Shown piece by piece: positions 1 to 64,000 of a DNA stretch of 64,000 bases. Source of the stretch: Lasiodiplodia sp. COLG20 (Eukaryota > Ascomycota > Dothideomycetes > Botryosphaeriales > Botryosphaeriaceae); the NCBI GenBank assembly GCA_009801085.1, contig VNWV01000001.1, positions 5,518,001 through 5,582,000 of the forward strand. The letters are read 5' to 3'. Both the position numbers and the translations under genes were made by a program. The notes under the pieces are model-generated. The model was given only the letters and a program-made list of their open reading frames with translations. It was not told the origin of the DNA and ran no database searches. Position 1 is the first letter of the stretch. The number at the start of each line of letters is the position of its first letter.

Positions 1-299
1 AGTATAAATAAACACTAGGGTACTCATCATGCCTTCTTCCAGTACTGGACACTAAATCTGTTTTGGGTACAGTATAACGGGCAGTCTTTATATGGAGGAA
101 ATTTCTTAGTAGTAGAAACATCGTGGTGACGGTTAACTGTACTTCTACTTAATCTATTCAACCACGCCGCACCATCACTACCACGACACAGTTTTCATCT
201 TAACGGATAGAGAGTGTAGACTATATAATTTATCCAAACTCAGTCCACTTCCAGTCAACTGAGAGAGACACTCGAGTAAAATCGAGTAGATCTACAACT

Positions 300-398
300 T
301 CCGTTGTGGTCTAGGGGCTAGGATTTGCCGCTCTCAGATACAGAGCACTCCTCGCATCAAGCGCCGGCAAGGCCCGGGTTCGATTCCCGGCGACGGAA
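300..398 (+). tRNA. tRNA-Glu(CTC) with 27-nt intron
   Basis: Decodes GAG. The acceptor arms TCCGTTG (300-306) and CGACGGA (391-397) pair, followed by discriminator A398. The anticodon stem TGCCG (326-330) pairs with CGGCA (365-369). The anticodon CTC is at 333-335, and an intron of 27 nt (337-363) interrupts the loop after position 37, the canonical place. The intron contains GAG, which could pair with the anticodon. The T arm has the expected GTTCGAT loop. The mature length would be 72 nt, normal for tRNA-Glu. A T-run follows at 416-421, a plausible Pol III terminator. An identical gene lies at 37849-37947 on the other strand. Confidence 0.96.
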
Positions 399-3369
399 AG
401 GAAGTTGAATCAGTTCTTTTTTGCCCTTTCTAAGCTCCCTCCCTCTCGGAAAACATCCCACTACCGTGGTGGATGTTCACCCTGGTTCTATTTTTGCGTC
501 TTCTGAAACCGGGATGTGGGCCCCGGTCGAGTGGGTTCCTTCGTTCTAGAACAGATGTGAGTTGAAGCCGAAGTGGAAACGGTGATCGGCGAACACGGGT
601 GGTTTATTGCAAGCTGAAACGTGCCAGTTTCGGGGAAGCCGTGCGAAACACCGACGTTGAGCCATCAGGCGAGAAGGAGCGCCCGCAGACGAAGGACAAG
701 ACGGGCCGACTGGGCGCTGACGACGACGAGGCCCGACGTGGGTGGCGGAGTGTTGAGAGATGGAATGAGTGGAAAAGCCTGTAGGAACATGAATGATGGG
801 AGTAGCTGGCTTGCAGGTCTTTTGCCTTTCTTCTCTCATCTAAGCACACTATGAACGGACTTAAGTAATGTAAGGTTTTGCGTAAACTAACTATCGCGGT
901 AGTGGGGATAGGTAGGTAGTCGAGGATTCTGGATTTCTTCTAGAAGAAAGTGATACCGTCGCCAGAGAAGCGAGCGCTTACTGATGACGTAGCTGGATGT
1001 TTCTATCCCTGTAATCTTTCTTACTGATGCAAGGATGTTTGAACAGTTCGACAGTGTATCTTGGATATGGCGAAGGCAGAATACGTACTGCGATTGCGCC
1101 ACTACTTCAATGCAAGCACACCGAAGGAGACCGTGCCTCATGTTCACTTCATCGTTACTCCTTCTCCTCGTACATAGCCACTTCCGATCATTTGCGTTCG
1201 CGCTCCGGCGTCCAATTCACCGCCCTCCCCTGACAAATCCCATCGCCTACCCTGGCGTGCTTCTTCTCGATGAGGACGACAAGTGGGCAGCCTGATCTAG
1301 GCGCGTCTGGTCCGCCCGGGCCGGCGGCCGGCTGCGTGGCGGGCTGACGGCGGCAGCGGCGGACGCTGCACGTTCTATCATCGTAGGGCAACCCGTTGGG
1401 AACCCCTGTCCGTATACATGAAACATGAAACGAAACAGCAAAAACTTTGATCAGTGAATTTCGTGCTCCCCTCCCTCGTGCTTTGGTGGAGGGAGGGTGG
1501 TCTCACATTCCTTCCAATTAGCGTCTTCACTGTTTTCAGTGAGAGAAATCGAAGGAAAGAGTAGATTTACTTGCTTCTCCTTCTGCGGTGCGGCCAGAAA
1601 ATTACTCCCCCTTTACATTCACCACGCTCCGCATTACAAAATCACGGTGTCCGGAGAAGAGACAACAAAAATCTAGACGCTCTGCACCATGAACTATCCG
1701 GGCCATAACTGCGGATCTTAAACTTGGCTGATGACGTTTGCCGTGGAGTCTTCCTTTTGCGACATCTTTAGTTTGCGCCACGGGTTTGATGTATATAGAG
1801 AGAGCATGCACCGTTCTAGATACGTATGTAAGATCGGGGGGTAGCATACGACATTGGTGACTTGCCTAAGCTGGCGCCTTGCAGTGTACCACAAGTGGTT
1901 GTTGCTTATTAGACCAATTGTCGGAAGGGTCTGGGCCGAGCAAAGTCTTCTGCAATGATGCACCCAGGCCTCAGATGGTAGACTCGCATGCATACATGCA
2001 TGCACAATGCAGTATGTGCGTGAAAGAAGAATGCTACAGGGTTCACTACATATCTTCGGAGCATCCATGAGCATGATGCAACTTCACATGTAACGTCAAG
2101 AAAGGTCGAATCAGTATCATATCGTCTCATGCATCAATCTAGGCCACACATAAAAAATTGAGAAGGAATTGGAAAAAGAGACAGGGCGAACAGACTAATG
2201 CATCATACGCTTTTAAGATACTAGCCTAACAGGAAATGTAAGGACTTCGAACACCGATGAGAGCTGAACAATCTTGTCTGACATGAAGCATCAAAGCTCA
2301 TCCCTTCCGGCCATACCCAGTACCCTTGAAATTTACTCCATGCAAACTCACTTTACATGCACCGTAACCAATGGGGTAGAAAATGAGTAGGAACAGAGGA
2401 AACCCAGTTTTGCAGATGATCACCAATTACCGCTGCGACTACTAACATTTCCTCTGATTTCCTATCGTCTCTCCAATGCTCGGCTCAACCGTCTCAATAA
2501 ATCTCCACAACCACCCAATACTCCTTTCCTCCTACTGCATGATCTTCAGATCAGAGAATTTTCGCTTTTCTCCACGCTCATGCACAGAGCATGGCAGACT
2601 GCACAACGGACACCCATTCACCAGTTTGGCCAGGCCACAATCAAGAAAAGAAACGCGAGACAAGGTCAACAACTGACAGACTAGGCACGCTGATGGAAAT
2701 ATTACGCCGAAAAACGCCTCAGGAGAGGTGAAAAGAAAAAGGACGCACCGGATGTCAAAACAAGGAAAGGAAGTGAGTAATGAATGCGAGAATTGGCAGC
2801 GAAGGAAATTGCAAATGACCGAAAGACCGAGAAGCACAGAAGAACCGTTGCTTATCCCGAAAAGCATAAAAGCAGAACGCCCGGAAAGAAAGCCGTACTG
2901 GCAAAGGTCGTAGGGACGGAGGGAATGTAACTTTTGTTCGCAGCCAGAACAACTCTTTGAAGACTTTTTCTTCTTCGTCAACCTATCCAAGCAAGTGGCG
3001 CCTTATCCTTCGGGCACCAAAGAAGTGAATACGCAATAAAAGGCAGTAACAGGCGAGGGGTAAACAAAACGGAAAGTGATATCTTCAGTCGTGCGTCGTT
3101 AATCAAGAGGTATAGAAAAAAAAGAAAGAAAACAAAATATGCAGCCCACCTAGTATGTCCGTTGCCAAATCAATTGGAGTCTGGCGTTTCTGGCCTCTCA
3201 TGCTTTCCTGGCCATATTTCTTCTACTCTTGCTCTGTTGTTTCGTCCATTCCTTCTCCGGCGCGGCATTTGATTTCCCGATGAGAAGTGTGGCCCTTCGA
3301 TTGCGGTCTCGCAGCGCCGGCGCATGCGAGGCAAATTGTACCTCGCGGTGCAGCGCCTCGACTTCTCCG
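399..3369. other. Intergenic, no gene seen
   Basis: About 3 kb between the tRNA and the 3' end of the BEM1 gene. Open frames are short, overlap each other on both strands and show no recognisable domain or credible splice structure. The longest (152 codons, minus strand, 2532-2990) is Cys/Phe/Ser-rich and unconvincing. The part next to 3370 probably includes the BEM1 3' untranslated region. Confidence 0.5.
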
Positions 3370-5537
3370 CTACTGGGCGGCGGCGCTGACCCACAGCACA
3401 AGCTTCGGGCTTCGCGCAATCGCGTCTTCTAATTGCTCGTCGTCTCCAATAGTATAATATTGGCCGTCGGCTTCGTCCCTGTACTCAACCAGGAGCGCTT
3501 CATCAGCCACCTCTTGTGGGCTCACACCTCGTTCCAACGCACGACGCTCTTGCAACTTCTTGTACAAATCCGCGAAACGGAAATATGCCGGCATCCGGAT
3601 GACAACGCAGTTGTCTTCTTCAAACCAGACCTTGATCTTGTGAGCACCAACACCCGTTCCCGTGAGGGTACTGTTTCCGGCAGAAGAGGCAGACCCCTGC
3701 GTCATGGAGCTGTTGTTTCGCTGCATACTGGGGTGCTGTTGAACGGGGTGCAAGGATTGAGCCTTCGAAGTCTGGCGCTGGTGACCGTAGCCTGATTGCG
3801 ACTGGCTGTGCGAATGGTGGCTTTGTTGCAGATTGCCGCTGGAAGACTGTCTCGAAGCGCCGCCAGACGGATCGGTGGATTGCTGGGATGCGCCGGATAG
3901 TCTATAGCCATCCGCACTGATGTTGGGGTCAATTTCATAATCGTTCTCCTTGGGCTTGAAGAACTCGCAAACAAGCTCGGAGCGGGTTATATGAGGTCCA
4001 AGTTTTAGCAGATTTACGATGTAATCGTCCAGATTCGCCCGGCGGCCGTTAGTGATGTTGTCGGTGACGTAGGTAACCGGTCCAGGCATGTAGGGCAGAG
4101 TCCTTTCAACGCCCTCGACTTGGCCTGCCTCCAGCGGGAAGGCATTGATGAGCTTGATCTGGAGGTCGTAGAAATCCTGGTAGAGACGAGAGAGTTCCCA
4201 ATAAGAGCCATCCTCCATTTGACACTCGACGATGAACCAGAAGATGTCGTTGGCGAAGCAGTACCGGGGAACGCTGGCGTTGATTGGCGCAAGCAATCGG
4301 GGCTCGGCTTGGTTGGACTGGCGGTAGGCGCCGTTGGCGGCGGCAACGCTTCCTGCGCGCGAGTGGGACTGTTTGTGCCGATCACTATTCAAGCTCATGC
4401 GAACTGGAAACTCGTTTGGACTTACCGAGGCGTATCCATTCTGACCGTTCCGGCTCTGGACACTCATGCGCTCCATGCCCTGCTGTAGCGTCTGCTGCGA
4501 GTTCGACTCTAGCTTGCCCAGCGGAATACTGCCGTTCTTGTACTCGGCCGCCATCTTCTTCCATTCTTCCACGCGCGGGACGCCGGCGGCGCGCACGGCC
4601 TCATGAGGATCGGGGACGGCCTTGCCGGTAGACATGTCGCGGATCTCGATGAAGGACACAGGAATCAGGCCAGGGCCACCCAGGCGCGTGATTGGCTTGG
4701 CGACGAACCACTCGGGGTTCGACTGGGCGATGACGATGATGGCCTCGCCCTCCTTCGCTTCCAGCTCGTCAGGGCGCTCGGCCTTGAAATCGTACATGAC
4801 GACGCCGTAAACCATGGCGCCGGTGCCGCCGAGGCCGCCAGCGCCCTTCATCGACGACTTGCTCATCCTCGCGGGCTTGGGGAAAAGATCGTGCTCGGCA
4901 GAAGTTTTCTCGGCGTAGCCGCTGTCGTGGCCGGCGCTGTGTAGGTTGACGAGCTCGTGGAGGGAGCTGCCGCTGTCTCGAACGGTCTTGCCGACGGTAT
5001 CAAAGTACTTGACGGGTACCAGTCCTCGCGAGCCGTGCAGCGGGTTGCATGCCTCGTACCAGTCGGGGTCGTTCTCGCGGCCGACGACGTGCAGGAAGTC
5101 GCCTTGGGTGAAGCTGAGGTAGTGGTCGCTGTCGGGGGCGCTGTAGTCGTAGAGGGCTTTAATAACCTGCGCAAACGCTGCGTGTTAGCGAGAGTGGCAA
5201 TTTCGGCGATATGACTGCGCGGGCACAGGGACGCTCGTAAGGCTGGGCGGCGGGCGCGCGGTGACGCGGAGGGCGGGGCGTTGCGTCGCCGGGCAGCAGC
5301 AGCAGCGCTCGGGGGCCGGGCAGCACGACGCACCTTCTTGGGCGGCACGATGGCTATCGCGTCCTTGGGCGGGATGGAGATGTGGTGCGGCTTGGAGTCG
5401 GCCTTGTCGCTCTTGAGCGATCTCCGGAACTAGAACGGCGGCTTGTCAGCGCAGCGCTCGCGGGATTCTGCGGGCAGGGTCCACCGGTTGGGCCACGGGG
5501 TGCGCTGGGGCTGGGCCGAGGGGCTCACCTTGACCAT
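3370..5537 (-). CDS. BEM1: Bem1/Scd2-type polarity scaffold protein
   Basis: Scaffold that brings Cdc42, its exchange factor Cdc24 and PAK kinase together at sites of polarised growth. Exons: 5529-5537 (only three codons, M-V-K), 5334-5429 and 3370-5166, giving 633 aa. Domains in order: SH3-1 about residues 36-92 (ALYDYS, then DPDWYEA), SH3-2 about 156-210 (MYDFKAE, NPEWFVAK), a PX lipid-binding domain about 330-437 (RLYQDFYDLQ) and a C-terminal PB1 domain about 543-633 (KIKVWFEED), which in this family binds Cdc24. The order SH3-SH3-PX-PB1 is diagnostic. A Ser/Gln-rich linker lies between PX and PB1. Exon 2 was placed by the conserved basic start (FRRSLKSDK) and clean GT-AG borders. The 9-nt first exon is the least certain part; introns are 99 and 167 nt. 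Confidence 0.93.
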
Positions 5538-7085
5538 TGCGAACGGCTAGAGCAGCTCAGCGCGGCGCGGCGAGAGGCAGAGAGCGTTTGCTCGAGGGCT
5601 GCTGTTTGGTGGGGAGCAGGTAGGTTTTGGCACGGGCAGGTGTTGTCGCAGACAGGCTCCAGGAATCGCTTTAGCGCGCCCTGGCCGGAGCTTGGTCGCG
5701 ATCGGTGCTTCGCTGGTCAGGCGCAGGCGAGCGAATGCTTGGGGGCGGCGGGGAGCAGAGCGCGGGCGCGCAGGCGAGCAGAGGGCGGGTCGCGAGCAGG
5801 AGGGCGACAGGCTGCGGTGCGTCGGGCTGGAATGATGGCGTGCACGTCAGGACGTCGTGGGAGACCCTGGCCCAAAGCACCGCCGACTCCTCGTGGCAGC
5901 GCGCCACCAGAGCGAACAATGAGATTGCAGCTGGCTCCGCTTGCGCTGCCAGGCGCGTAATAACCTGAGACTGCACGCCCAAGGCGTCAGCGCGCGCGGC
6001 GGGGAGGCGCCAGGGCCCCAGATGCGCTCGTCTGTGCGCCGCCGCTGCAGCAGTTGGCGATCGCGTTCCCAGCACGCCCACGCCGCCGGGCTCCGCAGCG
6101 CCTGCCAGCGCGACGCAATCAGCCTTACCGCAAAACCACTGGAGGGGAGAGAGCCATGCTAGGCGACACGTCAATTCCGCTACGGAGGTGCAAATCAAAT
6201 CCCCAAACGCCCGCGCCCTCCCCATGCCGCGCCGCTGTACCTGCGCCGCTCGGCTGTAAGCCAAGGGCAGCGCTCGCCGCCCGCTGCAGCGCCGGATGTC
6301 GGGAGCGCTGCACTACTCAGCACCACAGCCTGGGGCACCCCGCCGCTGAAACCACCACGCGAAGAGCCCGAAGAAGCCATCAACTCAAAACTGCCGCCAA
6401 AGACGCCTCCATTTGTCATTCCGCATGCCTCCCAGCCCGCATGACACTCGCCAACGGCTATGCAGCCTTCCGCCCGGACAAAGCTCCTGCACGTCCGCAT
6501 TGACGCACCGACAGGCATAGCCACGTTCGCAACGCCCGGGCCTTGTTCCGAACAAAGACTGCCGTTGCCGATCCTTTGAGCGTTCCACGCCACACCCTCA
6601 TCCGGATCCCTCCTCTACGCCTCACCAGTCGCACCGCGCCCCGACCCGAAACGGGAACCCTCGTCTGACTCGCCATCGCCGCCGAGCTTCCTTGTCACCG
6701 CCAGAAAGCTAAATCTTGAAACTTTCGTCAAATGCCAAAGATCTCGGTCCTCGCGCAAATGAAGATCGCTGGCGAGGCGACGCCAAGAGGTTGGAATCGC
6801 AGTCGTAGCCCTGAACGTGGCGGATGAAAAGGTAGATAGATGATAAAGAAGGAAAAAAAAAGAAGTAAAAATGCAGTTGCCGTTAGGCGCCCCCCTCAAA
6901 GGGGGCCGCCTCGACGCGCAGTGGACGCACGCAGACGCGACGGGTAAACGCATGTGACCGCTCGCATTCTGGTGAGACACTACAAGGCCACCGGAGGCTC
7001 CGAAGCCACTGTTGCGAATACTCGGCGCGTAGACTCCCCGAGCACGGCAGGAAGAGCGAGGATGGTACCGGTCTAGTGCGACATT
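5538..7085. other. Intergenic between BEM1 5' end and THP3 3' end
   Basis: About 1.5 kb, GC-rich from 5540 to 6700. It should contain the BEM1 promoter and 5' leader plus the THP3 3' end, both genes reading on the minus strand. Long open frames on both strands (for example 197 codons minus, 149 codons plus) are Ala/Arg/Pro-rich, mutually overlapping and typical of GC-rich non-coding DNA. No gene is supported. Confidence 0.5.
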
Positions 7086-8779
7086 TCATATTTGGCCCTT
7101 GATGTCGACCCGGCGGAAAGCTCCCGCTTTCAGCTGTTCGAAGAGTGCCGCCGACTGCGGTTGCGTATGGAAAATCACACTACCGTCATCTTTCTTCTGC
7201 TCCAAGAATTGTTGAGCGCCATGGTCACACAGAAACTGCACGCAATCTTGGTAAGACTCGAATCCGAGCTCGTCCGTGAGGAACTTGATGTTGATGTTGG
7301 GCTTGTACCTGCATCGACCATCAGCATCAATCCGAGCGGCAAAAGGGCGAGGACTTACGCTTTGCAAATGTTAGCCAGGGCGGCTAGTCGCTCGCGCACA
7401 ATGAACATGTCCATCAAGTACGCTCCCATGTTCGGAGTGTCAAGATACAATCTGAAAAACTTATGGTAATTGCCCAGAGCCAGAGCGGATCGGACGTCCA
7501 GAGCGTGCTTGACCGCTGGTTGTGTTTTGTCTGTGGGGGTTAGATCGGCCAGCACCTCGTTCATATCGGTTCGATTTTGCGTATAGATAAAATAGAGAAT
7601 GCGGTATGCCAGAAACTCTGCCGGATGCCCTCCGAGCTTCTGCGAATACAGTGCACGCAACTGCGTCTGGCACTGATTATACTCACCCAAATCCCCCTTC
7701 TCCAACGCGATACGGGCATGGATCTCATACACTGTCACGGTAAATTCGTTCTTGACGTGTTGCACGGTCAGGTCCTGGCGAAGCGACTTGAACTGGTCGC
7801 AGATGTACGTGTAGTTTCCTTCCTTCTTCCACTTTTGCTTGAGGAGTTCCAATGTTCTCTCCAGGACGTTCGGCGGGCGGACGGCCTCCGGCTTCGGTGC
7901 TGATGTGAGACGAAGGTATCGCTTCTCCAGGTCTTGGCAGGTGCCCACAACCGGTCCATCGTTGGCGTCCGCGGGCGAGTCGTCGCGCGAGGTGTTCCAG
8001 GGCCGCGGGGAGCTCTTGCCGCTGTAGAAGCGTTGCTGACGCTTCTCGATCTTGTCGGCATCGTTGTCGTACTTACTGAGTCCTTTGTCGCGAAGTCCTT
8101 TGGGGGTGATGTGGTTTTTGTCCATTCGGTCTGCCAGGCTTCGGACTACGCCGGGCGAGGTGGGGGGTTCGCTGCGGTCATCAAGTCTTCTCTTGTTAGT
8201 TCTCCGCCATGGTGGAAGGGAGTCATCGTCAGCATCGTGGTTCGCATCGGGAGACTTGCGCTTCTTCGGAAAAGCGCCATTTGCATCCGCCATCTTCTTC
8301 TCTGGGGTCGACTGATTCCTCCAAGGCAAGTTGTCTACATTTGCGGTCGTGTTCCGCCGGGCCATGATGATCTCTTGGGGAAGGGGATGCTTATCCCAGT
8401 CGATTTGGTACAGCATGTTCGCCTCGGTGGCTTCGGTGATGACCCGCTTAAGCGTGTCTTCAATGTCTTTACGGCCGATGCTAGGAACAGCAGAGAGGTC
8501 GGCGAACGAGCGTTGAACATATTCGCGGACGGAAGGAGGCCATTCGACCTTCTTAGGCGGTGCGGAGTTTGCTGCGGGTTGAGGTTGGGATGGGGACGTA
8601 GAGGATATAGGCTCGGGTCGGGCAAAGGCGCGACGAGCAGGAACGGCGGTGTAAGCAGGTGCTGGGGCTTGAGGGGCGTGGCGCGTGAGTAACGGGTGTT
8701 CTGTGTCGCGGAGCGCGTCTGGCTTACGATTCATGGCCGCAGCGCCGGGCGGCTGGCGCCATGGCACAGAGGCAGACAT
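7086..8779 (-). CDS. THP3: THP3/LENG8-type SAC3-domain protein
   Basis: SAC3/GANP/THP3-family protein; the yeast relative acts with Csn12 in transcription elongation and mRNA maturation. Two exons, 7359-8779 and 7086-7308, joined by a 50-nt intron (GTAAGT...GCAG), give 547 aa. The N-terminal half is Pro/Ala-rich and then charged, with basic stretches such as KRRLDDR that suit a nuclear protein. The C-terminal half carries the SAC3 domain from about residue 270: VGTCQDLEKRYLRLTSAP, then helical repeats with DLGEYNQCQTQL and GNYHKFFRLY, ending in a winged-helix-like segment. The start at 8779 is the first ATG of the frame; the open frame extends 17 codons further but without ATG. It is divergent from VPS36 (345 bp between starts). 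Confidence 0.9.
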
Positions 8780-9124
8780 GGCGTTGCAACTGGAGGAGCG
8801 AGCAACGAGGGCAGAAGCAAGGGTATGCAAGACGACGAAAAGCCGTGAGTTGGTCGAGAAAGGAGGCTGGGGGAAGGGGTGTGGTAGTGAGGGAGGTGAG
8901 GCGGTCGGTGGAATGCCGCCTTAAACGAGCAGTCGCTTACTGGCTTGGCGGATCGCTCGTGCAAAGTGGCAGCAGCCGCGAGCGGCGCTGACCGCCCGAG
9001 GACGGGACATAGCGCGCACGTGAGGAGCCATTCGGCCTGATGACGGAGCTATCCAAGCTGCCTACACCTGCGGGGCGCAAGCCGATCTGCTGCTGCACCA
9101 CGCCTGCACCCATGCGCTCGCTGA

Positions 9125-11070
9125 ATGTTCCTCCACCGCCTTGACCTCACCACTGCTCTGCGTCCTGAGCTCCTGCCGGACGAGACGCTCTTGTTCGTGC
9201 AGGATGCTGTTGGCCTGTACGAAGGGTGAGTGCAGCTCCAGGCAGCTTCGCCTGTGCGCCGCGAAGCTGATAGCGGCCTCTGCAGCAAATACAAGATCCC
9301 GGACTACCAAGATGGCCACGCCTACTTGACTTCGCATCGTGTCTGCTATGTCGACAACAAAGAGCCGCGCAAATTCTCTGTCGCCGTCAACCTGAAGGAC
9401 GTTGAGCGCCCTGAGTTCTATGTATGCGCCCCAAGCGTGGGGGAGGCAAGCAAGCGCACTGATTCTCAACACAGGCCGGCTTTCTGAAGTCGTCGCCCAA
9501 AGTCACCGTCTACCCCAAGCCCAACAAACGCCCGAATCTCGCGGCGACCCGCAGTGCAGCCCCGGTCAGCAGCAGCCGCGCGGCGTACAGCCCTTCCTCA
9601 ACACCGCCACGCCACGGCAGCCCTCTGCGTCCCTTACCGCCTGCACCTGCACCCCCTCCAAGCGCTTCCGCAACATGGGTCTGCCCGATATGCTCATTCT
9701 CAAATCCTGTGCCATCAAACTTCGACCCTGCGCTGGCAAACGCCAACACGCCGTTACCGCCGTGCTTGGCTTGCGGCTTGAAGCCTCCGCTCGTACACCT
9801 TATCAAAGCTGCTATCGCAGCAAACAGACAGGTCCAAGCTGAGTCACCAGTCAGCTACAGTGCATCGGAGCACGGGGGTTCGACAACAGGTGCGCAGATC
9901 AACGGCACCTTGCCTGGAGCTGCTGCCTTTCAGTGTCCAAGATGCACGTTCCAAAACCATCCGTCGCTGTTGAGCTGCGAGATGTGTGGTGCATCGCTTG
10001 TCAACTCCGTAGACAAGCGTGCGGAATTTAATCATTCCCCAATACACAGAAATGAGTCGCCGGCACCGGTCCTCAGTGGCGCCCCTATCGGCGACGATGT
10101 GCCAGAGTGCATCAAATTCTCTTTCCGTGCGGGTGGAGAGAAGATATTTTTCGAAAGGCTCAAAGGTGCTCTTCTACAAAGGAAATGGTTGCTGCAGAGT
10201 GCCCCTCCTATTCCAAAGCCAATCGATAGCTCTTCGCCATCACAGAGCTCTGGTGATCTGCCGATCAGAAACAAAGCGGTCGGGATCGGAGGTCTTGAGC
10301 GTCGCGGCATTGAGCAGCGTCAGAACAATGAGATCATGATCGGCAGTGCCTTTGAGGACCTCGAGGCTTTGATGACTTCGGCCAAAGAGATTATAGCTCT
10401 GGCGGAACAGTTTGCCAGCCAAGCGAATCTGAATGGGAACGGAAATTCCGAAGCCGACGCAGCTCTGGCCCAGTCAGCCTCTGCATTGGGGCTGGTCACG
10501 ACAAAAGATATGCTGGGCTCCGGTTCAGACACGCTCTACATTTCAGAGCTGTCGCGTAATTTGGCGGAGTTCTTGACAGATGACAGAAAAGGTATCCTAA
10601 AGCGTGAGGGTGGGATCATGAGCCTGGTGGATCTCTGGGCCGTCTTTAACCGAGCTCGAGGGGGTGTTGAGCTCGTTAGCCCCACAGACTTCGAGAAGGC
10701 CGCTCAGATGTGGGACAAACTCAAGTTACCAGTTCGTCTACGGCGTTTCAAGAGTGGGCTTCTCGTCATTCAAGGCCGTGACCGAACAGACGAAAAGACG
10801 ATAGCCAGTCTGCTTAGCTGGCTCCAGGAGCTCCATACTGCTGCTCCGCCTGGAGAAGCTGGCTGGGATTGGGAAACATATGGACGGGGAGTCACAGCGC
10901 AAGAGGCTGCGGAGTGGTTTGGTTGGAGTGTAGGTGTGGCAACAGAGGAGCTCGAGATGGCCGAGGAGAAGGGCGTACTATGCCGAGAGCAAGGGCTTGA
11001 CGGCATCAAGTTCTGGGAAAACTGGATTGTGCAATTACCGCGTGTGGAGGATGCTGCGGGAGAACAATAG
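9125..11070 (+). CDS. VPS36: ESCRT-II subunit Vps36
   Basis: ESCRT-II component that recognises ubiquitinated cargo and lipid on endosomes for sorting into multivesicular bodies. Exons 9125-9225, 9286-9421 and 9475-11070 give 610 aa. The N-terminal GLUE domain covers about residues 1-105 (ETLLFVQDAVGLYEGKYKIP, LTSHRVCYVD). Two NZF zinc fingers follow: WVCPICSFSN...CLACG (147-180) and FQCPRCTFQN...CEMCG (232-251), as in the fungal protein, where they sit inside or after the GLUE domain. The EAP30 winged-helix domain covers about 350-600 (YISELSRNLAEFL, GGIMSLVDLW). The first exon was chosen because it restores the conserved MFLHRLDLTT start and has GTGAGT/GCAG borders. Confident assignment. 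Confidence 0.95.
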
Positions 11071-11568
11071 CGTAGCCATGCACGTCTATCGCGAGAATGC
11101 AAGTACGGCTCTGGAATGAACCAAGGTGTAAAATACCAGGATGTGCCATATGTGTTGATGATCCCGAGCATGTGGCTAATCTAGCCTCTAAAGAAATCTC
11201 GCAGATTGGTATATTGCTCACGACGATGCATATCAATTCGAGATTAGAGCACTCTGCGGGATTTCTCCAACATCCAGACCGTCGTGAACACCAGAGAGAG
11301 AGAGCTTGCCTAAACGGGCATTGCTCCCCGCAAGTTGGTTCCCAAACATCGATGACACAGGCCGATATCGGCCGCTTAAACACGGGCACAGGAGCATGAT
11401 TCATGTGGCTTGGGAAGCGCTGCAGCTTGTCAAAGCGCACCTTTTACCAATGCAATCCGCGCCCCTCGTGCCTGATTGTCAGTCTTCTGTTCCGTACATT
11501 AAGGCATCAGTATACCGCTCGCCCCTGGGGGCTATTACTTTATTGTCCCCAAAATCTCAGAAGACAAC
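11071..11568. other. Intergenic, VPS36 3' end and next promoter
   Basis: 498 bp between two plus-strand genes. It should hold the VPS36 terminator and the promoter of the membrane-protein gene. A short GA-repeat (agagagagag near 11291) is the only simple feature seen. Confidence 0.4.
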
Positions 11569-12722
11569 ATGAGAGAAGCGCAAGCAGGCGACACCCCCGA
11601 CAGCTATCGCAGTGCGCCGCATCATCAGCCGCCCATGACGCCAGGAATGCACAGTTCGGCAAGATACGCAACAGATGCGGATCACAAGCGGGCCGTTGCC
11701 TCACCCTCCCGTCCCGTCTCCACCATGGCAGACGCAAATGGCACAACACCAGAAATGAAAACAACAGCAGCCAGTTCGTGGAATACTAAGAATTTGGGTT
11801 GGAGAGTTGGCGTCGACTGCACGGCGGCAGCCAGTGCGGGTATACTTGTGGCGCCCGTCGTGACGGCTATCGATCGGTAAGTGCAAATCCGGGGAAATCA
11901 GGCCATTCTGGTTCGCGTACGGCACAGCAACCCATGTCCACCCACCACGATGACTTTGACAAAACACCCAAAGACAACTAACCCGCCTCCCATAGAGCCA
12001 TCATCGAAAATGCCTCCGGCCGCACAACCCTCCGCAACTCCCTTCTCACCTCTCTCCGTACCCTGCTTCTGCGGCCGCACACCTACATCTTCTCCCGTCC
12101 CTTCGCCCTCATCTTTACCCTCTATACTGGAACCTACCTGAGCGCCAACACCCTCGACACGACTACCTCAGTCCTGCACTCCACGCCCGCCTCTACTACT
12201 ACCGCTGGCGCCCCCAAATTCGTCGCAACCAGCACCGCCAACCTCGCACTCTGCCTGTACAAGGACAGCCGCTTCACGCGGATGTTTGGTATCACAACCT
12301 CCACGCCGCGACCCGTGCCTTCGGCAACGTACGCACTCTTCGCCCTGCGCGACTGCCTGACCGTCTTCGCGAGCTTCAACGTGCCGCCGCTACTGGCGCC
12401 CGCCTTGGCCTCCCGCATCGAGCGCACGACGGGCGCGCTCGGCGACGCGCTCCGCAAGCACGTCGATGCGGCCAGTACGGCGCAGTTCGTGGCGCCGGCG
12501 GCGGTGCAGATCTTCAGCACGCCGCTGCACCTGCTCGGCCTGGACCTATACAACCGCCCGCGCGGCTCGCCCGGCGTTGGCTTCGCGCAACGTTTGAGCA
12601 AGGTCACAAGCGACTGGGGCATGAGCTGCTTGGCGAGAATGGCGAGGATTGTGCCGGCGTTCGGGTGCGGAGGCGTGGTGAATCTGCGTGTCAGGAGAGA
12701 GTTGATGGGAAGGTTAGAGTGA
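11569..12722 (+). CDS. Unrecognised conserved-type membrane protein, possibly mitochondrial
   Basis: I do not recognise the family with certainty. Two exons, 11569-11876 and 11996-12722, give 344 aa; the 119-nt intron has GTAAGT/CATAG borders and the frame continues cleanly (AIDR-AIIENASG). The N-terminus (about 75 residues) is polar and Ser/Pro/His-rich. The rest has several moderately hydrophobic segments (ASAGILVAPVV, YIFSRPFALIFTLYTGTYL, ATYALFALRDCLTVFASF, QFVAPAAVQIFSTPLHLLGL) separated by basic loops, which suggests a multi-pass organelle membrane protein, loosely like carrier-type mitochondrial proteins. That location is inference only. It follows VPS36 on the same strand after a 498-bp gap and ends facing the SDR gene. 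Confidence 0.7.
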
Positions 12723-13612
12723 ACGCGTGTGCAGGGTGCGTCAACGAGTGACCGTGACCACATTGACATCGCTTGTGTCTGCATGACAATAGACCGATTT
12801 CTTCTAGGCGATAAGGGAAAGGGGGAGTGATCACCAGGATTGGCAGCACATGACGGCCTGCTTGCACGGGGCCACCATTGGCAAAATGCGCCCCATGCAT
12901 CTACCACTTTACGGTATGAGCTACGGCATCGGACGATCAATTTTGGGTACCGATTGACACTGTTCCATTCCGTACTTTGTCTTTTTGCATATTTGATGTT
13001 GAGATGAGAGCATAATTAGACTGGCGTTGAGGTGTTCCTCTTGGGCTTCATGAATACCCTGCTTGAGTTGGTGGAGCAGGATGATAATGACTCAACAGAC
13101 TCCAAAACCTAATATCTAATAGTCCATACCGTACACTACACGAAAAATGGTGGGATACGACATGATCCACTGAGTGTATCCAGTGCCTGCACGAGATTTC
13201 TACAATTATACATTACGCCTAAACGATGGCTTCAATTGCCTTTAAGTTATTTTCTACTAAAGCCTACCGTGGTGCTGAAGGCATAGTCTCGGCAGTTCTC
13301 AGAACGTGCTATCTCCGCGTTAGCCTTTGGCTCTAATACTCGTGTTTAAGCAGCAAAACTAAACTTCTGTGAGGCAGAATATCAGCCAGACGAGACTCGA
13401 TGAGGATTGCCTGTTTCTGTGGCCGGCCTCGAACCTCGAATTGACAACCTCATCACAAGCTGTCTGTAGGAATAGACCGCATCCACTAAGTCATCCTCGT
13501 CATCGACCGAAGGTGAGGTTACGCGAAGACTTGTTTATCACTCTTACATGTCATCATTTAGTGCTTGTACCATTCATACTCACATGATATGCTTATCTCT
13601 CGGCTATTAATT
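12723..13612. other. Convergent intergenic region
   Basis: 890 bp between the 3' ends of two facing genes. The middle (about 12960-13340) is AT-richer than its surroundings, with short polypyrimidine runs, as expected for 3' untranslated and terminator sequence. No coding region is supported. Confidence 0.45.
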
Positions 13613-14893
13613 TCACTCCCTCGCTCCGTGCAAACCTTCTTTGGCTAGGTTATCAATGTGCACTGGCCCGTAGCTCAGCGGACCTATCTTATCCATCAAC
13701 ACCTTTTCCGTCAAAAGCCACAAAGCTTCACTCAAATCCTCATTCCTCGCCAAGTCACTCGGCTCCTCCACCTTCCGGTCCGGCACGACATAGACACCCT
13801 GCATCCCCTCACGCGCCACGTCTTCACTTGTCGCCGCGAAGAGCGCAGATCGGCACCCTTGGTCGACTGGATCTTTCATGAACGGCCGCACCACCGCAAC
13901 GCCGACCTTGCCTATGGCTCCGTACGCCTCAGCCGCTTGGTCCTGCTGGTCCGTCTTCACGGCACCTGGGTGCGTGGCGATGATCCACGGGCCGGTCGAC
14001 ATTCCCTGCTGGCAGAAGCCGAGCTCATTCTTAGCGGCGTGGCGGGCAAGTGCGCGCACGAAAAGAATTTGGGCGAGCTTGGTGCGGGCATAGAGCTTGG
14101 TGGCGCCAATGTCGGTGTTGATCTCCTTAAGAGAGGCAAATTTCATCGATGTGTCGGCCATCTTATGCATTTCGGACGATTGAAGGACAAGGCGGCTATT
14201 TGGCGTGCGCTGAAGGAGTGGGAGGAGAACCATTGCGAGGTGGAATTGAGAGATATGGTTGACTTGCATGTGGGAATCTACAGGGCTGTCAACAGGTGAT
14301 ATGAGTTAAAGAGGCTTCATTTATCACAACTTACCAATTCCGTCTTTAGTCTCATTGTAGACGCCTACACCCAACCCAGCGTTGAGAATCAGGCCGTCCA
14401 GTTTCTCCAGGCGCGAGAGCTCCTTCGAAACTGCATCAACTTCCCGTAGGTCTTCGAGGTTGCATTTCTTCCATTCGACTCTGGTGGTATCGCCGTATTT
14501 TTTGAGTTCTTCCTGGGCTTCTTCTACATGTTGCTCCTTGTTGGACAGCAGATAGATCTTGGATGCATTGTGCTGAAGGAGATGGGCAACGATTCCGAAA
14601 CCGATACCGGCCGAACCACCGGTGACAGCATAAACCTAATAGGAATCATAAGTAAAGGTATTTTCAAGAGATTTATAGTAACACAAGTGTGATGTTTTTA
14701 TAAAAAAAATGGTGCCAAAATAAAAGGTGTAGGAGTTATTGAAACCTCTGCTTCACAAAGGTACTTTACTGCGAAGTCATGCATGGTTTTACAGCCAATC
14801 GTGGGTAGATGTAATAGAAGCTGAGTATACCTTGCCGGTAAGGTCAGGAATGTCCTTGCTGGGATCAAACGTGTTGTTACCGAGAAGCGGCAT
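13613..14893 (-). CDS. Short-chain dehydrogenase/reductase (SDR)
   Basis: NAD(P)-dependent oxidoreductase of the classical SDR superfamily, closest in layout to retinol-dehydrogenase/WWOX-like fungal SDRs; substrate unknown. Exons 14831-14893, 14335-14635 and 13613-14277 give 342 aa. The cofactor motif TGGSAGIG is at about residues 26-33, LNAG near 110-113 and the catalytic YARTK (Tyr184, Lys188) in the last exon, with HPGAVKT further on. The last intron uses the acceptor CTGTAG|ATTCCC; the nearer acceptor TTGACAG would create a stop, so the model is well constrained. The C-terminal part (about 100 residues after the PGAVKT segment) forms a substrate-lid region that this family varies. Divergent from the SRP receptor beta gene. 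Confidence 0.9.
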
Positions 14894-15449
14894 GATCCTT
14901 TATTTCTGCGTGTAGGATAAGAAGATTTCTGTTCTGGTTTCCGTAAGAAATGGGAATCAACGTAAAATATCCATCGCGTGCAAAGCGAAGGGAGCATCAT
15001 GACGAGAAATGATGTCAGTAAAAGCTAGCTGCTTTCCTTTTCGGGCGGTTGTGAAGTACGTCCATTCCGTCGCATGCGTACCCAAAAGAATTCCAGCATG
15101 AGCTACACCGTGTTTCAACAGTGCCGGGATAATCCCGCGCAATCATGAAGCCACGAGGGGCCCAGAACAGTTACTCGACTCGACCAGCAAGAGTAGTGAA
15201 GAACGTGCGTAGAGAGCGGAAGGCGGAAGCAGCCTGCGGGAAAGCAGGCCATTTTCCCACGGCCCACCGTCGCTCACCGCCCGGCCCACCGACGTCGACA
15301 CCTTGCGCTAGCTACCCCATTGCCAGCTCCGAAGACCGCAGCATCCACGCAGTACAAAACCCGCGGGCTGTTCGGAGAGAGGAAGTCTCCCCACCTCTCG
15401 CCACAACCTCCTTGTCATCTCCATCACTTGACCCCGCCCCCCAGCAGCC
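14894..15449. promoter_or_regulatory. Shared promoter region of SDR and SRP receptor beta genes
   Basis: 556 bp between divergent starts. GC-rich towards the SRP receptor side with CT-rich stretches just before its ATG, AT-richer towards the SDR side. No specific site can be named. Confidence 0.4.
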
Positions 15450-16436
15450 ATGGTCGAGTGGTATGAGCCGGACAGCTGGCTGACCAAGCTGTTCGACGCC
15501 CATCTGAGCACCTTTCTGCTCACCCTAGTCGTCGCCTTTGGTCTGCCGCTCCTGCTCCACTTGTGGCTATACCGTCACCGGACGCCCATCAACACCGCCG
15601 CATTCGTGCTCGCTGGGCCCAGCGGCGCGGGCAAGACATCTCTGCTCACAGCTGTACGTATACGCACGCAGAATCCCACCTTGGACCTCTCCACCAAAAA
15701 AAGTCACAGTCACCAATTGCATCATCGACTAACCACTCACCCTCCACCACAGCTCGAAACCGGCCGTCCCCTCGCCACGCACCCGTCGCAGACCTCGCAC
15801 CGCAGCATCCTCGCGCTGCCCGAAGCCTTCATCCCCTTCAGCGCGCGCTACCGCAGCGTCAACGACCCTACCAACGTCCGGACGCGGCAGCTCTCGCTGA
15901 CCGACACGCCGGGCCACGGCAAGCTGCGCGGCGGCGCCTTCGCCGCGGCCCTCGCCGCGCCCACCGCCAAGAACCTGCGCGGCGTTGTCTTCCTCGTCGA
16001 CGCCGCCGCCCTCGCCTCGCCCGCCGGCCTGTCCGACGCCGCCGAGTTCCTGCACGACGTCCTGCTCACGCTGCAGAAGCGCTACACCAGCGCCAAGACG
16101 AGCAAGGCTACCGCCGTCACGCCCGTGCTGATCGCTGCCAACAAGCTCGACCTGTTCACCGCGCTGCCGCCTCAGCTAGTGCGCGCACACCTCGAGCAGG
16201 AGATTGAGAAGGTGCGGATCGCTCGGGCCAAGGGCATACTGGACGTCGGCATGAGTGAAGACAGTGTGGGCGAGGATCACGAATGGCTTGGTTTAGGCGG
16301 GGAGAGCAGATTCGAGTTCAAGCATATGGAGGAGATGAATGTGCCGGTCGAGGTGGTGGGAGGAAGCGTCAAGGGAGAAGATGGTGATGGCCCCGAAGTC
16401 AAAGGCTGGTGGGAGTGGATTGCTCATCAGATGTGA
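15450..16436 (+). CDS. SRP102: Signal recognition particle receptor beta subunit
   Basis: ER-membrane small GTPase that anchors the SRP receptor alpha subunit for co-translational targeting. Exons 15450-15653 and 15753-16436 give 295 aa. A membrane anchor lies at about residues 20-40 (TFLLTLVVAFGLPLLLHLWL). The GTPase motifs are GPSGAGKT (56-63), DTPGHG (119-124) and NKLD (198-201), with the typical SRPRB spacing. The 99-nt intron (GTACGT...CACAG) contains no stop and keeps frame, so an unspliced mRNA would encode 33 extra residues just after the P-loop; splicing is preferred because it restores the contiguous SLLTALETGR family sequence. The gene is convergent with the Rab GDI gene (305 bp apart). 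Confidence 0.92.
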   Translation: MVEWYEPDSWLTKLFDAHLSTFLLTLVVAFGLPLLLHLWLYRHRTPINTAAFVLAGPSGAGKTSLLTAVRIRTQNPTLDLSTKKSHSHQLHHRLTTHPPPQLETGRPLATHPSQTSHRSILALPEAFIPFSARYRSVNDPTNVRTRQLSLTDTPGHGKLRGGAFAAALAAPTAKNLRGVVFLVDAAALASPAGLSDAAEFLHDVLLTLQKRYTSAKTSKATAVTPVLIAANKLDLFTALPPQLVRAHLEQEIEKVRIARAKGILDVGMSEDSVGEDHEWLGLGGESRFEFKHMEEMNVPVEVVGGSVKGEDGDGPEVKGWWEWIAHQM

Positions 16437-16741
16437 GGAATTTTTTTTTTTTTTTGAGAAATTCGGATGGAACGGTCTGGGTCGGCAAAAAAGGGGTATG
16501 TAATATTGCATGATATCCCAATCTCCGAGTCGGAGAGTAAACGTGGTCATAATAATGGAAGCTTGGGCGATATGAGAAGGCGAAAGCCGTCACTTTTCTC
16601 AACTGATAGGTATCGTGTTTGATTATGTATGCGACGTAAAATTGATTCCCTATTGGAGTATTGGCAGTCTTATGATCTCCATGTACATCCTAATTCTTCT
16701 ATGGCTGCCAGCCCCTATGACCCCTTTACCCCTAAAGATGT

Positions 16742-18525
16742 TTACTCCTCCGCAGCGACCTGGACTTCCCTAAGGCCCTCAACGACCAAGTCCTCGCCCT
16801 CGGCCCTCCTGTAGATGTTCTTGATGTCATCTGCAATATGACGTTAGCATTTCGAGCCGCTAAAGTAGACTTAGTAATCGTGAACTTACCCGTCGTAGTC
16901 TCGAAGTGGCTGGTGGCGTCGTAGCTCTTCGAGAGGAAGACGTTGTCGTTGGTGCCGTCCTCGATGGGCTCGTACAGAGGGATGGGCGGGCCCATGAACT
17001 TCTCCTCGATCTTGCCCAGGCGCTCGAAGCCGGGCTCGAGCTCGAGGTGGTGGTTGCTGTCGGACTCAGCAATGGTGCTGACGATGGCAATGTAGTAGCC
17101 CTTGGGGCAGACGTTGTGCGCCGAGGAGACAACAGCAACGTAGACATCTGAATGACCTGAATTAGCAGCGTTTTGGCGGCATCTGCAGTTTTACGTACCG
17201 TTCTTGCGACCAACCTGGCTCTGGGGAATGATGAGCTGGAGAGAGTCGGAGTCCTCAGTGCCGGGAACGGGGTGGTTGAGGATGCAAATGGCCTTCAGAA
17301 GGTGGCCGGTGGGCTTGGCCTTCTGGGGGAAGTAGCTGGGGTCGGCAAGGATCTTCTTGCACTTGGTAGTGAACTTCATGCCCTCACCGGGGGCGTCCTT
17401 CTCCTTCATGGTAGCCTTGATGCCAGCGACCTTGCCGTCCTCGTACAGGACCTCGTCGACATCGGCGTTGAGCATGTAGGTGCCACCGTAGATGGCGGAC
17501 AGACGAGCGAAACCCTGGGGAAGCTCGCCGAGACCGTAGAGCGGGTAGATGTAAGGCGACTTGCCGTAGCGAGCCATCGAGTTGACGTAGAGCCTGATGC
17601 GCTCAATGGTCTCGTCGGCCCCGCCAGTAGCGTTGATGTACTCGTCGGTCTGGTACAGAGCCATGGAGTGGCCAATGAAGTCGCGGGTAGAGTCCTCGAG
17701 GCCGAACTTGTCGTAGACATCCTTCATGGTGCAGGAGCCAATGCTCAGGCCTGGGACCGTTAGCGTTCCAGCTGAAAGAAGGATTGCGGGGCAATGGCAA
17801 CTCACCCTTGTGGGTGGCGGAGTCTTCCTTCTTGTAGGAACCAACCCACTCAAGGAAGCTACGCGCACGCCTCTTCTCGAAGAGACCCATCAGCGGCGAG
17901 CGCAGAGCCTCGCCAGCGTCAGAGGGGACCTTGGCAACGGTGGCCTTGGGGCCCTTGCCCTGCTGGACGAAGCTGCCAGCAATCTGCTTGAACTCGAGGT
18001 ATCGGGTAACATCGGTCGAGACGAGGATGTTGGTGAGCTCGCCGTTCGACATGAGCAGCTTGGGCACAAGGTCGATGTTCCAGTCGTTGACGCGGCCGTA
18101 CTTCTCCCACGGCTTCTCGCCCTCGGTGTAGTTGCCGTACTTCTTGAACATCTACTCGGCGTAAGCATTCAGCGGGGTTGCGGGGTTCGGGATGCGGGAA
18201 CGTACCGCCTCAATGTTCAGGGACGCAGCCTCACTGCCAGTTGTCAGTACGTTTGCTGCTATACAGGCTCAGGGATGCCAGCTCACCCGCCATAGTGGTC
18301 GTTCCGGTCCATGTGCAGGACCTTCTTGCCCTTCACACTCAGGACACTGTGGGCCGTTAGCAGACGCTCAGAAGCATCATCTCAAAGTGTGCGTACCCAG
18401 ACAACACGCATTCCGTCAGGCCTGTATCTCCGTGTTAGCTGTCCGTTTGGCAGCGAGCTGGCGCGGGGTAAGTGCATACCGGTGCCAAGGACGACGACAT
18501 CATACTCGGGGGCGACTTCTTCCAT
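16742..18525 (-). CDS. GDI1: Rab GDP-dissociation inhibitor
   Basis: Extracts GDP-bound prenylated Rab GTPases from membranes and recycles them for vesicle traffic. Eight exons: 18480-18525, 18397-18421, 18287-18346, 18206-18233, 17806-18151, 17199-17750, 16890-17147 and 16742-16830, giving 467 aa, the usual GDI length. The N-terminus MEEVAPEYDVVVLGTGLTE carries the FAD-like dinucleotide fold shared with REP/CHM. DRNDHYGGEAASLN is the conserved GDI/REP block, and the MFKKYGNYTEGEKPW and YGKSPYIYPLYGLGELPQGF segments are also hallmarks. Exons 2 and 4 are only 25 and 28 nt. All introns have GT-AG borders and phases agree. Very secure assignment. Confidence 0.97.
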
Positions 18526-18900
18526 GATGGGCTATGTTGTGTGAAAATGGGCTTAGGGAGGAGAAGAGAGGATTGGGTGTGCAAGATATAGGAGTCGGCT
18601 CAAGAGGGTGCGCCGGTGGTCGTGGGCGGTGAATGGTAATTGAGGGGGGGCGGCGAGCTTGAGCCACCGCTCGTGCTTGCTGCGCGGCCCGCCCTCGACG
18701 CCAAGATCCCTGAAGGCCGCCCGCACCATCAGCTCACAATCAACTAGACAGGCCACAACTGGTATTCTACAAATGATGTACACAGCTTCCCGCCGCGCCT
18801 CGCGCTCCCAGATGCGCTCGCAGCCCCGTGACCTTCGCGGGGTTGCTCTGCGGATCGCCGTATGACCCGCCCGCCCTCCGTGCGGCACCGCTCCCAATTA

Positions 18901-19912
18901 TTACTCCGTCTGCGCTCCAGATCCTGCTTCGCCTTGCCGTTGTCTTGTCGCTTTGTCCTTTGCCGCATCCGCCACAGCTTCCTCGTCAACCTTCTCCTCA
19001 ATCTCGCTCTCGAACGCGTCCTTTCGCCTTCCGTCAGCACATGATTCATTGGGTGCATGGGCTACACGTACCTCAACAGCAGGACTGTAAGCCGGCCCAT
19101 TGCCTGACAGGTCGATCTCCGCATCGCTCATGGCCTCTTGCCGCGCATTCTCCCAAGCGTACCACCGCTCCGTCAGCGTGTGCTTGATTGCACGCATCGT
19201 GAGCTTGACCTATGTTGGACGCTTGTCAGCGAAGCCCATTTCGCCTGGGGAGATAGCTTTGATCCCATTTAGGCAATATTCTGGTACGTGCAATATTGCA
19301 CGAATACGAGACCGTGCAAAGCTGGGGTGACCGTGCTTTATGACGGTCATTGCAGTGTGACGTACCTCTGAATCTCGCGCCTCTGCCTCATACTCGCCGT
19401 AGCCTGCATTGATGCGCTTGCGCTCGTAGGCCGCTGTCGCGAGACGGTTGCGCTCCTTCACGCAGACCCACCAAAGCCGGTGCAGGTCTTCCCACGACTT
19501 CTGCCGTAGTTCTTGCACTGTCCACGCCCGGCCTGCAAAAGATCAGCCCATGCTATTGTCCCTGTGACAATCTGTATCTCGCACCGAATGCCATGTCCTC
19601 CTCGGGTGTTGCGAGCAGTTTCTTGTCTGCATTGAAGAATTGCCAGAGGCCATGGTCTGGGTGGACCGGCGCTTTCGGTCGCTGGGCTACTGGCCTGGGG
19701 ACAGGGAGTTTCTCCTTATTCACGGCAAGTGTCTGTCGCGGGCGAAGGCCGGTCTTCCTTAGGGCAGAGACGCCGCGGTTCTTGTTTCTATCGTGGACGC
19801 ATCGGTGCTGAGTTATCGGGAGGTGTGAGTTAGAAGCGGCGAGTGACGGCAGGAACGGTTCTGCAGCAGACCGAGCGTGTAGCGAGAGGCGGGCGACGGA
19901 GCGGACGTTCAT
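18901..19912 (-). CDS. MRPL4: Mitochondrial ribosomal protein uL29m (MRP-L47)
   Basis: Large-subunit mitochondrial ribosomal protein of the MRP-L47 family. Exons 19585-19912, 19366-19532, 19072-19209 and 18901-19020 give 250 aa. The start at 19912 ([16 protein letters not shown]) has the Arg/Ser/Ala make-up of a mitochondrial presequence. The diagnostic core follows: [34 protein letters not shown] and [23 protein letters not shown]. The last intron (51 nt, GTACGT...GAAAG, branch-like CTGAC) is in frame and stop-free, so retention would add 17 residues; splicing is favoured by its perfect signals. The C-terminal tail is acidic and Ala-rich. Divergent from NOT2 with 300 bp between starts. Confidence 0.92.
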
Positions 19913-20212
19913 GATGGGGGGCACGCGCAGAATAGTTCGCGCTGCGGGTCAATTGGCCGGGGCGTGGGTTGGAAGACGCGGTGCTGGGTGAAAGATGGTC
20001 GAGCAGCTGCACGGAAAATCCGCAACTGCAACCGCCGGCCTGGCAAGTGCCGGGGCCTCGCATCAGAACGAACCGCCTCCAAAGGCCGCGCCCAGCAACG
20101 TCAACAACGCCTGTTGCTCCGCACTCCAACGCCGCGCACCTTCCTTGAACACCGCCATACCTACACCGACACACAAGCGCTGCACCGCTGCAGGTCGTCT
20201 CACCCCGCAAGC

Positions 20213-22264
20213 ATGAACCGGCCAGGTTTGTCCCCTCGACCGCTGCCCGACCCTCCCCGCCGCATTGCCTCGCCGTCCGCTCGTCGCAAAGCTCCCGTTG
20301 CACCCAACGCTGGACCATCGCCGTGCACGTCGCCGCCAGAAGCTCTGAGGTTCGCGATGCCCGGGCATCTGAAATTTCCAGCCTTCCTTGCTTCCTAGCA
20401 TGGGGCCTAGGGCATGACGATGGCAAACACCACGACTTGGCGGATCCGATATCAAGAGCAGGGATTGATGCTGACGCGGTAAAATAAATAGGAGCAGGGC
20501 CGCAACAGTTACGCAACATGCCTGGCAGCATGTTCCAGCAGCAACAGACAGGCGCCGGCCGTGGTGCACCTTTGCAATCTGGCCGGCTGCAAGGCGGCAA
20601 GCTTGGTAGAATGCACTCCCACTCCCAGCGATCGGCGGCTAATCCGCATTACTCGTAGGTAACGGAGCTGGCTGGGGGTTTGGAGGTCCTATGGGAGGCG
20701 CACCTGGTCTTTCGGGTGTCCAGTCGCGCAACGCAGCGGGCATGTCCAGCTTTGCCCAGACGATAGGAGGCGGGTCTCAGTCGCACACTCCTCTGGATCC
20801 TTCGTATGCTCCCCCTCAAGACCCATCCTCAAGATTAATTGCGAATGCGGCGGAGAAGTCGACTAACGAAAAGATCTCGCATTTCTAGGGAGTTTCCCTC
20901 CCTCTCCGGAGCTCCCCAGACGCAACAGCAGAACAGCCAAGCCCAGGCGATATGGTCTAACCCGAACATCAGGACGGCCCAACACACACCAGTGCAACGC
21001 GTGCAAGGCCAAGGCGCCACTCCTCAGCCCCCTTCCGCGCAAGCAAATCGGCCGCAGCAAGAGCACCAACAGCGGACCCAGGACGAGCCTTCTTCGGCAC
21101 ATTCTCAGTACGGCGGCGCAATGGATGACTATCGCTTTGGCGGTCAGTCCGGCGTCGGACAATTATCGGGAGCTCCTCAGCAACAGCAACAGGTGAACAT
21201 TGAAGAGTTCCCGCCTCTAGGGGGCGGCGGTGGAGGAGATATGGGCCAAGACAGGCGGACGGGCATGATTCAGAACGCAGCATATGGAGGAGGTGGAGGT
21301 AGTCCATTTGGCAACAGTGTGCACCAAGGCCGCAACGGCATGGGCAGCCCTGTGGAGAGCCAGCAGGACTCCGTGAGCGAGAGGATAGGCGGCACTGTGC
21401 TGCGGGATGATAGGACCGCTGTGAGTATTAAGCTGACGATGACAATGATGTCTGTTCACTGACTTCCGAGTAGGCGGAGCGAAGAGCTAGGGAGGCCAGC
21501 ACCACCTCGTTTGGTAGCCAGCCTGTTCAGCCACCTTCGAAACCAGGCTCCATCTCCCATCCCGAGCAGACGCGCCTGTCCCAGATGAGCGAAATCGACC
21601 GTTTCGGACTTCCCGGCTTGCTCGCCATGATTCCACCCGACAGTCAAGACCACTCCAGCCTTGCTGTAGGCCAAGACTTGACTGTCTTGGGTTTGGATCT
21701 CAACCGGCCTGACAACTCTCCTCTGTATCCTACCTTCGGCTCGCCTTTCGCGGAAGCTGGCTCGCGTCCGGTCATCCCTGACTTTAGCTTACCTGCTGCC
21801 TACACCGTCACGAACGTACCCCCGTTACACACGAAAATGCCAAGCTTTTCCGATGAGACTCTCTTCGCGATCTTCTACCAGTACCCTAGAGACATCCTGC
21901 AAGAGGCTGCTGCACAGGAGCTGTAAGTGGATGGAAAAGGCTTTACGGCGGACCGATGCCTTGATCTATGCTAACAGATGACGTAGGTTCAATCGCGATT
22001 GGAGGTGGCACAAAGATCTCCGGCAATGGATGATGAAGGACACCAGCTTCCCGCAGCCGCAGCGCATTAGTGAGAAGTCGGAGCGGGGCTGCTACATCTT
22101 CTTCGATGTTAACAACTGGAGGAGGGAGAGGGTAAGTGGTCCACCGATCTCTGGTGCGCTGTAAAGCATGCTAACGGGCGAATCTGCTCAAGCGGGAGCT
22201 CCTGCTGCACTACGATCAACTCGATCAAAGGCTTGGCACCACACAGCCCGCAGCAGCTCTTTAA
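20213..22264 (+). CDS. NOT2: CCR4-NOT complex subunit Not2
   Basis: Core subunit of the CCR4-NOT deadenylase and transcription regulator. Exons 20213-20225, 20498-20605, 20659-20803, 20889-21420, 21474-21922, 21987-22131 and 22193-22264 give 487 aa. The first exon encodes MNRPG, split by a 272-nt intron, and then PQQLRNMPGSMF. The middle is Gln/Gly-rich with two EFP-containing motifs (SEFPSLSG, EEFPPLGG). The C-terminal NOT2/3/5 domain is clear: DLTVLGLDLNRPDNSPLYPTFGSPFAE, MPSFSDETLFAIFYQYPRD, FNRDWRWHKDLRQWM and CYIFFDVNNWRRER. The intron at 20804 was chosen (GTATGC donor, CTAAC branch) because the open frame otherwise stops at 20888. Good agreement throughout. Confidence 0.94.
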
Positions 22265-24004
22265 GACGCTTTTGGATCTTGCTGCATGCATCGATGGCCC
22301 GACACTGTGTGGTGATATCGGCTTCAGCGAAAATAGCCAACAGCGCCAAAGGTTATGGAGAACACCAGGGACTTGCTCTAGAGGGGTGATCATGCATTGG
22401 GTTCTGGCGATGGACCCGATATCTCAAACGACTGATGTACTAAAGATAACTGCAAAAATGGAGACGGACTCTCGGGTTCAAGCGGGGTAGGCAGTAGCCT
22501 GTCAGATATCCTCAAATCCCTGCGGGTCTGCGTTCCCCGTAGCGTCCGCGCCTTGAGTCATGGGGCTACATTCACCCGATCTTTTTTACTGTATGCTCCT
22601 GGTATGGATTCACGCCCAGGGAGGCCATTGCTGAAATGCTCACTTGCCATAGTTGCAAAAGAATTGCAAGAAAACCATTTCTCGTATTTCCACGATGACG
22701 TGAATGTCAATATGTGCTCTATGGACGTGTCTTAGATGCACGGCTGTCGTAATACTGCTTGAGTCGAAACGCATGTTACGCGCTACCCGCGACCCGCGGG
22801 ACGCGGGCACCGTCCGTTTGCGGTCATAATGTGCGCGATGCCTATGCATCGTGGTGGGGAGGGGTACGTATGTCCAGATATCCCCTCTCGGAAAGAAGGA
22901 ATTTGGCATCATCTCAATCGTTGCTTTTTGCGCTTTTTTGATGGAAATGCATGTACACAAGTAAGGGCAATAATGCTCTCGCAGCATGTGACGAATGACT
23001 GCGAGCCAATTGATTTCACGGCTGCATGTGCAATGCCGACACACTGCAGGTACTTTCGTCCCAACGCACAGCCGGTAGTGCAACTAAGCATAACCTGGGC
23101 AGTGTTTCGCATCCGGATACGAAGGAAGTGTGCTGAGCCCTGGCGGGAAAAGGTTGCCCGCACGCGACAAGGGAAGTTGGAGGGGGCGAAACCGGGGGAC
23201 AGATGAGGGGCAGTAGAGATGAAGGCGGGCATGACGCGATCGATGAGATCAGAGGACGGGCAGCATGACAAGGGCATGGAGCGGAGGTAGCAACGGCGGG
23301 CAGACGGGGGATGCAAGGCATCGGGCAAATCAGGGGCCGGCTGGATGCTGCTGCTCAGTGGACGCAACGCACTCGCAAGTGTTCTTCGAATCGCCACACG
23401 TACAAAGGCCTAGGCTGTGTCTGCAGCGGAAAGGCTAAGGGTCGGAGTGATAGCTCGTGGCCGGGACGAGTGCTGGGGCGGGAAGTAGGTGGAAGCTGCT
23501 TCCCGATTCGTGCTGTGCGCGGATCCTCGTCGGAGATTCATCCGGCCGCCCAGCGCGCTTGCAATTAGCTGGCTCCTCTTCCTCTCTCCTCCCATAAAAC
23601 TCTCTCCACCTTGGTGCATCCGCGGTCACACTGCCCGTCTGTCCACCGCACTGCACCTTCGTCGCCGTCGTCGTCTCAGCCTTAGTCAGCCCGATTCCCA
23701 CGGAATTTCTCGATACGGCTGTGCCGCACCGTGCTGCTCTGCCCGATAGGAGCAATGAGGGCCCGCTAGTGGTGATAGTCCCGCAAGCTCGGGAAGCCAT
23801 CAGCCTCGATCAGAGGCGGCCAAGCCATCGGAAACAGCCTATGCACTCCCCCACAGCCGTTCGAGAGCCTGACCTCATTCGATGCCCGTCGCCCCATGCT
23901 GACACCTCGCTCCCGCACGCCTTCGCTGCCATCCGGCCGCGTACGTCCACTGCGTTTCTGGAAGCAGTCCAAGAAAATTGAAAGAGTTTAAAGGGCATCA
24001 GCTA
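22265..24004. other. Convergent intergenic region, nothing recognised
   Basis: 1.74 kb between the 3' ends of NOT2 (+) and the Zn2Cys6 factor (-). Open frames up to 162 codons occur on both strands but have no domain, no matching codon pattern and overlap one another. No RNA gene was found. Confidence 0.45.
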
Positions 24005-26292
24005 TTACGGATTGACCACCGAGTTGATTTGCATCGACCGCGCGCTGCTGCCACCGGACGCAGAGCTGCTGGTTGATTCGGACCGCTGCGCCATTAGTCC
24101 AGCCTCTCGCGATCCCGTCCCTCCGCCGATCCACTGGCTGGTCCCTGCTGCGCCATGGGCCTCGACCGGAAAGGCCTGCTTCCACTCTCGTTCGAACTCA
24201 ACCCCTAGGTTACGGTCCACGCGATGTCGGAGCATCTGGTAGGGCTGCGTGAACGTTACTCTCTCACACGCGTCAAGCATCTCCTCGGGCCCGTAGCTCG
24301 TACGTCCGCGCATCAGCTGTCGAACATCATCCGGCAGACTGATGCTCTCTTCGTCTGCCGTCTGGCAGAGCATGAATTGGAGAGGACCAACGTAAGCGAA
24401 CCCGGCAAGGGATTCATACGTGGCTTCAAAAGCGAACTGCACTGCCCGTCTCTGATCTCTGCCTGCCCGAAGCAACGTCTCGCAGACGTGAATGACACAG
24501 AACGCCAGCAGTGGGCTCTGGTACCTATGGGTGTACAAGCTCCTGTACCGCTCTAGAAGTTGGAGCCCTTCCAGCGCGCTTGAGATCGTGATGCCGAACA
24601 GGTGTGCTCGAATGGCCTCTGGGAGGTTGGCAAGCTCGAGTATCGGCCGGTACAGTTGACAGAGGGCGACGTGGTAATAAATACTATCGACCGGTCAGCA
24701 GCTGTATTCCAACTTTCGCAACGCAGCAACCCACTGAAGAGAGAGAACGTGCGGCAGCGGGTGTGATAGCGGCACACCGTCGCTAGTAACCGCGAGCGCA
24801 TTTGGGAGTCTTCGCTTCCAATCGTAGAGCCGGCGGCACAGGATGATTACAGGACGAGCCGTTACGCTGTCATCACGTCCGCAGTACACCCCGACCATAT
24901 CGTGTATTATTTGCCCGAGTCTCGTCATTGCGTCGGCTGTTGCAATCGCCTGGCTCGGAACTTGTCGTGTTCTTTTGTCCTGGAAGTAGCGATACGGTTG
25001 CCAATATCCATCGCCTCTGAGAATCTCTGCCTGGCTGAGTGTATGGGACGTGGAAAGCGCCGACATAGGCTTCTGGTATGTGAGTGACACCCAGAGTCTT
25101 CAGCGAGAAATTAGCTATTGGATACTGATCATCGCCAAGGCACTGGACTTACGCGCATAGAGTGTGGATGCCCCTCTCTGTTATCTCCGTGGCAATGGGG
25201 GCGAAAGCGGCTCTATTCAACGCAGCGAGGCTCTCGGCTGCCAGCCGCAAGTGGGATGACGCATTTCGTGCTTGATTGGAACCCAGTTCGACCAGGAAGA
25301 GGAGCGCATATGTCGTCACACTTGTCAACGACTTCGGATCCTCTTTCGCAACCTCCGCAAGGCCTCTATTAAAGAACCGTTTCTGGAGAAGTTTGGTCTG
25401 TCTTGCGTCGCCGGACCCATCGGTGTGGTAATGGCACCCCATGGCGCACATCATGTTAACCATAGCCGGTGAGCAATAGTTACGGTCGCCGTCACTAAAA
25501 CTCTTCATGAAGTGGTACTCGCTGAACAACATGTGAGTGGGGTGCACCCATGTGAAGAACAATGCGATGAGATGATCCGTCAGCTGGGGGTTGGAAAAAG
25601 TCCATCGCGAGTGGGAGTCGCCATCTGGCGACTGCGAACCAACATGTATCCGCGTCGCTTCGTCGTAATCTTGTGCGACATCCGGCATGCTGGTTTCGGA
25701 ACCCGGTGACGACCGTCCATCGTCGCCTACAGAAGGACCACCAAGCCAGGCAACGAACTCCTGGTAGGACTGCCCAGCTCGCAGCCGTGCGATGGCCTCA
25801 GAGCCGCGCTCGTCAGCTCTCAATGCCTCGAAAATGGCCTCGATTCGGTCGTCTCTCTCCTTGACCGAACCCAGGAGTTCCGCATTCTGCTGCTCAAGGC
25901 TCTTGATCCTACGGACCATCTCCTCCTTGGCCGTCTTGACGTGCACCTCATAATGGCATTGGTCGCCCATCTCACGCGTCTTGCACCTGCTGCATGACTC
26001 CGGCTCTTGTCCATCGCACTAGCGGAGACGGGTCAATCAATACTCGGCCTCCTGACGGCGAGGCGGATGCGGCGGAAAGGATGAGGGTCAATACCTTTGC
26101 TCTGGCTCTTTTGCAGTTGGTACACGCGTTCTGAGACACGTGGGTTGGGGCCCGGCGTTTCCTCACCCTGGCGGGATTGGCCGAGTGCGGGTCATTGGTG
26201 CCGCCAGCCTCACTGCTGGCCGCTGACGAGGGTTGGGCCTCTTCGGGGTGGACGTGGTCGGAAGAGGGGCGCAGTTCACGAAATGCGGCCAT
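24005..26292 (-). CDS. Zn2Cys6 binuclear-cluster transcription factor
   Basis: Fungal-specific nuclear regulator; target genes cannot be told. Exons 26095-26292, 25153-26018, 24735-25097 and 24005-24683 give 701 aa. The zinc cluster has six cysteines at 57, 60, 67, 75, 78 and 87 (spacing C-x2-C-x6-C-x7-C-x2-C-x8-C) and is split by the first intron after CKRARAK. A basic patch (RVRKRRAP) precedes it. A coiled-coil-like segment follows (EMVRRIKSLEQQNAELLGSV), typical of the dimerisation element. The rest matches the fungal_trans regulatory region: LFFTWVHPTHMLFSEYHFMKSF, CAMGCHY, and LHIYYHVALCQLYRPIL after the third intron. Start at 26292 is the first ATG in frame. The tail is Ser/Gly-rich. 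The nearest neighbour upstream is over 7 kb away. Confidence 0.9.
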
Positions 26293-29200
26293 GTCAAGTT
26301 CGGAGCCGAAGGGGACGAAGGTCGCCGGAACCACGAGGCTCCCAAGACGATCGGACGAGAGGCGTGCCAGCCTTTTGGCGAGCGTTTGGAAACGATGCCC
26401 GGTTTGGAAGGGGGCTCTGCTGACGGCGACTTATGGGGCAGGCGGCGGCGGGAAAGTTTCAGGATGTTCTGAGGCCTTATATCAGCCGCAACGTGCACGC
26501 GGCGAGGGCCAGGGCCGGATTCCTGACCCAGGCGCTCGAGCTAGCAAATGTGACGAAAGGTCGGGAAGAGGAGGAATCTCCGTGGATTTCACGTGACGTC
26601 TCAAAGCGAGATGGCCCCGAGAGGCGGGAGCTGGGCTGGGCCGCCGGAGGCAAAACCCATTTTATACACGCCTGCGGACGGACCGTGGCGAGCGTGCGAG
26701 AGGCGACCTAGAGCGACGATGGCGGGCGCTGCACCGGCGGAGGTTTCTCACGGCCAACCAGTGCATCTCTCGGCACGGGCACGGGAGAAGCGTTTCTCGA
26801 GGCTTGGACGGAGGGCATCGCGGCAGCCCCTGCGGCGGCATCCAGCTACAGGCAGGCCGGCTGCTGCAGGCGGCGGGGGGAGGGCTGTCGCATTTCTGTG
26901 GCATGGCATTGCACGGGAGCTCTCAACGGGCAGGCAGCATCTCGATCGGGCGCGGGCAGTCTCCCCGCCCTTGGCCGCTAATGATGGGTGTCAACTGCCG
27001 CGCCCAGCTGGGATCCACCGGCGCCGGAAGCACCAGCGCGCGCGCCGCTCGAAAATCTCTGCACCGCCCATGGTTCCCCTGATGAGGCTCATCGCGTGGC
27101 GACGTGCGCCATCGCGGACCGCACCGCGTCGCGCGGAGGTAGGGCGAGCGCTGCGACGAGCTCGGAGGCTCGCCCGGCGGCTGTCGTTGGCGAGCCGGTT
27201 GACGTCTGCATGCATGCGCTTGGCCGACCGCGGCCGGGGGAGCGCAACCTGCCACTTGGCGAACGGGGCACGCCAAGGCGCGCGGGACACGGCCGTCAAC
27301 GCCGCATGATGGCATTCTCATGCTCGCAGATGCTGTTTTCGCCGGCCGCAGCCGATGCGGTGCGCGCTCCCTGCGAGTCCCACCGCCGCCGATATGGCTT
27401 TCTTCGCAGCACCGCTAGCCACCACCACCACCACCACCACCGCAGCCAGCACCGCCCGCCCGCCCAGTGATTCCGCGGCCGGCGCGCTGAGGAGTCCGCC
27501 TTATTCCCGCCGCCGCCGCGGATCCCGACGCGCCGATCGACCACGCTGCGGACGTCGGCTGCGAACCACGCGCGGAGAGCATGCTCTCTCCCCGCCGCCC
27601 CGGCTCCCGGCGCTGCTAATGGCTAAGCTTACACGCCCCACCACGGCCGTCCTGAAGACTGCAACTGCCGTGCGACCCCAGGCCAGAGTCGCGCCTCCTC
27701 CCACCAGCACGCAGCAAGCCAGCTGCGCCCTTTCCGCTTCGGTCGGCACACGTCCAGCCCGCCTGCACCTCACGCCATCCGCGCATGCGCCGTTGCCCAT
27801 AGCTGCTTCCTCCGAATCCCGCGCCTGCTCCACCACCCACGCCGTCTCCACTCTCCATCTCCCGCTGCATGCCAGCGACAGGGAATCTGCTTGCCCCGAC
27901 CGGCGCACGGCCCCTTCCATCTCCTGAAGATATTGCATCACAACCCACCCATTGTCGCACACACCAATGCAGCCAGCGACCAGCGCTGCCCCAGACGCCC
28001 TGCAGCTACCGCTGTGCCCAATCACGCGCTCCGAAGGACATAGCGCCGACCACCGCTGCTTCACCCTCAGCCTGAACAGCGCCTGCAACCTGCGCCGCCA
28101 GCTGAACCGCATCAATCGAGCAATCGCATTCTGCACCTCACGCGCACCGCGGCAACTGCGACAATGACATCCGCTGTATGCGCGCGTCTGTGCTGCTGTG
28201 CTCCCGCGCCTCCTTACTGCCCTCCTTACGGCCATGGAGATCATCCTGATGGCCTGCGACCACGTTGAAAAACAGCCGTTAGTGTACCGCGTGAAAGCGA
28301 CCCCCAGACAGACCGCTACTTGGAACCGCGAAGGAACACCCTGGAAGCCGACCGCCCGGCCCTGATGAGATGCATCCCGGAACGAGCCAATGACCCGCCA
28401 AACGGTGGTGCACGGCAAGCCACATTTTGTGGCTCTTCGATTTCAACGGCTCGCGTGGCTGCAGGGCTGGAACTCAAGGATCGTTCTCTCAAGCCGGAAC
28501 ATTTTGCCGTGTACCTGTCGGGGCTGGGCGCGCGTTCCGGTGCTACTTCCTTCTCTCCCTCCCGCCTTCCTTTGGGCCTAAGCCCTATCTCTCGACTTGT
28601 TTCCATTCTAGGGTAAGCTTACTGGGTCAATTGCGAAATGGAGCGCGCTGCAGCAGTTAGCTCAAGATTCCAGCGCCATGGGCAACAGGTACGTATGGAC
28701 GGCTCTTCGTTTACTCGGCCCTGCGGAGTTGGTATCACAAGAACCATACTTTGGAAAAAGGAACATGCCGACCCCGAGGTTGTTTGACGAAACTTTGTCC
28801 ACTGCTTGTGCTCGCACTACACAACCTAGGATCTCAGGCGCGCGCGTCTCGGACTTAACCGGCGGAGCGTGGTATGTGTGTCTCGGCTGGCGCATCCATC
28901 TTTCTGCACGCTACCCCATTGACATTGGCACTGACGAGTGGATGAGGCTACTGCCATGCAAAACAGTAGCGCCCGGAAGATCATGCAAGATGCAGTCATT
29001 ATGACTCGTCCGTTGTACAATTGCGAGTCAGCAATTGGAAGGCTACACAGCGAACCATGAAAGGAAACCAGAGTGGTTTAAGGAAGGAAGTACACTATTC
29101 GTGACCACTCGCTTTCTTCTCTACCTGCTGCGGCACTTTGCACGCGTAGTCCGCGAGGCGCCCCTTTCTTCGTTCGTGTACGAACCCCTCCCAATATTTT

Positions 29201-32200
29201 CCTACCCGAGCTCCACAACAGACACACCGGATTTCATGGCGTTCTTCAGCTCCGAAACCGCGCCTTCGCCTTTCTAGTTACGCCATCAAAATGACCGTTC
29301 ATACCATTGGCCTGTGCTAACGATGGATGGTCCTATGGATGCATGCCTAAGAAAATGAACAGCGCACATCTAGACCAATGAGGCCCGGCCGAAACAAATT
29401 TAGGGGGGAAGTAGACGCCACGAACCAACGAAAGAATAGAGAAAAAGCAAATAAACACCGCGTTGGTCCGAGACGTGCGCCATACAGGGAGCGACCCAGG
29501 CCTTTGGCACTGAGAACAGAGTCGGGACATGTTTTAAGCTAGGCGACGTTGTTAAAAATTAAAGACTCGAAAGAGAAGGAGGGAAGAGCGGATCTCGGAG
29601 ATCCTTCGTGCGGCTGAATCAATACATAGGGCTAGGAAGCCGAGGCTTAAGGGAGTTGATTGTGTAATAATGCCGGGGTACATCGAGCCCTGAATTTTTG
29701 GGCTGCAATGCCCCTCAGCCGCACGCCGGTACGTACTGATGAGAGGCCAACACGACGCCTACGGCTGTCTCGAGTGACATGTGCTTATTAGCCCATGTGT
29801 ATCACACCCCGCCGGCTGTTGCGCACAACATTCCCATTAGCGCCTAGTTTAGCTTCCTTTGAGCCCTGGGATGCCGCCAACCACGTGGTCGGATGATGGA
29901 GAACAAGTGAAATGACTTCTCCACACGCGTCATCATAGCTTCAGATCTCTTTTTTCAAAGGTCAACAAGGAAAAGAGTTGAGATACGGGTGATCGTGCAG
30001 CGCACACAGCTGGTAGATTTTCCTTGTGGAGCGTACTGCATCCCGGGAATAAACAAGATTTCGTCTTGGCATAGAGTCGTGCGGGCTTGTTTCCCTTTTC
30101 CACAATTCCCCTCACCATTCGCTTGCGGTGAGTCTGCACGCGGATTGGCAGGACCGGCTCGCTCGTAAGCAGGTCGCCGGGACAAGCAATTCTTATCTCG
30201 ATCACGCGTCGTCGCCTTCTTGACCGCTTGATTATTCGAGGGCGCGGTTTTTGGCGAGTCACGATGCGGCAGGCACCCAAGGCCTGAGAAGGGTTTCAGA
30301 CTGGACTGCTCATGCTTTTACGGCCCCTCCAATGGCTTGCAGTGGCTACCTTTGCTCCTCCTTTCTTGATTGAACTCTTAGGATCAGAGGAGACGGGAAT
30401 GTAGGTCGTGGGTGGGGTGTATACGGAGTCCCGCTCGTCCTGTTTATCCAAATCGCTCGTGGTGATTGGGCAAGAGCAGGGAAGACGGCGGCTCGGACGG
30501 AATTACGAGATAGGCATCAGCGAGCGTGTTTTGCGATGTGATGAGATCACCTGGGTATGCCTGGAGAAGGGCGGGAGGTGATCCTAGGGGTTGGGGCTGC
30601 CAGATGGGAGCGCACGCACATATGCATGTGTCGCACAACGCCAGATGGATTTCCGCGCGGAGGATTGCTTCCTGAGGATGCTGTACCATCAACGAAAGGA
30701 TGGAGAAAGCAAGAATCGAAAAGACGCGGCGGATTCGGTGAAACATCGCTGGGCGACTGCGCTTTACGGAAATACGGTGTACAGTGGCTGCATGCCGCAA
30801 GCTTTCGGTCGTGCACGGATTGATTGCACTCAGTTCCACAAACTGATGTACCCAGCAGCCTCCCCCGATGTGATCTCTGTACCGAATGATCGGGCTGCGA
30901 AGGGTAACGAAAAAAAAAACAATAAAGTTTGCGCGCTGGTAGAGGGAGGGAGAAACCAGGGGAGGCGGGATCTGGAGGGCTTCTTCTTCTCCCCTGGAGT
31001 TGCATACGTGACTTGCATAGCCATGCTCTTGCATATTTGCTCTGTCCCTCCCTGAGCGTGCGTCAACTTCAGCATCATCTCTCACGTGTTATTGCATGGG
31101 TCTTTTGCGGCGAGGTTTTCTCCTGATCGATTCATCTCACTTGCTACGCCGGATCCACTAGCGCAGCCGATTGATTGAGCCAGAGACAGAAGGGTGTCTC
31201 CATTTTCACGATGTCCAGCTGACGTTCGAGGGGGCAGTGGATCCGGATTGGTACGGATCTCAGATCCTGCCAGTCAGCACGTCGAGATTTTCAGGCGGGC
31301 CATTGCCCTTATTTTTCTTGCAGATCCCAACCATCTTTCATCATCTCATATTTTCTACATTTAACGACTATCCGCTGCTTTAGGTATCCCCAACAGTGAG
31401 CGTGGCATGTCTCGAATTCCGAGGTGAGCACAACCACGCCGCACAAGGATGCATCCGTGTGTCCGGGCTAGGGCCGCCAATCTCGCAAAGCTGGCGAAAG
31501 AAAAAAGCAAACAAAATTCGTTAGAGAAAAGCCTCTTCATGCCCGAGTGGCATAGCTAGCCGCAGGTATCGGGCAGAAGCACCTGCTCCTAGCAACCCAC
31601 CATCCAGTAAAACTCCGGCGATTCCAGACGAAGGAGAGCATTAGTTAGTTGTGCATGCATCGGCAGCCTTCTCTCGTCTTGCTTCCGGCTCCCCGGGCTT
31701 CATATCCCTACTCACTCGTACTTGTACACCCGATCCACATCGGCAAGCGTGTGCATTGCTCTGCCGGTTGGTTGTGGCTAGTGAAAGAAAAGGACTTCCT
31801 TGCCCCATGACCAGTGGTGCATGATGGCATTCTAGACAGAATAGTAATCTCCCCACGACGTCTTCTTACATATTGCCAACGCGTGTGAGACTTGGCATGC
31901 AAGATGAATGAACGATTCTCTGATTTTCACTTGCCGTACATACGTACGGCCCCCCGTCTATCCATCTCCAGCTTGCATCGAATTTCCTGCACCTTCTCAA
32001 TCTGGGAAGCCGGTCGCTCTGAGCCCTGCTGGAAGGCACAGAACACGTCAGCCGTTATCGCAACTGCTTTCCGTTCGAGCAGGATGGCTGGCTGATTTTT
32101 GCTGAGCGTTGCTTTTTCCTTTCTTTTTCGGATGCTTCTCCGTGAAACCACGCCGTAGGGGCAGGCAGCAAGGTACGATGCAAGGACGAAAAAAAAAAAT

Positions 32201-33554
32201 TATTGAGGGCGGGGTGTAGGTGCGCGCGTGAGCACGCGGACAACACGAGAACTGATGTGCAAATCCAATATTGCAAGAGGGAAAACATCAGCACGGTCCC
32301 CGCCTGCTTCCGGTGGCTTCTAGCAGATCGTAACGGCTAGCTGATCGTTCAACGCAAAATATAGGCGTGCGAGCAAACCGGCGATTCGACTTACCTCTAG
32401 TACTTCTAGTGCCTCTGGCATCTCTAGCATCGCTAGTACTACCACTGTGTCTTGCGCTCATAGTACGATTGGCAGAGTCAGAAACGTCGATTCGTTCATT
32501 CTTCCATGCGTTTCCACGCGTGCAGATGTGAGTAAACAAGTCAACAAGTATACACACGCCCATATCAAAACTGTGTAAACTGTGCAAATTTCGACTTGCC
32601 TCTTCTAAAACATTATTTTCTGTGGAGTGAGAACTCTAGTGAATAAAACACGTTCCAACTAGGTTAAAAGGAACTCGAATAAACACTTTTGCTGATGGCA
32701 TTAATGGCGCTCGCGGTGCCAAAAGTACTGGTGGTACTGGAAGTGCTATCAAACCGCCCGTCGCTGCTAGCTGCTGCTAGCTGCTCAATGCTAATCCAAG
32801 AAGTTAGCGGTCTTGGTGCTTTGGGCTTCTGTTGATGAATGTGTAGTGCCCACAGGTAGGCCGCTCTCGGGGCCGGGAAGCTTGCACGCGTTCCCCTGCA
32901 GGAGCGATCTTCTGCAGCATGACTCATTCTGACATACCACGATGATTCTAATACGGGCAAAGAAAAACCACCTCAGTACGACGTCAAGCCTTTTGCCTTG
33001 TCATTTGCCTGCAGAAAAGACGACATGAGCCAGAAGAGGGCACGAAATGTCTCGCGACAACACTGAACATCGCATGTTGGTCCCCACCCCCGCTTGGACT
33101 TGCCATTTATTCCTTAGTTTTGGTACCGCAAAGTGCTAGAGTCCCACATAGTCCGCTACTGCCTCCACAATAACTACATATATTGACAAGCTCACTAGTC
33201 AGCCGCCCTATAGCGGAGGGCTAATGGATAGATATATATTCTTGGCGTGAACGGGGTCAATGCGGGATACGGGCACTCTATTCGGAAGCGAATTATACGG
33301 ACCACACTCCGAACCCACTGGCTCGCGCGGAGGGACTTCGCTAATGATATCATTTTCTCATTCTTTTTCTCGTCTTTCACTCTTCATCTACGCGACTCCG
33401 ACGTCCCGCCTAACTTTATGGCATATGTATAAACCAGCAGCCCCGCTATCCACAAACTTCATCACCTGATACGCCTACTACCTGCGTAACTTAGCCAACA
33501 GAAGCTTCCAGAATACAAGTTACCGGCGTGCGGTTGATGGGAATACGAGGTTCT
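26293..33554. other. Long gene-poor region
   Basis: 7.3 kb with no supportable gene. The left part (about 26600-28300) is strongly GC-rich and carries long but Arg/Ala/Pro-rich open frames on both strands, such as a 305-codon minus frame (27501-28418) that fully overlaps a 190-codon plus frame. The right part (28600-33550) is near 50% GC with many stops; a 213-codon minus frame (30444-31085) shows no domain. Short Ser/Thr-codon-like patches with AGTACT motifs occur near 32400 and 32720. It may include the upstream regulatory DNA of the Zn2Cys6 gene. Confidence 0.5.
27421..27441 (+). repeat. (ACC)7 microsatellite
   Basis: Seven uninterrupted ACC units inside the GC-rich non-coding block; it would read as a Thr or His run in two frames of otherwise non-credible ORFs. 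Confidence 0.9.
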
Positions 33555-36500
33555 TTACGCGAGACCCAGTTCCTTGTAGAAAGCCTCGGTGCTCGGCTTC
33601 CTTCCGAGGAAGTCCTCAAGCGTCTGCATCTCCTCCTGGCTGCCACCGCGCTCCAGAACCGTGTGCCTGTAGCGCCTGCCCTCCTTGCCGTTCATCGGGT
33701 CCTTCTTGAACACCGTGTAGAACATGTCGGCTGAGTAGACCTGGGAGCTGCAAGGGTTAAAGTTAGCAAAGGGTCTAGACTAAGAGGTCTGGTGTGGAGA
33801 TAGTGATGATGGCGACGGCGATGTACGAAAATGGAAAAACAAAAACAATAGCGAGACTAAAAATGCGCGGTAATCCACTATGCGATGTGCCAAAAGTACT
33901 CCGGTCAGGGCGCATCGCTGACGGATCTTGCGAGATTGCAGGTTGTACGTCGCCTGGCACACGGGTAACATGTAAGGAGCTACTTCCGCCGGCAACCCCA
34001 TTCGACGAAAGGAGCAAAAGCACCGTGGCTCGGGAACAAACGCGCAGCACAACCATCGTTCGATGCACGCCAAGATGATGTGCGTCGCAGCCTCGCCACC
34101 GGAGGATTCTTAGTTCCAGCGACGGTAACTTCGCCAATTAGCTAGTCCTGTCCCATGACTGCGGTTGACGTTTGAGCCCCATTTGTTGCGAGCCTGTTGT
34201 GACGGCTACTGACGCGGAGATGACGGACGACCACGTAAGTCGGGGGTGCACATGATGTGCAAAGGATTGATTGTCACAGTCATCATCGAGATGGCCCCCG
34301 GTTTCGGTCCGGCATGCTTCGCAGTCCGGATTGGGAAACAGCAGAGATCGAGAGCAGCAATGGCGATTCCCACGAAACCGGAAGCACCACGGGTGGATGC
34401 CCGGGACGACTGGCGATTGCACGAGACAGTTGATCTCTCCCACCAGTGAGGTCAGAGTATCGAGCTTCTATCGGCCCATCTGTTCGGCTAAAGGACCGGG
34501 CTTGCGGGCATGGTGGTTGCCGTATGCATGCCGTCATACGCCCACGGGTATGGAAAATCGAGGATTTCGATGCCACGGCAGTTTCGGCGGACCCACCGAG
34601 GCGGAGGCGCCGACGAAGCGAGCGACGAGCGAAGGGCACTGGGGGAACAGGAGGGAGCCCGGAGCAAGCTCCTGGCCAATCAGGTGCGAGCAGCCGGACA
34701 TTCGTGCCGCGAGTTTCTCCGCCAAGACTTCCTCAACGGTCATCACTGCCTTTCGCCCTTCGGCCCTGTTGTCCCGAGTTCTTTTTCTCCAGTTGACGCG
34801 CGTGCCGTGCTGTGCGCCTGATCCACGATCCGATCGGATTTAAACAGGGCCAGACAGAGTTGACGTAAGAAATACGTCCATCTCTGATGAGATGTTCCTT
34901 TCCCAAGCTCTTGTGATCTGAGACCCCGCAAGGCTTCAAAGCCAAAGCATGCAGTGCATGTGAAATTAAACGTAGAAAGTGACGGTCAAGGGTATATGTG
35001 AAGAGATATATGCGCGGAACGCGGAAGGTGGGGGATCAAGTGGACCAAAGTTCTAAAATAACTCACCTCAAGTATCCGTAGTAGCCGGCGTCGTAGCCGC
35101 CAATCAAGTGGCCAAAGGTAGCCTGTCCGTTGCCCCAGGTCCACTTCTCCGATGAAGACAAGACCTCCGGACCGTCGATCTTGGAGATCTCCTTGCGCAG
35201 CTTGTTGTACGTCTCGCTGACTGGCAGCGCCTCAGCGTCCGAGTGGGACTTCGGTGTGTGCACCGTCATGTCGAAGATGCCAAAGTGGAGCTGGCGCAAG
35301 TTGAAAAGAGCGTCGTTTACGTGCTTGGTGTTGATCAGGCTTTCGATCAGGGAATCCGGGATGCGCTCCTCCGGCTTAGCCGCACCGTTTGAGGACTCCT
35401 CGTACGCCGCCTTGTACTCGTCAGAGAGGTACGAGTAGTGGTGGGAGAGCGACTTGAGTTGCGACGGCGTCCAGCACCAGTTCTCCAGCATCTGGGAAGG
35501 TGCCTCAACAAAGTCGCGGACGGTGTTGGTGCCGTGGAACTGCGAGTACGTCGTGCGAGACACAAGGTCGTGGATACCGTGGCCCAGCTCGTGGAACAGA
35601 GTCACGACCTCCTCATGTTTCAGCAGCGAAGGCTTCTTGGGCGTCGGCTTGGAGAAGTTGCACACGAGAGCCGTGGCGGGATACCTCCTCTTGCCATCCT
35701 CCTGGATGTAGCCAGGCTGCAGGTTGAAGTTGGCGGCGTGACCGTACTTGCCCTCACGAGGGAAGAGATCCAGGTACAGGTAACCGACGAATCCAGCACC
35801 CTCGCCCTCGTCATCCCAAACGCTGAACACCTGGACTTCCTCGTGCCAGACGATGTCCGAACCCTTGCCGGTCTCGGAGATCTTGCTGCGGTCCTCACCA
35901 GTGATTTCGACGAAGACCAAGCCGAAAAGCTCCTCGAAGATCTGCAGCATGCCGCGAATCGTAGGGCCGAGCGGGAAGTACTCGGCGATCTTGTTCTGGT
36001 CGAGCTGATAATCCTTCTCGAGCATGAGACGGTCGTAGAAACGGTGGTCCCATAGGAAGTAGTGGTCGTCGTACTTCTCGCCACGGCTCTCGACATCGCT
36101 CTTCTTCAGCTCTTGAAGCTTCTTGATCTCCGTCAAACCACCGGGGGCCAGACGCTCGCGCAAGTCGCCAAGGAAGTCATTGACCGTCTTAGGAGTCTTG
36201 GCCATCTTATCTTCGATGCGGAACTCGGCGTGGTCCTTGTAGCCCAGCAGACGGGCGGCTTCGTCACGCAGCACAATGGCCTCGCGGAAGAGAGCGACGT
36301 TGTCGTTGCACTTGTTCTCATTCTCGATGAAAACCTTCTTGCGCACGTCGGCGTTCGTTGCGTACTTGAGAGTGGGGAAGAGATCAGGGTACTTGAACGT
36401 CAGGCGGATCTTGCCCTCGTTCTCGCCGGTGCCCTTCTCCAAGTTACCGACAACGTCCTCAGGCACGCCGGCCAGCTCTTCCTTGGTGAACCACAGGCCG

Positions 36501-37080
36501 CCGTTCTCCTCGTTCAGGTTCTTCTGGAAGGCGATGCTGATCTCGCTCAGGCGGTCCTTGATCTCCTTGAAGCGGTCGCGCTTGGGGCCGGCGGGGATGC
36601 CCAGACCGTTGCGGATGTAGCTCTTGTGGTTCTTCTCCAGCAGACGCTGAGACTCCGGGTCGAGCGACTCCTTCTTCTTCAGGGCTGCATCAACGAGGTT
36701 GAAGTAGTCCTCGCGCATGCTCATTTCAATGCTGAACTTGTCCATCAGCGACTCGGCGTCGTTGGAAGCATCGCGCAGCGCCTTGTCGGTGGAGACAGCC
36801 GAGTAGAAGCCGAGGATGTGCGACTCGATTCCCATCTTGTTGTCATCGTGGGCGACGGGGAGCATGACGTTGGCGAACGAGGCCGTCTCCGGGGTGATGT
36901 TCTTCACGATCTCATCTTGGACGCTGCGGGACCTGGCAATCTGAAAGGCCGTCAGCACTGAGCAGCGCACGCGCATAACGCTAGGCATACCAATCTCTTC
37001 GTCTCTTCGAGGACGGAGTCCGGGGTGTGGGTGAACTGCGGCGGGGCCTGGGGCGGCTTCTGGTACTGGGAGGGAGCCAT
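33555..37080 (-). CDS. M3-family metallopeptidase (thimet oligopeptidase/saccharolysin type)
   Basis: Zinc oligopeptidase that trims short peptides, in the cytosol or organelles. Exons 36991-37080, 35067-36940 and 33555-33747 give 718 aa, the usual family length (yeast saccharolysin is about 712). The HExxH zinc site is FHELGHGIH (His480, Glu481, His484) followed by the expected E-containing VRDFVEAPSQMLENW. The C-terminal family block GYDAGYYGYLS|SQVYSADMFYTVFKKDP is split between exons 2 and 3, which proves that the distant exon at 33555-33747 belongs to this gene. The intervening intron is 1319 nt, far longer than any other in the window. The start at 37080 (MAPSQYQKPP) is the first ATG in frame; an ATG-less hydrophobic in-frame extension lies upstream. 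Confidence 0.94.
33748..35066 (-). other. 1319-nt intron near the 3' end of the M3 peptidase gene
   Basis: Donor GTGAGT at 35066-35061 and acceptor CCTTGCAG ending at 33748, joining phase-2 codon AG|C. Other introns in the window are mostly 50-170 nt. No terminal inverted repeats, target-site duplication or recognisable coding domain were seen inside. If it is not spliced, translation stops right after the donor (TTG AGG TGA), losing the last 63 residues. Confidence 0.88.
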
Positions 37081-37848
37081 GGTGACGTTGGTCAGAGGCC
37101 GAGCTTGCTGGTAGCCAAATGTGTAGGCAGATGGGCGCAGCGAGCCGAGTACCGCTTGGAGACGATACCCCAGGCGTGAGGAAGCCAAGATGAGGGAGAT
37201 GGTGACGAAGAGGATGAAGCTGATGAGCAGGAGCCTAGACTGTCGTAAGCCCGCCAGCTTGAGAGCGGACGCCTAGGCGGCGCTTTGGTAGATAAACAGG
37301 ATGTGGTACTTGTGGGATAGGTGCAGCTGGGCAGCGCGATGCGTGGTCGGATTCTGCGGAGGACTGGGGTGGTGTAGCGTGTAGAGCTGCGGTGCACGCG
37401 GCCTGCACTGGACAGCTGGAGCGGCAGGGCGGCCCCTCCTCGGACCCTTGCACAGCTTCCCCGCCTAACCGATCGTCTGAAGCCGCAAGCTCCCGACGCA
37501 TCTCGCTTCAGATCAGGCACCGTTCAATCACAGCCCTCGCTATCCCGGCCACTGTGCTTCTCCTTCTTTATCTGGCCCTTCGAATGGACCCTTTGCCGGT
37601 TGGCCCACTTCATTGCATTTGGGCCAATCGCTACAGCACCCACAGCAAGACTCACAATGCCGTCACTTAAGTCTTCTTTTGCACCATCCCTCTACACTTG
37701 CTCAAAAAGCTAATGTGCTCACAGGACCGACCAACTTCCGGCTATTCCGAGCCTAGATAAGTATCCCTGAGTCAAAAGAAGATGCACACCACCAGGTGAC
37801 CCGTCCAGGAGGACGACAAAAAAGCAAAAAGAACTGTAATAACTTCCT

Positions 37849-37947
37849 TTCCGTCGCCGGGAATCGAACCCGGGCCTTGCCGGCGCTTGATGCGAGGAGT
37901 GCTCTGTATCTGAGAGCGGCAAATCCTAGCCCCTAGACCACAACGGA
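37849..37947 (-). tRNA. tRNA-Glu(CTC) with 27-nt intron, second copy
   Basis: Base-for-base identical to the tRNA at 300-398, intron included, on the opposite strand. About 60 bp of 5' flank (37948-38009) and about 35 bp of 3' flank also align with the first copy with few differences, including the block GAGAGAGACACTCGAGTAA. A T-rich stretch follows the 3' end on the minus strand, consistent with Pol III termination. Decodes GAG. Confidence 0.96.
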
Positions 37948-38890
37948 AGTTGCAGATCTACTCGATGTTACTCGAGTGTCTCTCTCAGTTCGGTGGAAGC
38001 AGGCCTCAATTGTAAAAAATATATACTCAAACATACTTGAGTACTGATGGCATAGACAGGAAATACGTTCTTCTGCTTCCTGAACTCTTGTAAAATGTTA
38101 GCAAAGATAGACTAAATGTTAAGCATACTCGGTAACGAGCAGGTCGTTCAGCCCTAACTAGTTCTTAAAGCAACTCCCTGCGGAGAGAAACGTCTATCAA
38201 GTGTAGACAGTAGGTGAATTACCTTTAGCGCCCACGCAGCCGGGGAAATTAAAGGCAATAGTTCAGACTAGAACACTGGGGATAACGGATGCATACACCG
38301 CAATACTTAAGGCTACGCAACTTAGGCTTGTATTAATTATCAAACGTCGATTCGAAGGAAACAGAGAAAGTGATATACGGCATGTATACATGTAGCACTA
38401 CAGGTTTACATGGTGAGAATACTCAACGTCACGAATTGCACGTACTTAAACGCGTACTTTAACATCCACCTGTCGAAGGACTGAAATCAACATATGAGGG
38501 CACTCCACATACAAACGCGCTCAGACACACTATGAAATCTTGTCTGCATTATAAATAATACCTATTTCTCTTGGTTACGTAAAGAGAATCATTGACCTGA
38601 AGAAAATAAAAGGATATCAGAGCAGCGAGTGAGCCGACCCTCCCACCACCCAATCCGGTCTATCATTTCTTCTTCTGCGGTGCTGTCCAGCACGTCAGCG
38701 TCATAAACTTTGGAACAATGAAGCGCCACCGCTATGCAAACCAAAAGAACGCCTTGTTCCAGAAAGCAAGTAACACCCAGCCTCCAGTAGAAATAATTCG
38801 AACGCCTTGCCTGCCCTTATAAACAGGGAGGGAAAAAAAAAAGATGAAATAAAGGCAAAAAGAACGGGGGAGGCGGGGGAAAGCTGCTTC
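37948..38890. other. AT-rich intergenic region
   Basis: 943 bp between the second tRNA and the RBR ligase 3' end. The first part conserves the tRNA 5' flank; the remainder (38010-38630) is clearly AT-richer than the rest of the window, with no open frame worth reporting. It could be decayed repeat DNA, but no repeat unit is visible. Confidence 0.45.
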
Positions 38891-40942
38891 TTACGCCAAC
38901 ACAGCATCCATCAGCCAATCCAACCACATCTCCCACTCGTTCCCCTTCCCCACACCGACAAACTCCTGCTGCCGCGGCTGCATCTGCTTGTTCCCCAGCC
39001 CGCCACTGCCGCTCGCATGGTATCCTAACAGCGCGGCTTGCTGCACGCTCAGGCCCGCGAGGGCCGCGGAGTCGCCACCCTCGGCGCCGTTCCTCTCCTT
39101 CCACTCCCTCTCAGCCTCCTTGGCCGCGTCCCTCACGACGGCCTCGACGTCCTCTTCGGCGTACAGGTGGCACTTGTCGCACTCGTCGCACGAGTTGTCG
39201 ACACCTGGGTTGTTCCCGCGGAAGTGGTTGCAGAAGTGCTGGTAGCCCTCGTCGGGCGCGATGCGCTGGCGGCAGACGTAGCACATGGCGTAGCCGCACA
39301 CGCACACCAGCTTGTTGCAGCCGCCGCTCTTCAGGAACGACGTGTTGCAGCGCGGGCACGTCCGCTTGACCGCGTTCGACACGGCATTCTCCACGTGCGT
39401 GCGCAGCGACGCCAGCGCCGACTCGTGGCACACGTGCGGGTCGCGCCACGCCTTGTGGCACGCCAGGCACGACGTCCGCCCGCACGCTGGGTGTGCGCAC
39501 GTGAAGCGCAGTCCACGCCTTAGCCGGGCGACGCGCTGTCGCGAGGCGAGGAGCGGGGAGACCAAGTCGATGCGGAAGCGTCTGGGTAGGAGGTAGTTGA
39601 GGGTGACGAAGAAGAAGGAGAATAGCGAGAGGAAGCGGATGAGGAAGTAGACAGGCTTGAGATACAAGAAATGCGCAGCAGGAAGGGCCCAGATGCTCAG
39701 GGTGCGGCGGAAGCCTGGTTTCCAGGAGAGAAGCGGCAACGTGACGTCGTCGACCTCAGCGTAGGCGCAGAAAGGACATTGAATGACAGGAAGGTCGCTT
39801 TTGCGCAAAGAGTCAGTAATAGCCCGCTCCTCAAACTTACGGAAAGTAGCCTCGCCGTCACGTTCCTCGGCAAGTGCGCGCTGGACGGAGTGCTGCGGAA
39901 GACATCCTTGGCATTGACCGTCAGAAACGGGAGCGATGCAGTTCAGCGTCAGCCGTTCAGTGTTCACGCTGCGAGCCCAGCCTTGCCCATACAGCGCTTC
40001 GTTCATAGAGAAACGAATGCAGCGGAAACATATCCAGTGACCGCTTTGGTCGCACGACGACAGGTGCTCGAAAGCGCTGGGAGTAAAGCAACACTCGCAG
40101 TCATACATCTCGCCGGTAGCCTCGGCTTCCTCCTCGTTGAGCTGTTCGGCAAGAGCTCGATCTTCAACCATCATCTCCTCGTTCTGCTTGCGTAGCAGTG
40201 GGGCGATTAATGAATCATACAGCTCCCTGTTCAGCTCCGCGCTTTTGGTCGGCACCAACCGCGGCACTAGAGCTCCGCCAATACTAGGATCCGGCTTCTG
40301 CCAGGTAACAAGCGGATGATCCTGGGCTGAGGGCGGCTTTCGGCGAGTGAAGAAGCTCGTGACGGAGAACCTCCATGATTTGGACACAAGCCCTAGTAGG
40401 GTCGGACGAGCGTGGGTATAAGAATAGTTGCACTCAGCCAGAACGGCACGAATGGTTGAGTGACTCAGGCCCTTGAATTCCTGATATAAAGCCTGCTTGA
40501 CCGCCAGTTTGTATGTCTCATTCCGGAACCTCTCCTCGACCGGGAGCCGGGCATCTTTATCCGAAGTGTGGGGCGCGCGGGGTGCGTTGTCGGTAGCGTC
40601 GTGGTCCTTCTGGTCGAGCGGGGAGGTGCGATGGCGGCCGCGCACCCAACGGTCGGGCTGTCTGAGCATGGCTTCGGTGACGACCTCGAGTCTGCTCTCC
40701 TCGGAGAAGCTGTTCAGCATCTCACGGAAGACCTCGGGCTGGACGTCGGGGAAGACGGTGGTGAGGACGTCGAGCTGGGCATTGAGCGAGCTTATATCCG
40801 GGTCATCGGACTCGCCGGAGTCGGAGGATGCGGCGGCATGCGGGCTGGTGCTCTGGCTCCGGCGAGCAGTTGACGTAGCGCCAGGGTCGGGCTGAGGTTG
40901 GCGGGGGCGCAAGGTTGCGCGAAAGGGGAGACCGGACAGCAT
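38891..40942 (-). CDS. RBR-type E3 ubiquitin ligase with CUE-like domain and membrane hairpin
   Basis: Single exon, 683 aa, RING-between-RING ligase. A CUE-like ubiquitin-binding segment lies near residues 52-95 (LDVLTTVFPDVQPEVFREML). RING1 begins at DCECC (281-285) and runs past HWICFRCIRF. The IBR starts with QCPFCAYAEVDD (388-399), is interrupted by a hydrophobic hairpin (about 413-452, including YFLIRFLSLFSFFFVTLNYLL), and resumes with TCAHPACGRTSCLACHKAW (481-499). RING2 is CPRCNTSFLKSGGCNKLVC (529-547); Cys542 in SGGCNK is the expected thioester-forming catalytic residue. Its RNF216/Triad3-like spacing is the closest match I know. The start ATG at 40942 is the first in frame. Probably works at an organelle membrane, by inference from the hairpin. 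Confidence 0.9.
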   Translation of the reverse strand: MLSGLPFRATLRPRQPQPDPGATSTARRSQSTSPHAAASSDSGESDDPDISSLNAQLDVLTTVFPDVQPEVFREMLNSFSEESRLEVVTEAMLRQPDRWVRGRHRTSPLDQKDHDATDNAPRAPHTSDKDARLPVEERFRNETYKLAVKQALYQEFKGLSHSTIRAVLAECNYSYTHARPTLLGLVSKSWRFSVTSFFTRRKPPSAQDHPLVTWQKPDPSIGGALVPRLVPTKSAELNRELYDSLIAPLLRKQNEEMMVEDRALAEQLNEEEAEATGEMYDCECCFTPSAFEHLSSCDQSGHWICFRCIRFSMNEALYGQGWARSVNTERLTLNCIAPVSDGQCQGCLPQHSVQRALAEERDGEATFRKFEERAITDSLRKSDLPVIQCPFCAYAEVDDVTLPLLSWKPGFRRTLSIWALPAAHFLYLKPVYFLIRFLSLFSFFFVTLNYLLPRRFRIDLVSPLLASRQRVARLRRGLRFTCAHPACGRTSCLACHKAWRDPHVCHESALASLRTHVENAVSNAVKRTCPRCNTSFLKSGGCNKLVCVCGYAMCYVCRQRIAPDEGYQHFCNHFRGNNPGVDNSCDECDKCHLYAEEDVEAVVRDAAKEAEREWKERNGAEGGDSAALAGLSVQQAALLGYHASGSGGLGNKQMQPRQQEFVGVGKGNEWEMWLDWLMDAVLA

Positions 40943-42196
40943 GCTGCAGACGGAGCCGTTGGGAGGGCAGTGTGTGGAAGCGGGGGCGGCCGGGTGGCTT
41001 TACATGTCGCATCTGCCCGGTGAGCGAAGGGGGATAAGCTCTGGTTGGTGCCTGGAGAAGCCGGTCGAGGGCGGGGGCTTAGTCGGCGGGTTGAGTGGTG
41101 GAGAATGTGCAGCTGCAGGTGTGGTGGGGACACGCCAATCCAACGAGCTTGCGGGAGATCGCCGCAGGGCTGAGCTGCAACACCACCAAATCCTGCAAGG
41201 CGGACTTTCTTCGTCACCCGTATCAATTGCGGGGAAGTGCCTGTGTCTCCGTCATATGACTTCAAAAAAAGTCTCTTGTCCGAAGCCGCGCTATCCATGT
41301 TTCAAAGAACAGGGCCCGTCCTAGGGAAAGACAACGGTTTCTCTATCGGTAGCCGGCTCGGGTTAGCGCCCAGGATTATTACTGAAACATGTGAACCCAT
41401 GGGAGTAGATTGTAGGCCGGAATTGAGCATCCATGGTCGAATTGCTCAACAAGTAGAATGAGAGCCAAAGGTAAAAGAAGCTTGACTACACTTCACTCGC
41501 ACATTCCACAAGTCGCAACAACTCCACATTTCCAGGCATCAGGAACAAGGCTTGCATTTGCCCAGCAGCCGGGCGTCCTCGCGTATGCGACACTGCCTCA
41601 GCTGCACGCCACGAAAAAGGGCTTTCAGCCTTGCCTTGGGATGGTATCCCGTCGTGTTGTAAACTGGCTCCACGACGTGGCATAACAGGGAAAGCAAGAA
41701 AGAGGACTGGTTTGTACACACATATCATACTAATAGCTCTAGCTACACCGGGGAAGAAAAAGAAAATCTAGACTGAATATTTTCAGGCCTGCTGATAAAC
41801 GCACATTCATTCAATCTGTACCTATATTCTCTGTGGCATTTTAATAATATAGCATGTATTGTACATCTTTGCTTTGAGTCGACTGGTAAGCGCAGTGCAT
41901 GCTCTTCTATGGCAAAGCCCATCCAAACCCATCCATCATAAGCACCGCAACAAGTAATATCTGTATCAGACCCGTCGGTCTGAATCGGGAGTAAACCTAG
42001 CATCAATATGGTAGGTGTTTGAATGCACGTGGGAACTTTCAACATGTCTATTTCATTTCCAGTCTTATTGTGTTCTTGTTGGAGTCATATCTCCTCTTTG
42101 TACCCCTCCTTCGTATTTATTAATGGACATGAAAGACAGAAAAAAAAAAAACTAAGCGATGTGGAGTTAGGCCATCGGTGTGGTAAACTGCCTCCT
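40943..42196. other. Intergenic, RBR ligase promoter and aminopeptidase 3' end
   Basis: 1254 bp between two minus-strand genes. The first part is GC-rich with a run of open frame in the leader of the RBR gene; the part beyond about 41730 is AT-rich. No gene or RNA feature is supported. Confidence 0.45.
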
Positions 42197-43473
42197 TTAA
42201 TCGAATTTGGCAAAGGCCAGCTCGTACGCCAGACCAAGAGTCAGCTTCGCATGCTGCAGCATGTGGTCGAAGCTCAGATATTCGATCTTGTCCTCGGTGG
42301 TGTGGATCTTGCTGTCCGAGTACTTGAAGTCGCTCTCGATGACAAAAGCGGACGGGTAGCCGGCTTTGCTTGCGCTCGCATGGTCGGAGCAAGCATAACC
42401 GCACTTAGTCAGGACGTAGGGAATGTCGCAGTAGGTGGTGATGACCTCCTTGATGAACTCGGTAAGGCCAGGGTCGACGTAATCGGTGATGACGCCAACA
42501 GATTCCGGCTCGCCCGCATTGATGGTCTTCTGCACGTAGCCGGTCATATCTTGCTGCAGCATCGCCTTCACGTCCCTTCCCTCCTTCTCGTACGACTGGA
42601 AGATGGCTTGCGATCCGAGCAGGCCGCCCTCTTCCGCCGAGTACCAGTGGAACTCGACCGTGTTCTCGCCCTTCCCCTTGACAACATCTTCAGAGGTAAG
42701 CAGCACCCTCAGAGCCTCGAGGATAGTCACGGTACCGGAACCATCTTCATACACAATCAGCAAAATCTCGCTAACAATATAAGGTTACTTACCGTCGTCT
42801 GCGCCAGGAGCCGCAAGGATAGATGGCAAAAATAAGTTAATGCTGTCTTGGTGGGCACCAATCACGACAGTCTTGTCGCTCTTTCCAGGAATGGTGGCAA
42901 TGATACTGCTCTGACCCCAAGGGTGCTCAAACGGCTTTACCGTTGCACCATGGTCGAGCGCGCCGGCGTCGGCCAAAGTCTGGTTCACCTGAGACAAGAG
43001 CCAAGCTGACGACTCTGCCCCATACTGCGAGCGGTAGTAGCGCGTGTGGAACGAGGTAAACTTCTCCAGGTGCTTGTGCATGTTCTCCTTCTTCAGCTGC
43101 TTGAGCAGCGGCTTGACCGTGTCATTGTAGGCGGTGGTGGGTGGGAACTTGACGGTCGCAGCGCTCTTGGCGGTCGAGCCGAGGTCTTGCGTGTCGGTGA
43201 TGTCGAAGAAGTTGATTCCTTGCTACGCAGCTGTCAGCGATGTTATGCGATTGTGTCTGGGAATGGTTGACGCACCCTGCGCAACTCCCACTTCTGGTCC
43301 TCGGTGATCCAGCGCGTCTCGCCGGGGGAGAGCTCGATCAAGAACGACTCGGCGGCTTCGGGCTCGCTGGGCAGGTTAAGATTAGGCTGCTTGAGGGGTT
43401 CCTGGCCATCGCGCAGGATGGACAGCGCGGAGGCTGCGGCAGCGAAGGATGAGATAATGGTAGCAGACTTCAT
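42197..43473 (-). CDS. lap1: Secreted leucine aminopeptidase, M28E family
   Basis: Extracellular zinc aminopeptidase that removes N-terminal residues from peptides. Exons 43276-43473, 42793-43222 and 42197-42744 give 391 aa, typical of fungal Lap1. A signal peptide ([18 protein letters not shown]) and an inhibitory-type propeptide with [21 protein letters not shown] precede the catalytic domain. Di-zinc and catalytic motifs are all present: GAHQDS (His), GADDDGSG (bridging Asp), [10 protein letters not shown] (catalytic and metal Glu), SDHAS (Asp) and HTTED (His). The second intron falls inside the GADDDGSG motif and the join restores it exactly. First of a run of minus-strand secreted-enzyme genes. 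Confidence 0.95.
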
Positions 43474-43855
43474 GGTGGATGTTGGTTGCAGATGACGGTG
43501 CCTGGGAGCTGGGCGCAAGCTGATAGCTGATACGGAGCTGTCAGCCCGGGGGGCCGATGACGCCGGCTCGGTGATTGCACCACATCAGGCAGTCACGCGC
43601 TCAGTGTCAGGCCGGCCCGCATCGCGCCCTTGCCTCCTGCATCTTCATCCTCTAAATGCCGTGATACCACCTTTGGACCCTGACTATTGGACATGGCCTC
43701 TCAATTATTTGTTACGGCAGCGCAAACGAGATGACATGCTACATAACCTAAGGAGCCTTCTCCGCGATAATCCACACCAACCGACGTAAGGACCGAAGTT
43801 CGCCAATCTGATCGCAAGTAGGTTTGGAACCATTGTTCCATAACCCCCAAGCAAC

Positions 43856-45812
43856 TTAAGCATCGACCAACCTCGCCTCCGCTTCCGATACGCGAAGACG
43901 TACCTTGATGTTCTCCGACCGCTCTACGAAAGCTGCCTCAGACGTCCCACCATGCAGTCCTCGCTTGCTGTCGTTGTCTTCGTAGAGGAACAAGAGCGGT
44001 AGCGGATTGCTTCCCCATGGCTGTAGCTTAGCCCTCCTGGTCTCCCATGCGGTGCCGACGTAAGCAACTGTGCTGAGAGTCCACACCAGAATCGGTAGCA
44101 TCAACCAACTCCATCGAACCTCGACATACTGAGCCGATTCGAGGGTTTGTCCACGAGCCATGTTCGCCGATTCCCATCCGTGCTCCGCATATGGCGCATC
44201 TCGGATGCTCTTCGTGATCGCTGTTGCCAAGCTCGCAAAACTGCAGCTGATCTTGTGCGTCGAGTTCTCGCACTCGGTCGAAGCAAATTTCCTGGTGAAC
44301 ATGCCTCGCAGGATCTGGACTCCGCCTCCCTCTACCGAACCATCCTGTACTGGGACGAAGCGAACAGCGGGAGCCTCCACGTCCATGTACCCATTGAAGG
44401 AGGAGTGAAAGAAGTCGTCGATTCCCCGGAATCCGTTCCGGCCAATGCCATAGATCTCCCCAGGCCAGAATCCACGCTCGGGACCCCATTCAGGATGTTT
44501 GATCTGCCAGGTTGGGTAATTTCCACCGGTAGAGTTTCCATTGCACCATTCTTCGACATCATCTTCCCTGTAGGTTCCATTGCTGACGGTAGCCCTGAAG
44601 CTACGGATGCAGGGAACGAGTGTGCACTCGGTACCAATAAAGCTTGCCTTGCTGTGGCCCAACCACGACATGTCTTCTGCAAAGTTGACGTTTCCTCTAG
44701 GCTCAATGGCTCGGATGCCCCAAGGAGGGGTGTCGCCTGTAATAGCCTGCACGTACATGACAGACCCCATCGGATTGCCCGAGCCATCTGCTTCCTGGTA
44801 CTGGATACGTGGTCCACCAGGAAAGCTCACCGATTTCGTGTAGCCGGAAACAGCGGGGTCTTTCATCGGTACCTGTGAGTAGACCAGTTTGTCACTAACG
44901 TCCGAACATTCAGAGCGAACTGTTACTGTCGATACAAAGCCCCATGTGCAATCCCCGGTGCGGCACGTGTAGCTCGGCTGGGCCCACAACTCTGGCTTGT
45001 CGAAGTAGTACATGGCGTTCTCGACGTTTGTCCTGAGCAACGGATGAGCCGCAGTGTGCCAACTGTAGTTCTGGCCGCTGTAGTCGTAGAAGGAGACGTT
45101 CGCCAAGAAAGCCGGTTCCGTTGCTGAAGGCACAGGTTGCGGGTGATAGCGTATGACATTCTGGATGAAAGGCTCAAATGCCACGGCGAGAATTGTCACC
45201 AACGCTCCAAGCGTAGCCAAAGACCTGTGACTAGGAGCGTCAACGTGTGCCAATCCGACTTTAGTGAGAACTCAACAGAAGATCGACGGACCCGCCTCTC
45301 AAACTCCATAGCAACTCAACGCTGCCCGTAGCTCCCCTGCTCGCAGCATCGAAGATCGTCAGGTCGCTCAGTTTCCGGTCCTCGCTCGCGAACCAGATCC
45401 ATTTCATCTGGCTCAAAGCTCTGGTGGCCGGGAACAGCGTAAAGACCTTGGCGAGAGTGCTAAGTCCGGAAACCAACGAGTTCAGCGACGCGTGCTTCCA
45501 TTCCGGCTGCTGGGCGCGGTTGTGCTTGGCTAGAATAACGACGATAGCGATGAGCGTGGCGGCGGAGCCGAAGATACCGAATAGCTCCCACATCCACCAG
45601 TCTCCGAACCAGGGTGCATGGCGCTCCTTGAGCGGCTCGTCGTCACGGAAGGAGATGGTCTCTGTAACTTGCGATACCGGCGACTTCTTCTCATCCAGAA
45701 GAGACTCATATTTGTCGCCGTTGAGAGTGGACGAGCTGTCCCAAGCGCTGATGTTGACGTCGCGGGTCTGCAGTGGCAAATTGTCGATATGCTTCTGCTC
45801 GGTGCTTGCCAT
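43856..45812 (-). CDS. DUF3176-family membrane protein
   Basis: Unknown function; DUF3176 proteins are common in Pezizomycotina. Exons 45292-45812 and 43856-45224 give 629 aa. The family signature is clear: WFGDWWMWELFGIFGSAATL with a first membrane segment, NSLVSGLSTLAKVF, LSDLTIFDAASRG and GSVELLWSLRG, then after the splice SLATLGALVTILAVAFEPF (second segment). A large extracellular-type region with cysteines (YTCRTGDCTWG) and several N-glycosylation sequons follows, then a final membrane segment (WSWLMLPILVWTLSTVAYVG) and a short cytosolic tail. The intron uses donor GTCCGT and acceptor TCACAG|GTC; nearer acceptors break frame. Start at 45812 chosen as MASTEQ; an upstream in-frame ATG 14 codons earlier is possible. 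Confidence 0.87.
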
Positions 45813-46086
45813 ACGAAGCGGGCGGCGCCCGCGTCGAAGGGCGGCCCACTGGAGCATCGTGGTATGCCTTGTTGTCGGATGACGATGCGGAGGAAGAGTG
45901 AAGAAGAGTGAGGAAGAGAGGACAGTGGGAGTCGAGCAAGCGATGAAAAGTCTGCGCCGCAAGTGGTCATACCAAAGACGGCAACTGCGCAACGTGGTGA
46001 CTGCGAAAGCGGCAGGCACGACCATCTCATTCGATTCCACGCCGAAGTGAGGAAGCTATCTGATACAGCTAACGTGCGATCAAACC

Positions 46087-47585
46087 TCACCTCGCCTCAT
46101 CGACCCCCTCACTGCAACCGTCCTGGACGAGCAATACCGCCGTGTCATGAGCTTCCAGCTCAACCGTCCATTCATCGGCTACACAGCCAAGGTTTTCGCC
46201 TGTCCAAGCATCCAGAACGCTGTAGGAGCCGCCTTCTTCGAGCTCCGGAACTTCACCCCAGCTCGCTGTCTTGTTCGTTGGACTGTCGTCCGTATTGAAC
46301 AACCAGACCATCGTACCGTTTTGCGAGCGCCCAGCCCAAAACTCAGCGGGCCTTGTGGCGTTAAACGTCCAGTCAGGATTGGTCCCCCACTTGTATGGTG
46401 TCGCCGGCGCACCGAATACGGTGTCTTGGTGGAAGGCAAGTAGGTGTTTGTTCCGCAAGATAGCCAAGTACTCGTCCTCTAGCTCGTCAAGCGGCGTGCC
46501 AATCAGGAGCGGTGACTTCATGGCCGCCCAGAAGGCGAAATGGGATCGCGATTCCGCCAGGGTCAGCCCACCGTTACCGACCTCAAGCATGTCGGCGTCG
46601 GGGTGGCCCCAGAAGCCGACGCTATTGAGCTGGAAGGAGTTCAGGTTCAGGATGCGCAGCACGCTGTCCCACCGATCTACTCTATCGTTGGCATTCTCGT
46701 AAGAGATAGATATTAGGGGATATCAAGACTGACCTCGAATGTCTCTGGACATGCGCCAAGAGCTTCCGGTATCGTTTCCCCAGACTTTGACATCGGCGTA
46801 ACCCCAGTCGCACATGCTGAACAGAATCGGCCGCTCCTGGTCCAGGAGAGCATCCCGCATGCGACGGTACCGCTCAGCAGTATTAGAATCAGTGTAGTTA
46901 TACCCGTCGGGACAGAGGCCGGCCGTGTCAATGCCTGTTCTACTGTGAGCTGCGTATCGAAGCCCCTACGCCTAACAACTCACAAGTTCCGTTGTTCAAT
47001 TCTGAGCTGTCAAGGTTGTCTGCGACGCAGTAGTCGCATTCGTCGGTCCAATTTGATGGCACGCCGCAGTTGTCATATTTCAGGTCTACCGGGCCCGGAC
47101 GTGAGAAAGCGACATCAATATACATCGATCGGAAGCGCAAACTCACAGTCAACTCCCCACTCCGCCCACGTCTCAGCATCCAAATTCTCGTACCCCAAGC
47201 TTGCCGGGTACTCTTCACAAGTCACCGTCCCGGCGCTGCTGTAAATTCCAAACTTCAACCCCAGGTCGTGGATCTTCGCTGCGGTGCCATCGATGCCGTC
47301 GGGAAAGCGGGTGTAGTTGGGTAGAAGCCTGCCAGTAGCTTCATCCCTCCCGTTGAAATCTGACCAGCAGTCGTCAATGTTGACGTATTGATACCCGGCG
47401 TCCTTCAATCCGAGCGAGACAAGATGCTCCGCTGCAGTTAAGAACGAATCCTCGGTGATGTCACAGCCGAACGCATTCCAGGAGTTCCAGCCCAGAGCGG
47501 GGAGCCTTCCAACGTCATCGGGAAGCACGAGGGCGCAAGTGAGAGGCGCGAAGAAGCCAACAAGAATGGGCACGAAAACCGTCAT
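46087..47585 (-). CDS. Secreted alpha-galactosidase, GH27
   Basis: Hydrolyses terminal alpha-1,6-galactose from galactomannan, raffinose-type sugars and hemicellulose. Exons 47147-47585, 46984-47085, 46734-46934 and 46087-46676 give 443 aa. A signal peptide ([18 protein letters not shown]) is followed by [15 protein letters not shown] and YVNIDDCW, the GH27 start. The nucleophile lies in YLKYDNCG (Asp151), made by joining exons 1 and 2; the candidate acid/base Asp245 is in SWRMSRDI at the end of exon 3. [21 protein letters not shown] is also diagnostic. Exon joins were fixed by these motifs; the last acceptor is AGTAG|ATCGG because the two nearer AGs give stops or wrong frames. A TATA box lies about 60 nt upstream. 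Confidence 0.95.
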
Positions 47586-48173
47586 ACTTAAGAGCACGAT
47601 CAGGAGTGCGTTGATGGAACGTAATTTGAAAGTGCGGTCGGCAATTTATATATCGACATCACGTCTGGTCCGGCGAGAAGATGTTACCAAGAGGAAACAA
47701 GACTGGAGGCATAATCATGCCCGACAAGGCACTAAAAACATCTTCTCCACAACTTACCCCGCCGGCCGTGTCATGGCAACCCGAAATTTTCCACTCCTTC
47801 GGAGGAAAGTTGAATCGAGCCTGCTGCAAATAATCGGTCTAATCCAGAAGAGGTAGGTTGCAGTATGTCTCGCAGCCGGGCGGACGGACATATTGCGAAA
47901 TCCCATTTTGGACACGATTGACCGCATCAGGCCCAGATGCCACTACTCCTTCCGTACGATTGTGGAATGCCTTTAGGTAACTCGATATCTCGTTGGTTTA
48001 TCATACGTCTCACAGAAACGAAGACAATGATGTTGTGCCATCTCGGGCTATTGGGACGTTGATGGGAATGGCAATGATCCAACCTTTGATTGAGTTGAGG
48101 CTTCTACCGCATGTTGCAGGAGACGTGCGGACAGTCTCTGCGCTAGCTGTAAGTTTGACCAATGAAGCACTCA
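47586..48173. other. Promoter region of the alpha-galactosidase gene and rhamnosidase 3' end
   Basis: 588 bp between two minus-strand genes. Apart from the TATA box it holds CCGGCC/CCGCCGG-type GC motifs near 47760 but no clear operator. Confidence 0.4.
47644..47653 (-). promoter_or_regulatory. TATA box of the alpha-galactosidase gene
   Basis: On the minus strand the sequence reads TATATAAATT, about 60 nt before the ATG at 47585, a spacing that fits a short leader. Confidence 0.55.
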
Positions 48174-50377
48174 CTACTCGTAAGATACAGTGACCTTGTA
48201 CTCAGCCCCGGAAGCATTCACAGCAATTTCCACCTCCGCATCCGACTGCGTCACTTGAACCTCCTCCTCGCCGGGTTCTTCCCCATCCGTTGTCTCCACA
48301 GTCACCACCGCATCGCCATCCAAGCTCAAGACCACAACCCCATCGGTCCCCGCCGGCACTCCAAACGTCAGTTCCACACTTCCATCGCCGTCCCTCGCCC
48401 AAGCCGCCCGGAACTTCCCCAGCCCCGTCGTGAACCCCCCTTCAGCCGTCTCTAGATCACCGTACAGCGGCTGGATCCGCCACCGGCTGCCCTGCACATC
48501 CACCACGCTCAACCCGACCACAAACTCGGTTAGCGTGGTCGTCGGCCCGGCGCCCCAGCCGTGAGCGTGGCTGACGTACGACGGGTCGTTCTTGTACAGG
48601 CCCTCGCTGCGGTACCCGAACGAGCCGTCGACCTTGTAGCCCTCGATGACGGTGCTCTGCGTGCCGTTGGGGTTGTCGGCGTACCAGCCCCAGCTGCGGC
48701 GCACGAGGTCGAGCGCGCGCGACGCGTTGCCGGCGACGCAGTGCGCCTGGATCTCGAGCGACGACACGAAAGGAGAGACGGTGTCGGGTAGCTCGGGCGC
48801 GGCGGCGCCGATGGCCGTCCAGCTGCCCGTCAGGCCTAACGAGACATTGGCAGCGCGGTCGGCGTCGGCCACACCGAACAGGACCGCCAGGCTGTTGGCG
48901 TCTTGCGGGTAGAGGTCGTTGCCGGGGGTCGCGTTGTTGGTGTAGAGGCCGGCGGTGGTGGAGAAGCAGTGCGTGTTGATGGCCGCTTTGAGGTCGGCGG
49001 CGGCGGAGAGCCAGGTTGTGGCTTGGGTTGAGTTGGTGGTGTTGCTGTGCCAGTCTGCGAGGGCGGCGCCGGTCACGAGGGTGCGGTAAAGACTGTTGGT
49101 TGTTAGTACGAACTGAATCATGAGCTTAAAGGGTGAGGGGGGCGAGTCTTACAGAGCGTTCGCGGCAGTGTTGTTTCCACCCCGCTCCGTGCGGCCCCAG
49201 TCGTCGGGGTTGGTGGCGGTCAGTAGACCACCCCCGCTGGTGTCGACCTTGGCGTAGATATAGTCCATCGCTAACAGGTACTTTTCCCACAGGTCCTCGA
49301 GGAAGGTCGAGTTCCCCGAGTACAGATAGTAGTTGTACGTCCCAATCATATTCCACATGTGGTAAGTATCACTGTCACTCACCAACATTGGCGGACCAGA
49401 CATGGGAAAAGAGCCATCTGTACCCTGTAGAAGCGCATTAGCTTGATGTTCTAACCGTCCCATGGAATCTCGATAGAGAAAGCAACACGACATACCTGAT
49501 AGTCGTACATTACCTGTAGAGCATTGCGGATACTGTCCAGATCGCCTATGCTCACAAAACTTGCCGGTGCAGCAACACCCATGTCTCCGGGCCATACGGC
49601 GCGGTCTCTCTTTGCTCCATCCACAAGGACCGTGTCGCCAGGGCCCACTGTGGCATTGTTTGCCCACTCTGTTGTTACAGAAGTGCGTCCACTGTTTGCC
49701 GGGATTGCGTTCGTCTGCAAGGTATACGCGCCAGCATACCAGATCCGGTTGAGCAGGTCATCATTGCTGTAGAAGTAACCTGTGTAGGCGCGTAGATTTG
49801 ACCATGTCGGTGCAAAGGCGATTTCGAGTTCGATGTTGTTCACTTCGACAGTTGCGTCATCATCTTCCAGAGCGACAAGGAAGAGAGTGAGATAGCGAAA
49901 CCCGCCTCGAAGTAGCTTGTCTTCCATGACATAGCTGTAGCTGCCGCTCTCGGAGACATTGGTGTAGATGGCGCCTTCAGTGTAACCAGCGCGGTTTGCG
50001 CTATCCGAGCTCAGCCCAATCCAGGTCTTGGCTTCGCTGAAAGCAAGTCCCAAGGAGACATTGTTGCTGGGAACAGTGTAGTTGAGATGGACAATGCCTC
50101 CTACTTCCAATCCAAAGTCGAAGACGAGTGCGGACAAGTTACCGGTCAAACTTACACTACCGGAGTAGTTCGAAATGACCGATGCATCTGACAACGATAG
50201 GACGGATTGAGGGGATACCGTGCGTGAAGAAGGCGCATACACGTAAGAATCCCAGCTTCCTGAAAAGGAAGCTTCAGTAGGACCTGCACATGGAGTGTCG
50301 CGCCAGCAAGATTGTCCCACGACAACGTGTGTCAGTGGTAAAAGAAGGATGATAACAAAGATGTTTAGATTCAACAT
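48174..50377 (-). CDS. Secreted alpha-L-rhamnosidase-like six-hairpin glycosidase (GH78 type)
   Basis: Predicted to release terminal rhamnose from pectin, flavonoids or glycans; the exact substrate is not given by sequence. Exons 49496-50377, 49153-49424 and 48174-49092 give 690 aa. The N-terminus has a signal peptide (LNIFVIILLLPLTHVVVG). A beta-sandwich region follows, then the (alpha/alpha)6 barrel beginning near YFYSNDDLLNRIWYAGAYTLQTN. The family signature DGAKRDRAVWPGDM is at residues 253-266. YHMWNMIGTYNYYLYSG and AHGWGAGPTTTLTEFV are further hallmarks. A C-terminal beta domain (about 100 residues, acidic) ends the protein. Many N-X-S/T sequons fit secretion. Both introns join motifs cleanly. 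Confidence 0.92.
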
Positions 50378-50432
50378 GACGAGCAAAATTGATCAATTGA
50401 AGTTAAGAAATTTATTCAAATTTGCTTTTCGT

Positions 50433-50447
50433 CCAATGTAATTTATA
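50433..50447 (-). promoter_or_regulatory. TATA box of the rhamnosidase-like gene
   Basis: The minus strand reads TATAAATT at 50447-50440, some 63-70 nt upstream of the ATG at 50377, with a CCAAT-complement (ATTGG) directly after it. Spacing matches that in the neighbouring alpha-galactosidase gene. Confidence 0.5.
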
Positions 50448-51766
50448 GCGGTTTTGACTACTCTACACAAACAACGTCTCACGGAGACTCGATACTCGGC
50501 TTCTGCACACCGAGCCTGTTGACGACGCGCAGAAACTGGTCGGCACACGGTAGACCGAATGCGCGAAATTCCAATGGTTGCGTGCAGCGGATCTTCCCAC
50601 AGTGCTTGTCGATCTCCCCGCATCTTGCAGCCACTCGGACCAGCGGGTAAGTATTGTTGTCGGAGATGTATCATTTTTCAGCAGTCCTCCCCGATCATAG
50701 GGGGAACCGGTCGTGAGGAAGCGAGGAATAGCCACAATGATGATTACCTTGCTGCAAAGCCATAGTACGAAAAAATACATATTCCACAAGACCGGTACGA
50801 ATGACGCAGGACAGCGCAAAGAGCTACTCGTTTTGGTAGCGGGCCCGAACCGACCTTTCCAAAATAAATAAGAATCGGTACATTACACTTAAACAAATCA
50901 AATAGTTTCAACGCTCGATTGATTCTTCTTTGGGCCAGTGGCGATATACGCTAACATGTATCCACGTAATCCCACCCGAAAAATCATTCGACATCAGTGA
51001 TGGCATCACTTTCAGAAAGCAGAGAGAAGCAATACAGGCAAAAAGATTCTCTGCCCGGTCTATCTTTGTACCGACTAGGCATACTAGACTAATCTTAGGC
51101 GAATAATATTCCTTGAAAGGGGTCATTCAACTTTATTGTCCAATTTGTAGATGATTCTACGCAGTAGATAGAGAACTTTCTTGATGTCTCCGCAGCGCAT
51201 TGTATCTCCTTGGCCGGCCGTCCTCCGGCACTTCCTCCGGCAGGCCCTCCGATAGAATCTCCGGTACGTCCCCCAGCACGTCCTCCAACATTTCTTTCAG
51301 GTATAGCGCTTTGCTGATATATATTCAGTAGAACAACATATGTAGCGTTCAGCTTCTCAGCCAATAGATAAGCTACGATAGGGATTTAGTGATGTATCGA
51401 AGGACGTGCCGGAGGACTCATTTGCTGGAGGAAGTGTCGGAGGACCACGTCGGTCAAGGAGATAGCTGCGAAAGTGCGGGCGAGTCTCGCAACGACCATT
51501 GGACCAACGTGATCAACGTAGTCTTCTCGAAATTCGGCATTCGCGTCGCTGCCGTACCGCCACTAATTGGCCCGAATAGTAGAAATAATGGCTCCTACAT
51601 CGAGACGACCAAGATGCAAATCCACAGTGCGTCTTTCGGCCGATTCTTTGGATTGTTAGTGCAATGTGCTAAATATTTGTATGCAAGCGAGATTGAACGT
51701 TTAAATTAATATTTTTACTTGGGCATTCTTTGTGATCTTAAGATTTGGATAGTTTCATTGGAAGTA
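50448..51766. other. Intergenic region with inverted repeat
   Basis: 1.3 kb between the rhamnosidase promoter and the 3' end of the LPMO-like gene. It contains the imperfect inverted repeat described separately. A 106-codon plus frame (51389-51709) crosses one arm but has no recognisable domain. Confidence 0.45.
51191..51475. repeat. Imperfect inverted repeat with degenerate CCTCCGG units
   Basis: The left arm (about 51191-51280) and the reverse complement of the right arm (about 51395-51475) share TATCTCCTTG-CCG, GTCCTCCG-CACTTCCTCC-GCA and TCTCCGG/TCCTCCGG-ACGTCC blocks, with a spacer of about 115 bp. Each arm also holds internal near-repeats of CCTCCGG. Divergence between the arms suggests an old hairpin-like or foldback element. 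No transposase is linked to it. Confidence 0.7.
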
Positions 51767-52831
51767 TCAAGAGACTACAAAGATATCGTCTTGGGCGCCA
51801 GGTTTCCAGCCACATTTTTCGCTATAAGCGGGTGATTCGCCTTGCTGAACTTCGATGTTGTTGCCTGACTGTTCTGTTTGTCGCAAAGATTATTAGTTGA
51901 GTATATGCCCAGTAGCTTTTGGATTGTAGGATTGCCGCTTACGATTCCACGCGATCATCTGCTTTGCACCCACAACACACTTTGAGCTATCGTGCTCACA
52001 CATCACTGGAGGTTTCGCCTTGGCCAGATTTCTATCTGAAGCAGCGCCAGTAATGTTGCATCTGTACGGCTGCATATACCTGATGAAAAGAACTTAGCAA
52101 CTCATCAGGCTCCCTCACTTCTCTTTGGTTCACATACATATTCGCCTGCCCGCACCCATTGGGAACCCACAGCCACGCACAAGTACAGCCTTCAGGGGGA
52201 CAAGCTGGAAGGTCAGCTGGCGCCTCGTACGTGGCAATCCGCTTCCAAGGCGTGCTGACGAGTGATTCGCATTAGTCCATCCATCCGTCCTGACGCGGAT
52301 TCTTGAGAAAAAAAAAAAAAAGAAAGAAACGAAGAAGGAACACTTACTGCTCCAGCACCGAAAACACCACCAAATCCTCCATTCCCACCTTCGCCACATC
52401 GCTCTCATACGCAATCGCCCACGCCGTCCCCGCCGCCATGCTGCGATTCTGCGTATGCATGAACCCGCCATCCGGCAAACACTCCTTCCCGTCCCACTCA
52501 CCCGCCCAGTCGTCGGGATGATCGGCACCGTCAGGCCACTCGCTCACCATCGAGCCGTCGTAGCTCAGCGTGGTGAAGGCGCGGTTGTTGGCGATCTCGA
52601 CGGTGAGAGGAACTCGCTGGCGGGCGGAGGCAGCTTGTCGCAGCCCCGGTCCGCTTGGAACCACCATGATGACTGTGGCAGGTCGTAGAGGGGTCCGACG
52701 GGTAGATTGTTGTTTTGGTCATCGGAGTTGGGGTTGCTCCCGTTGCGGCAGTACATGCCTGGTGCCCATGCGGCCAGATGCGCCTGGGCGAGTGCTGTGA
52801 GGGTAAGAAGGGAGAAGGTGGAGGAGAGCAT
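51767..52831 (-). pseudogene. AA14-like copper LPMO-family gene with a frameshift
   Basis: Resembles secreted AA14-type lytic polysaccharide monooxygenases. Coding blocks: 52348-52831 (contains the break), 52138-52254, 51943-52079 and 51767-51873. A signal peptide ending ALAQA is followed by mature N-terminal His (HLAAWAPGMYC), the copper-brace residue; a second His is in GGFMHTQNRS, and NMYMQPYRC supplies the axial Tyr region. [18 protein letters not shown] and SKCVVGAKQMIAWN are family blocks. Around 52601-52616 the frame shifts between PPPASEFL and TVEIANN: no intron fits there, and the linker expected between these blocks is missing. Either a small deletion has disabled the gene or the base sequence is wrong. 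Everything downstream is intact, with three well-formed introns. Confidence 0.72.
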
Positions 52832-53435
52832 GATGGTGGCAAGAGTTTTGGCGTGAAGCTCTTGGAAGGAGTGGCAGGGTCTTTGGGATGGGTACGAGTT
52901 CAAATACTTTTAGAGGTGGTTCAGATCTGAAGATTAGAAGGGACATTTCAGTTTCTAATTCTGGTGTTAATTTGATTCACTGCCATGGGCTATGGCCAAT
53001 CGAAATTGCTTGTTGGCGAAAGGACCGTTGGTGTTTCACAGAACGGATGGTAGCAGCTTCTCGTTGCCCCAAAATCCCCTACTTCAAGACAGAATCCTTC
53101 ATGTTGTGAGCAGCAGGTCTCTTCCACTGTCACAGAAGTTTCATTTCACAAACTCAACGATTGCCTAATCAGGCGAGATCTGCGACGTTGGATATTGATG
53201 AAAGGACACTGGGCTGAATTAGTGTTGTTAGTGGTGTTACACCAACGCTGTACAGGAGCAGATCCTTCGAAACGGAAACGATTTGATTCCACCCGCCCTT
53301 ATACGCCGCATCCTGCCGAACCGTCTTTTTTCAGTCAGAAATCATCTGCATTGTACGACCGCTTATTATCCTGAACACATGAAGTCTTCATCATCGCAGG
53401 AATGTTTTTTTCTACAGATACTAATGTATAGGCAA
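52832..53435. other. Intergenic, LPMO-like gene promoter and kinase 3' end
   Basis: 604 bp between two minus-strand genes; AT-rich towards the kinase stop codon. No specific feature was seen. Confidence 0.4.
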
Positions 53436-56400
53436 TTACACTCCAAGTGCGTCACCAAGAAGCATGCGTATTTTCTCATCATCATTCGTCTCCTTCTCCC
53501 TTCCCCATGCCACTAGTCCCAGTGCATCTTTCCCATCAGCATCTCGAAGTTTCGGATCCGCTCCCTTGTCAAGCAGAATCTCAACTGCCAGTGGCATACC
53601 AGCAACAACGGCATGGTGAAGTGCAGTGCGGCGCTGCGTCCCTGCAAACTCGTCCAGCTTGATGCCCGGTTGCGCCACGAGCAAATCCAACATCTGTTCA
53701 TCATCCGGTGCCATCTGCGAGGCCGTACCTCTGCCACCGCCCTTCCACATGACGGCAGCAGAGAGAAGAGGAGTCATACCGGAAGCGTTCACAGCGTTGA
53801 CATCGGCGCCTTTGTGGAGAAGCATGGCTACCGCCATGGGGCTGCGGCGCCGCACCGCCAAGTGCAACGGCGTGTCCCGCGTTGCGGGCACCTTGATGTT
53901 GACCTTCGTCCCTCCCTTTTCCTCGGACAGCAGTAATAGTGCCAATGCATCCAACCGGTACTTCTCAAGTCCACGCGACTCGGGCCCCTTGAAGATCTTT
54001 TCGAGGGCGCATTCGCCGTTGCGATCTTTTTTGTTGGGGTCAACGCCGGCGAATACCATGTCGTAGACCATATTGACGTAGCCGTCGTTGTCGTTGTTCT
54101 CTATCGCCATGTGCAACGGAGTTTTATTATAGTGGCGAGGGGAGACGATATGCACATCCACCTGATATTCGAGAAGGGCCCGGACTATTTTGCTATGCTT
54201 GGGACTGGCTCCACGGATTGCGTTCAGAAGCGGCCCTCGCCGCGGCTTAGCTTTCGTACCTGGGTTGCATTTCTGTGAGAGTAGCTGGCGGACGGCACCG
54301 ACAGAACCGCGGGAGCAGAAAACTTCGAGGAGCTTGTTGGTCTCGTCCACCCACCGATTGATGTTCCAACCAGCCAAGGCTTGCCTTGTGCGTGATGTCA
54401 TTTGACTCGTTGCAACACTTTTGGCGTGTTGACCAGCCTTCCGTGCATCCTCCATGAAAAGGGTGGGTGATGGTGCAGACTTGGGAACTCTCTTCGTCCG
54501 TTCCGGTTTCTGAACCGGCTTTTCCGGAACGTTTCTGGACTTCGACGGCTGTGATGTATTCTTTTTCCCCTTCTTTGGCGACTTGCCTTTTGGTTTTGCA
54601 GGAGTCGACGAAGCTTCGGATCCATTGAGCATGAGAGGTTCCATTGGAAGATTGATACTTGCATCTGCATCCGTCCCATTGTTTATCTGGCTCTGCTCTC
54701 CGCTCGGTTCAGACACAGTTTCAGACTCATCTTTCGCATCTTCTACAGTAGCTTGTTTGTCTGTACGCGGACCTTTCACTTGGTTGACTGCTTCATCATC
54801 TTCGTCCATACCTCTTGGAGATTCTTCAATTAGGTTTTCATGCCACCGGACCATCTTCCTGTTTCCATGAGACTGCTTCGATAGCGAACTTTTCTCATTC
54901 TCCTCTTGCTCTGCGGATTGTCCTTCTTCGCGTTCTTGGGAGATTGTGTCTTCTTTCATGTGTCTCTTGTCTAATGTCCCGCGGTCTGTATTAGAAGTTT
55001 GCTGGTTATGGGAGGAGATGACCAGCTGCATGCCCGAGTCGCTTGAGATATCACCCCGCAAGGTCCCATTCAAGGTGTGGTTGGGGATAGACGGAGATAT
55101 GTCTTGATCCTCGTCTCGATACTCTATTTGAAGTGATGGTAGGTATTGAGGTGCAGAAGCTTTGTCGGTGGGCTCTTCATGCTCGAGTTTGTCAGATGGC
55201 CACGTTAGATATAATTTCCGGGGTACTGATACACCAACAGTACGGGAGTTTGTGTGACGTGTTTTAGGATCTTCATGAGGCCTGTCCGAAATGGCATGTG
55301 GCTTTGGCTTCTCTTGATTAGAATTTTGTCGATATAGTACCAGTTGTTTGCCAGTGTCCATGGCTAAAGCCTTGCGATCGACGTCCTCGAGAGGGACCAG
55401 GGTCAATCCATTCAGGTATTCTTCCTCTTCAGAGCTGTCCAGATCTCCGTTCTTCGATTCCCAAAGGTTATTGTCATCAAGTTTCGAGGTAAGCGCACAT
55501 TCAAGGGGTTTGCGGTCTTTTTGCACCAGTGATCGAAATGGAGCTTCGTACAGAGGTGAGTCATTCGTCGGTTGTAAAGAGGCAGTAGCTTCATAACTGC
55601 CACCTTCAGAACCTGAAGAGTCTTCCTCGATCACGAATCCATCAGCAAGCTTTGCTTGTTTCGTCGTCGCCGGATCTTCCTCATCTGAACTGCTATCATC
55701 TTCAACAATGTATCCAAGCGCGATATCTTCGTCGCGGGATTTTCCACGTGTTCGATTATAAGCTGGTTCTCTTGTGGTTCTGCGGCCCTTCTTCGATGGT
55801 TGGGTGGTTGAGTAAGAAGCCGTACTTTCGTCCATACTGTCTGAGAATGATCCCAAAGATGGCCGCCGGTCCACCGGTCTGCTATGGAAACTCTCCCAAG
55901 AAGAACGGGTGATATTCTCCATGTCAACTGTGGCATCGGTCGAGGCCGTAATCCAATTCTCGATTGAATGTGAGTGATTGGCGTCCATCAGAGCTGGAGG
56001 GAGCTGAGGATCAAAGAGAGCAGCAGCACGAGCTGATACTTCAGCAGCAGTGGCATTCCTCATTGTCTCATTGAACCCCTCGGGGTTCAAAGGCGTTTGA
56101 AACTCAAAGGCCCCAGCTTCGAACTCATCCCAACAGTCCAAGCAGCAGAATTGTCGGAAGGACGGAGTCTGCTGAATGTCTACCATCAGGTTTTTTACAG
56201 TTGACCTGTTTTTCGGGTCGTCTTGTAAGAGATTCTTGACCCAAGTGATGGCTTCGTTGGCCGAATCAACGTGTGGGGACATGATCTTCGTCAACCAGTT
56301 CAAGGTTGTTGGGAGGTTTGCCCAGATAGACTGTGAATGGTCTTTGTTGGTCGAATTCCTTGCCATGAAATTTCGGAAAGTGGCGAGATTGCTCCCGAGT

Positions 56401-57530
56401 AGTACTGTGGTCATTTCGAGGTAAACAACCCCCAACGACCACATATCACTCGCTTTGTTCCTTCTGTGACGATGAGCAACTTCTGGCGCAACGTAGTCGA
56501 TGCTGATAGGAATCATGTCATGTGTCGTGCTTCTGCCGGACTGAGAGAAGTCTGTTGCGGTCCCAAAGTCACTAAGGTAGATCTTGTTCTGTTCGGCAAC
56601 AAGAACGTTGCGCGTAGTGATGTCCGTGTGTCTGATGCTTTGGTCATGGAGATAATTGATTGCGCTTGCGAGACAGCCATAGAAAGGCTGGACATGTCTC
56701 CTCCTCCCTTCATTGCGTGCGTCTCCTAAATATTTTAGGAATTCAAGGAGGTTGCACTTAGCAACAGGGCGCATTAGGTAGGCTATGAAGTTGTTGTCCG
56801 TGTACGAGCCGATGTAATTGACCAAATGGCGATGAGAGAGCTTCTTTAAGATTTCAACCTCCTTGATGAAATCATTCTGTCGTCTGAGGTTCATAGCCGA
56901 ATCTCTTCGCCGGGGAATCCGTTTTCGTGCAAATGTGGCAAAGCTGAGCTTGCTGGTGACCTTGTCAACCTGTCTGTATCCACATCAGTCAGCTTCGGGA
57001 CTCAGATATTAGCAGCTTACTTACCCGAATCCGCCTTGTCCTAGCACTTCTTGGACCCAGAAATATGCATCAGCACTTCCTGCAATGAGTTGGTGTTCTC
57101 CCCCTTCGATTACAAGCGAACGCGCTTCGGGACTCAGCACATGATGTTGGAAGTTGAGGAAATTAATCTTCAACTCGGAGTTGATCATAAAGTTGGGCAG
57201 GGTTTGGTTATCGAACGGAAGGTGGAAATCGACGTAGTTGTGGGCCTCAAACTGATCCATGTACACTTCATGGTTACCAGCAGCGATGTTGCGCAATACC
57301 GTATAGATGCGCGGCCTGAATTTCCAGTTCCTTGGAACTCCATCGTGCTGGCTTCGAGCGGCATCGAAATGTAACAGAAGATCCGCGATTCTTTGAAATT
57401 TATCGGGGGTAAAGGGAGGCTGACACAACTTCTCTAACGCGCCTTCAGCCTGGTCCGCGGGAATAGATGCCCAAGCCTGCGGTTTGCTGCCGGATCTTCG
57501 GAAGCGAAAGGGATTCGAGTGGAAACTCAT
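53436..57530 (-). CDS. Protein kinase with C-terminal ankyrin repeats
   Basis: Exons 57025-57530 and 53436-56973 give 1347 aa. An N-terminal region (1-155) of a type common in Pezizomycotina kinases (RPRIYTVLRNIA, DFHLPFDNQTLP) precedes the kinase domain (about 158-445). Its motifs are GQGGFG (164-169), Lys186 in FARKRI, HTDITTRN with Asp286 and Asn291 (HTD replaces HRD), SDFG (Asp304) and APE (331-333), so it is probably active. A long disordered, acidic/Ser/Gln-rich linker (about 450-1030) includes two GYIVEDDSS-like motifs and two QLV-containing Q/N motifs. Ankyrin repeats fill about 1035-1345 (TPLHMAIENND, TPLHLAVRRRSPMAVAMLLHKGADVNA, TALHHAVVAGMPLAVEILLDKGAD). The intron splits the glycine loop and the join restores it. 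It is divergent from the HeLo-protein gene. Substrate unknown. Confidence 0.92.
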
Positions 57531-57882
57531 CGTGAGAACTAACGGAAACGAGTTGAGTCGAGATAGCGACAGCAATGACGACTAGGCAGCACCCCCAAGG
57601 CTGAGGTTTATCGGACGTCGAAGTTTGCTCGTATACTTAGTACAGCTAACTAAGTGCGCCATGAGATCCTACGTGCGACTCGGAATGGCGGGTCACACAG
57701 CCCACCCATGCTGCGGGGGCGCAAACTTCAGCTTCTCAGCCCCCATCAAACCCCGCACCCTTATCACCACAAAATCAGCCTCGTGTGCGCGTGAGCTGAT
57801 CCGCGCTTCAGCCTTGCCCCTACTTAAGTCTGTCTTACACCCGTCTCTACCATTAACGACAATTCCACGGACAGAAGCCGAC
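57531..57882. promoter_or_regulatory. Shared divergent promoter of kinase-ankyrin and HeLo genes
   Basis: 352 bp separate the two ATGs, so the genes must share regulatory DNA. A perfect 6-bp inverted repeat, ACTTAG and CTAAGT separated by 9 bp, lies at 57635-57655 and is a candidate factor-binding site. Near the HeLo start is a CCTACTTAAGTCTG stretch (about 57820). No strong TATA box is visible on either side. Confidence 0.5.
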
Positions 57883-59622
57883 ATGGCCTCAGGCGTTGAA
57901 GGAGCCGCCGCCATTGCTGGCTTCATTAGCCTGGCTTTTGAAGCATTCGAAGGATGTCTCGAGGCATACAGATTCGTTTATACGGCTCAAAGCATGGGCA
58001 GCGATGGCGACTCCGTGCGTTCTAAACTGGTTTGGGAACGGCATCGCCTGTGCGAGTGGGGAGAGCGAACCGGCGTCCGCAACATTGCACAGGAAAAGCT
58101 CAATTGGAATTTAGCCGTCACATTGCTGAATCAGCAAAAAGCACTCATGACTTCTGCGGATGCTCTGGAAGCGAAGTACAAATTACGCATTCCGGAAGAG
58201 ATCATCAGTGCCAGCGACATCGAGAATGAGGCTTCGAGTGAAAGCACGTTGGGGAAGCTGCTACAACGGCTCAAGCCAGAGATCAATCAACCCAGCAGCA
58301 AGTTTATCCACTCCCAAAATGGACCACTCAAAAGGCTCAAGTGGGCCGCCGTTGGGAAGACTCAGGCTCTTCGAATTGTTGGCGAGATAGAAGAGATCAA
58401 CAACCGCTTGCACAGCCTTCTCGATTCGGCAGATCAGCATCGGCTGCAACTCGCCACGGAAGCTCTTCTGAGGGATCTAGTCTCCAGGTCAGCAAATTCA
58501 GCCGAACTCGAATCCGTTAAGCAGCTTCTCTATCCAGGACAATCACTCAACGACCGGCAAATAGCAGCAGCCGCGGAACTTAAGCAGATCATGTCAATCG
58601 TGGGCAGAAAGAACCAGGATCACACGCTCGATGCAGCAACCTTGGTCGAAATGGGTCTGAAGCTCAAACTTCTAAGTACAAAAAGGCTCAAACCACTATC
58701 TCCTGCGTCGCGATTGGAGTGCTATGGTATTGAATTGGGAAGATACCGAGATACAGATGTCCTCACTGAATGGAGATCGGCAGAAGAAGAAACTTGGAAT
58801 CTCATGGAGCCCCAAATGAAAGCCCTTGCCGTTCTCCTTGGGAAAATGGATGGCAGCGCTTTTCCAGTTCTACCATGCATGGGCCTTGTCTCTTGGAAAG
58901 AGCTGGATTGCTTTGGATCGGTTTACAACCTCTCTTCGCTTAAGCTCAATGGCCGCATCGAGCTCAAGTCACTCCACGATATCATCTGTGAGCAGCCACA
59001 GGCATCGCTAAGCCGTCGATTCGACATTGCCATGGCTTTGGCTGAAGCCGTTCTTCAATTCCATACCGCCGGCTGGCTACACAAAGGCATCCGCTCCGAG
59101 AACATAATTTTCATCACGAATAAGGGTGCATCATTGGAGCACTGTCTTGGTACAACAGCTTACCTGATTGGATTTGAGAACGCTCGACCGGACACCGAAG
59201 ATGGCCAAATGTTGACTCGACAGCCGCAGACATCCCTGGAGCACGACCTGTACAGACATCCTTCAGCAAGAGGGGCGGACAGACAATCGTTCCGGAAGGC
59301 ATTTGATCTATATTCGCTGGGGTGTGTCCTTTTAGAGCTTGGCTTATGGGAGAGACTTGTGGATCTGCACTCCAGCACTCCAGATCTCTCTGAACAAATT
59401 CAAAAGGCTGAACGGGACGAGAAGATGCTGCCTCTACCCTCACTTGTCGAGTTCGGATATGACACGGAAGAGATGGCAAAGCTGTCTCACACTGCTGGAC
59501 AGAATTTCACCGATGTAGTCTCTCTATGTCTCACGAACAATGAATCGGACTGTGAGAAAACAGAAGATTCTCTGAAAATTCAGAAATCAATTGTTGAGAT
59601 GCTGGGTAGATGCAGCTGCTAA
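57883..59622 (+). CDS. HeLo-domain protein with degenerate kinase-like domain (MLKL-like layout)
   Basis: Intronless, 579 aa. The first about 215 residues match the fungal HeLo (prion-inhibition and propagation) domain: an apolar start (GAAAIAGFISLAFEAFEGCLEAYRF would form helix 1), then VRSKLVWERHRLCEWGE and ALMTSADALEAKYKL. In HET-S this domain becomes membrane-active and is structurally related to the MLKL four-helix bundle. The C-terminal part (about 285-560) is kinase-like: the catalytic loop reads HKGIRSEN (400-407, Asp missing), the DFG position reads IGFE (429-432), yet DLYSLGCVLLELGLW (475-489) and a YRHP motif (457-460) are kept; no glycine loop is evident. It is therefore a predicted pseudokinase. 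Start at 57883 is the first ATG giving a HeLo N-terminus; the frame is open upstream. Confidence 0.88.
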   Translation: MASGVEGAAAIAGFISLAFEAFEGCLEAYRFVYTAQSMGSDGDSVRSKLVWERHRLCEWGERTGVRNIAQEKLNWNLAVTLLNQQKALMTSADALEAKYKLRIPEEIISASDIENEASSESTLGKLLQRLKPEINQPSSKFIHSQNGPLKRLKWAAVGKTQALRIVGEIEEINNRLHSLLDSADQHRLQLATEALLRDLVSRSANSAELESVKQLLYPGQSLNDRQIAAAAELKQIMSIVGRKNQDHTLDAATLVEMGLKLKLLSTKRLKPLSPASRLECYGIELGRYRDTDVLTEWRSAEEETWNLMEPQMKALAVLLGKMDGSAFPVLPCMGLVSWKELDCFGSVYNLSSLKLNGRIELKSLHDIICEQPQASLSRRFDIAMALAEAVLQFHTAGWLHKGIRSENIIFITNKGASLEHCLGTTAYLIGFENARPDTEDGQMLTRQPQTSLEHDLYRHPSARGADRQSFRKAFDLYSLGCVLLELGLWERLVDLHSSTPDLSEQIQKAERDEKMLPLPSLVEFGYDTEEMAKLSHTAGQNFTDVVSLCLTNNESDCEKTEDSLKIQKSIVEMLGRCSC

Positions 59623-60295
59623 GAGACGGAAAACCCAGAGATTGGCGGAACCCTTCCAATCAGCATGCAGTGTATTTTGTAATAGGTGAGGTTATAGCAG
59701 CATATATTAGAACTGTGCATATTTTTCTACACTGTAGTAGATTTCATGTTCAACATTCAATTAAGTGCATATAACAGCTATTCAAACTCGGACGCATTTG
59801 CTCAATCTACAGAATCCAGCAATCTCCGCCGCAAATGACGGCGCTTCTTCCAATTGGAATACTGCTAGAGGTGCGCATTGAACTCGTTGGTCCTGAAATA
59901 TTTGACAGAGCAAGGAAGATTCTCCGGGTAGGTTGTTATCTCTGGCTGCCTGGGCGGGAGATTTTCGGACCGGAGAGAAATTAATTGCATTGCGTCATCG
60001 TATGATGGAGTGTCAGCTCCAACGCGTGACGTTGCTCAGAGAAACACACCCCTATCAACATCTTAGCATTCATCGCGGTGCAATTCTTTCGTTTCCGCGC
60101 TCATCTTAATTCGCGCACAACACGACGCTCCTCCTGTCGGGACCAGCCATCGCACCCGCCTGATTTCTCTCACCCGCCACGCAACCGCGCCGGAACGTTC
60201 GGATATTGTTGATACCCTATAAATTGCTTGTTGTTCTGCTCGGTCCGGCCACTTTAGCGCCTATACGTCCGTCACATGTACAGCCGTAGCTCATA
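59623..60295. other. Intergenic, promoter of sterol-reductase-like gene
   Basis: 673 bp between two plus-strand genes. Apart from the TATA box listed separately, nothing specific is seen; the leader just after 60100 is CT-rich. Confidence 0.4.
60218..60225 (+). promoter_or_regulatory. TATA box of the sterol-reductase-like gene
   Basis: TATAAATT, 78 nt upstream of the ATG at 60296, in a GC-rich setting that makes it stand out. Confidence 0.5.
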
Positions 60296-61801
60296 ATGTC
60301 TAGTATGGACCACCACAACAGCGCCGTCAAGGCCATTGCTTCCCACGTTGAGGATTTCTATAAGCGCAAGGAGCCTTTCCGTATCTACCATGGCTCAACA
60401 AACAGCACCAGAATTGTGCAGTTCGACAGGAAGAGGATGATCAACATGAGCGAGTTCAACCGCGTCCTGAAGGTTGATACCGAACGGAATGTCGCCCTTG
60501 TCGAACCCAATGTGCCTATGGATACTCTGGCTGAGGAGACTCTGAAACATGGCCTGATACCACCTGTCGTTATGGAGTTTCCTGGAATCACCACTGGTGG
60601 CGGCTTTTCCGGCGTGGCCGGCGAGAGTTCTTCGTGGAAATGGGGCTTCTTCGACCGCATCGTCAATTGGTGCGACGTCATCCTTCCTACCGGCGAAATT
60701 GCGAAAGCATCGCCCACCGAGAATCCCGATCTCTTCTATGGTGCCCCAGGAACTTACGGTACTCTTTGCGTCACCACCTTGTTTGAACTCCAGCTCATTC
60801 CCGCCAAAAAGTTTGTCGAGCTGGAATACGTAACCATTGATAGCGTACAATCCGCCATCCAGACCGTAGAGCGCGCCATGGCCGAGGAAGCCCACGAGTA
60901 CATCGATGGCATCATGTTTTCCCTCAAGCGTGGCTCCATCATGCTTGGCAAGATGACAGATGCGCCTTCTTCACCTTCAGTCAAAACCCAGCGTTTCTCT
61001 CGTGCCTGGGACAACTGGTTCTATCTTCACGCAGACTCCGTCACAAAGGTGGGCAAGGATAATCACGTTGAAGTGATCCCACTCACAGACTACCTCTTCC
61101 GATACGATCGCGGTGCTTTCTGGACCGGCCGCTACGCATTCAAGCGCTTCTACACGCCCTTCGACCGCTTCACCCGCCTGGTATTGGATCGCATCATGCA
61201 CACCCGACGCATGTACGCTGCCCTCAACGCGAGCGGCTTCACCCAGCAATACATCATCCAGGATCTCGCTCTCCCCTTCGACAGCGCTGAAGACTTCATC
61301 AACTGGGTTGACAAGGAGACCAAGACCTACCCGCTCTGGCTTTGCCCACTGCGCGTTGAGAATGCTTCAGCTGTGCCTCTGCACGCTAAGATCGGCAGGA
61401 ACCCAAAGCTCTCGGGAGCCGCGTCAGAATCGCCAGCCGATTCAACCACAGAGTCCGGTGCGGAAGGCCCGAGATTCCTCTTGAACGTTGGCGTCTGGGG
61501 TCCGGGACCTCGTAAGGCGGAGCCGTTCGTCAAGCTGAACCGCGCGTTGGAGGCTGAGGTAAAACGGCTTGGCGGATTCAAGTGGCTGTACGCCAACGCT
61601 TACTACACGGAGGACGAGTTCTGGAAAATCTACGACAGGGAATGGTATGAGGGCCTGAGGAAGAAGTACAATGCCGACACACTGCCAAATGTGTACGAAA
61701 AGGTCAAGGCGAAAGAGGAGAGAGTGCCGATTAGTGGACTCAGGGGCGTCAAAACGGCCATCTTTTCGGGGACCAGCGGGAAGCATCTGCTCGGAAAGTA
61801 A
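60296..61801 (+). CDS. FAD-linked Delta24-sterol reductase-like protein (DHCR24/DWF1 type)
   Basis: Intronless, 501 aa. FAD-binding (PCMH-type) oxidoreductase related to DHCR24/Diminuto, which reduces the side-chain C24 double bond of sterols using NADPH. Visible blocks: FRIYHGSTNSTR, RNVALVEPNVPMDTLAEETLKHGLIPPVVMEFPGITTGGGFSG (the flavin-binding heart), ESSSWKWGFFDRIVNWCDVILPTGEI and FYGAPGTYGTLCVTTLFELQLIPAKKFVELEY. The C-terminal part includes DRGAFWTGRYAFKRF and LYANAYYTEDEFW, also found in the family. No N-terminal membrane anchor as long as that of the animal enzyme is seen. Since ergosterol keeps its side-chain pattern, the natural substrate in a fungus is unclear; a different sterol or terpenoid is possible. 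Confidence 0.9.
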   Translation: MSSMDHHNSAVKAIASHVEDFYKRKEPFRIYHGSTNSTRIVQFDRKRMINMSEFNRVLKVDTERNVALVEPNVPMDTLAEETLKHGLIPPVVMEFPGITTGGGFSGVAGESSSWKWGFFDRIVNWCDVILPTGEIAKASPTENPDLFYGAPGTYGTLCVTTLFELQLIPAKKFVELEYVTIDSVQSAIQTVERAMAEEAHEYIDGIMFSLKRGSIMLGKMTDAPSSPSVKTQRFSRAWDNWFYLHADSVTKVGKDNHVEVIPLTDYLFRYDRGAFWTGRYAFKRFYTPFDRFTRLVLDRIMHTRRMYAALNASGFTQQYIIQDLALPFDSAEDFINWVDKETKTYPLWLCPLRVENASAVPLHAKIGRNPKLSGAASESPADSTTESGAEGPRFLLNVGVWGPGPRKAEPFVKLNRALEAEVKRLGGFKWLYANAYYTEDEFWKIYDREWYEGLRKKYNADTLPNVYEKVKAKEERVPISGLRGVKTAIFSGTSGKHLLGK

Positions 61802-62695
61802 ACGCCTTCGCAACCTGGGGGTGTAATCAATGCTGGACTCGGTGCAGCCGACGTGGCGCCATAGTCCACTTCCATCAGAAGACAAAAGGCTCGACAATAC
61901 CATTCAACTATGAGACACAATTTACAACTTGATTAAGCAGCGACTTGTGAGGAAATGCTATGTTAAAGTCTCTGTTATTCTTCGTAATCATTTACACAAA
62001 CGACGTCGCCACTTTTCCCGAAGATTTGCCTCGGCCGACGACGCTTGAGGCTAACCATTGATGTCATACAAGGAATTTTCTTCAAAATAGATATCAGGAA
62101 AAACGAGAGATTGTTTCAATTCCTTTTATTTCCGCTCTGCTGATTTCATAGCAGCAGCCTCAAGAGCAGTGTCAATCTTTTAGCAACATCCACCAGAGCT
62201 CATTCTTCTTCCAAGCACTGTCCCCCCTGCTCGAGTCAAGGAGTTCATTGTCATTGGCCAAGTGAAAGATAAGGAGGTTAATCAAGGTCCACGGCCGTGG
62301 TATCAAGCCTTTTCAGGAACAGGAAAGGACTGGCGGCCCGAACGGCAAAGACTACGAAGAAAACAAAGCCTTAACGGCGCGTATAGCCGTCTAAACTCCG
62401 TTGAACTGCGCCATTGACGAAAGCACGGATGGAATGCCGCATAATTTCAGACCTTCTGCAGGCCCTTGCTAAGATGGCGAGCTCGGCGAGCCCCACATTT
62501 CCAGCAGATGTATGATGTTACCGATGGCAAGTCCTCTGATTTGCCTGCTACTAGCATAGTAAATGCCTGCTAAGCCCGAAAGACATAAGGTTAGCGACAT
62601 ACAATCTTCTCTTTTGACTCAAGCAGTTAATATAAGTAGCCCCCCGTACTCGAATCTGAAAACCCAAGCAGGCCTCTTCTCATTTGTACAGCAAA
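61802..62695. other. Intergenic, promoter of the beta-propeller gene
   Basis: 894 bp between two plus-strand genes; AT-rich from 61910 to 62150. The only feature worth naming is the TATA box listed separately. Confidence 0.4.
62630..62637 (+). promoter_or_regulatory. TATA box of the secreted beta-propeller gene
   Basis: ATATAAGT about 60 nt before the ATG at 62696; this spacing resembles the secreted-enzyme genes of the window. Confidence 0.5.
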
Positions 62696-63769
62696 ATGGT
62701 CACCTTCACCAGCCTTTTCCGTCTTCTCCCCTTCCTCTCGCTATCCGCGGTGACAGTCGCACATCCTGTCTTCAATGATGTCGTTCCCAATGCCGCAAGC
62801 ACCCACACGGTATACCAATACCCTCTGGGAACCTGGGTCGAAAACATCGCCGTACGCCGCAACGGCAACCTCCTCGTAACCTTCACGCAGCCGACACCAT
62901 CCCTCCACGAAATCAACCCTTCCCATCCACCCAACACCACGGCCGACCCGGCAGCCACCCTCCTTCACACCTTCACCAACCACACCCAACTCACCGGCAT
63001 AACCGAGCTGGCCCCCGACGTCTTCGCCGTCATCGCCGACAACTCCGTCTACCGCATCGACCTCAGCACCAACGGCACCACCGCCGTCCCAATCATCACG
63101 CTCATCGCCAATCTCCCCACCGCCGGCCTTCTGAACGGCATGGCCACGCTGCCTACTTCGTCCACCCCTTCTTCCCTCCTCATCTCCGACTCGGAGCTGG
63201 GCCTGATCTGGCACCTCGACCCGCTCACCGGCGCCCACGCCGTCTTCTTCCAGCACAACGCGACCATGTCGCCCACGACCGACCTCGGCCTGCTGCTCGG
63301 CATCAACGGCCTGCGCTACGTCCCTCCCTCCTCATCCTCCTCCTCCTACTACTCCGGCAATGACAGCCTCGGCTACGCCTACTACGTCAACTCCCCGCGC
63401 CGCCTCTTCTGCCGCGTGCCCGTCGACCCCGCGACCGCGCAGCCGGCCGGCGACGCCGAGGTCGTGGCGCGGGGCCACCTGGCCGACGATTTCGCGGTGA
63501 GGCGCGAAGGAAGGGATGGCGAGATTGTCGGATACCTGGCTGGGCTGAACGACAATGTCATTACGCGGGTTGAGGCGGACGGGCGCAGCGCCGTTGTTGC
63601 GGGCGGCTTGAACAGCACGACCGTTGCTGGGGCGTCGTCGGCTGCGTTTGGGAGGACCGAGGGGTGGAAGGATACGTTGTTCGTGACGACGGGCGGTGCG
63701 AGCGCGGCGCCGGTGAATGGGACGTTTGTGGAGGGTGGAAAGGTTGTTGCGGTTAAGTTGGGGTTCTGA
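62696..63769 (+). CDS. Secreted SMP-30/gluconolactonase-like beta-propeller protein
   Basis: Intronless, 357 aa. A signal peptide (LFRLLPFLSLSAVTVAHP) begins the protein. The rest has repeated beta-blade patterns: VENIAVRRNGNLLVTF, LTGITELAPDVFAVIADNSVYRIDL, LLNGMATLP...SLLISDSELGLIWHLD, GINGLRYV and LFCRVPVDPATAQPAGDAEVVA, ending with DTLFVTTGGA. This layout is that of the six-bladed SMP-30/strictosidine-synthase-like fold often seen in secreted fungal proteins. The catalytic metal ligands of true gluconolactonases cannot be placed with confidence, so an enzymatic role is not assured. Many N-X-S/T sequons fit secretion. The frame extends four codons upstream without ATG. Confidence 0.88.
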   Translation: MVTFTSLFRLLPFLSLSAVTVAHPVFNDVVPNAASTHTVYQYPLGTWVENIAVRRNGNLLVTFTQPTPSLHEINPSHPPNTTADPAATLLHTFTNHTQLTGITELAPDVFAVIADNSVYRIDLSTNGTTAVPIITLIANLPTAGLLNGMATLPTSSTPSSLLISDSELGLIWHLDPLTGAHAVFFQHNATMSPTTDLGLLLGINGLRYVPPSSSSSSYYSGNDSLGYAYYVNSPRRLFCRVPVDPATAQPAGDAEVVARGHLADDFAVRREGRDGEIVGYLAGLNDNVITRVEADGRSAVVAGGLNSTTVAGASSAAFGRTEGWKDTLFVTTGGASAAPVNGTFVEGGKVVAVKLGF

Positions 63770-64000
63770 GATTGAGTGAGATGCCATGGATATGCGTTAC
63801 AGATTCTATGTAAGAGGTATGCTTTAATGAGCTCTAGGATCAATTGATGTTTACTATACGAGATACAAACGCCAGTGTTTCTGACATGTGATGAGGCGGC
63901 TCGGGATAGACTTGTACAGTAAGATCTAATCTTTAAAGACGACTTTTAGTATCCGATAAGCTACAGCAGCTTCGAATCAGCACAACGACAAGACCTAGGA
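63770..64000. other. 3' flank, window end
   Basis: 231 bp of AT-leaning sequence after the beta-propeller gene, probably its 3' untranslated region and terminator. No further gene start is visible. Confidence 0.4.

Follow-up and report, generated by a model that had tools for sequence, protein, structure and literature searches.

Two genes of Lasiodiplodia sp. COLG20, arranged head to head with their start codons 352 bp apart, resemble the cell-death switch formed by RIP kinases and MLKL in animals and may be its fungal counterpart. One encodes a protein kinase followed by ankyrin repeats, and the other encodes a HeLo domain followed by a pseudokinase domain. They lie in a 64,000-nucleotide stretch of DNA (here called the window), for which an earlier note had reported such a divergent pair; the open reading frames, a splice model, and Pfam matches confirm this arrangement. 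We consider it probable, if only narrowly so, that the genes form a conserved two-gene signaling module in which a kinase-ankyrin regulator fires a latent HeLo-pseudokinase membrane executioner. Kinase-triggered HeLo cell death would be the best explanation of the pair.

Architecture of the two proteins

The features of the locus, with their positions in the window and the basis for each, are as follows.

53436..57530, minus strand: kinase-ankyrin gene, coding sequence with one intron, 1347 aa (splice model; relatives P0121, P0123, and P0124)
57025..57530, minus strand: exon 1, residues 1-168 and part of 169 (splice model, Pfam, relatives' alignment)
56974..57024, minus strand: intron, 51 nt, GTAAGT...ATACAG, directly after the GxGGFG loop (splice model)
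56130..57065, minus strand: protein kinase domain, residues about 156-450 (Pfam, splice model, conservation)
54450..56129, minus strand: long, fast-evolving linker, residues 451-1010 (identity to nine relatives)
53439..54449, minus strand: ankyrin-repeat region, residues 1011-1347 (Pfam, conservation)
57531..57882, no strand: upstream region common to the two divergently transcribed genes, from start codon to start codon, 352 bp
57883..59622, plus strand: HeLo-pseudokinase gene, intronless, 579 aa (open reading frame, Pfam, relatives)
57883..58590, plus strand: HeLo domain, residues 1-236, with a hydrophobic N-terminal helix (Pfam; HET-s structures by profile and fold)
58666..59619, plus strand: residues 262-579, domain with a kinase fold that lacks the catalytic residues, DUF7580 in Pfam (Pfam, structure model, fold search)
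59080..59103, plus strand: H400-K-G-I-R-S-E-N407 replacing HRDxKxxN (catalytic Asp absent)
59170..59178, plus strand: G430-F-E432 replacing DFG (G in 105/105 rows; GFE also in MLKL)
59215..59217, plus strand: T445, candidate phosphosite in a disordered pseudo-activation loop (near-invariant Thr/Ser)

The kinase-ankyrin gene runs from an ATG at 57530 to a stop at 53436, and its product is 89% identical to P0121 over the full length. The intron is the best-looking among several open splice models, and the relatives align across its junction (56974..57024). Exon 1 encodes a conserved N-terminal region (about residues 1 to 155) without a Pfam match, followed by the glycine-rich loop. In the open frame within exon 2, Pfam detected Pkinase (2e-33) and ankyrin repeats (4.8e-23; best stretches within about residues 1055 to 1309), while NACHT, NB-ARC, and protease domains gave no Pfam match to the protein at E values up to 1. 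The kinase looks catalytically intact, with K186, D286, N291, and DFG (D304) all present as claimed earlier. D286, N291, and D304 are retained in 69/69 rows of an alignment of the query and 68 of 120 proteins, in which 9 of the 69 rows have a gap at K186.

Identity to nine relatives (P0123-P0125, P0129, P0138, P0143, P0146, P0167, and P0169) is 42 to 79% in the kinase domain and 21 to 47% in the linker. The ankyrin region is conserved to about the same degree as the kinase domain, which would not be expected of a sensor that diversifies, and its sensor role is putative. The suggested kinship with RIPK4/ANKK1 was not borne out. The solved kinases nearest to the protein were NEK7 and MAP3K5 (PDB comparison with one query sequence and no tree), and because no RIP kinase occurred among the best 60 of 2475 matches, the comparison shows a likeness to RIPK4/ANKK1 in layout only.

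The HeLo-pseudokinase gene is intronless, as had been stated, and encodes 579 aa from the ATG at 57883 without need of an intron. This start was chosen because P0001-P0005, the five closest of nine relatives examined, begin at the MASG methionine, which rules out the start of the longest open reading frame (57661; 653 aa). The HeLo fold of the N terminus is supported by Pfam (PF14479; 3.6e-26; residues 12-195; 92.7 bits versus a cut-off of 23.2) and by matches to HET-s/HET-S N-terminal domain structures in both profile and fold searches. In an alignment of 105 rows, made up of the query and those 104 of 120 proteins that reach 540 aa, 92 rows had the length needed for scoring the N-terminal stretch, and it is hydrophobic in 89 of them. 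A helix that attacks membranes would be expected to show this property, and permeabilization and killing are putative activities of the domain. Helices 182-240 had been considered as a "brace" between the HeLo and kinase-like domains; no brace is claimed because the alignment to the HET-s HeLo structure already covers them. A third protein search, run with an alignment, added little: 114 of the 120 proteins in its list had been found previously.

The C-terminal domain has a kinase fold and lacks both the catalytic and the metal-binding Asp (HKG..N replaces HRD..N, and GFE replaces DFG), which makes it a pseudokinase, in agreement with the earlier reading. Pfam assigned it to DUF7580 (8.6e-7), with a Pkinase match at residues 362-555 under its cut-off, and Asp occupies the catalytic position in 1/105 rows. 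T445 is T or S in 104/105 rows and lies in a stretch of low model confidence (pLDDT < 50 at residues 445-447). Since this conservation holds throughout the aligned family, even where the search turned up no partner kinase, it is not evidence for this particular kinase.

The comparison with MLKL stood in part. IRSxN and G(F/Y)E are common to the pseudokinase and MLKL in a profile alignment, in which the catalytic loop reads HKG versus HGK in MLKL, and a profile search retrieved MLKL (8.7e-5) and IRAK4 (5.5e-4). A single-sequence search ranked GCN2 first and had no MLKL among its best 60 matches; the MLKL match thus depends on the profile and does not stand out with the window sequence by itself. 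The folds nearest to the pseudokinase model were IRAK4 and RAF, and MLKL was not among the best 50 rows of each fold search with either model. The fold matches listed for the N-domain include the HET-s HeLo and not the MLKL four-helix bundle.

HET-S-type HeLo effectors beside NLR genes, with NLR control proposed or shown in passages of PMC3321046 and PMC12881547, raise the alternative that NLR amyloid templating fires the HeLo-pseudokinase, as NWD2 does HET-S, and that the kinase is incidental. However, the HET-S amyloid motif sits after the HeLo domain, where a folded kinase-like domain stands here, and neither protein showed a RHIM-like core when scanned crudely with two patterns; we regard this alternative as highly improbable.

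Matches to other collections were also recorded. Many PADLOC kinase models matched, the best for the kinase-ankyrin protein being mad6 (3.6e-37); for the HeLo protein it was PD-T4-6 (3.6e-7). PADLOC gives no cut-offs, and these matches were taken to reflect shared kinase domains. NCBIfam gave only matches below curated cut-offs.

Linkage of the genes across fungi and within one genome

Relatives of both proteins lie on the same contig 12 times, in fungi of four Pezizomycotina classes (i.e., Dothideomycetes, Eurotiomycetes, Sordariomycetes, and Lecanoromycetes), so the pair is conserved outside this strain, and it exhibits the linkage of an executioner and an activator-type gene found in fungal two-gene cell-death modules. 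The outcomes that the earlier note had named as refuting its reading (a pair confined to this strain, an N terminus without a HeLo fold, or a C terminus unlike a kinase) thus did not occur. Locus tags are consecutive in 4 of the 12 cases, the contigs measure 8-21 kb in 5, and precomputed Pfam ankyrin matches occur in all 12 partner kinases. This linkage is beyond chance (12 exact contig-length matches versus 0 or 1 in each of 12 shifted-length controls). The comparison covered 120 of 165 HeLo-pseudokinase matches and 110 of the 120 listed kinase matches (232 in all); the ten at the bottom of that list, from insects or without a name, were not included. Against these 110 of 232 kinase matches, 40 of the 52 HeLo-pseudokinase matches ranked closest had no counterpart on the same contig, nor did any of the 68 ranked below them. 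The distance correlation of the two proteins was 0.96 for 14 pairs (the 12 linked pairs, the window pair, and one same-species pair from Macrophomina; restricted to alignment columns with 70% or more of the rows occupied), a value reached by 0 of 2000 label permutations; judging from these sequences, the two proteins appear to share a history. A search for fungal DNA of other pairs gave no confirmed relative in viral contigs and, in genome contigs, four bacterial kinase loci.

The Lasiodiplodia sp. COLG20 genome, in which the orientation and spacing of pairs were read, contains three more divergent kinase/pseudokinase pairs. These involve other kinases, with ankyrin open reading frames beside the kinase in two, and the HeLo domain is clear in one, marginal in one, and indirect in one. 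A Pkinase match lies within 3 kb of 5/10 HeLo-pseudokinase-like loci, 0/17 other DUF7580 loci, and 0/6 HeLo-only loci; within 5 kb, the count for control loci is 0/23. With a chance of a kinase neighbor of about 2% per locus (140 Pkinase matches merged by hand to 113 places), the excess has a P value of 2.4e-5 without the window pair and of 5e-4 when the doubtful C88 locus is removed too. The other 5 of the 10 loci had no kinase match within 5 kb, with 121 of 214 kinase candidates scored, so neighbors may have been missed; one kinase lies 5.2 kb from the C2 locus, just beyond the limit. The paired kinases were compared with the open frames of seven other kinase loci only (L010-L016), chosen as the best matches of the window kinase.

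Co-regulation is possible for divergent genes spaced by 352 bp even if they do not interact, and the adjacency might reflect only a shared two-way promoter with no direct molecular partnership. A promoter/terminator scan of 57531..57882 found nothing, its models being bacterial and inapplicable to this DNA. The same-contig pairs in four classes, the recurrence of divergent pairs in this genome with different kinases, and the absence of a kinase match within 5 kb of the 23 controls speak against this explanation, which we consider very unlikely.

Proposed mechanism and its alternatives

In the preferred reading, the kinase-ankyrin protein would be a catalytically competent regulator, and the HeLo-pseudokinase would be a latent membrane-active executioner whose kinase-like domain keeps the HeLo domain inactive at rest. 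A signal, possibly received through the ankyrin repeats, would switch on the kinase, which would then bind and phosphorylate the pseudokinase domain, probably in the T445-bearing loop. Phosphorylation would free the HeLo domain to assemble at and permeabilize the plasma membrane, which would lead to the death of the hyphal compartment.

Conserved linkage and the split into a dead and an active kinase fit equally well with a pseudokinase that is a decoy or guarded target, attacked by kinase-targeting microbial effectors or restrained by the partner kinase, such that the HeLo domain fires on lost restraint and the neighboring kinase acts to inhibit it, not to activate it. Catalytic death is expected of a decoy. 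However, decoys usually diversify, and the HeLo part and the pseudokinase part evolve at a moderate pace, about the same for both, with invariant motifs retained family-wide; we regard this as rather unlikely. Pseudokinases often regulate active kinases, and the retention of D286, N291, and D304 by the partner kinase in 69/69 rows would suit a kinase that is itself the output, with the HeLo-pseudokinase as a membrane-tethered allosteric regulator or scaffold without killing activity. The hydrophobic stretch expected of a membrane-attacking helix (89/92 scorable rows) and the HeLo-pseudokinase loci without a kinase neighbor make that distinctly unlikely.

Beyond kinase-triggered firing of the HeLo-pseudokinase at this locus, we tentatively suggest, as a possibility short of an even chance, that filamentous ascomycetes have a necroptosis-like pathway driven by phosphorylation. 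In it, kinases dedicated to the task, frequently bearing ankyrin repeats, would fire a HeLo-pseudokinase encoded beside them; the pairing would have arisen more than once with different kinases and also duplicated as a unit, and the executioner may be a full-length MLKL homolog. If the executioner is a true MLKL homolog over its whole length, its design would predate the animal/fungal split. The characterized fungal HeLo executioners in passages of the literature cited here are triggered by NLRs through amyloid templating. A review passage (PMC5485727) notes that the amyloid motifs of fungi and mammals, though related, do not work at corresponding points of their pathways. With a conserved kinase beside a HeLo-pseudokinase, fungi would have the kinase-to-pseudokinase step, and whether necroptosis-type control is ancient could be tested directly in laboratory fungi and yeast.

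Comparison with known systems

Literature searches turned up no description of the kinase-ankyrin and HeLo-pseudokinase pairing, although the HeLo-kinase-like protein architecture is already in print. Podospora anserina Pa_4_8870 and Pa_6_8690 have this executioner architecture (PMC3689799, Table 5; PMC12881547, figure legend), and the same table gives 6.55- and 4.31-fold increases during incompatibility for two HeLo proteins with a "Pkc-like" domain; unlike here, the passages of these papers on such proteins describe no partner kinase gene or conserved pairing. Plant MLKL-like proteins also combine a HeLo-related domain with a kinase-like domain (PMC12881547, section 18; see also PMC10951266), whereas the present protein is fungal and paired with a kinase gene.

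The candidate activator differs in type from those of known fungal two-gene modules, being a kinase-ankyrin protein and neither an NLR nor a protease. In NWD2/HET-S and PNT1/HELLP, a HeLo or HeLo-like effector gene likewise adjoins its activator gene (passages of PMC3321046 and PMC7885112), but that activator is an NLR, and a C-terminal amyloid motif takes the place of the folded pseudokinase. Protease/gasdermin clusters place an enzyme, often with repeat domains, beside a membrane-permeabilizing executioner, and the HET-S HeLo permeabilizes liposomes and is essential for cell death (both in passages of PMC12881547); here, the combination is a kinase and a HeLo-pseudokinase.

RIPK4/ANKK1 of animals likewise have a kinase domain followed by ankyrin repeats, and the fungal kinase has intact catalytic residues; it differs in its long linker and its conserved N-terminal region without a Pfam match, and the PDB comparison revealed no specific relationship. 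The animal RIPK3-MLKL system differs in that the fungal partner kinase carries ankyrin repeats and no RHIM-like core (crude scan), has no RIP kinase among its best 60 PDB matches, and is encoded adjacent to its executioner, whose catalytic loop (HKG, not HGK) and HET-s-matching N-domain (the MLKL bundle not being among the listed matches) also differ. Section 18 of PMC12881547 relates HeLo to the MLKL four-helix bundle. The two systems share an active kinase and an executioner composed of an N-terminal helical membrane-attack domain and a C-terminal pseudokinase, as well as the IRSxN and G(F/Y)E motifs common to MLKL and the fungal pseudokinase.

A divergent gene pair with a catalytic split

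The kinase-ankyrin/HeLo-pseudokinase pair described in the earlier note was confirmed by gene models and Pfam matches, and the observation was widened by same-contig pairs in other fungi and by recurrence within the genome. The two start codons are 352 bp apart.

57530-53436, minus strand: kinase-ankyrin gene (1,347 residues; one 51-nt intron)
57883-59622, plus strand: HeLo-pseudokinase gene (579 residues; intronless)

In the kinase-ankyrin protein, a conserved N-terminal region to which Pfam gives no match precedes the protein kinase domain, and a long linker that evolves fast joins this domain to the ankyrin repeats; a Lasiodiplodia theobromae kinase protein is 89% identical to it. In the HeLo-pseudokinase, the HeLo domain is followed by a DUF7580/kinase-like domain (Pfam), and Diplodia and Macrophomina proteins share 77 to 80% identity with this protein.

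The kinase domain carries K186, D286, N291, and DFG. An alignment of 69 kinase-ankyrin sequences, the query among them, shows no variation at D286, N291, or D304, and K186 is Lys in all of its 60 ungapped rows. In a second alignment, of 105 HeLo-pseudokinases with the query counted, the position of the catalytic Asp holds D in a single row (elsewhere G, S, N, A, C, or E), and the DFG Asp position is G in every row. The split between a catalytically equipped kinase and a dead kinase-like partner is thus old and maintained.

Linked pairs in other fungi

Co-occurrence in other fungal genomes was found: at least 12 pairs each share a contig among the matches listed (i.e., the best 120 of 165 HeLo-pseudokinase and 110 of 232 kinase matches), and their named species span four Pezizomycotina classes (each class checked through a single species or genus). 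Matches to the two proteins were paired by exact contig size in bases and by locus tag; with sizes shifted by 1 to 11 bases, none of 12 controls yielded more than one match. The paired species include Diplodia corticola, Aspergillus affinis, A. campestris, and Xylaria sp. FL1777, and consecutive tags occur in Teloschistes flavicans (Q9202_007347/007348), Xanthomendoza sp. (Q9186_002145/002146), Seirophora lacunosa (LQ348_006051/006052), and Calogaya cf. arnoldii (Q9221_001990/001989). The remaining four pairs lie on contigs of 8,285 to 21,191 bases. Linkage here means a common contig, strand and spacing having been read in the window genome only. Contigs shorter than 150 kb carry 9 of the 12 pairs; the shared contig is large in D. 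corticola and A. campestris, so that the link is presence on one contig.

Precomputed ankyrin matches are present in all 12 partner kinases. Among the matches listed, a same-contig partner was found for 12 of the 52 closest HeLo-pseudokinases, for none of the 68 lower-ranked ones, and for 12 of the 65 top kinase-ankyrin matches; missing partners may reflect absent genes, differing gene models, other assemblies, or matches ranked below those listed. A large HeLo-pseudokinase group (P0057-P0097; many of about 611 aa; named member, the lichen fungus Alectoria sarmentosa) showed no kinase-ankyrin match on the same contig among the matches listed.

The distance matrices of the two protein sets (14 pairs) were highly correlated (r = 0.96; 0 of 2,000 label permutations as high). 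Four lineage groups are identical in both protein trees, which disagree at the deepest split and at some inner nodes. The correlated distances fit joint vertical inheritance and do not by themselves demonstrate interaction.

Recurrence within the genome

Ten loci in the 43.5-Mb genome (88 contigs) resemble the window HeLo-pseudokinase. A Pkinase match lies within 3 kb at 5 of these 10, compared with none of the 17 other DUF7580 loci and none of the 6 with HeLo only. A Pkinase neighbor is expected at a rate of 2.1% per locus; P was 2.4e-5 for 4 of 9 loci (window pair left out) and 5e-4 for 3 of 8 (window pair and a doubtful locus on contig C88 left out), and Fisher's test against the 23 control loci gave 0.012 with the same two left out. 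Three further pairs were located.

C12, near 3.177 Mb: divergent pair
C45, near 1.90 Mb: divergent pair
C52, near 8 kb: divergent pair

Their pseudokinase parts are strong family-profile matches. C12 has a clear HeLo part (60.9 bits; cut-off, 23.2) and C45 a marginal one (23.4 bits); Pfam gave no HeLo match at C52, where the domain is assumed from 38% identity to the C45 protein over 440 residues. Putative first exons that would open in a HeLo-like way were picked out by eye and placed; the two short peptides tested, from C45 and C52, found no support from the HeLo profile (E = 0.43 and 0.05). If these putative exons are taken at face value, the starts of the two genes are about 0.3 to 0.6 kb apart in each pair. 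The kinases retain HxD..N and DFG. Ankyrin repeats occupy the next ORF on the kinase strand at C45 (4e-41) and C52 (1.2e-19), where the two ORFs are assumed, without a splice model, to form one gene; at C12, a search of one ORF found no ankyrin.

BLAST scores make the C45 and C52 pairs mutual closest relatives for both genes; therefore, the module was probably duplicated as a unit. The window kinase resembles the C45 and C52 kinases less than it does kinases from loci that lack a HeLo-pseudokinase, suggesting that kinase partners may have been gained by HeLo-pseudokinases on more than one occasion.

Four other features were observed at these and related loci (local coordinates).

C88, L052 4550-6856, minus strand: kinase ORF (HCDIRPAN, DFG) and HeLo-pseudokinase-like ORF in the same frame, with a single in-frame TAG between them
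C52, L055 6140-8065, plus strand: HET-domain ORF (PF06985, 4.1e-5) adjoining the kinase-ankyrin/pseudokinase pair
C45, L053 4543-5288, minus strand: pseudokinase fragment (54% identity to the C45 and C52 pair pseudokinases), with a CorA-like ORF near
C12, L051 3036-6029, minus strand: 998-aa HeLo-pseudokinase-like ORF with an extra C-terminal region of about 400 residues

A weak HeLo match lies between the two C88 ORFs (E = 0.02 when four short sequences were scanned), and this locus may be an interrupted former kinase-HeLo-pseudokinase fusion or two genes. Neither the C45 fragment, possibly an orphaned copy, nor the 998-aa C12 ORF has a Pkinase match within 5 kb; the latter reads HKDVNSSN, with no DFG seen, and may keep the catalytic Asp position. 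The DUF7580 kinase-like domain is widespread in the genome (20 matches, 17 outside the HeLo-pseudokinase set), and most of its occurrences have no HeLo match alongside.

A possible death switch and its relation to known systems

When the family profile of the kinase-like domain was compared with the PDB, MLKL ranked best (8.7e-5) by a small margin over others (IRAK4, the next named, 5.5e-4). In the profile alignment, MLKL and the fungal pseudokinases have a catalytic-loop IRSxN in common, as well as G(F/Y)E in place of DFG, whereas MLKL has HGK where the fungal proteins have HKG. The resemblance is suggestive only, because the window sequence as a single query ranks GCN2 first, with no MLKL among the best 60 matches, and the nearest folds are kinases other than MLKL. 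T445 of the HeLo-pseudokinase lies in a disordered loop flanked by the pseudo-DFG and pseudo-APE motifs; 104 of 105 rows have Thr or Ser at its position. It is a natural candidate for a regulatory phosphosite, although the whole family shares this conservation, which is no proof of a link to the window kinase.

A two-gene death switch is the best-supported and most likely reading, with its mechanism unproven. By analogy to RIPK3-MLKL, the kinase would act on the pseudokinase, by activation or restraint; the HeLo domain, once freed, would damage the plasma membrane, a step based on HET-S experiments as reported in a review (PMC12881547). The ankyrin region is conserved about as much as the kinase domain, and its binding partner may therefore be a conserved one, perhaps the pseudokinase, and not a non-self signal that changes fast.

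A search of open-licence literature, with most subscription papers and all preprints outside its scope, found no description of a HeLo-pseudokinase gene that has a kinase gene as its partner. Bidard et al. (PMC3689799) record 6.55- and 4.31-fold induction in incompatibility for two HeLo proteins of P. anserina that carry a "Pkc-like" domain. The executioner architecture (i.e., HeLo plus a kinase-like domain) is already known; what appears to be new is its kinase partner gene, both conserved and recurrent.
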